Shown here piece by piece: positions 1 through 49,994 of a DNA stretch of 49,994 nucleotides. Source of the stretch: Candidatus Nanoarchaeia archaeon (GTDB lineage Archaea > Nanoarchaeota > Nanoarchaeia > SCGC-AAA011-G17 > JAFCDX01); contig JAQUND010000010.1 in the NCBI GenBank assembly GCA_028717785.1, forward strand, positions 1 through 49,994, written 5' to 3'. A program made the position numbers and the translations under genes. Every line of letters starts with the position of its first letter. Position 1 is the first letter of the stretch. The notes beneath the pieces are model-generated. The model did no database searches, was not told the origin of the DNA, and saw only the letters and a list, made by a program, of their open reading frames with translations.

Positions 1-1
1 C

Positions 2-196
2 TTGACAAAACAAAAATATGAAGTCAATAAACAGATTTCCGAACTTGAGAGAAGACTCGAACAGACAGATCGTCTGCTCCGTAGAGCCAAAGCGACACTT
101 ACAAAGAAAGCTCTCGGCAAGGATTTGAATGATTTGTTGAATGATGTTCGAACTCAGTTCCCGAATTTGCAGATTGAAGGCGTAAGGAAAGAATAA
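2..196 (+). CDS. small coiled-coil protein, probably 5'-truncated
   Basis: Sixty-four residues are visible from a TTG at the window edge; the true start may lie upstream. The sequence is Lys/Arg/Glu/Leu-rich with heptad-like spacing (ISELERRLEQTDRLLRRAKA), suggesting a coiled coil. No catalytic motif is visible. It ends ten bases before a tRNA-Ser gene. Function unknown. Confidence 0.5.
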   Translation: MTKQKYEVNKQISELERRLEQTDRLLRRAKATLTKKALGKDLNDLLNDVRTQFPNLQIEGVRKE

Positions 197-205
197 AAGA
201 GATTT

Positions 206-287
206 GGAGAGATATGCTAATGGTAAGCAACAAGTTTGCTAAACTTGCGTCCGAAAGGACTTCGGGGTTCGAATCCCCGTCTCTCCG
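206..287 (+). tRNA. tRNA-Ser(GCT)
   Basis: The acceptor GGAGAGA pairs with TCTCTCC. The anticodon arm CAAGT-TTGCTAA-ACTTG gives anticodon GCT, reading AGC/AGU. A long variable arm (GTCC-GAAA-GGAC) marks it as type II, and the T-arm GGGG-TTCGAAT-CCCC is canonical. The discriminator is G, as usual for Ser. CCA is not encoded. Confidence 0.95.
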
Positions 288-327
288 TATTTTAATAAAA
301 CAAGGCGATTGGTTTAAAGCTTTGTTG

Positions 328-582
328 ATGTACTTGGCTGCAGGTTTTGGTAACTTCAAGTCTTTTATGAACAAATATGATGTAAAAGGATATGAAAAGG
401 AAATAAAACAAGTATATAAAGAAATTAGGAGACAATCGACTATTTCTAAAGACTGGTGGGTGCAACCAAAAAAATACAGAAGGTTGATGGGATACCAGAT
501 TTTAGCAGATAGAATTTTTAAAGATAATCCAATTCGAATAAAAGTTTATGAGCATATAACTTTTGATGTTGTTCACAATTAA
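328..582 (+). CDS. hypothetical protein
   Basis: This frame continues upstream into the tRNA, so the real start is one of the later ATGs, 328 or 367; neither has a good ribosome binding site. The product is about 84 residues, basic and aromatic (KDWWVQPKKYRRLMGYQ), and rather helical. No family is recognised. It lies between tRNA-Ser and a second small gene. Confidence 0.45.
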   Translation: MYLAAGFGNFKSFMNKYDVKGYEKEIKQVYKEIRRQSTISKDWWVQPKKYRRLMGYQILADRIFKDNPIRIKVYEHITFDVVHN

Positions 583-609
583 TGAACAAATGGAGATATT
601 GAACAAGAT

Positions 610-819
610 ATGCATAAAACAAATGCTCGGATGGATTGGACTGTTTTAGATGTTTTAGTATATAGACCTTTTGAATGTCCGAGAAATCTAGATCTTTGTA
701 TTTCTTTTCATAAAGGGACATTGCCTGATACAACTTATGGACAAGAAAAAGAGCGATGTCCATTCTTTATAAGTGAAGAAGAAAGTTTTGAGCATATTGA
801 TATTGAATGTCAAGATTAA
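610..819 (+). CDS. hypothetical protein
   Basis: A 69-residue protein starting at ATG 610, with GGAG at 592-595 as a distant possible binding site. It contains three Cys, a run of acidic residues (ISEEESFEHIDIECQD) at the C-terminus and no recognised domain. The stop abuts the tRNA-Leu gene that starts at 821. Function unknown. Confidence 0.5.
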   Translation: MHKTNARMDWTVLDVLVYRPFECPRNLDLCISFHKGTLPDTTYGQEKERCPFFISEEESFEHIDIECQD

Positions 820-820
820 T

Positions 821-905
821 GCCCGGGTGGCGGAATCGCTAGACGCACCAGGCTTAGGACCTGGCGCCGAAAGGCGTGGGAGTTGAAGTCTCCCCCTGGG
901 CACCA
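821..905 (+). tRNA. tRNA-Leu(TAG), CCA encoded, swapped 19-56 pair
   Basis: The acceptor GCCCGGG pairs with CCTGGGC and ACCA follows (902-905). The anticodon arm CCAGG-CTTAGGA-CCTGG gives TAG, and a type II variable arm is present. The D-loop reads TCGCTAG where TTGGTAG is usual, and the T-loop reads TTGAAGT instead of TTCAAGT. The normal G19-C56 tertiary pair therefore appears changed to C19-G56, which looks compensatory. Confidence 0.93.
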
Positions 906-1048
906 TATAAATTGCTAATTCAGTTTTTAAGAGACAATGTTTGGTTTTTATGTTCCAATTGTCATTCTTTTGTAATAAAAAGATTAGGTCTGATTCATGA
1001 AATTGCTAATTCAATATTTAAAAGTCGCTGTTTTGGCCAGGAGATAAA
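906..1048 (+). other. 143-base spacer without a convincing gene
   Basis: An open frame runs from the tRNA through this stretch but has no start or binding site of its own. A 14-base direct repeat (AAATTGCTAATTCA, near 909 and 999) and a weak hairpin (GACAAT/ATTGTC with TGG/CCA inside, about 931-963) are visible. It may be a decayed gene; nothing firmer can be said. Confidence 0.3.
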
Positions 1049-1429
1049 ATGGCTGAAGTTGAAGATTTAGAAGCAATTTTCAGGTTACGAAAACATGAAC
1101 CTACACAGGTAGAACTTAAAGAGTTAGAAGAAATCAAGAAAAAAACTACTAAAAATAAATTTGCTTTTTTGCGAGATGGTAAAGTTAATTTAACGGAAAA
1201 TGAAATCGAAAAAATAAATCAAGTTAATTCTAAACTTGAACCTATAATTCCTAGAAATTGGCGACAGGATTATAAAAAATTTAAAGATAAAAAGACAGGT
1301 AATGAAAGATATGTCGAAATGAAATCACCACCTTTGCTTAGAAGAGTTGGTGAACATACAGATATAGGCCAGATGCTGGAATCGGGAGACAACTCGGACT
1401 CAAAATCCGAGGGACCGCAAGGTCCGTAA
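1049..1429 (+). CDS. hypothetical basic protein whose C-terminus is read from a tRNA gene
   Basis: Starts at ATG 1049 after CCAGGAGATAAA, a strong binding site. The 126-residue product is charged and helical (ELKELEEIKKKTTKNK; IPRNWRQDYKKFKDKKTG) with no recognised domain. The last 21 codons lie within the tRNA-Leu(CAA) gene at 1367-1452, so the stop at 1427-1429 falls in tRNA sequence. Either the two overlap genuinely or an older protein end was replaced when the tRNA moved in. Confidence 0.6.
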   Translation: MAEVEDLEAIFRLRKHEPTQVELKELEEIKKKTTKNKFAFLRDGKVNLTENEIEKINQVNSKLEPIIPRNWRQDYKKFKDKKTGNERYVEMKSPPLLRRVGEHTDIGQMLESGDNSDSKSEGPQGP

Positions 1430-1452
1430 GGGTTCAAGTCCCTTTCTGGCCA
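1367..1452 (+). tRNA. tRNA-Leu(CAA)
   Basis: The acceptor GGCCAGA pairs with TCTGGCC. The anticodon arm TCGGA-CTCAAAA-TCCGA gives CAA. The variable arm is GGACC-GCAA-GGTCC and the T-loop TTCAAGT is canonical. The discriminator is A, as expected for Leu; CCA is not encoded. The upstream protein-coding frame overlaps its first 63 bases. Confidence 0.95.
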
Positions 1453-1471
1453 AATTTGATCTTTGAAATTA

Positions 1472-1656
1472 ATTGGTTGTATCTTTTAACGATTAGTGCT
1501 TACATTTTTATCTTGGTTCAAATCCAAGACCCGGCACTCAGTTGATTGTGGCTGAGCTTATGTCAATTGGGTGCCGGGTTAGCCGAACTGGTTCAGGCAA
1601 CAGTCTCAAGAACTGTCAAAAAGAAAAACAGCATTGATAACTCAGATGCAACCAGT
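1472..1656 (+). tRNA. candidate circularly permuted tRNA-Leu(CAA)
   Basis: The 3' half comes first: T-arm CTTGG-TTCAAAT-CCAAG (1512-1528), acceptor strand ACCCGGC (1529-1535), discriminator A. The 5' half follows: acceptor GCCGGGT (1573-1579), TA, D-arm GCC-GAACTGGTTCA-GGC, and anticodon arm ACAGT-CTCAAGA-ACTGT (1600-1616), anticodon CAA. The two acceptor strands pair perfectly, and the spacer extends the helix by eight pairs (TCAGTTGA with TCAATTGG, counting G-U). The flanks also pair: 1492-1500 with 1630-1638 (9 pairs) and 1472-1484 with 1644-1656 (13 pairs). The break lies in the long variable arm of a type II tRNA. Structure seen directly; function inferred. Confidence 0.75.
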
Positions 1657-1669
1657 TTTTAAATTTTAG

Positions 1670-1890
1670 GCCCTTGTAGCATAAACTGGACAGTGCACTC
1701 GGAAAAACGGACCGGGACTCTTAACGGAGGGCATTGACCGATCGTAGGCGAGTTCCATGGTTGCGGCAGAACTGATACGCTGCCAAAGATCTGGCGACAG
1801 CTTTGGAGGGTTTGTAAACAGCGGCAGGAATCGCGTTTCCTAAGAGGAGCTCTAATCAATGTTATGTGGGTTCAAGTCCCACCAAGGGCA
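1670..1890 (+). tRNA. tRNA-like gene interrupted by a structured GC-rich insert
   Basis: The ends form a canonical tRNA body: acceptor GCCCTTG/CAAGGGC, D-arm GCAT-AAACTGGACA-GTGC, T-arm GTGGG-TTCAAGT-CCCAC, discriminator A at 1890. About 165 bases lie between the D-arm and T-arm. They are GC-richer than the surroundings and highly foldable: 1748-1756 pairs with 1827-1834 (one bulged G), CTCTTA 1718-1723 with TAAGAG 1841-1846, and CCAAAG/CTTTGG (1783-1806) encloses a stem capped by a GCGA tetraloop. Near the D-arm, CTCGG can pair with CCGGG around a nine-base loop lacking U33. The anticodon cannot be assigned. Group I core motifs (AGACTA/TAGTC type) are not visible. Confidence 0.65.
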
Positions 1891-1897
1891 AAATTAT

Positions 1898-1970
1898 GTT
1901 AGCGTAGCTCAATTGGTAGAGCACCAGGCTCATATCCTGAAGGTTGATGGTTCAAGTCCATTCGCTAACA
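1898..1970 (+). tRNA. tRNA with CAT anticodon (elongator Met or Ile2)
   Basis: The acceptor GTTAGCG pairs fully with CGCTAAC, so it is not initiator-like. The D-arm is GCTCAATTGGTAGAGC and the T-loop is TTCAAGT. Anticodon loop CTCATAT gives CAT; the closing 27-43 pair is a C/A mismatch. Whether it is Met or lysidine-modified Ile2 cannot be told from sequence alone. Confidence 0.93.
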
Positions 1971-2018
1971 AATTTTCTAAAAAGTATATAAGAATCTACT
2001 GGTAAACGGGAGATTCTT

Positions 2019-2201
2019 ATGACTGAATTAGATAAGAGACGGAACGGCCTTTTTACCTGTTTAGATTGCACAAAAGCAAAGTCAAAGGAATGTTTTGGTT
2101 GTAAAAACTGGCATTTGTTCGATTTGGATGTAGAGCTTTCAAGTTTGTCATATAGCGAAAAAAGCGACAGATATGCTAAGAAATCTGGAGGAATAGGCTA
2201 A
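2019..2201 (+). CDS. small zinc-ribbon-like protein
   Basis: Sixty residues from ATG 2019, with GGGAG upstream. Cys pairs CLDC near residue 14 and CFGC near 27 form a likely zinc site. The C-terminus (about 2186-2201) runs into a sequence that resembles the 5' half of a tRNA. Similar tiny Cys-rich proteins recur throughout this tRNA region. Function unknown. Confidence 0.6.
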   Translation: MTELDKRRNGLFTCLDCTKAKSKECFGCKNWHLFDLDVELSSLSYSEKSDRYAKKSGGIG

Positions 2202-2222
2202 CGGTAAGTCAACGGTCTTGAT
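2186..2222 (+). pseudogene. truncated tRNA (5' half, tRNA-Gln-like)
   Basis: TGGAGGA, a D-arm-like GGC-TAACGGTAA-GTC and an anticodon-like loop TCTTGAT (TTG would be Gln) are present. No matching 3' half (TCCTCCA or an orphan T-arm) is seen nearby; a homing endonuclease gene follows directly. It is probably a tRNA broken by the insertion. A complete tRNA-Gln(TTG) exists at 22031. Confidence 0.45.
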
Positions 2223-2237
2223 TGTCTAAAGTTTTTA

Positions 2238-2263
2238 TATAGACTTCTTTAAAAAGGAGTCTA
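2238..2263 (+). promoter_or_regulatory. hairpin occluding the ribosome binding site of the homing endonuclease
   Basis: ATAGACT pairs with AGTCTAT around a loop holding most of the AAGGAG sequence, directly before ATG 2265. Comparable hairpins limit early translation of phage homing endonucleases in T4-type phages; the regulatory role here is inferred. Confidence 0.55.
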
Positions 2264-2264
2264 T

Positions 2265-2822
2265 ATGCAAAAAAATTATGTTCCATATAACAAGGGAAAA
2301 ACTTTAGAACAAATTTTTGGAAAGCAAAAAGCTGAAGAAATAATTGCAAGTCAAGTTAAAAGCAAAAAAGGTAAGAGTTCGGGAAAATGTAGTGATCCAG
2401 TATTAGAGCGACAAAGAAGAGAAAGTATAAGTCGAACAGCAAAGTTAACAAAAAGTACTGGTGGCTATAGAAAAGGTTCTGGGAGAGGAAAAAAGGGTTG
2501 GTTTAAAGGATATTTTTGTGATAGCAGTTGGGAATTAGCTTGGGTAATTTATCATTTAGATCATGGAATTGAGTTTGAAAGAAATCATGAAAGATTTGAA
2601 TATGAATATAATGAAGAGAAGCATTTTTATATACCTGATTTTAAAAAAGACGGGAATTTTGTCGAAGTAAAAGGTTTCAAGAATGGACAGTTCTATGCAA
2701 AAATGCAATGTTTTCCAAAGCATCTAACAATAGAAATTTGTGATGCAAAGAAAATGGAACCAATTTTAAATTATGTAAATTCAGTTTATGGGCTTGATTA
2801 TATAAAGTTGTATGAGAAATAA
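2265..2822 (+). CDS. PD-(D/E)XK homing endonuclease with NUMOD3-like motif
   Basis: The N-terminus (residues 6-40) has the NUMOD3-like pattern NKGKTLEQIFGKQKAEEI, typical of DNA-binding parts of homing endonucleases. The C-terminal half carries a PD-(D/E)XK core: WELAW with an acidic residue, then YIPDF and FVEVKG. It would cleave a specific phage DNA site and promote its own spread. It sits between a broken tRNA and tRNA-Ser(TGA), and its start codon follows a hairpin hiding the binding site. The length (185 aa) fits a small free-standing enzyme. Cleavage specificity is unknown. Confidence 0.8.
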   Translation: MQKNYVPYNKGKTLEQIFGKQKAEEIIASQVKSKKGKSSGKCSDPVLERQRRESISRTAKLTKSTGGYRKGSGRGKKGWFKGYFCDSSWELAWVIYHLDHGIEFERNHERFEYEYNEEKHFYIPDFKKDGNFVEVKGFKNGQFYAKMQCFPKHLTIEICDAKKMEPILNYVNSVYGLDYIKLYEK

Positions 2823-2826
2823 TTTT

Positions 2827-2915
2827 GGTGGGGTGGCAGAGTTTGGTTTATTGCGCCGGTCTTGAAAACCGGAGGGCCTGTAAGGGTTCCGTGGGTTCAA
2901 ATCCTACCCCCACCG
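2827..2915 (+). tRNA. tRNA-Ser(TGA)
   Basis: The acceptor GGTGGGG pairs with CCCCACC. The anticodon arm CCGGT-CTTGAAA-ACCGG gives TGA. It has a long variable arm, the T-arm GTGGG-TTCAAAT-CCTAC and discriminator G. CCA is not encoded. Confidence 0.95.
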
Positions 2916-2931
2916 TTTTTTAGAAGGTGTT

Positions 2932-3777
2932 ATGGCAATAAAAATTTTTTTAGATTCAAATATTTATCTTAGATTTTACGATAAAAAATCGAGTGAATAT
3001 TTTGTTTTGTTACGTAATTTGCCTTTATTAAAAGATAAGTTGTTTGTAACGCAACAAATTTTTAACGAAGTGAAAAGAAACAGTTTGAATGTTGCTTTGA
3101 GTTCTTTAGAATTGCAAATTCCAACAAAATTTTGTTCTTCAGATCCTTTAGTCAGTCGATACAATGAATATATTGATTTTTTACAGAACTATAAAACAAA
3201 TATTTTAGAATGTTTAATTAATGAAGTCGAAAACGGAACAGATGACGTGAGCAGGACATTACAAGAAACTTTTATAAACGTTCAAACGCCAACAGAATTG
3301 CAAATTTCAAAAGCAAGAGAACGTAAAGAGTTAGGTAATCCTCCTGGAAAACCTAACGATCCATTAGGTGATCAAATTTCTTGGGAACAATTATTGTCGA
3401 GTTTACAAACTAATGATGAACTTATTTTAGTAACAAACGATAACGATTTTGTTGTAAAAGGATTTAAAAAAGTTTTTTTAAATCCTTTTTTAAAAAAAGA
3501 GCTTGAGAGCAAAAAAATTTATAAGATAGTATGTTTTAATACGTTTAGTGAAGCTTTGAAAGAGATCAAAAAAACAGCTCATGAACTTTTTATTCCTGAG
3601 AATATTAAGTCGATTGCTCAAGAAGAAACTAGAGGTGTTACAGGTATTTCTAGTTTTGTCAATATAGAGATGGGGGTAACTGGTATGCAATTCGGAACAC
3701 CAGAAACATGGTATCCTCCTCAAAGAAATTCTGCTGTAGCAGCATTGACAGGAATTGGGAAAGGTATGATTGGATAA
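2932..3777 (+). CDS. PIN-domain-like nuclease
   Basis: Starts at ATG 2932 after AGAAGGTG. The N-terminal FLDSNIYLRFY carries the first PIN acidic residue; GDQISWEQLL (about residue 146) and LVTNDNDF (about 168) supply the later acidic cluster, as in PIN-like endoribonucleases of the DUF4935/PIN_8 type. The last 60 residues are a Gly/Thr-rich tail of unknown role. PIN proteins of the VapC class often cut tRNA or rRNA. Its position inside a tRNA array and near a permuted tRNA makes an RNA-processing role attractive, but this is inference. No antitoxin partner is seen. Confidence 0.75.
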   Translation: MAIKIFLDSNIYLRFYDKKSSEYFVLLRNLPLLKDKLFVTQQIFNEVKRNSLNVALSSLELQIPTKFCSSDPLVSRYNEYIDFLQNYKTNILECLINEVENGTDDVSRTLQETFINVQTPTELQISKARERKELGNPPGKPNDPLGDQISWEQLLSSLQTNDELILVTNDNDFVVKGFKKVFLNPFLKKELESKKIYKIVCFNTFSEALKEIKKTAHELFIPENIKSIAQEETRGVTGISSFVNIEMGVTGMQFGTPETWYPPQRNSAVAALTGIGKGMIG

Positions 3778-3780
3778 TTT

Positions 3781-3853
3781 GCCGATGTAGCTCAGTTGGT
3801 AGAGCAATACATTCGTAATGTGCAGGTCGGGGGTTCGAATCCCTTCATCGGCT
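3781..3853 (+). tRNA. tRNA-Thr(CGT)
   Basis: The acceptor GCCGATG pairs with CATCGGC. Anticodon loop TTCGTAA gives CGT. The D-arm GCTCAGTTGGTAGAGC and T-loop TTCGAAT are canonical; the T-stem has two G-T pairs. It begins three bases after the PIN gene. Confidence 0.94.
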
Positions 3854-3864
3854 TAGGATAGAAT

Positions 3865-4026
3865 ATGCATAATAAACTAGAGCGTTGCACAGACAATTTT
3901 TGTAGTGGTTTTAAAAATTGCGAGAATAGAGTTTTTGATTCTAGTAAAGAAGATTGTCGGGAGTGCAATGATGATGCTCAAGGAGCAATTGAAAAATGCT
4001 TTCAACAGATAAAGATAAATTGTTAA
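3865..4026 (+). CDS. small Cys-rich protein
   Basis: A 53-residue frame from ATG 3865 follows tRNA-Thr directly. Seven Cys are spread along it (CTDNFC, NC, CREC, KC, NC), suggesting metal binding or a knot-like fold. The weak binding site AGGATAG precedes it. The next gene starts inside it in another frame. Function unknown. Confidence 0.5.
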   Translation: MHNKLERCTDNFCSGFKNCENRVFDSSKEDCRECNDDAQGAIEKCFQQIKINC

Positions 4027-4151
4027 TTTTGAAAAATTCTTGCCATGAGTTGGTAAGAAAATGGACTGAGAAAGCACAGTCTAGCTGTATTACTGATGAC
4101 GAACGAGCTGTTTATTATGAATGTGCTGAAGAATTACACAATATATCATGA
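3996..4151 (+). CDS. small hypothetical protein
   Basis: Fifty-one residues from ATG 3996, with AAGGAG ten bases upstream inside the preceding gene. It is helical and charged (CHELVRKWTEKAQSSC; DDERAVYYECAEEL). The TGA stop overlaps the first two bases of tRNA-Cys. This end-to-start packing with a tRNA supports a real gene. No family is recognised. Confidence 0.55.
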   Translation: MLSTDKDKLLILKNSCHELVRKWTEKAQSSCITDDERAVYYECAEELHNIS

Positions 4152-4223
4152 CCCAGTAGCCAAGCGGTAAGGCACTAGTCTGCAAAACTAGCATTACGGT
4201 CGGTTCAAATCCGCCCTGGGTCT
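4150..4223 (+). tRNA. tRNA-Cys(GCA)
   Basis: The acceptor GACCCAG pairs with CTGGGTC. The anticodon arm CTAGT-CTGCAAA-ACTAG gives GCA. The T-loop TTCAAAT is canonical and the discriminator is T, normal for Cys. The 5' end overlaps the stop codon of the preceding small gene. Confidence 0.95.
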
Positions 4224-4245
4224 ATTAAATTTGGAATTTGTCGAA

Positions 4246-4752
4246 ATGAAGGAAGAAGAAAAATTAGCAGCATTAGCAAATAATTTCAGGATATTATCTG
4301 ATTGGAAAATTGTGTATGATTCTGATAGTCAATATAAGGGTCACTGTTGCAAGAACGTAAAAACAAAGAAAGCAACAGTTTATGCGTGGTATTCTGACGA
4401 AAAAGAACCAGAAGATTATCTTGTACACGAAGTGCTCCATATAGCAATAGCACAAGTGATTTATAGTTTTAAACATGAGCATTATGAAAAGGCTAGAGAA
4501 AAAGAAGAACTTTTAATACAGGATATATGCAAACTAATGTTTAGTTGCAAACAAATGACTTTACAAGACATATGTAGTGAACCATTAAAACCTTCTGTGA
4601 TGTATATGACGCAGGAAACATTTGATGAGTTCAAAGAGTTTGGGAAAGGCACAGAACTATTTGATGCAGATCCCAAGTGCGAACATGAAATTGTAGACGT
4701 GCCAGGTGGTGGAGTAAAATGCACTAAATGTACCGGTTGGTTTTGTTTTTGA
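4246..4752 (+). CDS. HExxH putative metallopeptidase-like protein with zinc ribbon
   Basis: ATG 4246 is preferred over an in-frame TTG at 4231. The central YLVHEVLHIAI contains HEVLH, the zinc-binding signature of zincin-like peptidases, followed by a helical segment with several acidic residues that could supply the third ligand. The C-terminus has CEH...CTKC, a short zinc ribbon. Small phage proteins with this layout are known, but their substrate is not. No signal peptide is present, so it is presumably cytoplasmic. It lies between tRNA-Cys and tRNA-Ser. Confidence 0.6.
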   Translation: MKEEEKLAALANNFRILSDWKIVYDSDSQYKGHCCKNVKTKKATVYAWYSDEKEPEDYLVHEVLHIAIAQVIYSFKHEHYEKAREKEELLIQDICKLMFSCKQMTLQDICSEPLKPSVMYMTQETFDEFKEFGKGTELFDADPKCEHEIVDVPGGGVKCTKCTGWFCF

Positions 4753-4808
4753 GTAAGCTACGACCTAGTTTAGCAAGGTTGAGTAACAAGGTTAATGAAA
4801 CTATATAA

Positions 4809-4892
4809 GGAGGTAGTCCGGTTGGTCGAGGGCCTTGTTTCGAAAACAAGCAAAGCTGAAAAGCTCCCCAGGTTCAATTCCTGGTACCTCCG
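4809..4892 (+). tRNA. tRNA-Ser(CGA)
   Basis: The acceptor GGAGGTA pairs with TACCTCC. The anticodon arm CTTGT-TTCGAAA-ACAAG gives CGA. The variable arm AGCT-GAAA-AGCT and T-loop TTCAATT are present; discriminator G. It is the third serine tRNA in this region. Confidence 0.94.
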
Positions 4893-4906
4893 TTGAAAGA
4901 GATAAT

Positions 4907-5047
4907 ATGGAGATTCTCTGTTCTCAATGCAATCAACAAGGTATAGCTTCTGCACTTGTTCCAGGAGTTTGTACGATCTGTGCAAATGCGCTACGTGGAA
5001 TTGTTATAGATCCGAGGGAACAATGCAATATACCGGCGAACGAATAA
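4907..5047 (+). CDS. small zinc-finger protein
   Basis: Forty-six residues from ATG 4907 with two CxxC pairs (CSQC near residue 5, CTIC near 24), a minimal zinc ribbon. AAAGAGAT lies upstream. Its 3' end overlaps the start of the following methyltransferase gene, consistent with translational coupling. Function unknown. Confidence 0.6.
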   Translation: MEILCSQCNQQGIASALVPGVCTICANALRGIVIDPREQCNIPANE

Positions 5048-5625
5048 TCCCGGAACATGCAGGTAAAGCTGCTCAGGGCAATATAGACATCCATGATTTA
5101 ATGTATCGTGAATTTCTAGTTGCAGTTGAAAATAAATTAGTACTTGATATTGCTTGTGGCTGCGGCATGGGCACAAAAATGCTTGCTAGTAGAGCATTAA
5201 GAGTACATGGTTATGACATTGATAAAGAAAGTATTGATTTTGCAAAAGAACATTACAATGGTTTAAATATAAAATATGATGTAGGGGATATCAAGCAAAT
5301 CCCTGAGATTGATAGTCTTTTCGATACAGTTGTTTCGGTAGAAACATTTGAACATGTTGAAAATGTCGAAAATGTAATCAGTGAAGTTTATAGAGTTTTG
5401 AAGCCCAATGGTATCTGGTGCTTTACTACTCCAAATGGTGAAAGATACCCTGATCATAAAATAGTAAAATATCATGTCAAGCATTATACTGAAAAAGAGC
5501 TGCATAGTTTGCTTGACAGTAAATTTGAAATATATGTAAGGAAAACGGGTTTAGAACCCGATATGACCGTGTATTTTAAACGTCCAACATTTGGCAATTA
5601 TAGTGTTTTTGGCGTGAAAAAATGA
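5023..5625 (+). CDS. class I SAM-dependent methyltransferase
   Basis: Start ATG 5023 has GAGGGAA close upstream; a longer frame exists, but this start leaves a typical N-terminus. Motif I is VLDIACGCGMGT (residues 41-52), followed by the acidic residue of GYDID that binds the ribose. A post-motif VSVETFEHVENV resembles small-molecule methyltransferases (UbiE/Methyltransf_11 type), and VLKPNG follows. About 200 residues. The target is unknown; tRNA, a sugar or a lipid are all possible. It overlaps the genes on both sides and probably forms an operon with the next two. Confidence 0.82.
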   Translation: MQYTGERIIPEHAGKAAQGNIDIHDLMYREFLVAVENKLVLDIACGCGMGTKMLASRALRVHGYDIDKESIDFAKEHYNGLNIKYDVGDIKQIPEIDSLFDTVVSVETFEHVENVENVISEVYRVLKPNGIWCFTTPNGERYPDHKIVKYHVKHYTEKELHSLLDSKFEIYVRKTGLEPDMTVYFKRPTFGNYSVFGVKK

Positions 5626-5864
5626 AAACAAAAGAGCAAATAGAACAAGCAATAGCGCAATGCGATGTTGCTCAGGAAAAAGATGACGCAAAGTTGTGCC
5701 CTGTGTGGCCAAATGACCCTAACGGGTTATATTGTATTGATTGCACATGTAGATATGCATGGCGTTGGGTGCTCGAGATTAAAGAAATGGAACTTGAGTT
5801 TTGTGAAAAATGCGTGCAAATGACAAATCATATTGATAACTTATGTCAGAAATGTAAAAAATGA
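5622..5864 (+). CDS. Cys-rich hypothetical protein
   Basis: Eighty residues starting in an ATGA overlap with the methyltransferase stop. It contains CIDCTC and later CEKC and CQKC, so up to two zinc sites. Trp-rich RYAWRWV lies in the middle. No family recognised; coupled translation is likely. Confidence 0.65.
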   Translation: MKTKEQIEQAIAQCDVAQEKDDAKLCPVWPNDPNGLYCIDCTCRYAWRWVLEIKEMELEFCEKCVQMTNHIDNLCQKCKK

Positions 5865-6190
5865 GTTGGTTAGGTGATGCTTGTACATGTCGGTGCGGGT
5901 GGACATGTGATCAAATTGCCGAGGACGATAAAATAAGAGTGTGTGAAAAATGTGGAATAGCTTTTGAAAGAAAATCTTATGGTTGGTGTCAAATGGAAAA
6001 AATAGAGCCTAAGAGATTGGTTGAAGCAAATTTGTGCGTTTCATTTTCTGAGGCTCGAAGAATGATACAAGTAATGCCTGAAGCTAAGCTGCTTGTTAGA
6101 TTGCAAGCAAAGGAAGCTGAAAAGTGGGGCAGAAGAAAAGTAAGAACGGATGGTAAGGACTGGAAGAATGTCAGTGACCGTTTTGAGTAA
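5861..6190 (+). CDS. zinc-ribbon protein with possible S4-like segment
   Basis: 109 residues, starting in an ATGA overlap. The N-terminal half has CTCRC, C, and CEKC (zinc ribbon). Residues 50-80 (RLVEANLCVSFSEARRMI) resemble the start of an S4 RNA-binding motif; this is a faint similarity only. The C-terminus is basic. A role in RNA binding would suit the tRNA-rich setting but is not shown. Confidence 0.6.
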   Translation: MSWLGDACTCRCGWTCDQIAEDDKIRVCEKCGIAFERKSYGWCQMEKIEPKRLVEANLCVSFSEARRMIQVMPEAKLLVRLQAKEAEKWGRRKVRTDGKDWKNVSDRFE

Positions 6191-6198
6191 TTTTGAAT

Positions 6199-7111
6199 AT
6201 GTATTTTTGCAAAAAATGTAATAGGAGTTTCAATACAAAATCAGGTTGTACTCAACATAATTCAAGATGTAATTTGTCAATTGATAGTTATGATGAGATT
6301 GTTAAAAAATACAATTCTGGTATGTCTATAAATGAAATTCGACAAGAAGGACTAATTTCTAAAAAAATTATAGTTTATGCTCTAAGGAACACTCCAAAAA
6401 GAACAATAAGTGAAAGTCAAAAATGTTCTCATGCAAGTTGCAAAAGAAAGAAATCGACAAAAATAGGTTTTTATGGATTTAGAGAGCAAGTACAGTGTGT
6501 TTGTGGTAGAGCACAAGAAAAAATGTGCAGCATATTTAATCAAAAATTATCCAAATATTATACAGAATATCAAAAACAGATGGGAACTTGGAGAATCAAA
6601 AGAAGAGCTTAGAAAGTTATTTGGTGTCGAACTTATTAGAATCGCTTTGAAAAATTGTAAAAAGAAAGTACATTTGTCAGAACAAGCAAAACAAAAAATT
6701 TCAAAACATGCAATTAAGTTTTTTAGCGAACACCCTGATAGATTACCTTATCGTTTATATTATCGTTTATATCACAGTTCAAAACTTTCTTATGTCGAAG
6801 AATTATTTAAACAAGCTTTAATTAAAAATAATATATCTGGATGGACAGCAAGATATCAAATTGGAATTTATGAATATGACATTGCTTTTGTTGATATAAA
6901 AGTTGATGTAGAGATTGATGGAAAGAGTCATGAACTTGATGTAGTAAAACAAAAAGATCAGAAGCGAGATAACTGGTCTAAATCAAATGGTTGGGAAGTG
7001 TTACGTTTTACTGCTTCAGAAGTAAAAAAAGACATTGATAAGTGCTTATTGAAATTGTCAGATACTTTGAAATTTGCGGGGTCTTCTAATGGCAAGATAT
7101 TGGGCTCATAA
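6199..7111 (+). pseudogene. frame-broken homing endonuclease (zinc finger, HTH repeats, DUF559/Vsr-like nuclease)
   Basis: The first part (6199 to about 6500) encodes a CxxC...HxxxxC zinc finger (FCKKCNRSFNTKSG) and a helix-turn-helix-like unit. The frame is then lost and continues +1 from about 6470 to 7111 with a second similar unit (KNRWELGESKEELRKLFGVE) and a C-terminal EDxHD/DUF559-type PD-(D/E)XK domain (YDIAFVDIKVDVEIDGKSHE; RDNWSKSNGWEVLRFTASEV). The two halves form one protein if one base is skipped; a T5 run lies at 6468-6472. The 3' end overlaps tRNA(CAT). It may be decayed, a sequence error, or rescued by frameshifting. Confidence 0.7.
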
Positions 7112-7146
7112 CCCAAAGAGTGGGAGTTCGATTCTCTCCCCCGCTA
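7075..7146 (+). tRNA. tRNA with CAT anticodon (possible initiator Met)
   Basis: The anticodon arm TTGGG-CTCATAA-CCCAA and T-arm GGGAG-TTCGATT-CTCTC are canonical. The acceptor GCGGGG pairs with CCCCGC, while the outermost pair would be T/T; an unpaired 1-72 position is an initiator hallmark, though initiator GGG/CCC anticodon-stem pairs are only present in part. It overlaps the 3' end of the broken homing endonuclease gene. Confidence 0.88.
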
Positions 7147-7151
7147 TTTAA

Positions 7152-7234
7152 GCCCAGGTGGCGGAACGGTCTACGCACCAGACTTAAAATCTGGCGGTGT
7201 TTACACCTTACCGGTTCAAATCCGGTCCTGGGCA
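7152..7234 (+). tRNA. tRNA-Leu(TAA)
   Basis: The acceptor GCCCAGG pairs with CCTGGGC. The anticodon arm CCAGA-CTTAAAA-TCTGG gives TAA. The variable arm is GGTGT-TTAC-ACC and the T-arm ACCGG-TTCAAAT-CCGGT. Discriminator A. It lies five bases after the preceding tRNA. Confidence 0.95.
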
Positions 7235-7287
7235 ATTACAAATGGTTAGCTGTCTGTATTTGAAATATACGTATTTGCACCGAAATT

Positions 7288-7340
7288 TACTTGCAGGCTA
7301 TCAGAATAAGACCACGCGGAGCTACACAGTCCTGCAAGTA
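7288..7340 (+). repeat. perfect 10-bp inverted repeat in the leader of a small gene
   Basis: TACTTGCAGG (7288-7297) and CCTGCAAGTA (7331-7340) are exact reverse complements, 33 bases apart, ending ten bases before the GGAGG of the next gene. It could be an RNA structure in the leader or an operator. Confidence 0.6.
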
Positions 7341-7359
7341 TTATATTATGGAGGTATAC

Positions 7360-7542
7360 ATGTCAGCTTTCGTGTGTGAAACATGTGGCAAAGGCATGAA
7401 TGTAGCATATAGAAAAAATCCTATAGGTATTGCACCAGCAGGACGATTATGCTATGATTGTGCAAAGGCTAATGGTACTTTACCGGATCAAGCAACAGTT
7501 GATTTATGCAATGTGATTGCAGAGGGTCCGCCAATAACTTGA
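7360..7542 (+). CDS. small zinc-ribbon protein
   Basis: Sixty residues from ATG 7360, with GGAGG six bases before it. CETC and CYDC form a zinc ribbon around residues 6-35. A ten-base inverted repeat lies in its leader. Function unknown. Confidence 0.7.
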   Translation: MSAFVCETCGKGMNVAYRKNPIGIAPAGRLCYDCAKANGTLPDQATVDLCNVIAEGPPIT

Positions 7543-7557
7543 ATCAAAGGAGCCTCT

Positions 7558-7713
7558 ATGTTTATCGGTCTTATGGGTGTTGCAGATGACGGGACATTGG
7601 TTACTCCAAATGGCCGTCGGCTTTTCAAAGTGCCGTTATGTATCGCTGCTATTGTTCAACGCATACAACATAAGGTTGCCCAGTTGACATGGCAAAAAGT
7701 TAAGAAAAAGTAA
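7558..7713 (+). CDS. small basic hypothetical protein
   Basis: Fifty-one residues from ATG 7558, with AAAGGAG nine bases upstream. The C-terminus is basic (QLTWQKVKKK). No family recognised; the strong binding site and tight packing support it. Confidence 0.6.
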   Translation: MFIGLMGVADDGTLVTPNGRRLFKVPLCIAAIVQRIQHKVAQLTWQKVKKK

Positions 7714-7746
7714 ACTCGAATTTTTAATAGTAAGTCAGGTGTCATT

Positions 7747-8292
7747 ATGCAAACGTTAATGCTCAATATCGGTATGATCCCAGTATCAATTGTTTCAACT
7801 CGTAGGGCTATTGCATTAGTCTCAACAAAAAGAGCTATTGCGTTGGAAAACTACGAGGAACAGTTTTCTGGGGTGAACTTTGTAATGCCGATACCTTCAG
7901 TGATCAAGTGCATTGACTCTGACTATGTACCAAAGCATTTTACTAACGTGCTCCCTTTTACAAGGAAGAACGTTTATCTCAGAGATGCTGGATGTTGCAT
8001 GTATTGCGGCAAAAAGGTTACTCTTTCAAATTTTACGTTTGATCACGTAATTCCACGGCAAGATGGTGGAAAAACGTGGTGGGACAACATTGTAGTGAGC
8101 TGCATAAGATGCAATGGACAAAAAGGTTGCAAGCACGTGAAGAACTACAAAAGGGATTTGATAAGGAAACCTTATGTTCCTCGTCTTAGTAAGTCTGCAC
8201 CAATTCAAGTCGTCAGGAGACTCGATGCTGAGATACCACACGAGACTTGGGTCGATTACATCTATTGGAACGTTTGTCTCGATCGGGACTAG
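7747..8292 (+). CDS. HNH endonuclease
   Basis: 181 residues. The C-terminal half is a standard HNH domain: RDAGCCMYCGKK, then FDHVIPRQDGG with the catalytic His, and CIRCNGQKG closing the zinc site. The N-terminal 75 residues include a duplicated STRRAIAL/STKRAIAL segment. Free-standing HNH enzymes of this type in phages act as homing nucleases or in genome processing; no terminase is adjacent, so homing is more likely. A hairpin terminator follows directly. Confidence 0.85.
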   Translation: MQTLMLNIGMIPVSIVSTRRAIALVSTKRAIALENYEEQFSGVNFVMPIPSVIKCIDSDYVPKHFTNVLPFTRKNVYLRDAGCCMYCGKKVTLSNFTFDHVIPRQDGGKTWWDNIVVSCIRCNGQKGCKHVKNYKRDLIRKPYVPRLSKSAPIQVVRRLDAEIPHETWVDYIYWNVCLDRD

Positions 8293-8497
8293 GGCCTTTG
8301 GGCTCTAGTTTCGTTTTATTGAATGGTTCTATAGTTATTGATTTGACTCTTTGTTTTCCTCTTGGTTTGATTTTATAAATTTTATTCAAATCTCTTAATT
8401 GGAAGAAACATGTCTGTCGTGCAACATCTGCGTCTTCTTTTGCGTCGAAGGTAATGACAACACGATAAAGATCATCTGGTGCTTTTGGGATTTGCAT
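8213..8497 (-). CDS. hypothetical minus-strand protein
   Basis: Reading leftward, ATG at 8497 is preceded by AAAAGGAAAA at good spacing. The first 50 residues look protein-like (DDLYRVVITFDAKEDADV); the later part is Lys/Pro/Arg-rich and passes through the plus-strand terminator into the HNH gene, so the true end or reality of the 3' part is uncertain. It diverges from the promoter at 8527. Function unknown. Confidence 0.5.
   Translation of the reverse strand: MQIPKAPDDLYRVVITFDAKEDADVARQTCFFQLRDLNKIYKIKPRGKQRVKSITIEPFNKTKLEPKGPSPDRDKRSNRCNRPKSRVVSQHRVS
8289..8317 (+). terminator. rho-independent terminator after the HNH gene
   Basis: CTAGGGCC pairs with GGCTCTAG (8 pairs, one G-T) around TTTG, followed by TTTCGTTTT. 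The stem overlaps the TAG stop of the HNH gene. Confidence 0.75.
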
Positions 8498-8526
8498 AGA
8501 AATTTTCCTTTTAAAATGTTTTTTGA

Positions 8527-8532
8527 TATAAT
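8527..8532 (+). promoter_or_regulatory. -10 element (TATAAT)
   Basis: An exact TATAAT lies about 20 bases before the gene at 8553, in a T-rich stretch; the -35 region is not clear. It is positioned between divergent genes. Confidence 0.5.
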
Positions 8533-8552
8533 ATCACAAGAAGGAGCTTGAT

Positions 8553-8762
8553 ATGACAATGTTTTTCTTAATATTGTTTATTGTTCTTTATATAACGATG
8601 TGTGCTTTATGGACTATTTTTTGTGTAAGAGCTGAGTTTGCAATGTATGGGACACAATTCTTGGATCAAAAGATTGCCGTATCCTTGAATTTTGTTTTTG
8701 CACCAGTAAGTTTAATAATGGCGATACGACGTATACCATTTGATTTTTCAAGGAGACATTGA
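8553..8762 (+). CDS. small membrane protein
   Basis: Sixty-nine residues from ATG 8553 after AAGGAGCTTGAT. Residues 2-25 (FFLILFIVLYITMCALWTIF) form one membrane helix and residues 42-58 a likely second. The C-terminus is basic (RRIPFDFSRRH), suggesting it stays in the cytoplasm. The stop overlaps the next start. Role unknown. Confidence 0.7.
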   Translation: MTMFFLILFIVLYITMCALWTIFCVRAEFAMYGTQFLDQKIAVSLNFVFAPVSLIMAIRRIPFDFSRRH

Positions 8763-9070
8763 TGGTTGAAACAAACTACAATACATTTCCTGTTTGCTGG
8801 CGGCATATTGCAAAACGTATAATTACGCGAGAGGGGCCTATTTATTATGTAGGTGGCTCTCTTTGTATAGATAATATTGATAAGTCTGGTGGTGTAGCTC
8901 TCAATCTGAATGGAAAAGGCTTTGTTTATTCGAGCCATGCGCATATGAAAAATTCAACTTTCTTTGCTCCGAAAAGTATTCTTGAATTAGTTAAGGAATG
9001 CTATTTGTCTGTCAAAGGTAATACGAATCATTATAAGGAAATTGTTCAAGGAGCATTAAATGCCAACTGA
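8762..9070 (+). CDS. hypothetical protein
   Basis: 102 residues. ATG 8762 is used, preceded by AAGGAGA and overlapping the previous TGA. The sequence has mixed beta-like segments (GPIYYVGGSLCIDNID; GKGFVYSSHAHMK) with no recognised motif. It overlaps the start of the Nudix gene by 11 bases, suggesting co-translation. Confidence 0.6.
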   Translation: MVETNYNTFPVCWRHIAKRIITREGPIYYVGGSLCIDNIDKSGGVALNLNGKGFVYSSHAHMKNSTFFAPKSILELVKECYLSVKGNTNHYKEIVQGALNAN

Positions 9071-9509
9071 TATTCATGATTTTAAAAATGCAGCTTCGAC
9101 TGCTAGTTTGATTTACATGACTACAAACAAAACAAATAAAATTTTGTTGATTCAGAGAGATCATGAACCCTTTGTTGGTATGTGGGCATTACCGGGTGGA
9201 TTTTTGAACTGTGATCAAGAAAGTTTGGAGGTTGCAGGAGCAAGGGAGTTTTATGAAGAAACAAATTTAGTTGTGGAGCCCAGACATCTTGAATTATTCA
9301 TGGTCAATTCTGATCCCAAAAGAGATCCAAGAGGACATGTGATAGATCATGTTTATTATGTACATAGATGCACTGGTGAGCCTAAAGCTAAAGATGATGC
9401 AAGGAAACTTGAATTTTTTGATATAAATAATTTACCTGATCTTGCTTTTGATCATGGTAAAGTTCTTGAAAAATTTATTGGAAGCACGCTTTATTTAGAG
9501 GTTATATGA
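9060..9509 (+). CDS. Nudix hydrolase
   Basis: 149 residues with a Nudix box around residues 46-69: GGFLNCDQESLEVAGAREFY followed by EETN. This matches Gx5Ex7REUxEExGU, except that the last Gly is Asn. The upstream QRDHEPFVGMWALP and downstream RDPRGHVID are typical of ADP-ribose or NADH pyrophosphatase-like Nudix enzymes related to NrtR/NadM-Nudix. Such enzymes split nucleoside diphosphates linked to another moiety. Together with NadE and a nicotinamidase-like gene elsewhere in the window, a role in NAD-related turnover is plausible; the substrate is not proven. Confidence 0.88.
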   Translation: MPTDIHDFKNAASTASLIYMTTNKTNKILLIQRDHEPFVGMWALPGGFLNCDQESLEVAGAREFYEETNLVVEPRHLELFMVNSDPKRDPRGHVIDHVYYVHRCTGEPKAKDDARKLEFFDINNLPDLAFDHGKVLEKFIGSTLYLEVI

Positions 9510-10330
9510 CAACAACAATCGAAAAGAAATTCGAAGCAATCGGGGCTCGAGTAAAAGTCATTGAGCCACGTAGAGATGGTTTTTCTATTGATGTCAGAAG
9601 AGACAGTGAAGGCGAGTATTTTGAGCTTCAAGTCACAAAAGAAATAGAAATGTTGATTCTTGATGCTCAAAAAGCTGACAGACATTTGCTTTTGATGACA
9701 AAAGCACCTGTTATCAACAGAAAAGGCGATAAGACAAGCGAAATCAAGTCGAAATTTCTTTGTGGACATGATGAACGTCACTGGTTCACATGCGCAATCC
9801 CTGAGTCATCTCGGGTTACGACAGTGATAGGAGCGAAACAAGCGCTCAAGCCCAAAGAATTGGTTGACATTGAGACAAAGGAAGGTGTCAGCAAAAAGAA
9901 TGCGCACAAGCGTCACAGACTTTTAAAGACAGGAAAGAAGATTCATCGTCAAGGCGAGTTCATGTTTATCCCTGAGCCAAATTTTGAGCCTCCAAAGGGA
10001 AACCTGACAAAAATCTGGAGAAACGAACCGATGAGAGGCGGCGGGTCTCATTTTCATTATGCTGAATTTTTGTACAGAGTTGGTGGAAGACAAGTCTATG
10101 TTATTGGAAGCCAAGTTCTTGAAACAAAAGATTATCAAAAACTCTTAAAAGAGCAACCTGAAATTGCAAAACGTTACCGCACTATGATGGCTGATCCTAC
10201 AGTTTATGTCAAAGGCAAGATTTCGCACGAAGAACATGCTACTGTAAATCTTGATAACGTGTGGCATAAAGTGCTTGTTAACACCGAGAATAAAGCTCGT
10301 GCAAGAACAAGCGTAAAATTTGTAGATTAA
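9506..10330 (+). CDS. conserved hypothetical protein
   Basis: 274 residues, starting in an ATGA overlap with the Nudix gene. It has a distinctive conserved-looking block NAHKRHRLLKTGKKIHRQGE, followed by FMFIPEPNF and, later, RGGGSHFHYAEF, suggesting an enzyme or nucleic-acid-binding fold with several His and Arg. I do not recognise the family. Its tight coupling to the Nudix and radical SAM genes suggests a shared operon. Confidence 0.7.
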   Translation: MTTTIEKKFEAIGARVKVIEPRRDGFSIDVRRDSEGEYFELQVTKEIEMLILDAQKADRHLLLMTKAPVINRKGDKTSEIKSKFLCGHDERHWFTCAIPESSRVTTVIGAKQALKPKELVDIETKEGVSKKNAHKRHRLLKTGKKIHRQGEFMFIPEPNFEPPKGNLTKIWRNEPMRGGGSHFHYAEFLYRVGGRQVYVIGSQVLETKDYQKLLKEQPEIAKRYRTMMADPTVYVKGKISHEEHATVNLDNVWHKVLVNTENKARARTSVKFVD

Positions 10331-10331
10331 T

Positions 10332-11117
10332 ATGGTAGAAGTAAAACATAAAGTTTTTTTTAATGGCGTTGTGTATGCGCTTCAAACTGAAGATAATTAT
10401 CCAGTTGAAGTTACAGATACGTTTCTTCCGTTTTACACAAAAGATGCAATTGGACAAAAACAAAATATTTTAACTGAAAACGACGTGAGTGACCGCTCAG
10501 AACGCTGGATGATTGGAGTTTCGTGTATGAGTGGTTGCCCTGTAAGATGCAAATTTTGTGCAACAGGAAAATTAAAGAAATGGCGTAATCTTTCTGCAAG
10601 CGAAATAGTTGAACAAGTCGATTTTGTTTTGTCGATGAATGCTGATTGGGATTTTTTAAACGCAAAAGAGCACAAGATAAATTATACTCGTATGGGTGAA
10701 CCGTTTTTGAATATTGAAGAAGTTCGAAAAGCGATTCAAATTATTGAAGCACGGTTTCCTGGGACACATCATTATGTTTCCACAATAGGAATAAATGGTT
10801 CAGATTTTTCTTGGATAAAAGACAATGTTACGTTGCAAGTGAGTGTTCATAGTTTTGATGTTGATAGACGAAATTGGCTAATTCCATTTCAAAACAAATT
10901 GTCTTATGATGATCTTGGGAAAATCCGGACAGAAAGCTCAAACAAAACAACAGTAAATTTGTCTCTTATGGAAGAAAAAGATTTTGATATAGAAAAATTG
11001 CGATATTTTTTTGACCCAAAACATTTTTTTATCAAATTAAGTCCGATAAACTCTAATTCTTGCTCTGAATTCTTTAAAATGGGTACTGGAGCAGTTCAAG
11101 GAGTTAATCTTTTATAG
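10332..11117 (+). CDS. RlmN/Cfr-like radical SAM methyltransferase, main domain
   Basis: 261 residues. The cluster-binding motif CPVRCKFC (C69, C73, C76) sits in VSCMSGCPVRCKFCATG, close to RlmN. MGEPFLN matches the RlmN GEP motif. RlmN methylates C2 of adenine in 23S rRNA and some tRNAs and needs a second, C-terminal Cys. Here the frame stops after GAVQGVNLL, before that Cys; the missing segment is encoded immediately downstream in the +1 frame (11128-11250). The substrate in this phage is unknown; tRNA is a reasonable guess. Confidence 0.85.
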   Translation: MVEVKHKVFFNGVVYALQTEDNYPVEVTDTFLPFYTKDAIGQKQNILTENDVSDRSERWMIGVSCMSGCPVRCKFCATGKLKKWRNLSASEIVEQVDFVLSMNADWDFLNAKEHKINYTRMGEPFLNIEEVRKAIQIIEARFPGTHHYVSTIGINGSDFSWIKDNVTLQVSVHSFDVDRRNWLIPFQNKLSYDDLGKIRTESSNKTTVNLSLMEEKDFDIEKLRYFFDPKHFFIKLSPINSNSCSEFFKMGTGAVQGVNLL

Positions 11118-11127
11118 GGAGGTTATT

Positions 11128-11250
11128 GTGGAGAAGATTAAAGAACAATTAGAATCTTTTGGTTATGATTACGCTGTTGCTGTAGCAACACAAGCTGAGA
11201 TCAAAGTCGGGGCGGCATGTGGGCAATTGAGTATTGTGACTGAGGAGTAA
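11128..11250 (+). CDS. RlmN-like C-terminal Cys segment in a separate frame
   Basis: Forty residues from GTG 11128, with GGGAGG five bases upstream. AACGQL at residues 29-34 matches the RlmN C-terminal motif that carries the methyl-receiving Cys. In this frame the reading continues upstream through ...NLFYREVI, so removing one T from the T4 run at 11110-11113 would join it to the main domain. It is either a split two-chain enzyme, a +1 frameshift product, or the result of an indel. Confidence 0.7.
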   Translation: MEKIKEQLESFGYDYAVAVATQAEIKVGAACGQLSIVTEE

Positions 11251-11252
11251 GA

Positions 11253-12014
11253 ATGGCGCTTTCAAATTGGGATTGTTTAGCATTCAATTCAGAAGCTAAA
11301 GCTTCTATTGGTACATTTAAACATTTCAAGTTAAAGTCTTCTATTACTATTTACAAAAACTGGGCTTATGTCTCAAGCGAGGAAATGTGGTGTGAAGGTG
11401 GTGATTTCACAAAACCTACAATTGCAGCAATAAACTCTGGTGATATACAATTAGCAGGTTTTGATATTGTATCAATCAGGGGCCCTCAGAATGGCATTTT
11501 TATTTATGCAAGTTGTACTGACTATAAACAAGAACCTGAAAAAACTGTGTATCACAGATTTGCTGGTATTGGTTGTGCTGGCTATAAAGATACAGTAAGT
11601 GAAGTTTTAAAAACGCTTGGACGTGAGCCAAAGGATGATGAGAATTGGTATTCTGGTTCTAATCATCTTGGTGAACATTTTATCGGATGTCATGAAACAA
11701 ATGAAGAGATTGTCTATTGGGACGAAAGAACACAAGGTTCTTATGATTACAGTTCTGATTGGGTGGGCGTTCTTCCCTCGACACTCGAAGAATTTTTTAA
11801 ATGGCTTTCAAGTTTAGCTGATGATTATGTTGTTGATTTTAAAGAATGGGTAGAAAATTGCAAAAAGTCTGGTGCTTTACGTTTTAATCAGGGGGATTTA
11901 TTCTTTGCTGAAAATGCAGGTGTTGAATTGCCTGCAACTAAACCGGGTGAGAGCGAAGCACCAGTATTAAATGAAATAATTAAAGCTATGGCTGGAGATA
12001 ATGCTAATGAGTGA
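11253..12014 (+). CDS. hypothetical protein
   Basis: 253 residues from ATG 11253, two bases after the previous stop, with GAGGAG upstream. Many aromatic and acidic residues; LPSTLEEFFKWL and a mixed alpha/beta pattern recall SUKH/SMI1-like proteins, but the match is too weak to call. It contains a run of short beta strands with Trp. It overlaps the RNA ligase gene by a few bases. Confidence 0.6.
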   Translation: MALSNWDCLAFNSEAKASIGTFKHFKLKSSITIYKNWAYVSSEEMWCEGGDFTKPTIAAINSGDIQLAGFDIVSIRGPQNGIFIYASCTDYKQEPEKTVYHRFAGIGCAGYKDTVSEVLKTLGREPKDDENWYSGSNHLGEHFIGCHETNEEIVYWDERTQGSYDYSSDWVGVLPSTLEEFFKWLSSLADDYVVDFKEWVENCKKSGALRFNQGDLFFAENAGVELPATKPGESEAPVLNEIIKAMAGDNANE

Positions 12015-13026
12015 AGCTAAACATTGTATTTTTTGCGGCATGAAACATGAGGGTAAGATTTGTCCACCAGAAGCATTTGTTGTAATGACTTGTACTAATT
12101 GCGATAATGAAGTTGTTATGCCATGTGATGCAGCTGCTATGAGCATGAGTGTAGCTTGTGGCAATTGCGATAATGTGGGTTGGAAAGTAAAACCTGCAAC
12201 ACATGATATTATGAAAAAACATAATCCTGATTATGATAAATTTTGCGTAAATATGCGAGCTTTTGATTTGAAAAAAATCAATTCAGCTACAAAATATCCA
12301 AGTATTCTTACATATCATGCGTTGGGTGATAAAGGATGTCTAAAAGAAGAAGTTCTTGTTTCTTTTTCGACAGATGATGAAGTTTTTCTTTCAGAGAAAA
12401 TTGATGGTACAAATGCTCGTATTATTTTGTTTCCAAAAGGAGCATATCTTATCGGTTCTCGAGAAGAGCTTCTTTATGGTTTCGGAGACTGGATACATAA
12501 TACTACATTAGATATTGTAGACACGATTCGAACTGTGGCTGACAATGCAAGAAGAATTTATTGGGATCAACTCGAACAAGCTGTTTTTGTGTTATTCGGA
12601 GAAGTTTATGGAGGAAAAGCAGGTACAGCAAAGAATTATACAAAAACAGGAAAGCTTGGTTTCAGGTTATTTGATGTCATGATGATGACAGCAAAAGAGT
12701 TTGAAGATTTACTTGATTTGCCAGTAGAAAAAATAGCTGCTTGGAGAGATAATGGTGGACAAATTTTTGCAGGTGTAAGAACAATTGCAAGTGTTGCATC
12801 AGACATAGGATGCTCAACTGTTCCTTCTATTGCTGGAACATTACCGCCTCAAAGTATACAGGACACTTATGATTGGTTAAAAAAAAATCTCCCTGGTACA
12901 ACACATGCATTGCTTGAGAATGATGCTTTGGGAAAACCTGAGGGTGTCGTGATACGTACAGAACGACGTTCAAAAATTGCAAAGATTCGTTTTGAAGATT
13001 ATGAACGGACCCTTAAAAAAAGATAA
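12007..13026 (+). CDS. RNA ligase (Rnl2-like) with N-terminal zinc ribbons
   Basis: ATG 12007 is spaced nine bases from GGAG; ATG 12001 is an alternative. Residues 7-54 hold CIFC, CTNC and CGNC zinc-ribbon pairs. The nucleotidyltransferase core follows: EKIDGTNARI with Lys131 as AMP-accepting residue, FGEVYGG, and EGVVIRTE near the C-terminus. The family seals nicked RNA, for example tRNAs cut by host anticodon nucleases. The zinc ribbons are an unusual addition that could bind RNA. In a genome with a permuted tRNA gene and a PIN nuclease, tRNA joining is a testable role. Confidence 0.88.
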   Translation: MSEAKHCIFCGMKHEGKICPPEAFVVMTCTNCDNEVVMPCDAAAMSMSVACGNCDNVGWKVKPATHDIMKKHNPDYDKFCVNMRAFDLKKINSATKYPSILTYHALGDKGCLKEEVLVSFSTDDEVFLSEKIDGTNARIILFPKGAYLIGSREELLYGFGDWIHNTTLDIVDTIRTVADNARRIYWDQLEQAVFVLFGEVYGGKAGTAKNYTKTGKLGFRLFDVMMMTAKEFEDLLDLPVEKIAAWRDNGGQIFAGVRTIASVASDIGCSTVPSIAGTLPPQSIQDTYDWLKKNLPGTTHALLENDALGKPEGVVIRTERRSKIAKIRFEDYERTLKKR

Positions 13027-13423
13027 AGTTTGTTGTAAATGTAAGAAGCTCAAACCGAGAACTGAGTTTTATCCTCTCAGAAATCATGTAACTAGTGAAT
13101 GTAAAGAGTGCATGAAAGAAAGAGCTGAACTTTTTAGAAAAAATAATATAGAATTATATAGGAAGTCGAAGAAGACATACAGGGACAAAGATCCAGAAAG
13201 ATGGGACAATTACGCTCGAGATTATCAAAGGGAACATGCTGAAAGAATTTGTCTAGCTATGAAAATAAGATGGCATTTGAAGAAGTTAAAAGTTTTATAT
13301 GGCATAGACTTGGGAAGATTTTCAATTAGAAATAAAACTGATAAAGAATTGCAAGAATACCATGAATATCTTAAAGAATTTCAAAAACAAAGGAGGAAAC
13401 TATGTTGTAACACTTTAAATTAA
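13001..13423 (+). CDS. zinc-finger protein, endonuclease VII/HNH-like N-terminus
   Basis: ATG 13001 lies within the ligase gene's 3' end. The N-terminus CCKCKKLKPRTEFY followed by CKECMKERA is the treble-clef layout often seen at the start of phage recombination-endonuclease VII-like proteins. The remainder is helical and very basic, and no clear catalytic DHxH motif is visible. It may be a DNA-binding relic of an endonuclease. Confidence 0.55.
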   Translation: MNGPLKKDKVCCKCKKLKPRTEFYPLRNHVTSECKECMKERAELFRKNNIELYRKSKKTYRDKDPERWDNYARDYQREHAERICLAMKIRWHLKKLKVLYGIDLGRFSIRNKTDKELQEYHEYLKEFQKQRRKLCCNTLN

Positions 13424-13433
13424 GGAGTACAAC

Positions 13434-13667
13434 ATGTCTAGAAGTTATCGTAAGCCTTGGGTTACAGATGGTTACAAGGGATCTAATCGTCGTCAGTTCT
13501 TTAAGAGATATTCGAACAAAAAAATAAGAAGAGCTGAAGAAATCGCAAACGGAAAAGCATTTAGAAAAGTCATAGACTCTTGGGACATATGCGATTATCG
13601 GTGGTATGAAACTGCGAAATCTATGTCAAAATGGTCTCTTCAACCTTGGAAATACAATAGGAAATGA
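13434..13667 (+). CDS. conserved small phage-type basic protein
   Basis: Seventy-seven residues, AAGGAG ten bases upstream. The sequence SRSYRKPWVTDGYKGSNRR and RRQFFKRYSNKKIRR is strongly basic and aromatic, a pattern I associate with small conserved proteins of large phages of unknown role. Nucleic-acid binding is likely from its charge. It overlaps the next gene. Confidence 0.7.
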   Translation: MSRSYRKPWVTDGYKGSNRRQFFKRYSNKKIRRAEEIANGKAFRKVIDSWDICDYRWYETAKSMSKWSLQPWKYNRK

Positions 13668-13924
13668 AGATGGATTACAAAAGCATTTTTGAAAATGTTG
13701 CTGCCCATAACGAAACTTTAAAAAAAGGCGAACAAGCAGCAACAAAACTCAAAGAAATTTTTGAGCAACTTACAGTGTCATGTCCTGAAACTTGCGCATT
13801 TGTTTTCTATAAATGGAATAAAGAGTATACAATAAATTTTTTGTTACATTTTATTGAATCAAAAGGGTTGACGCAAGAACTATGTCAATTAGCAGATATG
13901 TTTAATGAGGATTTATATGTTTAA
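13664..13924 (+). CDS. hypothetical protein
   Basis: Eighty-six residues starting at ATG 13664 in an ATGA overlap; a second ATG lies two codons later. It is mostly helical (AATKLKEIFEQL; CQLADMFNEDL). No recognised family. The end overlaps the start of the next small gene. Confidence 0.6.
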   Translation: MKMDYKSIFENVAAHNETLKKGEQAATKLKEIFEQLTVSCPETCAFVFYKWNKEYTINFLLHFIESKGLTQELCQLADMFNEDLYV

Positions 13925-14045
13925 GTTTTTACCGAATGAAGAAATTAGAAAATTTGATGCCACTCAACTTATTTATCGCGTAAACAAGCATGGTGCGCTG
14001 AAAAGAACTGGTTTTCTTTATCGTTTGATAGATGTTCGCAAGTAA
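13917..14045 (+). CDS. small hypothetical protein
   Basis: Forty-two residues from ATG 13917 with GAGG upstream, overlapping the previous stop and the following start. Basic, with RRVNKHGALKR-type composition. The chain of short overlaps argues for a real gene. Function unknown. Confidence 0.5.
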   Translation: MFKFLPNEEIRKFDATQLIYRVNKHGALKRTGFLYRLIDVRK

Positions 14046-14331
14046 TTTCAAAAATTTTACCACGGCTGAAGAAGCTGTGAAGTTTTTTTCTGATAAGCCG
14101 CAAGACGATCTGTTTGGGACACGGTATTTTCCTGTTGTTGTTTTCCCTGAAAATACAAAAGCTGATGTTCGTGGAATTGTCGATTATGCAAAAGGTTGCT
14201 CAAAACCAATTGTCACGGGTGGAAATATAATTTTTGGGACACGTTGCAAGCCGAGCGAATTTGTTGAAGTAATTAATATGACATATCAAGCTGGTGGAAA
14301 AGTTGCACGTGCTTTAGAATTTGATTGGTAG
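14032..14331 (+). CDS. hypothetical protein
   Basis: Ninety-nine residues from ATG 14032. It has an alpha/beta pattern with FPVVVFPENT, a Gly-rich VTGGNIIFGTRC and an N-terminal helix. No family recognised. It sits in a run of short unknown genes. Confidence 0.55.
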   Translation: MFASNFKNFTTAEEAVKFFSDKPQDDLFGTRYFPVVVFPENTKADVRGIVDYAKGCSKPIVTGGNIIFGTRCKPSEFVEVINMTYQAGGKVARALEFDW

Positions 14332-14360
14332 TTTTACTTTTTGCCTTCGATATTTTGTTT

Positions 14361-14561
14361 ATGATAAGAATCACTTATAAAGATGAAACGCAGAAATCTT
14401 TTTGTCTGAAAAACAAAGACAGAGAGACGACGTTTCTTGTCATGTGGCAATGGTGTAGCAAACATGTACCGGAAAAAAAGTTGAAAGTAACAACTTCAAG
14501 TTCTGAGATTTTTATCGTGACTTTGGGAGACTTAAAAGAAGTGGAGTTTTCTGAGACATGA
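14361..14561 (+). CDS. hypothetical protein
   Basis: ATG 14361 is preferred to an upstream TTG because it removes an unlikely hydrophobic start. The 66-residue product is a small mixed-fold protein (MIRITYKDETQKSF). No good binding site is seen; the stop overlaps the next ATG. Confidence 0.5.
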   Translation: MIRITYKDETQKSFCLKNKDRETTFLVMWQWCSKHVPEKKLKVTTSSSEIFIVTLGDLKEVEFSET

Positions 14562-14812
14562 TTATAAGTACTGTTCTTTGTGAAGTTGAAAATTCTTTGG
14601 GCTTAAGAATTTCTGGGGAATTAGGCTCAGGAGATTCTATTCGACATGTTGTAAATCATTATTGCGATTTTTTCAAGGTTTCAGTTTTTCTCTTCGGGGT
14701 AGGTCCTTCTTACATGTTGTTTAAATTTTCAAAACCCTACGTTGAAGGATATGTGCTTGAAGCTTGCACTGGGATTGCGAAAAATCTTGGTGCAGAGTTA
14801 GAGATGTCGTAA
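14558..14812 (+). CDS. hypothetical protein
   Basis: Eighty-four residues starting in an ATGA overlap. Contains ELGSGDSIRHVVNHYCDFF and a C-terminal helix. No known family. It is the last gene of this rightward run; the next gene points the other way. Confidence 0.55.
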   Translation: MIISTVLCEVENSLGLRISGELGSGDSIRHVVNHYCDFFKVSVFLFGVGPSYMLFKFSKPYVEGYVLEACTGIAKNLGAELEMS

Positions 14813-14817
14813 GAAGA

Positions 14818-15018
14818 TTATTTCATTGGTCTGTAATTGATTTCATAAACAACACCGCTATCATGACAAATCACTCTACATTCTTGATTTTTCTTTTCTA
14901 ATTCTTTCAAAAGCAAGTTACATTCTTTTTCTGAGCCTACATATCTGACGCTATATGACAACCATGGTGCTGAACTTGAACACGTAATGCACAAAATAAA
15001 CAAATATAAAAACTTCAT
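14818..15018 (-). CDS. small secreted or lipoprotein-like protein
   Basis: Read leftward from 15018, with AAAGGAAT upstream. The N-terminus MKFLYLFILCITCSSSAPW is a signal peptide, and LCITC could be a lipobox. The mature part has a Cys pair (CNLL...CRVIC). Secretion suggests a role at the host envelope, such as exclusion or lysis; this is inference. Confidence 0.65.
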   Translation of the reverse strand: MKFLYLFILCITCSSSAPWLSYSVRYVGSEKECNLLLKELEKKNQECRVICHDSGVVYEINYRPMK

Positions 15019-15136
15019 AATATTCCTTTATTGTATAAAATAACTAGAAATAACTACGAGTCCAACTAGCACATTCAAAAGTGAGTATCATAGGAAACTA
15101 TATAATAGTTTTTGTGTTTGTTAGATAGGCTTAGTA

Positions 15137-15142
15137 TATAAT
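15137..15142 (+). promoter_or_regulatory. -10 element before the methylase island
   Basis: TATAAT lies seven bases before the ATG at 15149; a TTTGTG-like -35 is about 20 bases upstream. The close spacing would give a nearly leaderless message. The 130-base interval 15019-15148 otherwise holds only AT-rich sequence. Confidence 0.5.
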
Positions 15143-15148
15143 ATTCCA

Positions 15149-15877
15149 ATGAACAGCGTAAAAACAAAACTTGAACAAATTGAGCAACGGTTTTTAGAAG
15201 TTTCTGGTCTTAAACTTGATTTATCTCAGTATCCATTGTCTAAAAGCAATGAGCAGCAAGTTATTACTAATAAAGAAAAATCTGATAAACATGGAGAAGT
15301 TTTTACGCCATTGTGGCTTGTTGACGAGATGCTCGAGCGATATGATGAATGGGAGAATCAAGATAAGACAACCGAAGATTTGTGTGCTGGGTATGGGCAG
15401 TTTAGTGTGCGTATGTTGAGGAAGAAGTATAGTGTTTTGGGAGAGAGATTTGAGATTGACAGGTTCTTGAGTGAGACGCATTTGTTTAGTGAAATACAGC
15501 CGGGGAGTTGTTTTCGGTTGCTTTATATTTTTGGGACTGGTATAAGACTTTTGATGGGCGATGTAATGCAGCGAGGGTGTTTGCCAGATGAGGCTGAGAT
15601 TGGGATATGGGTGTTTGTTGAAGACGATTGGAAAGAGAAAGATAAGATACTTGTACCTGGTGCCTGGCAAGATAAGACGAATAAAATAAAGCAACTTTTC
15701 AAGCAAAATAATAAAAATAAAAACATTAGTGAAAATGCTGACAATTTTGAGAGATATACAAGTAGATTTTATTATGGATTTATGAGAAAAGAAGATAAAG
15801 AAAAGAAAGCAAAAGAAGCACATGCAAATGCTGAATATATACTTGATCTTTTTCGTAAACAAGGACTCAAACAATGA
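15149..15877 (+). CDS. N6-adenine DNA methylase-like protein (motif I half)
   Basis: 242 residues. DKHGEVFTPLWLVDEML (about residues 46-62) is the N6-adenine methylase motif X region, and TTEDLCAGYGQFSV is a motif I-like SAM loop. LLMGDVM may be motif III. The catalytic NPPY motif is absent; it appears in the gene at 16159. The C-terminus is a long charged helix. The two proteins may work as a split methyltransferase. First gene of the island, with its own promoter-like sequence. Confidence 0.65.
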   Translation: MNSVKTKLEQIEQRFLEVSGLKLDLSQYPLSKSNEQQVITNKEKSDKHGEVFTPLWLVDEMLERYDEWENQDKTTEDLCAGYGQFSVRMLRKKYSVLGERFEIDRFLSETHLFSEIQPGSCFRLLYIFGTGIRLLMGDVMQRGCLPDEAEIGIWVFVEDDWKEKDKILVPGAWQDKTNKIKQLFKQNNKNKNISENADNFERYTSRFYYGFMRKEDKEKKAKEAHANAEYILDLFRKQGLKQ

Positions 15878-16095
15878 AAAAAGATTATAGAATAGTAAAA
15901 AAACTTACTGAAGGCAATAAATCTTCTAATCATGTTTTTTGTGGAGCTGGTAATGATTACAAAAACTGTTCTTATTTTATAGAGAAAACAGAAATTTGTC
16001 GAAATCTAGACGCTCTAGATTTCGACAAATATTGTAAAGAAAATAAGAATATTAATTTGAATAAATCTGAAAGTGTCTATATAAAACAAATTTAG
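15874..16095 (+). CDS. small Cys-containing protein with a huge internal hairpin
   Basis: Seventy-three residues starting in an ATGA overlap. Cys residues occur in VFCGAG, NCSYF, ICRN and YCKE, which could bind metal. Codons 41-53 lie in a perfect 17-bp inverted repeat (15994-16030). The gene links the two methylase-like genes. Function unknown. Confidence 0.55.
   Translation: MKKDYRIVKKLTEGNKSSNHVFCGAGNDYKNCSYFIEKTEICRNLDALDFDKYCKENKNINLNKSESVYIKQI
15994..16030 (+). repeat. perfect 17-bp inverted repeat with 3-base loop inside a gene
   Basis: ATTTGTCGAAATCTAGA (15994-16010), loop CGC, then the exact reverse complement 16014-16030. No T-run follows, so it is not a standard terminator. Such a long perfect palindrome in coding sequence is improbable by chance; an RNA structure, a protein-binding site or a replication/recombination site is possible. 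Confidence 0.9.
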
Positions 16096-16135
16096 TTATT
16101 TAGTTGTTTGGCAGATAGGAAAAAGCACTCGACAT

Positions 16136-16154
16136 AGCCTTTAAACGAAAGGCT
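16136..16154 (+). promoter_or_regulatory. hairpin covering the binding site of the second methylase-like gene
   Basis: AGCCTTT pairs with AAAGGCT around AAACG, placing the AAAGG binding site in the stem five bases before ATG 16159. Translation probably depends on opening this hairpin. Confidence 0.6.
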
Positions 16155-16158
16155 CTTT

Positions 16159-17463
16159 ATGTCTAAGAAAAACAAAGTTGCAGTCGAGAATTATCAAATT
16201 TCAAATAACTTTCTGGCAACTACAATTGGTCGTCGGAAAGCAATTGAAAAGTTGTCAGCTCATGAAGGTCTTCAGACTTTTTATACTCCTTTTGGTCTAG
16301 CTGATTCAATGATCAATGGTAATACTGAAGGAACAATTCGTGTTTTCTTTAATCTTGAGTTTCTTGAAGTTCTTTTGAACAGAAAAAAAGACATGTCAAA
16401 AGTTCAATATGTTGGCGATACTGAGCGTAAGTGTCGTTTTGCAAAACTTTTATATAAAGTAGAAACGGTATTGATTGACAAAGAAAATTGGGAAAGAATA
16501 CTTAAGAAAGAAAAGCAAATAGGAGAGTTTTTTGTGAGTTGTAAAATGAATCAAGCTGCTGACGTGACTTTTTCGAACCCGCCGTATACAAGAAATATGG
16601 ATTTAAAAATTATTATGAGTTTGCAAGAATCGGGTTTACTGAAAAATCTTATTTGTGTCCATCCATCATCATGGTTACTTGACGTTAAAACTCAAATATA
16701 TCAAGATTCAGGTAATGCTTGTTTTCGAAATTTCAGAAAATTAGCTGAAGAATATCTCATAAATGTAAGGTTTTTTAATGGAAACCCTGTATTTAATATT
16801 ACATTATTTGTTCCGTGTGCTATAATCGAATTTTCTTTTTTGAAAAAAAGAAATTCAATGATTCTTGTAAAAGAAATAGACGAGTCTCAAAGAAAAGTCT
16901 CTTCTATAAATGAAATCACCTTGCATGGTAAGAATTGGTATTTGTTAAAAAATTTAATGGACAAAATAAAACTTTATACCGAAAGGAAAGAAACTCTACT
17001 TTTTAAATGGATTTTACCTTCAAAAGCAATTAACATTCAAAGCAAATATTTTGTCCAACTTCCTTGTATACGTGGTAATGTAAACATATCGACAATGACT
17101 GAAGACGATTTTTACACTTTATTACAACAAGATTCTGATAAAAACAAAGGTATAAGAAGTAATTCGCCCGTGACTATGGTTTTTTCATTTAATTCTGAGA
17201 AAGAACAAAACAATTTTATTTCTTATTTAAAGACAGATTTTGCAAGATTATGCGTTTCAATTCTTAAAGCAAGTGCTTTATTAAATGGAGGCACTAAAGT
17301 AGGCGAGTTATTATTTGTTCCCTGGCTTGATTTTATGCAATCTTGGAACGATGATAAACTGTTTTCTTTTTTTGGGTATGAAAAAGGGCACCCAATAAGA
17401 GAATATTCGAAAAAATTTTTACCTGATTATTATAAACTTTACGGGAATGGGAAGAAATATTAA
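16159..17463 (+). CDS. N6-adenine DNA methylase-like protein (NPPY half)
   Basis: 434 residues. TFYTP near residue 40 is the motif X-like N-terminus and FSNPPYT near residue 137 is catalytic motif IV of N6-adenine methylases (Eco57I/type I-like). A clear glycine-rich motif I is not visible; the gene at 15149 has one. The C-terminal 200 residues may be a target-recognition or Eco57I-type region. It would modify adenine in phage or competitor DNA. Its start lies behind a hairpin, and the stop overlaps the membrane protein gene. Confidence 0.72.
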   Translation: MSKKNKVAVENYQISNNFLATTIGRRKAIEKLSAHEGLQTFYTPFGLADSMINGNTEGTIRVFFNLEFLEVLLNRKKDMSKVQYVGDTERKCRFAKLLYKVETVLIDKENWERILKKEKQIGEFFVSCKMNQAADVTFSNPPYTRNMDLKIIMSLQESGLLKNLICVHPSSWLLDVKTQIYQDSGNACFRNFRKLAEEYLINVRFFNGNPVFNITLFVPCAIIEFSFLKKRNSMILVKEIDESQRKVSSINEITLHGKNWYLLKNLMDKIKLYTERKETLLFKWILPSKAINIQSKYFVQLPCIRGNVNISTMTEDDFYTLLQQDSDKNKGIRSNSPVTMVFSFNSEKEQNNFISYLKTDFARLCVSILKASALLNGGTKVGELLFVPWLDFMQSWNDDKLFSFFGYEKGHPIREYSKKFLPDYYKLYGNGKKY

Positions 17464-17810
17464 TGCGATTTGAATCTATAAAATTGTTTTCTTCTTTAAT
17501 TGTGAATCTTTCTATCTGTGTTTTATTAATGTCAATATTTGATTGCAATAAAACTTTCATATTTTTGTCAATTGGTCTTGTTTTGGGTGAGACTTTGTTT
17601 TTTGCACATTGCTGGAAGCCTATTGAATCAAATATTTGCATAAATAGAAGAGATTGGAAAAATTGGTTGATTTGTGTTACAGCTCATATTTCTTACGCTA
17701 TTCTAGCTTTTATAACTTTTTCTCTTGTTTCTGATATATTGTCTTTTAATGACTGGTTATTGGCTTTCAGCATTGGTTGTATAATACCTACTTTCCAATT
17801 TTTAAATTAA
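17463..17810 (+). CDS. membrane protein of the island
   Basis: 115 residues with about four hydrophobic helices (residues 6-25, 29-45, 67-90, 95-112) and the basic loop NRRDWKNW. The start overlaps the methylase stop. A membrane partner in a restriction-like cluster is reminiscent of defence systems with membrane effectors, but this link is inferred. Confidence 0.7.
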   Translation: MRFESIKLFSSLIVNLSICVLLMSIFDCNKTFIFLSIGLVLGETLFFAHCWKPIESNICINRRDWKNWLICVTAHISYAILAFITFSLVSDILSFNDWLLAFSIGCIIPTFQFLN

Positions 17811-17825
17811 AATAGTTGAGTGAAT

Positions 17826-18572
17826 ATGGAAGGATATTTTTTTGTCTTTCAATTAATAAGCAAAATTATTCTTGCAATTAGAAATAATAATAAATTCAAA
17901 CAATTACAAGAAGAATTTAAGCTTTCTAAAATAGACATTGAAAGTTTAGAAGATAAAATGAAAAAATTAGAACCTTTAGATGGTTTATTGTCTTATTTTC
18001 ACAAAAATAAAGATATAATTCCAAAAAATGATTTATTAACTATTGAAATTCTTGAAAGATTATCGTTTGGCTCTAAAAACGCAATAAATTGGGATTATTC
18101 TTTAAATTTATCTGAGATTCAAGAGATATGTAAAAACTTAAAAATTGCCGATGAGTTTATAGAAATAAAATCTTCAATTTTTTCTCTTGAAGATAATGGG
18201 TTAATAACACTTTTGTCAGATCAAAGTAATGAATATGGTTTTATTGAAGTTAGTCCTTCTGATATTTTCTTTGTCTTAACAGATGGTTTATTTCAACAAA
18301 CTTCACCAAGCCAAGATGGTTTATTCATAATTAATCATATTATCGAAAAAGATAAAGTTTCTAATGATGTTAGTGAAAAATCTTGTGAAATTATTCAGAG
18401 ATTTAAAGAAAAAACAAATTGGTCGACAAGACGTATTAATTCTGCATTAAAATATCTTGAGATAAATGAACTTGTTGAAGAATTAGAACGTTATTGTGGA
18501 TGTGTTTTTTTTGCTGATCAAATCTCTTTAACTAATAAAGCTTATTATGTCAAGAAACATAATATGATTTAA
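17826..18572 (+). CDS. coiled-coil/winged-helix-like protein
   Basis: ATG 17826 is favoured over the GTG at 17820. The N-terminus (2-20) is hydrophobic and could anchor the protein, followed by a coiled coil (FKLSKIDIESLEDKMKKLE). The C-terminal 60 residues (STRRINSALKYLEINELVEE) look like a winged helix. It may sense a signal for the island. No family assigned. Confidence 0.6.
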   Translation: MEGYFFVFQLISKIILAIRNNNKFKQLQEEFKLSKIDIESLEDKMKKLEPLDGLLSYFHKNKDIIPKNDLLTIEILERLSFGSKNAINWDYSLNLSEIQEICKNLKIADEFIEIKSSIFSLEDNGLITLLSDQSNEYGFIEVSPSDIFFVLTDGLFQQTSPSQDGLFIINHIIEKDKVSNDVSEKSCEIIQRFKEKTNWSTRRINSALKYLEINELVEELERYCGCVFFADQISLTNKAYYVKKHNMI

Positions 18573-18630
18573 TTTGGCATATTTCTATTTATCTTACGAC
18601 ATCTCTACTACTTCACAACAAGGTAGAGAA

Positions 18631-20265
18631 ATGAACCTCAAAAATTACTTCGACATAATGAATGTCCATCAACAAAATGCTGTCAAAGCTATGGCAGCAC
18701 AAACTCGTGGACAAATAATAATGCCCACTGGAGTCGGCAAAACTTGGGTTCAAATCTACTCAATCCTTGAAACTCTACTAAACACAGAATCTGGTCTAGC
18801 AGTCATGGCTGCTCACCGCATCTTGCTTTGTGAACAACTCATAAAACAACTCTTACAAAGAACTTTTGAATTTGGACTCGAAGGGAAATTCGATGTACTC
18901 ACTATAGCATCTGACGGAATTGAAAGAGATGACGTCTCTGAACTCAATATAGATGCTTTTGATTTTGCAAAAAATTGTAATGTAACTCGTACTACTACAA
19001 CACAAGAAATACAAGACGCTGTCAAGAAATCTCGAAAACTCAAACGTCACTTGTTAGTTGTCAGCACTTATCAAAGTGTTGATCGGCTATTTTCGATACC
19101 AATTGACATTGCTTGCTTCGATGAAGCACATGAAGTAACAGAAAATGATAAACATGAAAATGTTGAAACTATCCTCAATCAATGTAAAAAAGTTTTTTTC
19201 TTTACAGCAACTCCAATACATGACTGCAATGGCAGAGGTATGGACGACACAAAGTTCTATGGAGAAAAATTAGTTCAAATATCTCCTAAAGCTGCTATTG
19301 ACACAGCAAACATCCTCCCTCCTATAATTCATACGATAAGGATAGAAGACGGCAAACCAACTGACCATAATGTTATACAGGCTGCATTTAAAGCACACAG
19401 AGAGAAGGTTCTAGAACATTCTAACGGCAAAATAGGGCCCAAACTCCTTGTGTCATCTGCAGGCTGCGAAGACATGGTCAACTTAGTCAAAAATCATTAT
19501 TTTCATAAATGGGCTTTAAAAAATGGTTTTCAAGTAATTGCTTTTTCAAGCGGGTTGGGTTATTATGTTAATGGAGTCGATTCTGATCGACAAGAAGCTT
19601 TCAAAGTTCTTCAGTCTCTTAAAGACGAAGATAGCGCAATTATTATGCACTATGATATTCTGACAGAGGGTATTGATTTGCCCAATATTACTGGGATACT
19701 ACCATTACGTGAGCTTAATAAAGTAAAATTCTTGCAAACTGCAGGTAGAGCTGCTCGTATTTTTCGAGGCGATAGAGAAACTCTCTTGAAAGATATTAAA
19801 AAGAGAACTTTTATTGATAAAGATGGCAAAGTTTGTGCTTCAAAAGCTCTTGCAAAACCTGTATTCTGGATAATACAATCGCCATTACTTAATGACAAAG
19901 CTCTTGAAACAAACCAGAATTTAGTCGATATTGTACGTGAGTCTTATGAAGTAGAACCAATGTTTAGAGACATACCGCCAACAAGTACGACTTCAACTCC
20001 CGAAGAAGCTGACGATGTACTTGAACCAATTTATAGAACAGAGAGAGAAGCGAAGCATGCTGAATTTATACATGAGTTTGAATCTATGGTTTTTGCCGAA
20101 ATGGCACCAGACATACAAATGGATTGTATAGATGTTCAATTGGATCTAGTTGAAAGTGGTTCTATAGAGCTTGAAATTCAAGAAGTAAATGAAGAACCAA
20201 AAACTGATGAAGAAATAATTGAAGATATAGATAAAATGCTCGATATGATTGAAGGTGAAAAATGA
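18631..20265 (+). CDS. superfamily 2 DEAD/DEAH-type helicase
   Basis: ATG 18631 after GGTAGAGAA is preferred to an upstream TTG. Motif I is MPTGVGKT (residues 30-37), motif II DEAH (about 163), motif III FFTATP (about 190), and motif VI QTAGRAARI in the second RecA domain. This layout matches helicases of restriction and defence systems that pump or unwind DNA. The last 80 residues are a very acidic tail. It overlaps the downstream Mrr-like nuclease gene by ATGA, so the two are probably made together. No nuclease domain is fused. Confidence 0.85.
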   Translation: MNLKNYFDIMNVHQQNAVKAMAAQTRGQIIMPTGVGKTWVQIYSILETLLNTESGLAVMAAHRILLCEQLIKQLLQRTFEFGLEGKFDVLTIASDGIERDDVSELNIDAFDFAKNCNVTRTTTTQEIQDAVKKSRKLKRHLLVVSTYQSVDRLFSIPIDIACFDEAHEVTENDKHENVETILNQCKKVFFFTATPIHDCNGRGMDDTKFYGEKLVQISPKAAIDTANILPPIIHTIRIEDGKPTDHNVIQAAFKAHREKVLEHSNGKIGPKLLVSSAGCEDMVNLVKNHYFHKWALKNGFQVIAFSSGLGYYVNGVDSDRQEAFKVLQSLKDEDSAIIMHYDILTEGIDLPNITGILPLRELNKVKFLQTAGRAARIFRGDRETLLKDIKKRTFIDKDGKVCASKALAKPVFWIIQSPLLNDKALETNQNLVDIVRESYEVEPMFRDIPPTSTTSTPEEADDVLEPIYRTEREAKHAEFIHEFESMVFAEMAPDIQMDCIDVQLDLVESGSIELEIQEVNEEPKTDEEIIEDIDKMLDMIEGEK

Positions 20266-20873
20266 AATTTAAGTATCCCAAAATTAAACTAGTTCATCCT
20301 TGTTTACAGCTCGTGACCACAGAGCATATTCAAGTCCTTGAGTATATAGTTACCTTAGGCCGAGCAGCAACAATTGATAAATGGGTCGAGAATGTGTTCA
20401 AAACAGCACACGAAATGTATTGGGAAGGCATGGAGCCTGAAGAACGAGCAAGGTTTCTTGGAGACTCATTAGAATTATTGACTGAATACTTAATGAAAGT
20501 CAATATCATGGGCAATAACCAAGGTCTATTGAATTATACTCCTGTTCCCTTACGAGATGACTATGGTGTTGATGCTACTGGTTTAAAAAATGGTGTACAA
20601 ATAGTTGTGCAATGCAAATATCGACATAATCCTCTTACTTATGTTACTTATTCAGATTTAGCTCGAACTTTTACGCACGGTGTATTAAAATTTGGGTTAG
20701 ATATAAATGCAAAAAAGAACTTATGGCTTGTAACAACAGGTGCAGGAGCAAACACTAATTGTCAAAAAATTTTAGGGCAAAGGCTCCACGTATTGAATCG
20801 AGATCACTTAAAAAGGCAAGTCGATGGAAATATTGATTTTTGGAATGGATTTTTGCTGAGCGCAAGGAAATGA
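20262..20873 (+). CDS. Mrr-like PD-(D/E)XK restriction endonuclease
   Basis: 203 residues. The nuclease core is LGDSLELLTEYLM (acidic helix), DYGVDATG and IVVQCKY, with D and QxK spacing as in Mrr/type I restriction nucleases. It lacks a fused helicase or methylase but follows a helicase by overlap. Likely the DNA-cutting part of the island. It could degrade host or competitor DNA; target unknown. Confidence 0.8.
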   Translation: MKFKYPKIKLVHPCLQLVTTEHIQVLEYIVTLGRAATIDKWVENVFKTAHEMYWEGMEPEERARFLGDSLELLTEYLMKVNIMGNNQGLLNYTPVPLRDDYGVDATGLKNGVQIVVQCKYRHNPLTYVTYSDLARTFTHGVLKFGLDINAKKNLWLVTTGAGANTNCQKILGQRLHVLNRDHLKRQVDGNIDFWNGFLLSARK

Positions 20874-20883
20874 ATTCAAGAAA

Positions 20884-21408
20884 ATGAGATTTGTACAACA
20901 AATGCCAAATTTATGTGCTTATGCGTGTCTAGAATCAATATTTCTCGATAGAAATATTAAATTCGGACAAATCCAACTTTTTAATAGCTCATGTGCAAGA
21001 ACTATAGTAGGTTCTTCGATGGATCAATATTATATTAATATTCAGTTTGCTGAACAAACTGGCACAACTAATCTCCTTAATACTTATGATTTTCTAAATA
21101 AAACATTTGATGGGTTCTATATTTACAAAGATTCAGGTATCAAAACTTTTGAAATATTCTCAAAGTATCCCAATCAAGACGTTATTGTCATCGTTTTTCA
21201 TAAAAGTAATGGAAGTCCTTTGCCTTGGTTTAATCATGCAGTACGAATAAAAAAGAACAACAACAAAATTCTCGTAATGGATCCGAGCCCAGAGGATAAT
21301 TGTTTTTTATATCCTCTTAGAAAAGACAATATGTTAGAAGTAGAGCCAAATATTCTAGACAATATGAGACTTTATGAAAACAATTATGCAGAATTTTTTG
21401 TATTATGA
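20884..21408 (+). CDS. papain-like cysteine peptidase (C39-like)
   Basis: 174 residues. QMPNLCAYACLES gives an oxyanion Gln and catalytic Cys (Cys11), WFNHAVRI the His, and VMDPS the Asp, the order of C39/bacteriocin-processing peptidases. No transporter or substrate with a double-Gly leader is seen. As the last gene of the island it could be a protease effector or process a small peptide. Confidence in the fold is moderate to good; the role is open. Confidence 0.7.
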   Translation: MRFVQQMPNLCAYACLESIFLDRNIKFGQIQLFNSSCARTIVGSSMDQYYINIQFAEQTGTTNLLNTYDFLNKTFDGFYIYKDSGIKTFEIFSKYPNQDVIVIVFHKSNGSPLPWFNHAVRIKKNNNKILVMDPSPEDNCFLYPLRKDNMLEVEPNILDNMRLYENNYAEFFVL

Positions 21409-21418
21409 CATAAAAATA

Positions 21419-21447
21419 TTTACACTTGCAATAATTTATGTTATATT
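21419..21447 (+). promoter_or_regulatory. sigma70-like promoter (TTTACA-N17-TATATT)
   Basis: A -35 TTTACA (21419-21424) and a -10 TATATT (21442-21447) with a 17-base spacer, the best promoter in the window. Transcription would begin near 21454 and meet the terminator at 21552. Confidence 0.7.
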
Positions 21448-21453
21448 TAAACT

Positions 21454-21528
21454 ATGAAAATATTTTTTCAACAGCCGCAACCACAACAACCCAGGAACAT
21501 AACCTGGAGAGGGCTGCTGTTGAAATAA
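21454..21528 (+). CDS. 24-residue peptide or structured leader RNA
   Basis: A short frame MKIFFQQPQPQQPRNITW... starts at the predicted transcription start. The RNA also folds: TTTCAACAGC pairs with GCTGTTGAAA (about 21466-21524) and CCAGG pairs with CCTGG inside. It could be a small RNA rather than a coding gene; no binding site precedes the ATG. Confidence 0.35.
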   Translation: MKIFFQQPQPQQPRNITWRGLLLK

Positions 21529-21551
21529 CTGAAAGACAAAAACGAAATTTC

Positions 21552-21590
21552 AAACGGCTCCTCTCCAAAAAAGAGGGGCCGTTTTGTTTA
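21552..21590 (+). terminator. strong rho-independent terminator
   Basis: AAACGGC-T-CCTCT pairs with AGAGG-G-GCCGTTT (13 pairs) around CCAAAAA, followed by a T-rich tail. It closes the short transcript starting near 21454. Confidence 0.88.
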
Positions 21591-21605
21591 GAGTTCTTTG
21601 AATTA

Positions 21606-21683
21606 CGGGATGTAGCTCAGTCTGGTTAGAGCACTGCGCCTGGGACGCAGGTGTCGGAGGTTCAAATCCTCTCATCCCGACCA
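21606..21683 (+). tRNA. tRNA-Pro(TGG), CCA encoded
   Basis: The acceptor CGGGATG pairs with CATCCCG and ACCA follows. Anticodon arm CTGCG-CCTGGGA-CGCAG gives TGG. D-arm and T-arm are canonical. Confidence 0.96.
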
Positions 21684-21689
21684 TTTTAT

Positions 21690-21764
21690 TGGGGTGTAGT
21701 TCAATTGGTTTAGAACGCTGGTCTCTGAAACCAGAAGTTAGAAGTTCAAGTCTTCTCACCCCAG
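21690..21764 (+). tRNA. tRNA-Gln(CTG)
   Basis: The acceptor TGGGGTG pairs with CACCCCA, with the U1-A72 pair typical of Gln. Anticodon arm CTGGT-CTCTGAA-ACCAG gives CTG. Discriminator G. Confidence 0.95.
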
Positions 21765-21768
21765 AATA

Positions 21769-21843
21769 CGGAGTGTAGTTCAGCCTGGTTAGAACGTGTG
21801 ATCCGGGATCACAAGGCCGGTGGTTCAAATCCACTCACTCCGA
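21769..21843 (+). tRNA. tRNA-Pro(CGG)
   Basis: The acceptor CGGAGTG pairs with CACTCCG. Anticodon arm TGTGA-TCCGGGA-TCACA gives CGG. T-arm GGTGG-TTCAAAT-CCACT. CCA not encoded. Confidence 0.95.
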
Positions 21844-21861
21844 TTTAAGTTCTTTGAACAA

Positions 21862-21938
21862 CGGAACGTGGCGCAGCCTGGTAGCGCACCTGCATGGGGT
21901 GCAGGGGGTCAGCAGTTCAACTCTGCTCGTTCCGACCA
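21862..21938 (+). tRNA. tRNA-Pro(GGG), CCA encoded
   Basis: The acceptor CGGAACG pairs with CGTTCCG and ACCA follows. Anticodon arm CCTGC-ATGGGGT-GCAGG gives GGG. T-loop TTCAACT. Confidence 0.94.
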
Positions 21939-21943
21939 TTTTT

Positions 21944-22017
21944 AGCCACATAGCTCAATTGGATAGAGTCACAGTTTCCTAAACTGTAGGTTAAGAGTTC
22001 AAGTCTCTTTGTGGCTA
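21944..22017 (+). tRNA. tRNA-Arg(CCT)
   Basis: The acceptor AGCCACA pairs with TGTGGCT. Anticodon arm ACAGT-TTCCTAA-ACTGT gives CCT, reading AGG. D-arm GCTCAATTGGATAGAGT and T-loop TTCAAGT are standard. Confidence 0.95.
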
Positions 22018-22030
22018 GTTTGAAATTTAT

Positions 22031-22102
22031 TGGGGTATAGTTCAGTAGAAGAACGCTGGCCCTTGGAGCCGGGTGTCGGAGGTGCAAATCCTTCTACCCC
22101 AG
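22031..22102 (+). tRNA. tRNA-Gln(TTG) with altered D-loop/T-loop contact
   Basis: The acceptor TGGGGTA pairs with TACCCCA. Anticodon arm CTGGC-CCTTGGA-GCCGG gives TTG. The T-loop is TGCAAAT, so position 55 is G rather than the near-universal T, and the D-loop AGTAGAA has AG where GG is usual. Both partners of the 18-55 contact are changed. It otherwise looks intact. Confidence 0.88.
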
Positions 22103-22121
22103 TTTTTTAACGAGTAAAAAT

Positions 22122-22241
22122 ATGAGTTTTGTATGCAATAAATGTGGTAAAATCCTAAAGAATTTAACTGGTTTTAAATGTCCGGGTTTTATCTTTAAAA
22201 ATCAAATTCATCGTCTTCTACAGGTGTTTTTGCTTCTCTGA
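22122..22241 (+). CDS. small zinc-finger-like protein
   Basis: Thirty-nine residues from ATG 22122 just after the tRNA cluster. CNKCGK and KCPG give a partial zinc site. It converges with and overlaps the minus-strand gene that ends at 22195. The binding site is weak, so the call is tentative. Confidence 0.4.
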   Translation: MSFVCNKCGKILKNLTGFKCPGFIFKNQIHRLLQVFLLL

Positions 22242-22395
22242 TTTTTTCCAGCACTTCTTGTTTGTATTCGTCTAATAAAGAATGAATGAAGCGCAGAGCA
22301 TCTTCTTCTCCTTCGATGCTCGACAAATCTATATTTGAATGAATTTCATTTTTATTGTTTAATGTAATACTGAAAATTGTTTTTTCTTCCATCAT
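22195..22395 (-). CDS. small acidic hypothetical protein
   Basis: Read leftward, with GAGGGAGC just upstream and TATAAT about 35 bases further. Sixty-six residues, acidic at the C-terminus (KTPVEDDEFDF). Mixed strand-helix pattern. Function unknown; good expression signals support it. Confidence 0.65.
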   Translation of the reverse strand: MMEEKTIFSITLNNKNEIHSNIDLSSIEGEEDALRFIHSLLDEYKQEVLEKIREAKTPVEDDEFDF

Positions 22396-22445
22396 GTTGC
22401 TCCCTCTATGTAGTTTTATTATATAAAAAGTAGCAAGGGAGTATT

Positions 22446-23045
22446 ATGATTTATTTTACAAAAGACCAAATTGCGCAAGCAAAAGAAATAGTACAACGCT
22501 TTAAAAAACCCAAAACAAAATTAGATGTTTTTTATAATCTTTGTTTTTGTGTTCTAGTTCCTCAGACAAAATTTAAAACAGTTTTGAGTGTTATAAATAT
22601 GCTCAAAGACGAAAAGTTTTATGCACGGCCGATACATAGAGAAGCTTTACTCAAGATTATTTCGACAATAAGATTTAAAAACCGCAAGGTCGATTATTTG
22701 TTGGCTGCAAAATATAAATTTGAGGAGTTTTATAAGAAATTAAGCCCATTGCTTGAATCAGAGCGTGACACACGAGCAATACGCAGTTTTGTTGTAGGGG
22801 AAATAAAAGGTATAGGTTTAAAAGCGGCTAGTCATTTTCTAAGGAATTTAGGGATAGAGGATTTGGCAATTGTGGATACGCATATTTTGCAACACCTTTG
22901 TGTCACGGGCAAGAAATTTGATTATTTTTCGATAGAAGATGAGGTACGGGCTCGAGCAATAAGCCAGGGAGTTAGTGTGGCTGTGTATGATGCTTTAGTT
23001 TGGGGTCAGCGTTCTGGTACAAAAGATTATGATTTTATTTATTAG
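22446..23045 (+). CDS. 8-oxoguanine DNA glycosylase/AP lyase (Ogg2/AGOG-like)
   Basis: 199 residues of the HhH-GPD fold. The hairpin VGEIKGIGLKAASHFLRNLG holds the catalytic Lys, and AIVDTHIL the conserved Asp, as in Ogg2-type enzymes, which cut oxidised guanine from DNA and nick the site. The length matches the family. It would protect phage DNA from oxidative damage or edit base-modified DNA. Both neighbours are small genes. Confidence 0.8.
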   Translation: MIYFTKDQIAQAKEIVQRFKKPKTKLDVFYNLCFCVLVPQTKFKTVLSVINMLKDEKFYARPIHREALLKIISTIRFKNRKVDYLLAAKYKFEEFYKKLSPLLESERDTRAIRSFVVGEIKGIGLKAASHFLRNLGIEDLAIVDTHILQHLCVTGKKFDYFSIEDEVRARAISQGVSVAVYDALVWGQRSGTKDYDFIY

Positions 23046-23100
23046 TGCATAGTTCCCTTGTTAAGATATAGAATAGTATCTATAGCTAAGGAGAAGGATT

Positions 23101-23117
23101 TCCCTATTTTATAGGGA
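23101..23117 (+). repeat. 7-bp hairpin upstream of the thioredoxin cluster
   Basis: TCCCTAT-TTT-ATAGGGA, 26 bases before GTG 23143. No T-run follows, so a leader hairpin is more likely than a terminator. Confidence 0.5.
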
Positions 23118-23142
23118 TTGAATTATAACTGAGGAGGCTCAA

Positions 23143-23412
23143 GTGGAGAAGTCTGAACTTTCGAAATTTGGTGAAGTAAGGATAGTCAAGAATTATACAA
23201 TGGTATATGATCCGAGTTTGAAAAAAGCTTTGATCATGAAAAAACGTGTGCAGTTAGAAGATGCATCCAAAGCCAATGAATTTACTGGTATGAGCGTTAA
23301 GGTCTACACGCTCGAGGAAATAAAAAAGCGTCATATGGGAAAAATCAAGTGCTCTGTCAAATATGCAAGCGATGACGAACTCAAAAGAATTTTACAAATT
23401 TATTTTTCATGA
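23143..23412 (+). CDS. hypothetical protein, GTG start
   Basis: Eighty-nine residues from GTG 23143, with GAGGAGG ideally placed. It is basic (KKALIMKKRVQLEDASK; EIKKRHMGKIK). No family recognised. The stop overlaps the thioredoxin start, so it is part of that operon. Confidence 0.65.
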   Translation: MEKSELSKFGEVRIVKNYTMVYDPSLKKALIMKKRVQLEDASKANEFTGMSVKVYTLEEIKKRHMGKIKCSVKYASDDELKRILQIYFS

Positions 23413-23714
23413 AAAGTTCTAGTTTTCAAGAATTTAGAACTATTATTGCATCATTAACTCTTGTAGAGTTTTGGGACACATCATGTGCGCCTTGCATTCA
23501 AGCAGAACCGTATTTAGAAATTTTGCAAAAAGCTTATCAAGGACGATGTAATATTGTTAAAATAAATATACTTGAAGAAGTGCACTTGATAGAAATATAT
23601 CACGTAACTAAACTCCCAACATTTGTTCTTTTCAGAAATTGTGCTGAAATAGATAGAGTAGAGGGATTTAGAAATAAAGACCTTGTAGAAAAGATAATAC
23701 GTTCACATTTATGA
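23409..23714 (+). CDS. thioredoxin-like protein
   Basis: 101 residues. FWDTSCAPC gives the redox pair Cys26/Cys29, and KLPTFVLF the cis-Pro, both diagnostic. CAPC differs from the standard CGPC, which would shift its redox potential. It may reduce phage or host proteins, including ribonucleotide reductase or a partner in the next three genes. Confidence 0.88.
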   Translation: MKSSSFQEFRTIIASLTLVEFWDTSCAPCIQAEPYLEILQKAYQGRCNIVKINILEEVHLIEIYHVTKLPTFVLFRNCAEIDRVEGFRNKDLVEKIIRSHL

Positions 23715-23726
23715 GGAGGAAATTTC

Positions 23727-23912
23727 ATGGCTTACAAAATTACAATTCCCAGAAGGGGAGCACATGCAGGTGAAGTTACGGTTGAAACATTGGATTCAAC
23801 CAGTTGTGCAGCAGTGCATGACGTCACTCAGCACCTCAAAATCATAAGCTCCGTGCCAGTCAACCATGGCGATGATGTCCCAGTCCACGATCAAGTTCAC
23901 ATTGTAGAATAA
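23727..23912 (+). CDS. DUF2997-like small protein
   Basis: Sixty-one residues, GAGGAGG upstream. The pattern TVETLDSTSCAAVHDVTQHL resembles DUF2997 (a central Cys followed by a short helix), and its position before a DUF1257-like gene and a Ycf46-like AAA gene matches the known association. Function of the family unknown. Confidence 0.6.
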   Translation: MAYKITIPRRGAHAGEVTVETLDSTSCAAVHDVTQHLKIISSVPVNHGDDVPVHDQVHIVE

Positions 23913-23922
23913 GGAGAAAAAC

Positions 23923-24219
23923 ATGTCAGGAAAAATTGCTTGCTCATTTCAGGTTACAAATATGTTGATCATGGAAGACACGCTCAAAAAACTTGGTCTT
24001 TCTTACAAGAAGACTAAGAATGGTCTTTCGATCAGCAGAAACTATATGCCGTTGCTTATCTCTCAGAATGAAATTTCAGGGGATTCAGTTGATCGTTCTT
24101 TGATCGAAAATATCAAAGCTGAGTATCAGAGAGACTATCAGCTGCATGAAAGAGCAATTCGCGGCGAAACATATGAAGTGACAGAAACCAAGGACGAGAT
24201 TGTCATAGTCGTTCAATAA
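23923..24219 (+). CDS. DUF1257/Ycf35-like protein
   Basis: Ninety-eight residues, GGAG nine bases upstream. The N-terminus SGKIACSFQVTNMLIMEDTL and the following LKKLGLSY fit DUF1257 (Ycf35), a small protein found next to Ycf46-type AAA ATPases in cyanobacteria, plastids and phages. Context strengthens a modest sequence match. Confidence 0.6.
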   Translation: MSGKIACSFQVTNMLIMEDTLKKLGLSYKKTKNGLSISRNYMPLLISQNEISGDSVDRSLIENIKAEYQRDYQLHERAIRGETYEVTETKDEIVIVVQ

Positions 24220-24246
24220 CTGAAGACTTTATAGACAGGTTGTATT

Positions 24247-25878
24247 ATGGATTTAAAATCTAATCTAGATATTCTGCGCCCTCTAATACACGTCGTTACT
24301 GAGGAAGAAGATTGTCTGATTCAAGATATTTATGAACAGACAAAAAACAATTCTCAAATTTTTGTTTATAGAACAACGACAGGTATTGTTCCCTACAATG
24401 AATATGCAAAAGAAGCTGACAAGAAAGAAGATATTATTGACTCTAAAACAATGCCTATTCATGCAGCTCTGACAGCAATTCAACAAAATCAGTCAACAGA
24501 CAAGCGTTTGATCTATATTCTTTTGGATATTGATCATCATTTGTATGAAACACAACCTGCAAATTTTCAAAATATTCGCAAACTCAAAGACATGGTGCTC
24601 AATATATACCATGATTATACTCATCTCAAGTCTCTGATTATTGTTTCATCGACGCTTTCAATTCCCACAAAGTTGCAACGTTATTTCGAAGTTGTTTTTT
24701 ATGATCTTCCTGATGATGAAGCAATCACTAAAAAAGTGCAATACTTGTTGGGAGAATTCAATTCAGTTTCCCCCGGGAATCAGCGCCTTTCTACTGAAAT
24801 CGATGAAACCGTGAAGATGGGATTTCGTGGTTTGACTCTTTTTGAAGTAGAGCAGATCGTAATGGCTTCTCTCAAGAAAAAGAAAAAACTTGACATTGAA
24901 GAAATCAATGCTTACAAAAAGACTATCTTGAGAAAGACTGATCTGTTGGATGTCTTAGAAACCAATGTTACATTTGACGAGATCGGTGGTCTTGGTAGAA
25001 TCAAGCATTGGTTTGAAAAACGAAAAGGAGTATGGTCAGAGGAAGCTGTTCGGTTAAAGATTCCACCAGCAAAGGGTGTTTTAATGCTCGGCGTTACAGG
25101 TTGCGGGAAATCATTGCTTGCAAAGGCAATTGGTAATTATTGGGGGCTACCTTTGATTGCTTTTACGCCAAGCAAAATATTTTCATCAAGAGTTGGTGAA
25201 AGCGAAATGCGGCTCATGAAAGCTCTCAAAATAATTGAGAGTGTAGCACCATGTGCAGTTCTGATTGATGAAATTGAAAAACAATTTGCTGGTTCTCAAA
25301 GTTCGACATTCAGTGATGCAGGAACAACAGCCAGAGTCATTGGTTCATTTTTAACATGGTACCAAGATTGTACTGCACCAATTTTTATAGTTGCAACATG
25401 CAACAGTATTCAATATTTGCCACCAGAACTTATTTCAAGGTTTGATGATAAGTTCTTTGTGCCGCTGCCCTCAGCATCTGATAGAGCTTCGATTTTTGAT
25501 ATTCATCTCAGGAAGACTGGACGTGATCCTAAAAAATTGAATATTGATGTTCAACATCTTGGTTTGAATAGCCCGTTGCTTACAGGACGTGAAATCGATC
25601 AGGTTGTTAAAGCTTCACTTGTCGAAATGTGGCATGAAAGAAATACGACTCACAAAGATGTTCCATTACGACAGGATCATATACTTAAGGCTCTTCAATC
25701 AAAAATTTCTGTGCAGAAAACTATGCAAGAAGATCTCGATTATCTTGTACAGTGGGTTGGATGGGATGACGAGAAAAAGGATGGGATAAGAGCAAATTAC
25801 GCTAGTGATAGAGAAGACGATATTGATGCTCTGTTCAATGAAATTTTATCAAAACCAAGTGTGTTGAAGAAAAGATGA
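24247..25878 (+). CDS. Ycf46-like AAA ATPase
   Basis: 543 residues. The N-terminal 220 residues are the Ycf46-type extension (ILLDIDHHLY; IIVSSTLSIP). The AAA domain has NVTFDEIGGLG, Walker A GVTGCGKS, Walker B AVLIDEIEK, sensor VATCNSI and the arginine-finger region LISRFDDKFF. Ycf46 is linked to control of CO2 uptake in cyanobacteria, but its activity in phages is unknown. It likely remodels a protein partner, with Ycf35-, DUF2997- and thioredoxin-like genes as operon mates. Confidence 0.85.
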   Translation: MDLKSNLDILRPLIHVVTEEEDCLIQDIYEQTKNNSQIFVYRTTTGIVPYNEYAKEADKKEDIIDSKTMPIHAALTAIQQNQSTDKRLIYILLDIDHHLYETQPANFQNIRKLKDMVLNIYHDYTHLKSLIIVSSTLSIPTKLQRYFEVVFYDLPDDEAITKKVQYLLGEFNSVSPGNQRLSTEIDETVKMGFRGLTLFEVEQIVMASLKKKKKLDIEEINAYKKTILRKTDLLDVLETNVTFDEIGGLGRIKHWFEKRKGVWSEEAVRLKIPPAKGVLMLGVTGCGKSLLAKAIGNYWGLPLIAFTPSKIFSSRVGESEMRLMKALKIIESVAPCAVLIDEIEKQFAGSQSSTFSDAGTTARVIGSFLTWYQDCTAPIFIVATCNSIQYLPPELISRFDDKFFVPLPSASDRASIFDIHLRKTGRDPKKLNIDVQHLGLNSPLLTGREIDQVVKASLVEMWHERNTTHKDVPLRQDHILKALQSKISVQKTMQEDLDYLVQWVGWDDEKKDGIRANYASDREDDIDALFNEILSKPSVLKKR

Positions 25879-26096
25879 ATGTACTTTTTGATATCCCAGG
25901 ATTAGACGAACAGGTTTCGTCAACGTCTAGTGACTGTCCTATACCTTCTAAGGGAACAAAAATAGAACTTTTGAATAATAAGATAGCAAGGACTGTTAGG
26001 TATGTTGTTCGTGAAGTTGAATTTAAAATGATAATGACAAAAATAGTAAATATTTATTGTGACTCAATCATAATATATCTTGAAGAATGTGATTAG
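25875..26096 (+). CDS. hypothetical protein
   Basis: Seventy-three residues starting in an ATGA overlap with the AAA gene. N-terminal half Ser/Cys/Pro-rich, C-terminal half strand-rich (IVNIYCDSIIIYLEECD). Coupled to the AAA operon. Unknown function. Confidence 0.55.
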   Translation: MNVLFDIPGLDEQVSSTSSDCPIPSKGTKIELLNNKIARTVRYVVREVEFKMIMTKIVNIYCDSIIIYLEECD

Positions 26097-26334
26097 GAAT
26101 AAAGGGAAAACTTGTTCAATAACTGGATGTAAGAACAATGCTTTTTGCAAAGGATATTGTTCTAAGCATTATCAACAGATCAAGTTTCATGGCAAAGTGG
26201 TAGAAAAAAAGGAGCTATACATAGATAAATTTTGTAAAAATTTAGGTTGTAGCAAACCGGTATTTGCAAAAGGTCTATGTCAAAATTGCTATACAAAATC
26301 AAGACAACATGAGGTTCAAAATGGCTTACAATGA
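26080..26334 (+). CDS. Cys/His-rich zinc protein, non-ATG start
   Basis: No in-frame ATG; TTG 26080 or GTG 26089 are the options. Two copies of a Cys/His unit are seen: CSITGC...YCSKHY and CKNLGC...LCQNCY, each typical of small zinc domains found in phage endonuclease-linked proteins. It overlaps both neighbours. The start is uncertain. Confidence 0.5.
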   Translation: MKNVIRNKGKTCSITGCKNNAFCKGYCSKHYQQIKFHGKVVEKKELYIDKFCKNLGCSKPVFAKGLCQNCYTKSRQHEVQNGLQ

Positions 26335-26836
26335 ATGGGTAGTTGAAGCTTGCAAACGTCGTGGAATTCAAGTAAATGATGATGGTTCGTTAGATGTTTG
26401 TTTTTTTGGCGATAATATGGCTCACGTACCCGATCTTGATGCAGGTATACGTCAGCAACAACATATTATTGATCAACAAAAGGACGAGCAAAAGGAAAAT
26501 GAAGAAATTGGCAAGTTGATGAGTGTATTTCATGAGACAGTTGTTTCAATGTCAAGAATGACTGTCGAGGAACTTACTATCGAGAAAGCTGCTAATTTCA
26601 AGACGGAGTTACTTAGCGTTCTTGAAGTTATGAGTAGAAAACGTGAGGATCTTCGTAAAGACGGGTATGAAAGATTGAAAAAAGTTTTCAAAATGGTTGA
26701 AAAAAATAATCTTCCTGCTGCTAATGCTGCAAGTCAGGCTGCTCTTTCAAGAATGAGAAGACGTTGGTTAGTGAACGAAAAAGTGATCGATAAATCATTA
26801 GCAAGGCTTGAAGCTTTGAAGCAACTTAAAAACTAG
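26321..26836 (+). CDS. helical hypothetical protein
   Basis: ATG 26321 has GAGG nine bases upstream. The 171-residue product begins with a small mixed region (MAYNEWVVEACKRRGI) and continues as long helices (QQQHIIDQQKDEQKENEE), probably a coiled coil. No recognised family. Confidence 0.65.
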   Translation: MAYNEWVVEACKRRGIQVNDDGSLDVCFFGDNMAHVPDLDAGIRQQQHIIDQQKDEQKENEEIGKLMSVFHETVVSMSRMTVEELTIEKAANFKTELLSVLEVMSRKREDLRKDGYERLKKVFKMVEKNNLPAANAASQAALSRMRRRWLVNEKVIDKSLARLEALKQLKN

Positions 26837-26868
26837 TTTACTTTTCACATATCAAGAGTTAGAATATT

Positions 26869-27750
26869 ATGGAATTTGAATCGGGCAAAATAATTACAGG
26901 TTCTTTCACAATTGAAAGAATTACGTTTAGAGATCATGTTGTCGAGATAGAGCTTAATGATGGAACAACTAAAATAATTGGGCTTTTGAAAGACAATATA
27001 GATCTGTTTTCTAAAACGTATAGTGTTGGTGAAAAAATTATTTGTAAGGGACGTGTTAGAAAAAGAAGGAAATATTTTTGTCTTGATATTATTTATTTGT
27101 CAAAACATATGCTAGATACACAGATAGATAAAAAATTTGATGTTCAAAAGTATATAGACAGATTTTACGAGCTTATTGCAAGTGTCACAGATGTAGATTA
27201 TAAAAAAGTACTTGATAATTGTTTTAATGAAGATGTCAAAGAGTTATATTTTGAATACCCAGCCGCTCAAGGCAATCATCACAATTACATACATGGTTTA
27301 GTCCAGCATAGCATTGAAGTTGTCGATATAAGTTTATTGATTGGACAATATTTTAGCGACGTCGATAGAGAATTGTTGATAATAGCAGGATTGTTGCATG
27401 ATATTGGAAAATTAAAAGCTTATGATCTTGATGATGAAGGTAAAATTTCAAAAACAAATTGGGAAGCATTGTTGGGACATCTTTCTATTTCAGCTTTGTT
27501 TGTATCAAAAATTGCACCCAATGATGTAGATCAGACAAAAATCATGCTTCTTTATCACCTTATTCTTAGTCACCATGGAGAATTAAACTGTGGTAGTCCT
27601 ATAGTTTGCAAGACAAAAGAATCCTATATTCTTCATAGAGCTGATGAAATAAGTTCAACATTGAATCATCTTGACTTGCTTAAATATACAAACGGTTGGT
27701 CGGAAAAAGACAACACATCATTTAGCCGTACATGGTTTAAAAATTTATGA
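26869..27750 (+). CDS. YhaM-like 3'-5' exoribonuclease (OB fold + HD domain)
   Basis: 293 residues. The N-terminal 85 residues look like an OB fold. The HD phosphohydrolase core has HGLVQHSIEV, LLHDIGK (His-Asp pair), GHLSIS and a later LSHHGEL, as in YhaM/CbfI nucleases that trim RNA from the 3' end in a metal-dependent way. It could recycle phage or host RNA, or mature tRNA 3' ends. The stop overlaps the next small gene. Confidence 0.78.
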   Translation: MEFESGKIITGSFTIERITFRDHVVEIELNDGTTKIIGLLKDNIDLFSKTYSVGEKIICKGRVRKRRKYFCLDIIYLSKHMLDTQIDKKFDVQKYIDRFYELIASVTDVDYKKVLDNCFNEDVKELYFEYPAAQGNHHNYIHGLVQHSIEVVDISLLIGQYFSDVDRELLIIAGLLHDIGKLKAYDLDDEGKISKTNWEALLGHLSISALFVSKIAPNDVDQTKIMLLYHLILSHHGELNCGSPIVCKTKESYILHRADEISSTLNHLDLLKYTNGWSEKDNTSFSRTWFKNL

Positions 27751-27878
27751 ATGAAGTAATTGTACATAAAACAAAAACTTTAACATTCAAGAAAAAAGCA
27801 CGCACTTATTGGTTGCATGATGTCTATAAGAGAAGGTGGATCTACTTTATTTTCTCCTATAAGATATGTACAAATTAA
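27747..27878 (+). CDS. small basic protein, possibly the N-terminal half of a frame-broken gene
   Basis: Forty-three residues in an ATGA overlap with the preceding nuclease gene. The start MNEVIVHKTKTLTFKKKA is strand-like and plausible; after about residue 22 it turns into Lys/Tyr/Trp-rich sequence that looks out of frame. The continuing protein is probably in the frame at 27817. Confidence 0.4.
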   Translation: MNEVIVHKTKTLTFKKKARTYWLHDVYKRRWIYFIFSYKICTN

Positions 27879-27936
27879 TGCTAGAGAATTAAATGAAATC
27901 AGTCGGTTTATAGAAGCTCTAGAAGCTAAGGTATAG
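27817..27936 (+). CDS. small protein, possibly the C-terminal half of the same gene
   Basis: Thirty-nine residues from ATG 27817. IRYVQINARELNEISRFIEA is a credible folded end. Joined to the first 22 residues of the preceding frame it would make a normal small protein; one indel or a frameshift is implied. Confidence 0.4.
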   Translation: MMSIREGGSTLFSPIRYVQINARELNEISRFIEALEAKV

Positions 27937-27939
27937 AAA

Positions 27940-28836
27940 ATGCCAGATGAAAGACAACTTGAAATACGTCCGATTGATACGTTGATTGAAGAAGATAAAG
28001 ATTCTATTGTCTCGAAATATATTCAACCAGATCCTCATTGTCCCTGTTGTAATCTACCTTCCATTGCTATCAGAATAAATAGAGCTTATCTTGCAGGTTC
28101 AACATACAAATCTATTGTTGAAGAATTTTCAGAAGAAGTTCTACTCGCTACAGGTAAAAATTTAGAACTTGCAACAGTTTCAGAGCATTTTTCGAAACAT
28201 TTCGAGTGTACAGGTGCAGCAATTGCTGAATTCAACAGGAAAATGGGATTTGGTAATCTCCCTGCCATTGAACAAAAAGAAATGAAAGACGTGTTTTCTG
28301 TTCTCGCTAGTAGAAGAGTCAATGACTTAGAACTATTAGAACTCTCTATGAAAGAACAGATCAAGCGTCTCCAAGAATTAGACACGATAAAAAATGACAG
28401 GATAAAAGAGGGTAGGACATTTAACTTGGAAAATTTGATCATGAAGCAAGAGACTATCATGAACAACCTCCAAATGAATGTCATATCAAAATTAAAAATG
28501 TGGTCAAAAGCTATGCTTCAAAGCAAGCAAGCTGAGTACCTTGATAGACAACTTCAATTCCTTGATCCTAAAACAGCAGATTTTCTTGGTTTAAAAGCTG
28601 AATCAATCAATCCTGCTTTGTATAAAGAAGCAGAACGACTTTATTTAAGAACGGTTATCGAATGCTTGATCAAGAGGATTAAATCTTCTGTCGATACTTC
28701 GTTATCTGTAGATCAACATGAAAAAGCACAATTCTATAAAGAGTTTCAAAGAGAACTGGTCGGGATTGAAGAAGAAATCAATAAGTCTTTTGAAGCTAAA
28801 GTGAAAGATTTGAAAGATGTGAGGGTGAAAGAATGA
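27940..28836 (+). CDS. hypothetical protein, possible HTH
   Basis: 298 residues. CPCCNLPS near residue 35 hints at a zinc site; AYLAGSTYKSIVEEFSEEVL and ATVSEHFSKHF resemble a helix-turn-helix reading head. The rest is long helices (LLELSMKEQIKRLQELD), coiled-coil-like. A terminase small subunit or regulator is possible but not supported by a neighbour. Confidence 0.55.
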   Translation: MPDERQLEIRPIDTLIEEDKDSIVSKYIQPDPHCPCCNLPSIAIRINRAYLAGSTYKSIVEEFSEEVLLATGKNLELATVSEHFSKHFECTGAAIAEFNRKMGFGNLPAIEQKEMKDVFSVLASRRVNDLELLELSMKEQIKRLQELDTIKNDRIKEGRTFNLENLIMKQETIMNNLQMNVISKLKMWSKAMLQSKQAEYLDRQLQFLDPKTADFLGLKAESINPALYKEAERLYLRTVIECLIKRIKSSVDTSLSVDQHEKAQFYKEFQRELVGIEEEINKSFEAKVKDLKDVRVKE

Positions 28837-29114
28837 TTTTCAAATCGTCTAAGGGAGAAATACCTGAATTAGATCCTTCGAAGTTAGATTTGATCATTTC
28901 TTTGTTGTCGACTTTTGAGTCTAATGATTTGCATACAAGAAATGCAATCAATTTTCGTTTTGATCCAAAAACAGATTACGTATTTCTAGAAATTCTTGCT
29001 ATTCACAATGGCATGAAATTGATTGATTATATATTGGGTTATGATAAAGATAAAGTGATAAATGTGTGCAAAGCAATATTAGAATATTTTGAGCAAAAAA
29101 ATGCTACCAAGTGA
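28833..29114 (+). CDS. hypothetical protein
   Basis: Ninety-three residues starting in an ATGA overlap. Helical, with DYILGYDKDKVINVCKAI. Its end overlaps the next gene. No recognised family. Confidence 0.55.
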   Translation: MIFKSSKGEIPELDPSKLDLIISLLSTFESNDLHTRNAINFRFDPKTDYVFLEILAIHNGMKLIDYILGYDKDKVINVCKAILEYFEQKNATK

Positions 29115-29895
29115 AAATAAGATTTTTATTGCATCTAACAAGAACAGCTATCTGACAAGGCATATAAATTCATGTCTTGTAGAAGACTCACTTGATTCTG
29201 AATATGGTTCTGTTCTGCCTACAAAACATGAGCCTACAATTGTCATAGTCGATCTTTATGAATTTGATGAACAAACAGAAACAATAATTAACGATGTTTT
29301 AGAAAGCAGGACAAGAAAAATCATTTTGATAGAAAACGCATTAGATCTTTATTTGAATAGCAAAAATGCTCTTCCATTTAGTGTTTATTCTAAAGTTATC
29401 CCCAAGAACGAAATATGCGAAAAATATCTTGCAATTGAGAAAAAAATCATAGATTCTAGAAAACAATATGTGATTTTTAGAGTTTCTGAAGTTTATGGTT
29501 TGTCTATGCCAGGGAGTCTTATAGAGCAATTGTTGTTTGTCAATTCTGGAGAATTTGAAAATTCTATTCGAGATTTTATTTATGATGGCGATGTAATAAG
29601 CGCAATCGAAATTGCATTGAGAAAAGAAGTTTCTGGTGTATTTGATATTGCGAGTGGACAGTCAATTGAATTAAGAAAATTAGTAGAACTAATAAAAAAG
29701 ACAAGACAATTTAATAATATCAATATTCAATGGAGAAGAAAAAAACTTGAGATTGCTTTCAATTGTGATAATTTCAAATTTTATAAATGGGAGCCACTTG
29801 TCAATTTAGAAATTGGCTTGAAAACACTTTTATCTTTTAGGAGGAACTATGGCAAGTTACAAGGTACCGGCAACACCAGCAGAAAGAATTTCTGA
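29101..29895 (+). CDS. NAD-dependent epimerase/dehydratase-like protein
   Basis: ATG 29101 is chosen over TTG 29089. Several extended-SDR marks are present: VYSKVIPKNEICEKYL (Tyr-x-x-x-Lys), FRVSEVYG, FIYDGDVISAI and VFDIASGQSIELRKL. The usual N-terminal GxxGxxG is not recognisable, so cofactor binding may be altered. About 264 residues, shorter than typical. Probably involved in nucleotide-sugar chemistry with the nearby glycosyltransferase. Confidence 0.65.
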   Translation: MLPSENKIFIASNKNSYLTRHINSCLVEDSLDSEYGSVLPTKHEPTIVIVDLYEFDEQTETIINDVLESRTRKIILIENALDLYLNSKNALPFSVYSKVIPKNEICEKYLAIEKKIIDSRKQYVIFRVSEVYGLSMPGSLIEQLLFVNSGEFENSIRDFIYDGDVISAIEIALRKEVSGVFDIASGQSIELRKLVELIKKTRQFNNINIQWRRKKLEIAFNCDNFKFYKWEPLVNLEIGLKTLLSFRRNYGKLQGTGNTSRKNF

Positions 29896-30088
29896 TTTTG
29901 ACAAACTTTTTGCTGAATTTAAGCTTGAATACAGTCTTTTGACTGAGAAACAGAAAAAGGTGTCTGGCCATAGAGCTAGGAAAGCTTTGCTTTCAATAGC
30001 AAAACTGACTCGTTTTATCAGAAAAGATATTCAAGAAATTATCCCGACAATTTCAAAAACAGAAAAAGAACCAAAAGCTGCTGAATAA
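29849..30088 (+). CDS. histone H1-like (Hc1-like) protein
   Basis: Seventy-nine residues, TTAGGAGGAACT upstream. The helical, basic GHRARKALLSIAKLTRFIRKDI matches histone H1-like/Hc1 family proteins that bind DNA. The C-terminal EKEPKAAE is a small charged tail. It overlaps the end of the preceding gene by 47 bases. A nucleoid or DNA-packing role is likely. Confidence 0.6.
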   Translation: MASYKVPATPAERISDFDKLFAEFKLEYSLLTEKQKKVSGHRARKALLSIAKLTRFIRKDIQEIIPTISKTEKEPKAAE

Positions 30089-30101
30089 CTTGGAGTTTAT
30101 A

Positions 30102-30521
30102 ATGGCTAATTATTTCAGTGCTCCTATGATCAATAAAGTCATGATTGCAGGGAATGTTGTTTGCGAACCAAGGGTGAATCTCACGCACGGAAATAAAAAG
30201 AAAGTCGCTAATTTTAGAATTGCATGTTCAAGAAAATTTAGAACAAAAGCTGGTGAATTGAAAGAAGATTCATGTTATGTAAGTGTTACAGCTTGGCTCC
30301 AACTTGCCGAACTCTGCGAACAAAACCTTGAAAAAGGTGATAAAGTCTATATCGAAGGATCTTTACAAACAAGACAAATAAGCGGTAGTGAGATGTCTGT
30401 TGTAGAAATTCTTGCTGATAGAATTCAAATTTTAACGCCTAAAAAGGTTGTAATAGATGAAGAACATGAAGAACATCTTGAGCATGTAGAAACGAAAGAA
30501 GAACATGGTGCAGAGCAATGA
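30102..30521 (+). CDS. ssb: single-stranded DNA-binding protein
   Basis: ATG 30102 follows GGAG. The OB fold is recognisable: MINKVMIAGNVVCEPRV, NFRIACSRKF, YVSVTAWLQLAELCEQ and GDKVYIEGSLQTR. About 139 residues with an acidic C-terminal tail (EEHEEHLEHVETKEEHGAEQ), the usual protein-interaction end, though it lacks the terminal Phe. Acts at the replication fork. Confidence 0.9.
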   Translation: MANYFSAPMINKVMIAGNVVCEPRVNLTHGNKKKVANFRIACSRKFRTKAGELKEDSCYVSVTAWLQLAELCEQNLEKGDKVYIEGSLQTRQISGSEMSVVEILADRIQILTPKKVVIDEEHEEHLEHVETKEEHGAEQ

Positions 30522-30810
30522 AATAACAGCGATTATAAAAGCAAAAAATAGAGATTATCTTATTGGTTTCATAGATGGTTTGATTCATATGAAGAATCAA
30601 ACAGGACATAAAAGCATTGAGATAGTAAAAGGTGATTTCTTACTGAGCTCAGAATCCAATGAGATTCTGGGCCCAGTTTATTTAGCTCTTTCTTGCCCCT
30701 GTGGCAATTATATAGCATTTAAAAATAGCTCTGAAATACCTGATAAAAGCTTTAAGTGTTCTCTTTGCGATGAAAATTACATTATCTATTATACAGAAGA
30801 GCAATTATGA
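30505..30810 (+). CDS. zinc-ribbon hypothetical protein
   Basis: 101 residues starting inside the SSB gene's end. CPCGNY and CSLCDE form a zinc ribbon near the C-terminus. The N-terminal part is a small alpha/beta region. A 7-bp inverted repeat (CAGAATC/GATTCTG) lies in the gene near 30650. Function unknown. Confidence 0.6.
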   Translation: MVQSNEITAIIKAKNRDYLIGFIDGLIHMKNQTGHKSIEIVKGDFLLSSESNEILGPVYLALSCPCGNYIAFKNSSEIPDKSFKCSLCDENYIIYYTEEQL

Positions 30811-31682
30811 AAAACATGACACTAGACGAAATCCCTGTTGATTCAATCGATATTATACCAGCATTTAATATAAGAGAAGAATTCGGAACTGAAGAAACTC
30901 GAGATCTTGAAGAAAGTTTAAAGTCTACAAATGGCAACATTCAACCAATCATTGTTTGTAGAAAAGGCGATCGATACGATCTAGTTTCAGGTGAAAGACG
31001 TCTTTTAGGATTAAAATCAACAGGTATCCCTAATGCTCTTGTCATTATTTATGACAATTTAACTGATCTGCAAAGAACTCAATTGATGTTCAATGAGAAT
31101 CTTGGACGAAAACAACTTACTTGGCAAGAAGAATTGAAAGCGCTTAAACGTTTGCAATCTTTAGGGCATGAAGTTGATTTTGAATTTCTTGAAAAACAAC
31201 AAAAAGTAAGCAAACAGAAAATTTGGAGTTTATTAGAAGGGCTCCAAGCTGTTGAAGAATACCCACGACTTTTAAAAGAAAAAACACGAAAATCATGTAT
31301 TTTAAAATATAGAGAATTGAAGAGAGAAGTTGAAGGCGATATACCTGACAGAAAGATGAGCATAAAAACAATGCTCGATGAAACTGAGAAACTTGACTCG
31401 GAATCAATGGTTATTGAAGAACTAAAAGAAGAAATAAAACATTATCAATTTCAACTTGAAAATATTTGTGAAACAATTAAAAATGTAGATAAAGTTGAAA
31501 GATTAAGCAAAGGGATCTGGCTTGCTGATGAAATTAAACAGTTAATTGAATCGGCAAGGACATGCGAAACATTCGGAAGATTAGAAGAAAAAGATACCAC
31601 ATGCAAGACCTGCAAAAAAGATTCACAAAACGTCTATGCCCAATGTGAATTTTTTAGAGACGAAATAGGTCATGGAAAGTAA
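30807..31682 (+). CDS. ParB/Srx-like protein
   Basis: 291 residues. The N-terminus shows the ParB/sulfiredoxin-like core: IPAFNIREEF, QPIIVCRKGDRYDLVSGERR (GERR motif), then a helical HTH region (QELKALKRLQSL; VSKQKIWSLLEG). The C-terminus holds CKTC and CEFF, a possible zinc site. ParB-like phage proteins act in partitioning or as nucleases or regulators. Starts in an ATGA overlap. Confidence 0.75.
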   Translation: MKNMTLDEIPVDSIDIIPAFNIREEFGTEETRDLEESLKSTNGNIQPIIVCRKGDRYDLVSGERRLLGLKSTGIPNALVIIYDNLTDLQRTQLMFNENLGRKQLTWQEELKALKRLQSLGHEVDFEFLEKQQKVSKQKIWSLLEGLQAVEEYPRLLKEKTRKSCILKYRELKREVEGDIPDRKMSIKTMLDETEKLDSESMVIEELKEEIKHYQFQLENICETIKNVDKVERLSKGIWLADEIKQLIESARTCETFGRLEEKDTTCKTCKKDSQNVYAQCEFFRDEIGHGK

Positions 31683-32322
31683 AATCGTCTTCTGTTTGAC
31701 TGGGACCTCGTTTTCTGGTAGATTTTTTGATTGTTTCTTAGAACTAGTAGTGTATTGCGTCAGGCAAAAAATAAGATTTGTTTTTACCCGAGGCGAATCT
31801 CCAGTAGTTTATTATGCTAGAAATATGTGCTTGGGTGGTGATGTTCTGCGGGGAGAAAACCAAAAACCTTTTGATGGGAAAATTGATTATACACATTTGA
31901 TGTGGATAGACAACGACATAATTTTTAAACCTGCTCAATTTCAAAAACTACTTGATTACGACAAAAATATTGTTTCTGGCATATATCTTATGTCGGATCA
32001 AATGCATTTTGCCACGGTTAAAGAATGGGATGAAGAAAAATTTAAAAAACAAGGGTGTTTTGATTTCTTAACCCATAATGATATAAAAGACAAAGGGTTA
32101 CTTGATGTAGCATATACTGGTATGGGTTTTATGCTTATTAAAAAAGGTGTATTTGAATCTTTATCATATCCATGGTTTCGTCCTTTATTTTATGATTTTA
32201 ACGGAATAAAAGATTTTTGTTCAGAAGATGTTTCTTTTTGTCGTTTGATTAAAGAAAAAGGCTATCAAATCTTCGTAGATCCTCAATTACATGTCGGCCA
32301 TGAAAAAAAGATAATTTTGTAG
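31672..32322 (+). CDS. glycosyltransferase-like protein
   Basis: 216 residues. LMWIDNDIIF carries the D-x-D metal site of GT-A type transferases, with GIYLMS and, near the end, CSEDVSFCRLIKEKGY and LHVGHE. Such proteins in phages modify DNA bases or capsid/host sugars. No donor or acceptor can be named. The ParB-like stop overlaps its start. Confidence 0.7.
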   Translation: MESKIVFCLTGTSFSGRFFDCFLELVVYCVRQKIRFVFTRGESPVVYYARNMCLGGDVLRGENQKPFDGKIDYTHLMWIDNDIIFKPAQFQKLLDYDKNIVSGIYLMSDQMHFATVKEWDEEKFKKQGCFDFLTHNDIKDKGLLDVAYTGMGFMLIKKGVFESLSYPWFRPLFYDFNGIKDFCSEDVSFCRLIKEKGYQIFVDPQLHVGHEKKIIL

Positions 32323-32426
32323 TTTAAAACCCACCCGATTTGTTATATCCTTAATATAGGCCCTCATTGGCTGTGTTAAAATATATCTCACGATATAAAC
32401 ACTACACCCAAAGCAGGAGGTTCTAT

Positions 32427-35153
32427 ATGCTTCACAAATCTATCATCATGATCGTTGTTTTAATGCTGGAAGTTATGGCGGCAATGCCGAAACAACAGAA
32501 TGCAACTTACACGTCTTCTCCCATAACAGAGTTTTCAAATCTGAGTAAGAGTTGGTATTTGGCTGCTGAAATCGATGACACATACTGGGGTCTTTATGCA
32601 AAGAAAGGTAGAATAACAGTTGGTACACCTGCCGACACAATCGACACTTTAGGAATTGGTGTCTACCAACAAAGCCCTTTTTTCGGTATAGCAAAGGCAG
32701 GCGATCCGAATTTTCAAGTTGACATTGATTCAGTTAAAAGATATCTCAACACAGAATGGAAAGCACATCCTGATATACGAGGGTCTGCTTCTGATGGTTT
32801 GTTTATGGTCGGAGCTGCCGACTCGCGGAGAGATACAATCAATACATATATTCAAATTTTCAAACTTGATGCTATTTATACTGCAATTGCAATACCCAAA
32901 TCGAGAACAATAAAAATCTATAAAAATCATCTTGGAATCTGGAGATTGAATTCGACGATAACGACATCATCCGATGCTACGTTGCTTACTCTTACTTGCA
33001 AAGACAATACAATCCGTTTTGTTTCAAATGATACACTTTATGAATTAACGGATAATTGCAATACTACCACAATCATTCCAAACGTACTTGGATATTTTGT
33101 TGATAACAATGGTATCTGGTTGACAAATCCTTCAGGACAACTTTCATATTATAATGGAATACGTATTACTGTAAAAACTTCAGGTTACGTACATAAGATT
33201 TTTGCGGTCAATCCAGTCGACACGACATTTTTCTACGATTCACGTAAAATTTCAAGTACGGGTGTCGATGTTGACTATTGCCCAATAGCGTCTCTGACAA
33301 CATCCTTTCAATCCGGGTTCATAACCGACAATACAAAAATCCTTTCTACAAAAGGCGATTTTCTTTGTTATCTCCCAAGATCTATATCGGGCACAATAAG
33401 AGACTTGATAGTAGATTATGCAACACAACAAATTACATATCAGGTTGCAGATGCAGGGACAAATGGTTTAGTAAAATACGATTTAAATTATGCTCCGTTT
33501 TTCTACAACACTCATTTTACAGATTCTCTTGGGTTGCTTAATGAAGCAAAACAAATAAATTACGTCGATACGTTGCATGCTTTTGATCATTCTTCAAATT
33601 CGCAACTAACCTATTCCATAATTCAAAATCCGATAGGAATAAATCTCGTCGATACGATTTTTTCAATAGACACAAGTTTATCGACAGGAACATACACAAT
33701 CAAGTTTCAGGTAAGAGATAATTTCTCTATTCCTATTTATGATACAATAACCTGGAATTTGAAAATCTATTCAAGAAATATTTCAATGTCAAAATCGGTA
33801 CTTACTACAGCCTCCGAAGGAACACAATATACACAGGCAATTATAACTTCAGATCCTGATGATGATTCATCATATCTTTCGTATTCGAAACTTCCTTCTT
33901 GGTTGTCAATGACAAGAATATCAAAAAACCAATTTGCAATCTCAGGCGAACCACTTCATACATCAGTTGACACGACAGTCAAAATAATCTTGACCGACAG
34001 TTCGAATCACTATGATGTAATTCAAAAACAGAATGTAACACCAACATTTGACACGCTGACTTACAACATTGCAGTTTCAACAACCAATGTCCCTCCAGTA
34101 TTTACGTCAACTCCTATTACTACAGTAAATGAAGGACAACAATATAGTTATCAAGTTCAAGCTGTTGACGATCAACCTATTACCTATACATTAATTGTTC
34201 ATCCTGCAACAATGACAATGACATCTTCCGGGTTAATCTCTTGGCTGCCCACGTTGCAGGATACTGGGAGTAATCTTGTTATTTCAATAACTGCAACAGA
34301 TACGTATGGCGCTTTTACAAAGCAAACTTATAATCTAATAGTCAAACATATAAACGGAGCACCAGTAATTGTTGCAATTACCAATGACACGTCTATAAAT
34401 GAAACCGATAGCATAACTCTTTCAGTTACAGCAAGCGACCCTGAAGGAACAACACCTATAGTAAAATGGTATTCCGGAACTACATTACTGGCACAGGCAA
34501 ATACTTATAAAATTACTACCAATTATACGTCAGCTGGGACACAGACTTTTAAGGTTGTTGTTTCTGATGGCGAACTTGCTGTAGAAAGGACTGTTACTCT
34601 AACGGTCTCAGATAAGAATAGAATACCTGTTGTGCCAAATGACACTACAATAACTTTTAAAAAGTTGAACACGCCTATAGCAATTAACGCGAAGGTCATA
34701 GACCCTGATGGAGATGAGTTAATATATTCCATTGATACCTCCACCTTCAATGTGTCTAGCCTTGTCGTAGAAATCGAAGATTCAACTTATAAGGTGTCTT
34801 TGAAAAAAGCAATTTCGGACACGTTGACTTTCATAATTTCTGATGGCAAATCCCAGGTTGTTTATCATGTTATCGTCCTTGCGGAAATTCCGACATCTAT
34901 AATAACAGCAACTCAAAAATTAACTAATTCTTTTTCTATTTCTAATGGAATGGTCAAATACTCGGTTGCAAAACAAAACAATGTCAAACTGATAATTTTT
35001 TCAATGAATGGAAGCACAGTATATAAATTTAATCATACGACCAATGCCGGAACTTATAGTTCAAACATAAACCTAACTTCTGGTTCTTATGTCTATCAAT
35101 TTTCTATTGGGGGAGATTTTGTTACAGCAAACAAAATGCAAATCATCCGTTAA
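32427..35153 (+). CDS. large secreted surface protein with Ig/cadherin-like repeats and T9SS-like C-terminal domain
   Basis: ATG 32427 follows AGGAGG. The N-terminus MLHKSIIMIVVLMLEVMAAMP is a signal peptide. The first 400 residues are strand-rich with a repeating unit; from about 430 onward several Ig/cadherin-like domains follow (EGTQYTQAI, EGQQYSYQV, DPEGTTPIVKW, DPDGDELIYSI). The last 80 residues (VKLIIFSMNGSTVYKF; AGTYSSNINLTSGSYVYQFS) match the pattern of type IX secretion sorting domains of Bacteroidota and Fibrobacterota. It looks host-derived and could be made by infected cells or act in adsorption. About 909 residues. Confidence 0.8.
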   Translation: MLHKSIIMIVVLMLEVMAAMPKQQNATYTSSPITEFSNLSKSWYLAAEIDDTYWGLYAKKGRITVGTPADTIDTLGIGVYQQSPFFGIAKAGDPNFQVDIDSVKRYLNTEWKAHPDIRGSASDGLFMVGAADSRRDTINTYIQIFKLDAIYTAIAIPKSRTIKIYKNHLGIWRLNSTITTSSDATLLTLTCKDNTIRFVSNDTLYELTDNCNTTTIIPNVLGYFVDNNGIWLTNPSGQLSYYNGIRITVKTSGYVHKIFAVNPVDTTFFYDSRKISSTGVDVDYCPIASLTTSFQSGFITDNTKILSTKGDFLCYLPRSISGTIRDLIVDYATQQITYQVADAGTNGLVKYDLNYAPFFYNTHFTDSLGLLNEAKQINYVDTLHAFDHSSNSQLTYSIIQNPIGINLVDTIFSIDTSLSTGTYTIKFQVRDNFSIPIYDTITWNLKIYSRNISMSKSVLTTASEGTQYTQAIITSDPDDDSSYLSYSKLPSWLSMTRISKNQFAISGEPLHTSVDTTVKIILTDSSNHYDVIQKQNVTPTFDTLTYNIAVSTTNVPPVFTSTPITTVNEGQQYSYQVQAVDDQPITYTLIVHPATMTMTSSGLISWLPTLQDTGSNLVISITATDTYGAFTKQTYNLIVKHINGAPVIVAITNDTSINETDSITLSVTASDPEGTTPIVKWYSGTTLLAQANTYKITTNYTSAGTQTFKVVVSDGELAVERTVTLTVSDKNRIPVVPNDTTITFKKLNTPIAINAKVIDPDGDELIYSIDTSTFNVSSLVVEIEDSTYKVSLKKAISDTLTFIISDGKSQVVYHVIVLAEIPTSIITATQKLTNSFSISNGMVKYSVAKQNNVKLIIFSMNGSTVYKFNHTTNAGTYSSNINLTSGSYVYQFSIGGDFVTANKMQIIR

Positions 35154-35397
35154 ATTATTCTTTATAGTCACCTTGATTATAAGTTGTAATTTGCTCTTTA
35201 TAGTCACTTTGATTATAAGTTGTAGTAAAACTGAAGAAAAACCAAGAACATATCAGATACTTCGGTATGCTTGCGATGGTTCTGTTGTTCAAGTCTATGA
35301 TTCCTGCGCAAGAGTAGTTCGATATGATGGATTTGTTGCATTCCGATATAAAGATCACAAGCACTTTCTCTACGGTTTGTTTGAAGTCATAGAATAA
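35089..35397 (+). CDS. small lipoprotein-like protein with a duplicated signal segment
   Basis: The start is unsure: ATG 35089 gives a long N-terminus and no binding site; TTG codons further in are alternatives. KLFFIVTLIISCNLLFIVTL then IISCS shows a 12-residue tandem duplication of a hydrophobic segment ending in a lipobox-like IISC. The mature part is about 55 residues with two Cys. Possibly envelope-attached or lysis-related; it overlaps the end of the surface protein gene. Confidence 0.55.
   Translation: MSINFLLGEILLQQTKCKSSVKLFFIVTLIISCNLLFIVTLIISCSKTEEKPRTYQILRYACDGSVVQVYDSCARVVRYDGFVAFRYKDHKHFLYGLFEVIE
35159..35226 (+). repeat. 36-base tandem duplication in a signal peptide
   Basis: TCTTTATAGTCACCTTGATT at 35159 recurs at 35195 as TCTTTATAGTCACTTTGATT, period 36 bases, encoding LFFIVTLIISCN and LLFIVTLIISCS. 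Only a few bases differ, so the duplication is fairly recent. Confidence 0.9.
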
Positions 35398-35405
35398 GGA
35401 GAGTT

Positions 35406-37088
35406 ATGAATATTGTCTTATGTCAGATCGACACGATTGTTGGTGATTTTATGGGGAATGCTCAAAAAGTTATCGACTTTATAAAGCAAAAAACTGACAA
35501 TGGCGTTTTCATGTATGTTTTCCCAGAACTCACTATCCCTGGCTATCCTCTTCTTGATTTAGTCGATTATTCAGCTTTTCTTGCAGATCAAGACGAAGCA
35601 TTAAAATGGTTTCTCGAACAAACAAAAGAAATCAATTCTCCAATTATAATCGGCTATGTAGAAAAAAATACAGGCCATGGGAAAAAGCTCTATAATTCGG
35701 CTGCAGTTTGCTATAAAGGTGAAGTCATATACAACTACAGGAAAAGGTTACTACCTACCTATGATATTTTCGATGAGTCTCGTTATTTTCAACCGGGAGA
35801 AAAACCGGGCATTTTTCAATTTCGCGGCATACGTATTGGAATTGTTATCTGTGAGGATCTGTGGTACAACAATTCAATTTATACAATAAATCCTGTTGAA
35901 GATCTTTTCAATGCAAATGTCGAATTCATTATCTCAATCAACGGCTCTCCTTCTGTTGTCGGAAAACATCAAGAAAGAGTCGAAATGATAAAGCGGATCA
36001 GCAAGCAATATGCAATGCCCATTGTTTACGTCAATCAGGTTGGTGGTAATGATGACATTGTTTTTGACGGTAACAGCTTTGTCACAAACAAACGTGGTGC
36101 TATAATCCTCAAGTCGGGGGATTTTGTTCAGGAACGATCTGAAATTGATTCTTTAATGCTTGCTTATCACACTCATGGCATGTCACCTGGTGGTATTGAA
36201 CATATACCGTATGCTTCGAATGCCGAATTTTATTTCAAGCAAATAGTATGCGGTGTTCGTTCTTATGTTACAAAGTGTGGTTTCAAAGGAGTGGCTATAG
36301 GAGAATCTGGTGGTATAGACAGCGCTGTTGTTTCTGCTGTTGCAAAAGAAGCTCTTGGCTCTAAAAGAGTCATGGGTTGTACAATGCCCTCGGAATATTC
36401 ATCGACCGGAAGTTATGAAGATTCAGAGGCTCTTTGCAAAAATCTTGGCATAGATTTTCATACTCTTCCCATTAAGGGAATCTATGAAACAATTCTCAAA
36501 GAATTTAACAAATGCTTTGGAACACCTGAAAAAACGGGAATTGCTGAAGAAAATTTGCAAGCTCGTATTCGTGGCATGATCCTTATGACTTACTCGAATC
36601 GTTTTGGATACTTAGTCCTTTCGACAGGAAATAAGAGCGAATTGTCTGTCGGATATTGTACTATGTATGGGGATATGTGCGGCGGTCTCTCTCCAATTTC
36701 CGATCTACCCAAAATGAAAGTTTATGAACTGGCTGCTTATTATAACACATTATACCCGGGAGCAATATCACAAGCGATCATTGATAAGGCGCCTTCCGCT
36801 GAATTGGCTCCCGGACAAAAGGACGTCGACAGTTTGCCACCATATCCTGTTCTTGATGCTTTGCTCGAGCTCTTTATTGAAGGCGACTGGTTAGATCCTG
36901 CAGAATACGAAAAATACAAAATTATTGCTGATCAACATCCTGAAGCAGTAAAAAGAGTCTGTCAGCTAATCAAGAACGCCGAATTCAAACGCAGGCAGGC
37001 TCCTTTAGGTATTAAATTACATAGGAAAGCATTTGGTTTTGGACGAAGAATACCAATTGCTCAGTCATGGAAACTTTCAAAATTCTAA
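35406..37088 (+). CDS. nadE: glutamine-dependent NAD+ synthetase
   Basis: 560 residues, AAGGAGAGTT upstream. The N-terminal glutaminase domain has the catalytic triad Glu41 (FPELT), Lys113 (YRKRLLPTYD) and Cys149 (VICEDLW). The C-terminal synthetase has the ATP-binding SGGIDS (301-306), preceded by GES. It makes NAD+ from nicotinate adenine dinucleotide using Gln. Length and motifs look complete. With the nicotinamidase-like gene at 43423 it suggests NAD salvage by the phage. Confidence 0.93.
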   Translation: MNIVLCQIDTIVGDFMGNAQKVIDFIKQKTDNGVFMYVFPELTIPGYPLLDLVDYSAFLADQDEALKWFLEQTKEINSPIIIGYVEKNTGHGKKLYNSAAVCYKGEVIYNYRKRLLPTYDIFDESRYFQPGEKPGIFQFRGIRIGIVICEDLWYNNSIYTINPVEDLFNANVEFIISINGSPSVVGKHQERVEMIKRISKQYAMPIVYVNQVGGNDDIVFDGNSFVTNKRGAIILKSGDFVQERSEIDSLMLAYHTHGMSPGGIEHIPYASNAEFYFKQIVCGVRSYVTKCGFKGVAIGESGGIDSAVVSAVAKEALGSKRVMGCTMPSEYSSTGSYEDSEALCKNLGIDFHTLPIKGIYETILKEFNKCFGTPEKTGIAEENLQARIRGMILMTYSNRFGYLVLSTGNKSELSVGYCTMYGDMCGGLSPISDLPKMKVYELAAYYNTLYPGAISQAIIDKAPSAELAPGQKDVDSLPPYPVLDALLELFIEGDWLDPAEYEKYKIIADQHPEAVKRVCQLIKNAEFKRRQAPLGIKLHRKAFGFGRRIPIAQSWKLSKF

Positions 37089-37108
37089 TGGTGCTCGACC
37101 TTGTAGAG

Positions 37109-37114
37109 TATAAT
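37109..37114 (+). promoter_or_regulatory. -10-like element
   Basis: TATAAT about 36 bases before ATG 37150, in a 61-base gap after nadE; the -35 is unclear. Confidence 0.35.
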
Positions 37115-37149
37115 TGGATTTATGTCATAAATAACTATATGGAGTTGTA

Positions 37150-37518
37150 ATGAGTGAAACAGAAGCCTTTAAGGGCAAACTTAAAGAATTTCCACGAGAA
37201 CCAGGCGAAACATTAGTACAATATGTAACACGATTCATAGAATCAAAAGGGCGCGAAGTTCCTTCTTATTATGCAGGATGTGCTGAAGATGAAGCTGATT
37301 TAATGTTTTATGATGTCTTCTATAAAGAGGTAGGTGCATTTGTAAATGATATTATCTATGAAATCCTTGAAATGAAAGATTTAGAAGATGATGATATATT
37401 CGATGCACAAAAAGCAGAAAATGGCATGATTGATTTCACTATCAAGTATTATAATGGCTCGTGTTCTTTTAGCGAAGCTCTTGGTCGAGCTTTCGAAAAA
37501 ATGAATAAACCTCTCTAA
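37150..37518 (+). CDS. hypothetical acidic protein
   Basis: 122 residues, TGGAG upstream. Acidic and helical (YAGCAEDEADLMFYDVF; EILEMKDLEDDDIFDAQKAE). No recognised family. It is followed within 16 bases by the next gene's earliest start and by a 7-bp hairpin. Confidence 0.6.
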   Translation: MSETEAFKGKLKEFPREPGETLVQYVTRFIESKGREVPSYYAGCAEDEADLMFYDVFYKEVGAFVNDIIYEILEMKDLEDDDIFDAQKAENGMIDFTIKYYNGSCSFSEALGRAFEKMNKPL

Positions 37519-37533
37519 TTTTTTCTTTTCTAT

Positions 37534-38259
37534 TTGCCACAAGTTATAAATAAGCTTGTGGAACCAAAAACACCAACTATCGGTTATTTTCATGTTGCTT
37601 TAATGCATGGTTTAAGCGGTATCATTGTTGCATCAGAAATGCATGGTAGGATTTTACAATCGGGTCTCTACAATGCAACTGATACAATCAACGTCGTAAT
37701 TCTTGGTGATGCTCAACATGCTCAAGTCTTAAATGATTATATTTTTTCAAGACATAAAAAATATGTTGTTCGTCTAATAGATCCTAATATTGCTCTTTTT
37801 GAGTGGCCAACTTTTGAGTGTATTTATAAAGATGCTCAAATTTCAAATCATAATGTCTGGTATGTGCATACAAAGGGTGTAAGCAATTGTAGACCAGATG
37901 TTCCCGATCGAATTCAACATAACATCCGTTCTTGGCGTGGCGTTATGTCATATCACATAATGGAAAGACACAAAGGGTGTGTAGAACTTCTAAAGGAATA
38001 TGATGCTGTCGGGGCTCTTTATGTTGAAGGTCAACATTATTTTGCAGGTAATTTTTGGTGGTCTAAATCGAGTCATATAAAGACATTGAGGACACCAGCT
38101 GGAACACGAAATGAAGCTGAAGGTTGGATAGGGACAAATCGAAATAGCAAGTTCTATTCACTTTGTTCTTTTCCAAAAGTCAAAGGAATAGATCTTTACG
38201 ACTTCGACAATAATCACGGTGAAGCAGGTGTGTTCAATGATATGGAAGGAAATACATGA
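37534..38259 (+). CDS. glycosyltransferase-like protein
   Basis: The start is uncertain: TTG 37534 or GTG 37558, with the start region covered by a CCACAAG/CTTGTGG hairpin (37537-37561). VWYVHTKGVSNCRPDVP is the signature of a family of phage glycosyltransferase-like proteins, and YFAGNFWWSKSSHIK is also typical. It probably transfers a sugar to a surface or DNA acceptor. The stop overlaps the following methyltransferase-like gene. Confidence 0.65.
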   Translation: MPQVINKLVEPKTPTIGYFHVALMHGLSGIIVASEMHGRILQSGLYNATDTINVVILGDAQHAQVLNDYIFSRHKKYVVRLIDPNIALFEWPTFECIYKDAQISNHNVWYVHTKGVSNCRPDVPDRIQHNIRSWRGVMSYHIMERHKGCVELLKEYDAVGALYVEGQHYFAGNFWWSKSSHIKTLRTPAGTRNEAEGWIGTNRNSKFYSLCSFPKVKGIDLYDFDNNHGEAGVFNDMEGNT

Positions 38260-38930
38260 TTTTCTTAGAACAGTTAGCAAGAAAATATAAGACGGATAAA
38301 TTAGATCACGGGTTCATAGATATTTATGATATTTATTTGGCGCAAAAAAATGTGAAGACAATGCTTGAAATTGGCGTTTATGAAGGTGATAGTTTAAAAA
38401 TGTGGAGTGAATATTTTCCAAATGCAAAGGTGTTTGGGTGGGATATAAAAAATTATGCACTTGATGCTTTTGGGCTTAAGATAAATACTTTTCATGTGAA
38501 TCAAGAAGATAGAATTTCTATCGTTCAAGCAATAGATTTTATGGGAGGGCATGAAGTAAAATTCGATTTGATTATTGATGATGGTAGCCATACGATGATG
38601 GGTCAACAACTTTCGTTGGCTTTATTATGGCCGACACTTGCGCCTGGAGGAATTTATATTGTAGAAGATTTGCATACGAGTTTGCCGCACAATCCCCACG
38701 AATGGGCTGGTGGAAAATGTTTACCTGATTTCAGTAATAGTTCTTTAAAAGCATTACAAAGTTTGCAGAATACGGGAAAAATCGAAAGCGTATATTTGAA
38801 TGATGAGCAAAAAGAAAAAATTAATTCTGAATGTTTTAGATGTAGAATACATGATATGAAAAATGATGAAAGACACATAACAGCAGTTCTTATAAAAAAA
38901 GATGGAGGAGATTGTGGACAGCATATTTGA
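38256..38930 (+). CDS. class I methyltransferase, surface-sugar type
   Basis: 224 residues starting in an ATGA overlap. MLEIGVYEGDSLKMW is motif I, and LIIDDGSHTMMGQ and PGGIYIVEDLHTS match the mycinamicin O-methyltransferase/cephalosporin hydroxylase-like family (Methyltransf_24). The substrate is likely a sugar made by the neighbouring transferases. Its end overlaps the dUTPase-like gene. Confidence 0.75.
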   Translation: MIFLEQLARKYKTDKLDHGFIDIYDIYLAQKNVKTMLEIGVYEGDSLKMWSEYFPNAKVFGWDIKNYALDAFGLKINTFHVNQEDRISIVQAIDFMGGHEVKFDLIIDDGSHTMMGQQLSLALLWPTLAPGGIYIVEDLHTSLPHNPHEWAGGKCLPDFSNSSLKALQSLQNTGKIESVYLNDEQKEKINSECFRCRIHDMKNDERHITAVLIKKDGGDCGQHI

Positions 38931-39282
38931 GCGACTTTATAAGAGACAAGAAGAGTTTGAGAACTTGTTGATTTCAAAAGGTGATTGGTCAAACAGATTA
39001 TTGCATGAATTTGATAAAAAACAAAAAACAAAGTTTTCAAAGGAACTTGCTTTTTTGTTGTTCTTAGAAGTAGCTGAGTTTATGGGAGCTGTTGGTAATT
39101 ACAAATCGCATAAAACTCAAGAAGATGGCAAAGATGAAAAAGAAATCAAAGTGGAAATTGTTGATATGTTTATTTTCGTAATGGATATGGCTCTTACACA
39201 TAACATGACTGCTGCAGAACTTTTAGAAGAAGTTCGTAAAAAGCAAGAAATCAATTTCGAGCGTCAGGCTACAGGTTATTGA
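38914..39282 (+). CDS. all-alpha dUTPase/MazG-like pyrophosphohydrolase
   Basis: GTG 38914 is preferred because GGAGGAG lies just upstream; ATG 38902 is the alternative. FLLFLEVAEFMGAVGNYK (Glu-rich helix) and VEIVDMFIFVMDMAL carry the ExxE and ExxD motifs of dimeric dUTPases (dUTPase_2/MazG superfamily). It would hydrolyse dUTP to dUMP, feeding ThyX. About 122 residues. Confidence 0.75.
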   Translation: MDSIFERLYKRQEEFENLLISKGDWSNRLLHEFDKKQKTKFSKELAFLLFLEVAEFMGAVGNYKSHKTQEDGKDEKEIKVEIVDMFIFVMDMALTHNMTAAELLEEVRKKQEINFERQATGY

Positions 39283-39641
39283 TGGAATATATTCCATTAG
39301 AACAATGTCAGGATGGTTTTCTGTATATCATCTCTGCAAGAAATGCCAAATTGGGTATTTTTTGCAGAGAAGACAACTCTTTTAAAATTAGTAGAGAAAA
39401 TTCAAGACCTACCTATGTTATAAAAAATGGTTGCTGGGTTCTAGATGGACCAACATATCTTACAAAAGAATTTCATTGGGATACTGGCGAACCGTTTGGC
39501 ACTGCAAAGCCACTTGTCAAATTAGGACCTACAAACCTTTCTTTCATGCCTCAGATGAATGATCAAGAAACTCTTAAGTTTTTGAATCAAATGTCTGAGA
39601 TGTACAAAACTGACATTGACGAAGCTCACCGAAAACTTTAG
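39282..39641 (+). CDS. hypothetical protein
   Basis: 119 residues from ATG 39282, overlapping the dUTPase-like stop. Strand-rich (GFLYIISARNAKLGIFC; RPTYVIKNGCWVLDG). The C-terminus is helical. No recognised family. Confidence 0.6.
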   Translation: MEYIPLEQCQDGFLYIISARNAKLGIFCREDNSFKISRENSRPTYVIKNGCWVLDGPTYLTKEFHWDTGEPFGTAKPLVKLGPTNLSFMPQMNDQETLKFLNQMSEMYKTDIDEAHRKL

Positions 39642-39777
39642 ACTATTTTGTTTGTTCGAACAAGGTAAAAAAATGTGAATTTTTGTTAACCCTTGTTTGT
39701 GCAAATGTTATAGATTATAGTTCATATGTTTCAATCCACGCATGCAAATGCGACATAGAAATATACGTAATGCTAAT

Positions 39778-39969
39778 ATGAAAAAACAAACTGTTGAGAA
39801 AAGTAGTGGAGAGAGATTGATAGCTACACTGGGCATGACGAGCTTACGTGTAACAGAACAAACATATCGAGAAATCATTGAAGCTGCTGCAGAAGACGAC
39901 CGTACTATTCAAAATGAAATAAGATATCTATTAAAACTTGGCCTTCAAAAAAGGAACAGTGAAAAATGA
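39778..39969 (+). CDS. Arc/ribbon-helix-helix-like regulator
   Basis: ATG 39778 is favoured; ATG 39742 would add 12 residues. SLRVTEQTYREIIEAAAEDD followed by RTIQNEIRYLLKLGL is the ribbon-helix-helix pattern of Arc/MetJ DNA-binding proteins. First of three regulators in a row. The 136-base gap before it (39642-39777) is AT-rich with no other clear feature. Confidence 0.65.
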   Translation: MKKQTVEKSSGERLIATLGMTSLRVTEQTYREIIEAAAEDDRTIQNEIRYLLKLGLQKRNSEK

Positions 39970-40397
39970 AAGAAACAGTTCAAATTAAAATAGCCCGATT
40001 GTTAGAAGCAAATCCGGACGGTATGACAGCACCTGAAATTTTAACTGCTCTCAATATAACAAAGCAGTCTTTATATAGTGCAGTTTTTGCTTTCAACGAA
40101 AAGAAAACTGGGCAAAAAATCAAAAGTATCGATTTTAAGTATAAGATTATAGGAACGAGGAAATCGAATCTTCTTGCTGTTGTCGATCAGCATGAACCTC
40201 CGGCCTTTCCTGCAGGGTTTTCGTTACCTCAAGGTTTTTCAAAGAAAATCAAAAATTTATCTTCTGAAGATGTTGCAAATCTCGCTGATATGCTCAAGAA
40301 ATCTCTTTTCTATCAAAAAAGCGCGACCGCTTTAATCGAAGCAAGCGAAGCAGCCGCAATTTTCCGTGAATCTTTAACGATGCAAGGAGGACTATGA
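39966..40397 (+). CDS. winged-helix regulator-like protein
   Basis: 143 residues starting in an ATGA overlap. ANPDGMTAPEILTALNITKQ is a typical winged-helix start; the C-terminal half is helical (SSEDVANLADMLKKSLF). It likely binds DNA with its neighbours, but its target is unknown. Confidence 0.6.
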   Translation: MKETVQIKIARLLEANPDGMTAPEILTALNITKQSLYSAVFAFNEKKTGQKIKSIDFKYKIIGTRKSNLLAVVDQHEPPAFPAGFSLPQGFSKKIKNLSSEDVANLADMLKKSLFYQKSATALIEASEAAAIFRESLTMQGGL

Positions 40398-40789
40398 AAC
40401 CCAGGTCAATTGAAATGGTAGAGAAGGTGCATCAGGCACTTATCGAAAATGAGTACCAGACAGCAAAACAGTTAGCAGAACGGTGTCATTTGAGACCGTG
40501 CTCGATATTCCGAATCATCAGGAACATGCGCCTCAACGGTATCGGCGTTTTGCCTACCAAAAAGGGTTATGTCCTTGCTGAATTTGCGACAAAGAATGAT
40601 GATGTCGGTTTCATCCGGCGTTGTTACGGCAGGCGTGCAAGCGATCTGATTTCTATTCAGGCAGCACATACGCATATCAATCGCAGGTGGAAAACGGTTT
40701 CTGACCAGACAGCTCTCAAAACTCTTTTGGGACCGTTGGTCATTGATCTGTCAAATTCCAAGGGCGCCAAACTGCTTCTCAATTATTAA
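40394..40789 (+). CDS. winged-helix regulator-like protein
   Basis: 131 residues in an ATGA overlap, GGAGGA upstream. KQLAERCHLRPCSIFRIIRN and the following GIGVLPTKKGYVL fit a winged helix. Codon use is noticeably more GC-rich than upstream genes, suggesting a different origin. It ends 13 bases before the PP2C gene. Confidence 0.6.
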   Translation: MKPRSIEMVEKVHQALIENEYQTAKQLAERCHLRPCSIFRIIRNMRLNGIGVLPTKKGYVLAEFATKNDDVGFIRRCYGRRASDLISIQAAHTHINRRWKTVSDQTALKTLLGPLVIDLSNSKGAKLLLNY

Positions 40790-40801
40790 AGGAGAAAAGC
40801 A

Positions 40802-41566
40802 TTGAATTGGTTTATTAACACTGCTTCTATTGTCGGTCGAGACCATCAGCTCTCATTTAAGAATAGGCAGGACTTTGCTCATTCCCATCAAACACCAGAG
40901 CTTTTAGTAGCGACAGTGTGCGATGGGTGTGGGGAAAGTAAATATTCGGAAGTGGGTGCTACTCTCATAGGCACATATATTGTAAATTTTGTGCGAACTT
41001 TACAAGATGCTAAATTCAAAGTCATTGACTCCGAACGTTTAAAAGATTTAATCGAATATGAATTAGATCTTTTTGTAAAACGTCTTCTCGGGGTTCTGTT
41101 CTTTGATGACGTTTGGGTACCAGAACGCATTTCCTTTGTCAAGGAAATGCTTTTGAGTACATGTCTGTTTACTATCTTGGTAAACGACAAAGTAATTGTC
41201 GGAAATTGTGGTGATGGAATCATCATTTTAAATAAACAAATACACGAAATTCATCAAGCAGGAACACCTGAATATATTGCATACAAGGCCATACCCAAAG
41301 AAGCCCTTGAAAAACGGCCAACTGAACTTAGTTTTTTTACAATAAAAGTTTTTGATCAAAACGAAATTGATTCCATTATCATAGGGACAGATGGAATTCA
41401 GCCTCTTATTGATAATGGATTAGATTCGCAATTATATGGAACGCACAAACGTCAACTTCAAAGAAAGTTCAATTTGTGGCATGATCAAAAACTCTTTGGG
41501 GATGACGCAACTTGCATAGTAATCGAGAAACAAAATGGCGACCAAAACAGTAATCTACAAGAATGA
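40802..41566 (+). CDS. PP2C-type Ser/Thr phosphatase (TerY-P triad)
   Basis: TTG 40802 with AAAGGAGAAAAGC upstream. PP2C metal-binding motifs are in order: TVCDGCGESK (DG), VGNCGDG, IIGTDGIQ and FGDDATC. It removes phosphate from Ser/Thr. The start of the kinase gene overlaps its 3' end by 32 bases. With the vWA gene at 44384 it forms the three-part set known as the TerY-P triad. Confidence 0.82.
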   Translation: MNWFINTASIVGRDHQLSFKNRQDFAHSHQTPELLVATVCDGCGESKYSEVGATLIGTYIVNFVRTLQDAKFKVIDSERLKDLIEYELDLFVKRLLGVLFFDDVWVPERISFVKEMLLSTCLFTILVNDKVIVGNCGDGIIILNKQIHEIHQAGTPEYIAYKAIPKEALEKRPTELSFFTIKVFDQNEIDSIIIGTDGIQPLIDNGLDSQLYGTHKRQLQRKFNLWHDQKLFGDDATCIVIEKQNGDQNSNLQE

Positions 41567-43409
41567 CAAGATCTTAGTAGATGATACCAGTGCATTAGGT
41601 GTCGGTGGTGAAGCTACTGTAGTCCTTCATAAAGGAGTAGCTCTAAAAGTTTATCATCAACCATCAAAAACGAGGGCTGAGAAACTTTTAGCATTTATAA
41701 AAGTGGGTTCAAGTCTTAAACTCCCAACAAATATAGCTTATCCCATTGATGTCATCTTGGACGCAAGAGGTAATGACATCGTGGGATTTTCCATGCCTTT
41801 AGCAAAAGGTAAAGAAGTAATCAATCTTTCCAATAAACAATTCAGGAAAACAGAACAAATCACTCCTAATGATATTATTGATTTTTTTGTAGACTCAAAA
41901 CTGACAATGGATGCAATACATGTTGCACCAAGATTATTTATCGGAGACAATAACGATTTGAATGTAATGTTTACCCCGAAATTTGGTTCTATTTACATAG
42001 ATGTCGATTCGTTCCAGGTTGGTGATTGGCCATGTGCTGTAGGAACAGATACTTATCTTGATCCAAATCTTTACGGGCTCAATCTTGCTGATAAACCGTA
42101 TTTCACAAAAGAAACAGATTGGTATAGTTTTGCCGTCATGCTTTTCAAATGTCTACTTTTAGCACACCCTTATGGCGGCACTCATGCAACCTACGATTCT
42201 ATTGTCGAAAGAGCAAGAAGAAAAATCTATATCATGGATTCTTCAGTAACATATCCAAGGATTTCGAATAAACCTGAAACTATAAGCCCAGAATTGCTTG
42301 ACATCTTTGACAAAATATTCAGGCTTGGCGAAAGGGTTGATATACCGGCTGCTCTTTTGACAGCACATAAAAACCAATTTGAAAAATGCAATCAATGTAA
42401 CGGTTGGTATTATAAAGGAAGAGCGAAATGTCCTGTGTGCTTTGTTACAACAGTTCAACCAGCACCACTCATAACCCATATAGTGGTTACTCATACCGTA
42501 GATGCAGGTAAATGTTTGTCTGAAACAATATTTAAAACCGAGGGTTCAATACTCTATTCTAAAGTTCTTGAGGACAATAGAGTAATTATCGTTGAATATG
42601 CTGGTAGTCAAACCAAAGTGCATGAAATAACAGAAAAAGCTCGATACACCCACAAAATTTGGGATGGCCATAAACGTGATACGGTTTTTGATTTCTTCAA
42701 AAATTACCTTGTCGTGGGAACAAACTACCTCATGGTCGTCGAACTTGCTGGTAATCAACTCAAACCTGTAGCAAAGACAACAACATTACAATTTGACCAT
42801 AAGACTATGATTGGTTGTAGCGGTTCAAAATTATACCGTTTGACGGATCAAGCTTTGATTGCGACAGAAGTCGTACAAGGCAATCTGACTGATACTGTCG
42901 TAATGCAAACGCTTCAAAATCAAACATGGTTTGCAGTAGGTCCATCCGGTCTTGGTATCTTGTTTTACAGGATATTCCAACAATACTATTTTGTAGTTTT
43001 TTCAGGTAAAGGTAGATACGAAACTGCAATTCCTTCGATTCAAGGACAACTTATTGAGTATTGTGCTGAAATTTCAAGAGGTACTGTCTTGTTTTTATTT
43101 AAAACTTTGGACAAAGGTCGAACTTATTCCTATTATTATTTGATTGATGATGAAGGAAAAATTCTCGATTCTAAAAAAGAAGAATCAATAAGTTCTCCAT
43201 TCTTGAAAACTATCGAAGGGAAAATTCTACTCGGTTCTTCTATAGTACATCCTACGGATGCCGGGATAGTAATCGAGCGAAAAGGACAATTTACTCTCAA
43301 GAAAGAAACTGAACAATTTGTTGACTCAGGTTGTTCTTTGTCAATATATAAAGATGGAATATTAGCTGTTTCGGAACATGATGCCAAATTTTTAAGACTT
43401 ATTAAATAG
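41535..43409 (+). CDS. protein kinase with zinc ribbon and beta-propeller-like C-terminus (TerY-P triad)
   Basis: 624 residues. ALGVGGEATVVLHKG with ALKVY is the Gly-rich loop and Lys; FIGDNNDLNVMF the catalytic loop; YIDVDSFQVGDWP the DFG-like segment; TDWYSFAVMLFKCLL the E helix. A zinc ribbon (CNQC...CPVC) follows at about 290. The last 300 residues are repeated strands with KVLEDNRVII-type units, probably a beta-propeller that binds a partner. This layout matches TerY-P kinases. Confidence 0.82.
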   Translation: MATKTVIYKNDKILVDDTSALGVGGEATVVLHKGVALKVYHQPSKTRAEKLLAFIKVGSSLKLPTNIAYPIDVILDARGNDIVGFSMPLAKGKEVINLSNKQFRKTEQITPNDIIDFFVDSKLTMDAIHVAPRLFIGDNNDLNVMFTPKFGSIYIDVDSFQVGDWPCAVGTDTYLDPNLYGLNLADKPYFTKETDWYSFAVMLFKCLLLAHPYGGTHATYDSIVERARRKIYIMDSSVTYPRISNKPETISPELLDIFDKIFRLGERVDIPAALLTAHKNQFEKCNQCNGWYYKGRAKCPVCFVTTVQPAPLITHIVVTHTVDAGKCLSETIFKTEGSILYSKVLEDNRVIIVEYAGSQTKVHEITEKARYTHKIWDGHKRDTVFDFFKNYLVVGTNYLMVVELAGNQLKPVAKTTTLQFDHKTMIGCSGSKLYRLTDQALIATEVVQGNLTDTVVMQTLQNQTWFAVGPSGLGILFYRIFQQYYFVVFSGKGRYETAIPSIQGQLIEYCAEISRGTVLFLFKTLDKGRTYSYYYLIDDEGKILDSKKEESISSPFLKTIEGKILLGSSIVHPTDAGIVIERKGQFTLKKETEQFVDSGCSLSIYKDGILAVSEHDAKFLRLIK

Positions 43410-43422
43410 AAGGAGTTCAGAT

Positions 43423-44364
43423 ATGGCGTCCAAACCAAGTTTCTTTGATCAGTCGAAGATTGGGGCTCTATATGTCCCAGACATCACCAGGGTAAAGGAA
43501 GAGGCCGCTCGCCTTACTCCAATACCATCGGTAATGGATAAACCTGGACAGAGAACGGCATTACTCGCAATTGACTGTCAGGTGGATTTCTGTTGTCCAC
43601 GGCCTACCGGTCAACTGTACGTTGATAATGCTGAAATGGATATGTTCAACATTATCGATTTCATTCTCGAGCACATGGATAGAATCACAACAATCTATCC
43701 AACTCTCGATACCCACCTGGTTTTCCAAATTTTCTACGGGAACTGGTGGCTCGATGAAAAAGGTCAGCATCCGGCGCCGTTCACGTTCATCACGGCCGCA
43801 GACGTGGAAAAAGGCAAATTCAAACCGGTCATCGACCCTGTATGGTCGCTTGATTACATCAAAACACTCGAAGCACAAACCAAACAGCCCCTGATTATCT
43901 GGCCGGAACACACCATGCTCGGTACACCGGGACATGCTCTCGTACCGGCGCTCTATGAAATCCTTTACTACCACGCATTGATTCGCCGGTCGCAAATCAG
44001 TTTCCAAATCAAAGGCGACGTACCGGAAACCGAAATGTATGGTATTTTCCGGCCCGAAGTCCTGGTACCCAAAAACCCCAGGGCATCCGGTATCAATACG
44101 GGATTCTGCAATGTACTCGGGAAATACGACAAAATCATAGTCGTCGGCGAAGCAAAGTCGCACTGCGTGCTTGAATCCCTCAGGCAGCTGATCGCTTTCT
44201 TCAAGGGACAGACTGCAATTCTCGAGAAGATATGGATCCTGAGAAACTGCATGAGCTCGGTCAAGAATCCGGATGTCGATTTCGATGCTATTGCTGAAGC
44301 ACAGTTCGACGGCTTCATCAAAGAAGGCGTACACATCGTCAATAGCACAGACAAAATCTTTTAA
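43423..44364 (+). CDS. nicotinamidase-like isochorismatase-family hydrolase
   Basis: 313 residues, AAGGAGTT upstream. LLAIDCQVDFCCPRPTG gives the catalytic Asp (about residue 51), and IVVGEAKSHCVLES the nucleophilic Cys in the right place; TFITAADVEKGKFK may supply the metal site. The family converts nicotinamide to nicotinate. It is longer than typical PncA (about 200), with extra sequence between. GC-rich compared with neighbours, and embedded within the kinase-phosphatase-vWA set. With NadE it could refill NAD+. Confidence 0.75.
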   Translation: MASKPSFFDQSKIGALYVPDITRVKEEAARLTPIPSVMDKPGQRTALLAIDCQVDFCCPRPTGQLYVDNAEMDMFNIIDFILEHMDRITTIYPTLDTHLVFQIFYGNWWLDEKGQHPAPFTFITAADVEKGKFKPVIDPVWSLDYIKTLEAQTKQPLIIWPEHTMLGTPGHALVPALYEILYYHALIRRSQISFQIKGDVPETEMYGIFRPEVLVPKNPRASGINTGFCNVLGKYDKIIVVGEAKSHCVLESLRQLIAFFKGQTAILEKIWILRNCMSSVKNPDVDFDAIAEAQFDGFIKEGVHIVNSTDKIF

Positions 44365-44383
44365 AATAGGAAGGCGGTTTAAT

Positions 44384-45163
44384 ATGGCAGGAAGTCAACC
44401 AACTGTTGGTGATATTCAATCCTTGTTTCAGAACGATCAGACAATGGATCCGGCCGCATCAGCATTGATGATCAACAGTTTGAACGGAACAAATCTCACC
44501 GGGTGCTTGGGCGCTTCGGTAGATGATATCGAAACGGACGATGTCACCCTGGTTAAGGTGCTCCTTGACGGTTCATTGTCGATGAACATGCATGAGAATA
44601 CCGTCAGGGAATGCTACGACAAATTCATCAATTCCTTCAAAGGCTCAAAACAGGGTGGCTCGATTCTCGTGAGTACGGTTGTTTTTTCGACACGGGCAAC
44701 CATCCTCCATGGGTTCAAAAAATCCACAGATATCGGTCCCATCGAAAAACAGTATGCTGCAAAAGGTGGTTCAACGGCGCTGTATGATGCTCTTATGGAT
44801 GCATTGACCGGAGCGCAAGCTTACGCCAAGGATCTGAAGAGTAGTGGTGTACGGTCAAAAATCATCATTGCAGTTTTTTCAGATGGTGACGATAATGATT
44901 CGCGCAAGCATTCAGCTGACGATTGCAAAACAGTCGTCGATGCATCACTGAAAAAAGAGGGATTCTACCCTGTTTATATCGGTTATAAGCAGGATCCCAA
45001 TGATGATCTTGGTGCAATTGCTGATTCCGTCGGGTTCATCAACAAAATGACAGTTGACGCTACCGAGAGCGAAATACGCAGGACTGTCGATCTGGTGAGC
45101 AAATCCGTCATAAGAACCAGTCAGACAACCGTCGGCGGAGCGAATAACTCCTTCTTCAACTGA
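44384..45163 (+). CDS. vWA-domain protein (TerY-like, TerY-P triad)
   Basis: 259 residues, AGGAAGGCGG upstream. The MIDAS metal site is DGSLSMN (Asp62), with KGGSTALYDA and FSDGDDNDS. It is a TerY-like vWA protein that would assemble a complex under kinase/phosphatase control. Markedly GC-rich, like the nicotinamidase gene before it. A long imperfect hairpin follows. Confidence 0.82.
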   Translation: MAGSQPTVGDIQSLFQNDQTMDPAASALMINSLNGTNLTGCLGASVDDIETDDVTLVKVLLDGSLSMNMHENTVRECYDKFINSFKGSKQGGSILVSTVVFSTRATILHGFKKSTDIGPIEKQYAAKGGSTALYDALMDALTGAQAYAKDLKSSGVRSKIIIAVFSDGDDNDSRKHSADDCKTVVDASLKKEGFYPVYIGYKQDPNDDLGAIADSVGFINKMTVDATESEIRRTVDLVSKSVIRTSQTTVGGANNSFFN

Positions 45164-45185
45164 TCTTTCCTACCCAGGAGTTGCA

Positions 45186-45224
45186 GCGGAATTGGTAAGG
45201 ACCGAAAGGTCCCTACTATTCCGC
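45186..45224. repeat. long hairpin with GAAA tetraloop between convergent genes
   Basis: GCGGAA...TGGTA...GGACC-GAAA-GGTCC...TACTATTCCGC forms about 16 pairs with one bulge and one mismatch. It overlaps the stop of the GIY-YIG gene. No T-run follows on either strand, so a terminator role is uncertain. Confidence 0.6.
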
Positions 45225-46007
45225 AAATTTCCACTTGTGTTCTTTATGGAGCATATTATTAGCAATTGCTTCTTTTATTTTTCTTGATTGATAATAAATA
45301 TTTTTATCTGTCGATGCAATTGATAAAGTAGCTTCTTTTAATGTTGCATATATTGTTTCATTTCCATGCATGTCCGATCTAATTATTTTCAATGCTCTTG
45401 GGTTGTTACTACCAGATGTCACTGCTGACATTTTGTTCACAAAATTTCTATATTTTTTGGGATCTGCTAAAATCTTGTATATTGGGTTTTTATTACCAAT
45501 TTTACTGTTGGACATGTTCTTCTTATGTGTTTCTGTAAATTTTCTGCCTTTTAATTTCAAACTTATCTTTTTTCTAGTGACTTCAGATAGTTTTTTCCCA
45601 AACATTCCATTTCTTGGTCCTGTAATCATACCTATTCTATTTTTTATCCATTCTGGAGTTTGTTTCATACCTTTACGTGCTTTTGACATGTTCTTTCTAG
45701 TGATATTTTTTAAATAATCTGGTTTTTTAGAAAAAACATCACCACCTTCTCCACCCTCAGTTAAGTTGTATCCGATTTTAATATCATAAGCGTTAAATAG
45801 TTTGATCCAATATCTTTCTCTGTCATTTATGTTTGCATCGGCAACTTCTTCTAATATTTCTTTTTTAAAATTTTCTATACCATATCTTGTAATAGTTCGT
45901 TGTATAAGAATTCCCGAACCCCAATAAGTTTCAAAAACAGAAGTGTCTTTTAATTTTCCAACGTAAATCTTGTTGTTTAATAAATTTGTTATTTTGTATA
46001 TACTCAT
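45216..46007 (-). CDS. GIY-YIG homing endonuclease with NUMOD3 motifs
   Basis: Read leftward, 263 residues. IYKITNLLNNKIYVGK is the GIY-YIG start, followed by ERYWIKLFNAYD and YNLTEGGEGG. Two or more NUMOD3 units follow (SKARKGMKQTPE; RKKISLKLKGRKFTETHKKN), then an IENR1/NUMOD1-like end (ATLKEATLSIAST). It is directly downstream of a ThyX-type gene on the same strand. A typical mobile endonuclease, apparently intact. Confidence 0.9.
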   Translation of the reverse strand: MSIYKITNLLNNKIYVGKLKDTSVFETYWGSGILIQRTITRYGIENFKKEILEEVADANINDRERYWIKLFNAYDIKIGYNLTEGGEGGDVFSKKPDYLKNITRKNMSKARKGMKQTPEWIKNRIGMITGPRNGMFGKKLSEVTRKKISLKLKGRKFTETHKKNMSNSKIGNKNPIYKILADPKKYRNFVNKMSAVTSGSNNPRALKIIRSDMHGNETIYATLKEATLSIASTDKNIYYQSRKIKEAIANNMLHKEHKWKFAE

Positions 46008-46018
46008 AAAATTTATTT

Positions 46019-46573
46019 CTATAACGACCTATAATTATTAAGTTCTATTGCATAATCTTCTGTGTTCACATAACCACACGAATCAAATTCGTAACAGTGC
46101 CCTCTATATAAACATTCTTTCACACACACGCTTACAAGTTCTGGTTCTGTTAATTTTAGATTATCCAAGAATATTTGCCAAGCTTCGCGTGTTTCTTTAG
46201 ATGCTTTGTTGCAAAGCCTTTTTCTTGAAATATTAATAATAGATTGAGCATTCGCAACACACTCATGATCGACTAGAGAATTCTGGGGAGAATTTTCTCG
46301 ATTATTGCCTGTACGGTCTGATCTTTGCGATTTGACAAAATGTTCTATCCCAATTTTATGTCTTACAAAATGGACGCTCACCCAATATTTTATTTCAACC
46401 CATTTCCACTTCACTAAAAGAATTCTTATGGGTGAATGCTCTGCAAGAAGTATCATTTTCTTCCAATGCGATGTAGGTTCTTTCTTAGATGCTATCTTGC
46501 CAATAGTAGTTTTTGCAGCATCAATTACCATTGTCCAACGAGTTAATACATCAATATTGTCGATTTTAAGCAT
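46019..46573 (-). CDS. ThyX-like flavin-dependent thymidylate synthase (divergent)
   Basis: ATG at 46573 follows AGGAGAAAA and removes a spurious longer start. AEHSPIRILLVKWKWVEI, HFVRHKIGIEHFVKSQRSDR (RHR-like, with the following Ser) and NISRKRLCNKA fit ThyX in outline. 184 residues, shorter than usual. It could make dTMP or a modified pyrimidine. A second, longer ThyX-type gene lies at 48242. Confidence 0.65.
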   Translation of the reverse strand: MLKIDNIDVLTRWTMVIDAAKTTIGKIASKKEPTSHWKKMILLAEHSPIRILLVKWKWVEIKYWVSVHFVRHKIGIEHFVKSQRSDRTGNNRENSPQNSLVDHECVANAQSIINISRKRLCNKASKETREAWQIFLDNLKLTEPELVSVCVKECLYRGHCYEFDSCGYVNTEDYAIELNNYRSL

Positions 46574-46649
46574 TTTTTCTCCTCTTTTAAGTTTTTTATA
46601 TTTAAAAATAAATCCAATACAAACTTGTGAATTTATTTTCCTCACTTGA

Positions 46650-46655
46650 TATAAT
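46650..46655 (+). promoter_or_regulatory. -10 element (TATAAT)
   Basis: TATAAT 24 bases before ATG 46679, with TTGTGA 19 bases upstream as a weak -35. Located between the divergent ThyX-like and 46679 genes. Confidence 0.5.
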
Positions 46656-46678
46656 TTAGAACATCAAAGGAGGAAACT

Positions 46679-47035
46679 ATGGAAATGATTAAAGTTAAAA
46701 AAGTAACTGTTCTTGAAGTCCTTAACAAAAATCTCGCCCAACATGAAAAAGATTATGAAGAAGCTTTACTTGGCTGGATTGAAAAATGCAAAGTAGCTCT
46801 CCATAATATTCTTGATGAGCTTAATTCTGACAAAGCACGTGAAACTGTAATTGATGTCAGGTTACCTAAACCAGTTTCTTACGCAAAAGAGTATCAAAAA
46901 GCTATAAAAATGGTAGAGTACGAAGTCAGAGATGAAGTAGAAATCTCAAGTCATGACTTTGACAAGTTTTTCCTTGACGAATGGGACTGGAAAAACAGTT
47001 TCCTTTCTAACACAGCAATGTATAACAGAAAATGA
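46679..47035 (+). CDS. conserved phage-type hypothetical protein
   Basis: 118 residues, AAAGGAGGAAACT upstream. Helical N-terminus (VLEVLNKNLAQHEKDYEEAL), then RLPKPVSYAKEYQKAIKM. The layout is that of small conserved phage proteins with no known role. Ends in an ATGA overlap with the broken endonuclease gene. Confidence 0.65.
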   Translation: MEMIKVKKVTVLEVLNKNLAQHEKDYEEALLGWIEKCKVALHNILDELNSDKARETVIDVRLPKPVSYAKEYQKAIKMVEYEVRDEVEISSHDFDKFFLDEWDWKNSFLSNTAMYNRK

Positions 47036-48275
47036 TTAAATGTTATGTTTCTTCTTGTGACAAATTATTAAAAAACAAACTTGCTGTCAGTCATCATATC
47101 AAAATGTCAGCAATAAATTGTCTAGAGCACAAAAAGTATTTAGAAGAATTAAAAAGTTTAATAGGACATGATTTTGAAAAATTTGCGCATAGCTCTGTAG
47201 AAGTTGGTGCAAAATATAATGTTGGACCTTCATATGTTCAACAAATCTGGAATAAAAAGTTCTCTAAAGAACAACTTAAAGAAAGACGCAAGAAACGCTT
47301 AATTTTGTTAAATGAAAAGAAGTTTAAAGATATGCAAACATTGCAAAAAAAACTCTTGAAATTAGAAAAAACGAACAGAGGGTTTTTTGTAGCAATTCGT
47401 GTTTTAAGCAATATAAAAAAGAACATTGTGAGGAATTTAGTTTTAACAAGGGTAAAAGTCTAGAAGAGATACAAGGAGTTGAAAGAGCACAAGAGACAAG
47501 AAAAAAGATGTCTGAAACAAATAGGAAAAGAAATCCTTTATCAGAAATTGTTTGTTTTAGATGCAAAACTAAGAAAGTTATTACAGTAAATAGAAAGAAA
47601 AAAATACTTAAAACATTAAATAAGAAACGTTATTTTTGCAGTGCTTGCAAAGCTATTAGAAAGCACGAACAAAAAACTAAAGCGTATAAATGCGGTCATT
47701 GCAAGAAACCAATTAGACGACTTTTATCTGAAAAAAACAAAAGAATACATGTAGTTTCTTTGAAAAAGTTTTGCAATAAAGAATGTTATTTAAAATTCTA
47801 TAAATCTCACCCAAATCGTTATAAAGCACAACGCTGTTTTGCTGGTCATGTTTCGATAAAGTCTTTTAGATCGAAAACTAAATTTGAGCATGCCGGTATA
47901 AAGTTTTCGAGTGAATCTGAAAAACAATGCGCGATTTTTCTTGAAAAAGAATTTTGTCTTATCTTAAAAGAAGGCGAAAATTGTCACGTTAGAGTTAATA
48001 GTATAGAAGTAGATTTTTTAATTAACAATATCGTAATCGAATATCATCAATGTTATTCAAATCCCAAGAATTTAAGTTTGTCAAAAAGAATTGAAATTTG
48101 GAGAGGTAAAAAATATAGATATGAATACAGGACGCTTGATGAATATTTTAAATGTCGAAAACAAAAAATTCCCAAAAATTATAATTTATTTGTAGTTCAG
48201 AATGTCAACATTTATACTTTAAAAAAGTTAAAGGAGCAAATATGTCAATGTCTAAAGAACAAATCGACAACATAA
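47032..48275 (+). pseudogene. frame-broken homing endonuclease (zinc fingers, NUMOD3, PD-(D/E)XK)
   Basis: The first frame (47032-47463) has a Cys/His finger and repeated helix-turn-helix-like units. At T6 (47383-47388) the frame shifts; in the next frame FCSNSCFKQYKKEHC is a zinc finger, NKGKSLEEIQGVERAQETRK is NUMOD3-like, followed by CRCKT/CSAC and CGHC zinc pairs and a C-terminal nuclease with SIEVDFLINNIVIEYHQ. One extra T would restore a single protein of about 415 residues. It may be decayed, a sequencing error, or frameshifted. Its end overlaps the second ThyX-type gene. Confidence 0.75.
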
Positions 48276-49240
48276 GAGAAGCACTTGACACTCTACCAGA
48301 TAGAACTCCTAATGTTACCTATGATTATTTAAGCGTTTATGATGCTTTGACTGTCGAAGTTTTTGATTCGCCTTGCAACCCGTATAAAAATATTGTGAAT
48401 GCAGCTTGTTCTACGTGGGGCTCAGCAAAAATAGGAGCTAACGAAGGATCTTGTCATAAATGGGAAAAATTGTCTCCAATAAATAGATTCATTGTGGTTT
48501 TAAGTTCATTGCAAGGTGAAACATTACCTTTAGCAATGGAAAATGTAAAATATCAATTCGGTGTCAATGGTGGCCCAAGGCACATGTTTGACCAACACGC
48601 GAGGGTCAGACTTGCCGCACACCAGAGTATTGGCTGTAGAGACAACGCGAAAACTGAAGCTCCTTTAATTTTGTACCCAGAACTATATGAAGAAATTCAA
48701 AATAAGCCAGATTTAAAATCAAGATTTGAAAGCTGGTTGAAAGCAACAAAGGATCTATATAGTGAAATTTTGAATCTTGGTTGTGGTTCGTATCAAACAG
48801 CAAGAGCTGTTCTTCCTATGTCATATAATCATTCGTTTACTACTTCTATTGATTTGCTTTCTTTAAAAGGTCAAATGGCAAGAAGGCTTATGGCTTGTGA
48901 AGAATCTCCAATAGTTTTTATGTATTGGAAATTGAGAGAAGAAATCAAAAAACAGACTCCTTTGATTGCAAATTATTTACGACCTGCATGCGATGGAGCA
49001 AAGAAATGTATTTATCATGGTGGTGCAGAAGGATTGACAAAGTATTTTAGTAATCTGTTTGCTGGTTGTGGTCGTTGGCCAGACGAAGTTGAATATTCTG
49101 AATTCAATAGAAGTTGTTCAGATTATAATGAGTTAGCAAAATATGTCGAAATAGTTCCAAGAGACGGTTGGGTAAAGTATACAGAAAATGATTACGATAA
49201 ACTTGATCCAAAAGACAAAAGCCTTTTCGAGAGCAAATGA
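48242..49240 (+). CDS. thyX: flavin-dependent thymidylate synthase ThyX
   Basis: 332 residues, AAAGGAGCAAAT upstream. NGGPRHMFDQHARVRLAAHQ contains the ThyX signature (RHxxxxxxR with a downstream Ser), and SLKGQMARRL is the C-terminal substrate-binding arginine region. It makes dTMP from dUMP with FAD and folate. Longer than standard ThyX (about 230), with extra N-terminal and middle regions. The other ThyX-type gene is 1.7 kb upstream on the other strand. Confidence 0.82.
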   Translation: MSMSKEQIDNIREALDTLPDRTPNVTYDYLSVYDALTVEVFDSPCNPYKNIVNAACSTWGSAKIGANEGSCHKWEKLSPINRFIVVLSSLQGETLPLAMENVKYQFGVNGGPRHMFDQHARVRLAAHQSIGCRDNAKTEAPLILYPELYEEIQNKPDLKSRFESWLKATKDLYSEILNLGCGSYQTARAVLPMSYNHSFTTSIDLLSLKGQMARRLMACEESPIVFMYWKLREEIKKQTPLIANYLRPACDGAKKCIYHGGAEGLTKYFSNLFAGCGRWPDEVEYSEFNRSCSDYNELAKYVEIVPRDGWVKYTENDYDKLDPKDKSLFESK

Positions 49241-49286
49241 TATTAAATTAATTTGCAAACAATAATCGAAAACTCAGGAGCACATT

Positions 49287-49871
49287 ATGAAAAACACAGA
49301 TACAACAAGAGACACGTTACTTAAATTGTTTGATTATAAATGCCCTATTTGTTGCGGGAATATAACTGCAAATGATATTCACCACATTGATGGAAATAGA
49401 GACAATAATGACGAATTAAACTTGATACCGATATGTCCAACATGTCACCAAAATTATCATAGGAACCATAGTTATGATTCGGGTATTATCTTTTTATTGA
49501 GAAAACACAAAAATAAAATAGTACTATCCCCTCAATTTAAAATTTTATATGACAAATTTTCTTTTATCTACAGCATTGTAGATGATTATGATATAAGTGT
49601 AAATGCTGTTAAAAATTTGCGGGACTTTCTCAAGAATATTGGACAAAATGAATATTACTCAGATAAAATAAATAAACTTATTCCTTGTCAAAAAGGTGGT
49701 GTGTTTCACATGGGTCCGTCGGGTGTGTGTAAATCTGAAATCGATGCGCATAAAAATGGCATAATTCAAGATATTAACTATAATATCAAGAAAAATAAAG
49801 AAGAAATTGAAAAATTAATGTTAGAATTCGCAACTTTATGTTTTACGGAAAAAGTAAGAGACTGCCTATGA
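49287..49871 (+). CDS. HNH endonuclease
   Basis: 194 residues, CAGGAG upstream. CPICCGNITANDIHHIDGNR supplies the zinc Cys pair and catalytic His, and NLIPICPTCHQNYH closes the HNH core. The C-terminal 120 residues are helical with KLIPCQKGGVFHMG. Probably a homing or regulatory nuclease, the third around the ThyX genes. Confidence 0.8.
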   Translation: MKNTDTTRDTLLKLFDYKCPICCGNITANDIHHIDGNRDNNDELNLIPICPTCHQNYHRNHSYDSGIIFLLRKHKNKIVLSPQFKILYDKFSFIYSIVDDYDISVNAVKNLRDFLKNIGQNEYYSDKINKLIPCQKGGVFHMGPSGVCKSEIDAHKNGIIQDINYNIKKNKEEIEKLMLEFATLCFTEKVRDCL

Positions 49872-49994
49872 ATGTTATAGTAGGTGGGGGAATTGCAGGC
49901 TTAATATGGGCTAAGTATCATACTGACCACTTTATTTTGACAGATCAAGTAGGTGGTCAGATGATTTCTTATTTCGACTTGGGTCCGAGATATC
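49868..49994 (+). CDS. FAD/NAD-binding protein, 3'-truncated by window end
   Basis: Starts in an ATGA overlap. VIVGGGIAGLIWAKYH is a Rossmann dinucleotide-binding start, followed by VGGQMISYFDLGPRY, as in amino-oxidase or UDP-galactopyranose-mutase-like flavoproteins. Only 42 residues are visible, so the enzyme cannot be named. Confidence 0.7.
   Translation, partial: MNVIVGGGIAGLIWAKYHTDHFILTDQVGGQMISYFDLGPRY

Follow-up and report, generated by a model that had tools for sequence, protein, structure and literature searches.

Can a tRNA gene whose 3' half precedes its 5' half, and whose acceptor strands are joined by a hairpin, give rise to a working tRNA, or does it serve another purpose? 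This question is raised by positions 1472-1656 of the 49,994-nucleotide stretch of DNA which we analyzed as a whole (hereafter, the window). A sequence-only reading had proposed that a permuted tRNA gene lies there in a phage-like genome, and its sequence, fold and relatives confirm this. Judged from the sequence, the element codes for an RNA that resembles tRNA-Leu(CAA) and is circularly permuted, and the element lies in what is likely phage DNA. The feature is real and conserved and, as far as the open-licence literature shows, it has not been described before (among the papers listed by searches of that literature, none reported phage permuted tRNAs in its title or start of abstract).

The permuted element and its surroundings

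Along the forward (+) strand, the element consists of a clamp arm, the T-arm with the 3' acceptor strand, a spacer folding into a hairpin, the 5' acceptor strand, the D-arm, the anticodon arm and a second clamp arm. The outer clamp, P1, is formed by 1472-1484 and 1644-1656 (13 bp), and the inner clamp, P2, by 1492-1500 and 1630-1638 (9 bp), both with G-U pairs. The same pairing of the flanks had been noted from the letters, and in the MFE fold the two helices are separated by a 7-by-5 internal loop. The tRNA 3' half starts with the T-arm (1512-1528, CTTGG-TTCAAAT-CCAAG) and continues into the 3' strand of the acceptor stem (1529-1535), which pairs at 7/7 positions with the 5' strand (1573-1579), the start of the tRNA 5' half; the full complementarity claimed for these strands thus stands. 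A73 comes next, at 1536, where the spacer (1536-1572) begins. Its length of about 37 bases had been estimated correctly (37 nt), but it adds 11 pairs to the stem (1536-1546 with 1562-1572, around a terminal segment of 15 nt) and not the eight counted before. The D-arm (1582-1598, GCC...GGC with GG in the loop) and the anticodon arm (1600-1616, loop CTCAAGA, anticodon CAA at 1607-1609) are canonical, as is the T-arm, and here we agree with the earlier description, except that the MFE structure draws a D-stem longer than GCC/GGC. The junction between the halves lies in the variable region, as had been proposed, but it is not specific to the long variable arm of a type II tRNA-Leu, as Cys- and Lys-like copies share it.

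The MFE of the element is -73.3 kcal/mol, compared to -43.2 +/- 4.1 kcal/mol for shuffled sequences (z = -7.3), and none of 200 dinucleotide shuffles folded as low. In place, the element was neither called by ARAGORN nor matched by Rfam at gathering score, and counts of phage tRNA genes may thus miss genes of this kind. Within 1440-1900, no Rfam family, RF04321 and RF00023 included, covered it at E values up to 10. When the two halves were re-ordered, ARAGORN in its standard mode called tRNA-Leu(caa) in one of three joins, the clamp-trimmed one only, and with introns allowed one of the remaining joins was called as Leu(caa) interrupted by a 21-nt intron and the other, wrongly, as Thr(tgt). An ordinary phage tRNA would be a cloverleaf read from 5' to 3' with a free acceptor end, and the window element is not of this form, its acceptor being closed.

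The stretch 1367-1452, shortly before the element, is an ordinary tRNA-Leu(caa) gene. Among 20 window ORFs scanned against PHROGs, there were matches to a helicase, an RNA ligase, an NAD synthetase and ParB-like proteins, among others, and none to a structural protein; the label 'phage' is based on these matches and on the relatives described below. No relatives were confirmed for a PIN-domain neighbour in the window. At 1670-1890, beside the permuted gene, a tRNA-Gly(tcc) containing a 134-nt insert is called by ARAGORN when introns are allowed, and the stretch 1656-1900, which folds at -71.6 kcal/mol, is missing at the same place in the syntenic viral record G037. Further along the window, ordinary tRNA-Pro and tRNA-Gln genes (21606-21683, 21769-21843 and 22030-22103) have C33 instead of U33.

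Relatives in viral records and the flanking frame

Searching viral contigs for a pattern of T-arm, acceptor and 5' half, which the window itself fits, gave only two stretches and led to locus L002 of a 469,617-bp contig (G001) that holds three tandem permuted copies: a Cys-like one (GCA, U73), a Lys-like one (UUU, loop CGTTTAA) and a UGA copy. Another locus from this search, L001, was rejected as not being a clean permuted tRNA; at its positions 12102-12331, the two halves of another tRNA apparently enclose a T-arm with an acceptor strand and, after these, the matching 5' half. The window copy and the three G001 copies were aligned by sequence only (alignment A1, with the structure taken from the window), and the model R1 made from A1, run over 39 viral records, gave full-length matches in further ones. 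The 11 sequences gathered with R1 formed alignment A4 and, from it, model R2. Over 50 viral records, with at most 64 first-look candidates scored per record, R2 gave 17 matches of at least 60 bits in 12 records. With the window included, the family comprises at least 18 different elements from 15 records. G024 and G038 carry two elements each, identical in sequence, which are counted once as elements and twice as records; taking G024 and G038 as one leaves 14 records. The virus loci had been fetched by T-arm and CTTACA patterns, so these totals are lower bounds and no measure of prevalence. In the bacterial control, which consisted of the genomes of 30 out of 119 bacterial loci with up to 101 first-look candidates scored per genome, the best R2 score was 48 bits, and the 60-bit threshold was set after this maximum had been seen. 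One of the carriers is public, namely LR756511.1, an 'uncultured phage' of 595,163 bp. Kept out of the 18 were L403 (54.8 bits) and L394 (50.7 bits), as well as a second-frame group (L006, L024/L353 and L190/L348), L018, L356 and lower-scoring rows, and L398 and L442.

Record G037 (194,595 bp) was reached via a window protein, the NAD synthetase (64% identity), and not via an RNA pattern. R2 scored its two elements, neither of which had been used in training, at 130 and 127 bits, and both are located between tRNA-Leu(caa) and tRNA-Met(cat), the same place as that of the window copy. An ordinary tRNA without the outer stems at this place in homologous phages would have refuted the permuted reading; the syntenic G037 instead has two permuted copies. 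Other non-training elements above 60 bits were found in G026 (82), G046 (69) and G029 (60), and a later R2 scan of 72 loci added L219 (86 bits) and L433 (73 bits), also outside the training set. When window positions 1400-2000 were compared by blastn with phages (132 records), the 40 matches listed all started at query base 465 or later, beginning at the ordinary tRNA-Met, and none lay on the permuted element. The G001 array, L325 and L346 gave nothing against phages, nor did the G001 array against plasmids, and L006 gave one phage match, of 38% coverage, on a tRNA-Arg. Among the matches listed in bacterial genome contigs, no fetched locus gave a strict match free of ordinary tRNAs.

In A1, 148 of 161 cells (91.9%) are paired and 22 of 41 pairs are changed on both sides, compared to a mean of 12.9 in shuffles, none of which (0/500) reached this number; with the partners slid, 7 or fewer pairs are doubly changed. 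The D-arm is misaligned in A1 for copies C1 and C2 (helix 4: 58% paired). In A4, which was fitted to R1 and whose pair counts lean towards the structure, 33 of 41 pairs are doubly changed and 97.3% of 369 cells are paired, with at most 13 such pairs in the slid controls, and in all 11 sequences every cell of the anticodon stem (100%) is paired. Judging by these alignments, each of the five stem groups shows compensatory changes: the acceptor, T, D (weaker) and anticodon stems and the clamp. For the outer stems a search for such changes had been proposed, and 10/10 aligned P1 pairs are doubly changed in A4. A filter for sealed and framed elements gave 14 matches in 256 virus loci, all of them tabulated members, versus none in reversed sequences and none in three block-shuffles; it does have false positives, since the bacterial locus L138 passed it.

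These results bear on the explanation that the elements are degenerate tRNA relics, recombination debris or an assembly rearrangement. A deletion between neighbouring tRNAs could, presumably, join a T-arm to a 5' half, and a single copy of the family could be dead. Nevertheless, viral records that were assembled separately, among them G037 at the syntenic position, show the same order, and this also speaks against the local assembly rearrangement that the sequence-only reading had raised. As a general explanation, relics are countered by the compensatory changes in all stem groups and by the filter results, and we regard this explanation as hardly credible.

The window copy and the three G001 copies share a frame with constant spacing, [P1]-YUYYUAAY-N5-RNGC-KUACA before the tRNA-like body and GC-N6-RACUY-[P1'] after it. 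In the window, this corresponds to TAAC-N5-GTGCTTACA at 1487-1504 (with CTTACA at 1499-1504) and to GC-N6-AACTC at 1631-1643, and the spacing of the latter is identical in six frame elements of the window and G001. A frame search of 2.65 Mb (overlapping loci included) found these six elements only, and, because the consensus had been derived from them, the search is informative through its lack of further matches. Beside the four permuted copies, they include an ordinary-order tRNA with an encoded ACCA (G001 241919-242063; L002 about 2940-3090) and a non-tRNA RNA of three hairpins, without a T-arm, in a P1/UAAU/GUACA frame (G001 about 242080-242200; L002 about 3098-3215). Another framed ordinary-order tRNA with an encoded ACCA is present in W01 (290971-291105; L321 1776-1910, minus strand). 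Within L002 2900-4000, only the ordinary-order tRNA passes the Rfam gathering score; that the frame is a known ribozyme found no Rfam support, and this idea was dropped. In all tabulated members except G029, which has CATACA, the T-arm is preceded by CTTACA (15/16), but this conservation is biased, as many members were found through CTTACA patterns. RACUY follows the anticodon arm at the expected place in 11 of the 16; an automatic search counted 13, two of them beyond P1.

Sealed permuted elements in a second frame were noticed at L006 2867-2936 (+), L353 39-109 (+, from L024) and L348 1521-1590 (-). This frame has CAGCAA, AGGATAC/GTATCCT in two of the three, and a separate hairpin before the T-arm. 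Ordinary-order tRNA bodies in frame-like flanks occur at L324 1258-1323 (-) and L326 1804-1865 (+), where the Rfam tRNA model matches at positions 5-66 only, with no acceptor match. Such partial matches fit the idea that an acceptor is not needed, and not permutation as such.

Just upstream of the window element, TTTGATCTTTGAAAT (1455-1469, +) is promoter-like and might act as a promoter; it is the sole perfect match to TTTGATCTTTGAAAW in the window. One perfect and one 2-mismatch match to TTTGATCTTTGAAAW closely precede two of the three copies in G001, and the similar TTCTTTGAAAATA precedes both G037 copies; with up to 3 mismatches allowed, TTTGATCTTTGAAAW counts are at chance level. The promoter scan gave no sigma-70-like promoter. 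A T-run directly after P1 (1656-1660, +) may be a terminator tail, and runs of at least four T follow P1 in 5/6 of the window, G001 and G037 copies (the window group) and are absent from other members. The terminator scan found none; its 8-nt loop limit excludes a structure of this kind. Since the TCTTTGAAA element precedes 5/6 copies of the window group and the T-run follows as many, the primary transcript could, if these signals are read correctly, be the final RNA.

Acceptor ends and ring closure

The acceptor stem has 7/7 pairs in 15 of 16 tabulated members and 6/7 in one, and in 16 of 18 elements it is continued into extra pairs or closed by a tiny loop. In the window group, the joining segment measures 25-37 nt, with 2-11 more pairs that continue the acceptor stem without a break, and position 73 is paired with position -1 in 6/6 copies. 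The other sealed members have closures of 2-6 nt, including GNRA and UNCG loops, the classic very stable RNA tetraloops, which close 5 of the 18 elements. The closures are GCAA in W01, GAAA in G026, UUCG in G029, CCCC-UUCG-GGGG with a shortened stem in G027, C-GUCC-G in G012, G-GUUA-C in G046, ACATC in G024b, GCTTC in G050, GUC-UCCG-GAC in L219 and ACA in L433, while G045 and G024a have 10-12 nt starting with ACCA, that is, A73-CCA encoded after the acceptor strand. Pairing of the leader with 3' RCCA reduces cleavage by bacterial RNase P (PMC9433436). Given this effect and the tetraloop or extended-pair closures, most members look, from their sequences, as if they were built to stay closed. 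With acceptor ends modelled as closed hairpins, the elements would likely be unable to carry amino acids.

The sequence-only reading had supposed a tRNA that awaits ring closure or works with a nick. We found no support for it, as the acceptor is kept closed across the family, EndA is absent from the carriers searched and ligases are inconsistent. The search for these enzymes covered 11 of 14 carrier records (G046, L219 and L433 were left out). The EndA-type endonuclease PF01974 was found in 0/11, some of which may be fragments, and was present in four archaeal controls. The RNA ligase gene of the window (12001-13026) belongs to PF09414 and PHROG 548. PF09414 exceeded the cut-off in 5/11 carriers versus 8/11 other viral records, RtcB (PF01139) was found in 4/11 carriers and the T4 Rnl1-type ligase (PF09511) in 1/11, and G001, with three permuted copies, has none of the three. 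Dependence on an RNA ligase was rejected, as the presence of PF09414 does not track the permuted genes.

Could the element nevertheless mature into a working tRNA? In that case the acceptor hairpin would be opened by the RNase P and 3' enzymes of the host, possibly once RNase III has cut the long stem, and the tRNA would function in two pieces held by the clamp or be ligated at the variable region, the latter resembling permuted tmRNA or the algal permuted tRNAs. The window copy, with its canonical Leu-type arms, U33 and A73, agrees with such a fate, as do the RNA ligase gene in the window, the encoded A73-CCA and short spacer of G045 and G024a and the U73 of the Cys-like G001 copy, U73 being usual for tRNA-Cys. 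On the other hand, tetraloop-sealed members leave no space for leader, trailer and CCA, and the pairing of 73/-1 and further bases throughout the window group disfavours RNase P. The patchy ligases and the lack of PF01974 in these possibly fragmentary records do not help either, and neither do the two copies with G33 or the fact that all six anticodons checked duplicate those of ordinary tRNAs (see below). Taken together, we find a tRNA precursor rather unlikely.

Anticodon loops, possible roles and known systems

Among the 16 tabulated members, position 33 is U in 11, G in two, C in two and of uncertain register in one. Ordinary tRNA calls in the carrier records (256, drawn from overlapping loci with duplicates included) have U33 in 249 cases, C33 in seven and G33 in none. 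The G33 loop, CGUUUAA with the Lys-type UUU anticodon, occurs in two phages, G001 and G037, whose bodies are 0.70 alike. In the tRNA regions of three records, the anticodon of each permuted copy checked (6/6) is duplicated by an ordinary tRNA of the same record: Leu(caa) in the window, Lys(ttt), Cys(gca) and Ser(tga) in G001, and Leu(tag) and Lys(ttt) in G037. Both the anticodon arm and the signature of the elbow, with GG in the D-loop and TTCRANY in the T-loop, are retained. The two G037 copies (UAG and UUU) are 0.85 alike, and each is 0.81 alike to the window copy (CAA); among ordinary tRNAs, the closest to the window copy is a Cys at 0.74. Among the G001 copies, similarity is 0.62-0.69 and does not exceed that of each copy to its closest ordinary tRNA (0.67-0.72), and the argument from a shared body therefore fails in G001. 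This phage also has a CTA-anticodon tRNA (149116-149189; Pyl according to ARAGORN), a possible amber suppressor.

As the elbow and anticodon arm are intact, the acceptor is closed, the loops are varied and the working tRNAs are duplicated, bait for tRNA-acting proteins seems to be the best explanation. Bacterial immune nucleases that cut anticodons would be the obvious targets. We tentatively propose, at somewhat short of an even chance, that the window element remains uncharged and serves as a decoy for those proteins of the host by which tRNAs are recognised or cut at their elbow and anticodon arm. In this scenario, the RNA would be transcribed and stay closed, escaping RNase P and tRNase Z cutting and receiving no CCA, and the frame would protect or present it. 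Anticodon nucleases of the PrrC, VapC, PARIS or retron type, or similar tRNA-directed factors, would then bind the mimic, and the functional tRNAs of the phage would be spared. A broader proposal, possible but doubtful on sequence evidence, is that the family is a new RNA class of sealed permuted tRNA bodies in a CUUACA frame, serving as swappable anticodon decoys that would soak up anticodon nucleases while ordinary tRNAs keep translating.

Counting for decoys are the seal, the covariation, the independent G037 copies, the anticodon redundancy of the six copies checked, the body shared by G037 and the window with different loops, and G33, as well as the published effects of leader pairing on RNase P and of phage tRNAs on tRNA-cutting defences. 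Against them count the A73-CCA encoded in G045 and G024a, as for a tRNA meant for charging, and the unshared bodies in G001. The framed ordinary-order tRNAs and the framed non-tRNA RNA also count against them, since the frame is thereby not decoy-specific. Moreover, U33 is kept in most loops (11/16), C33 (2/16) occurs in ordinary calls as well (7/256), and, in the window copy, the Leu loop with its U33 is plausible and A73 is present. The sources on phage tRNAs, in which none is shown as a decoy (see below), count on the same side.

A stable structural or regulatory RNA, whose tRNA fold would recruit a modification enzyme, EF-Tu, a synthetase or the ribosome rather than divert a nuclease, is another explanation, which we judge somewhat unlikely. 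It would suit the kept elbow, the three-hairpin RNA without a T-arm held by the same frame, and the resemblance of window-group copies to separate transcription units. However, the anticodon stem, fully paired in A4 while the loops vary, would not be needed for a pure elbow or structural role.

If the elements are decoys, phages would produce RNA bait against tRNA-cutting immunity, and the anticodon loop would reveal what is targeted. Why large phages bear so many tRNA-like genes could then be tested gene by gene. If the elements mature instead, bacteria would possess a so far unknown way to join swapped halves into tRNAs.

In bacteria, a permuted RNA is already known in the two-piece tmRNA (RF04321), whose tRNA-like acceptor is formed from two segments. 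Its acceptor loop gets removed, whereas here the acceptor loop is conserved as a seal. Neither RF04321 nor RF00023 matched the element in the window or in the loci of six relatives; locus L325 matches both elsewhere, where viral record G012 has a tmRNA gene (713-1112, minus strand; RF00023, 101 bits) near its permuted element. Artificial circularly permuted tRNAs were reportedly used as RNase P probes by Nolan et al. in 1993. They are said to combine a tRNA fold with moved termini, as is the case here, but they were laboratory-made, with no frame and no natural family.

Closest in gene order are the permuted tRNA genes of algae and archaea, of which a review, in its available text, counts 34 and names six unicellular algal species (PMC3978253). 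As in the window, their 3' half comes first, the termini lie inside the tRNA body and the flanks pair. Unlike the window fold, they have at the termini a bulge-helix-bulge (3-nt bulges around a 4-bp helix) or a relaxed form of it, in some cases without the central helix (PMC3978253); this motif is absent from the termini of the window fold, the only one judged. Their RNAs are closed into circles, a step probably performed by the enzymes of tRNA splicing, and give ordinary tRNAs (PMC3978253), whereas here the acceptor is sealed. Of the known features of permuted tRNA genes, the gene order is thus present, while the splice motif is missing from the window fold and the acceptor end looks sealed. 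A conserved, sealed viral family with no visible splicing-type pathway differs from these genes.

Phage tRNAs are also known to counter tRNA-cutting defences and to bear anticodon-loop changes; in the available text of the sources, they are shown as resistant replacements and none as decoys (PMC10264068, PMC11555353, PMC12409363). Phage tRNA arrays and altered anticodon loops are shared with our elements, but those tRNAs have the ordinary order and replace cleaved ones, whereas the elements described here are permuted and predicted to be unchargeable.
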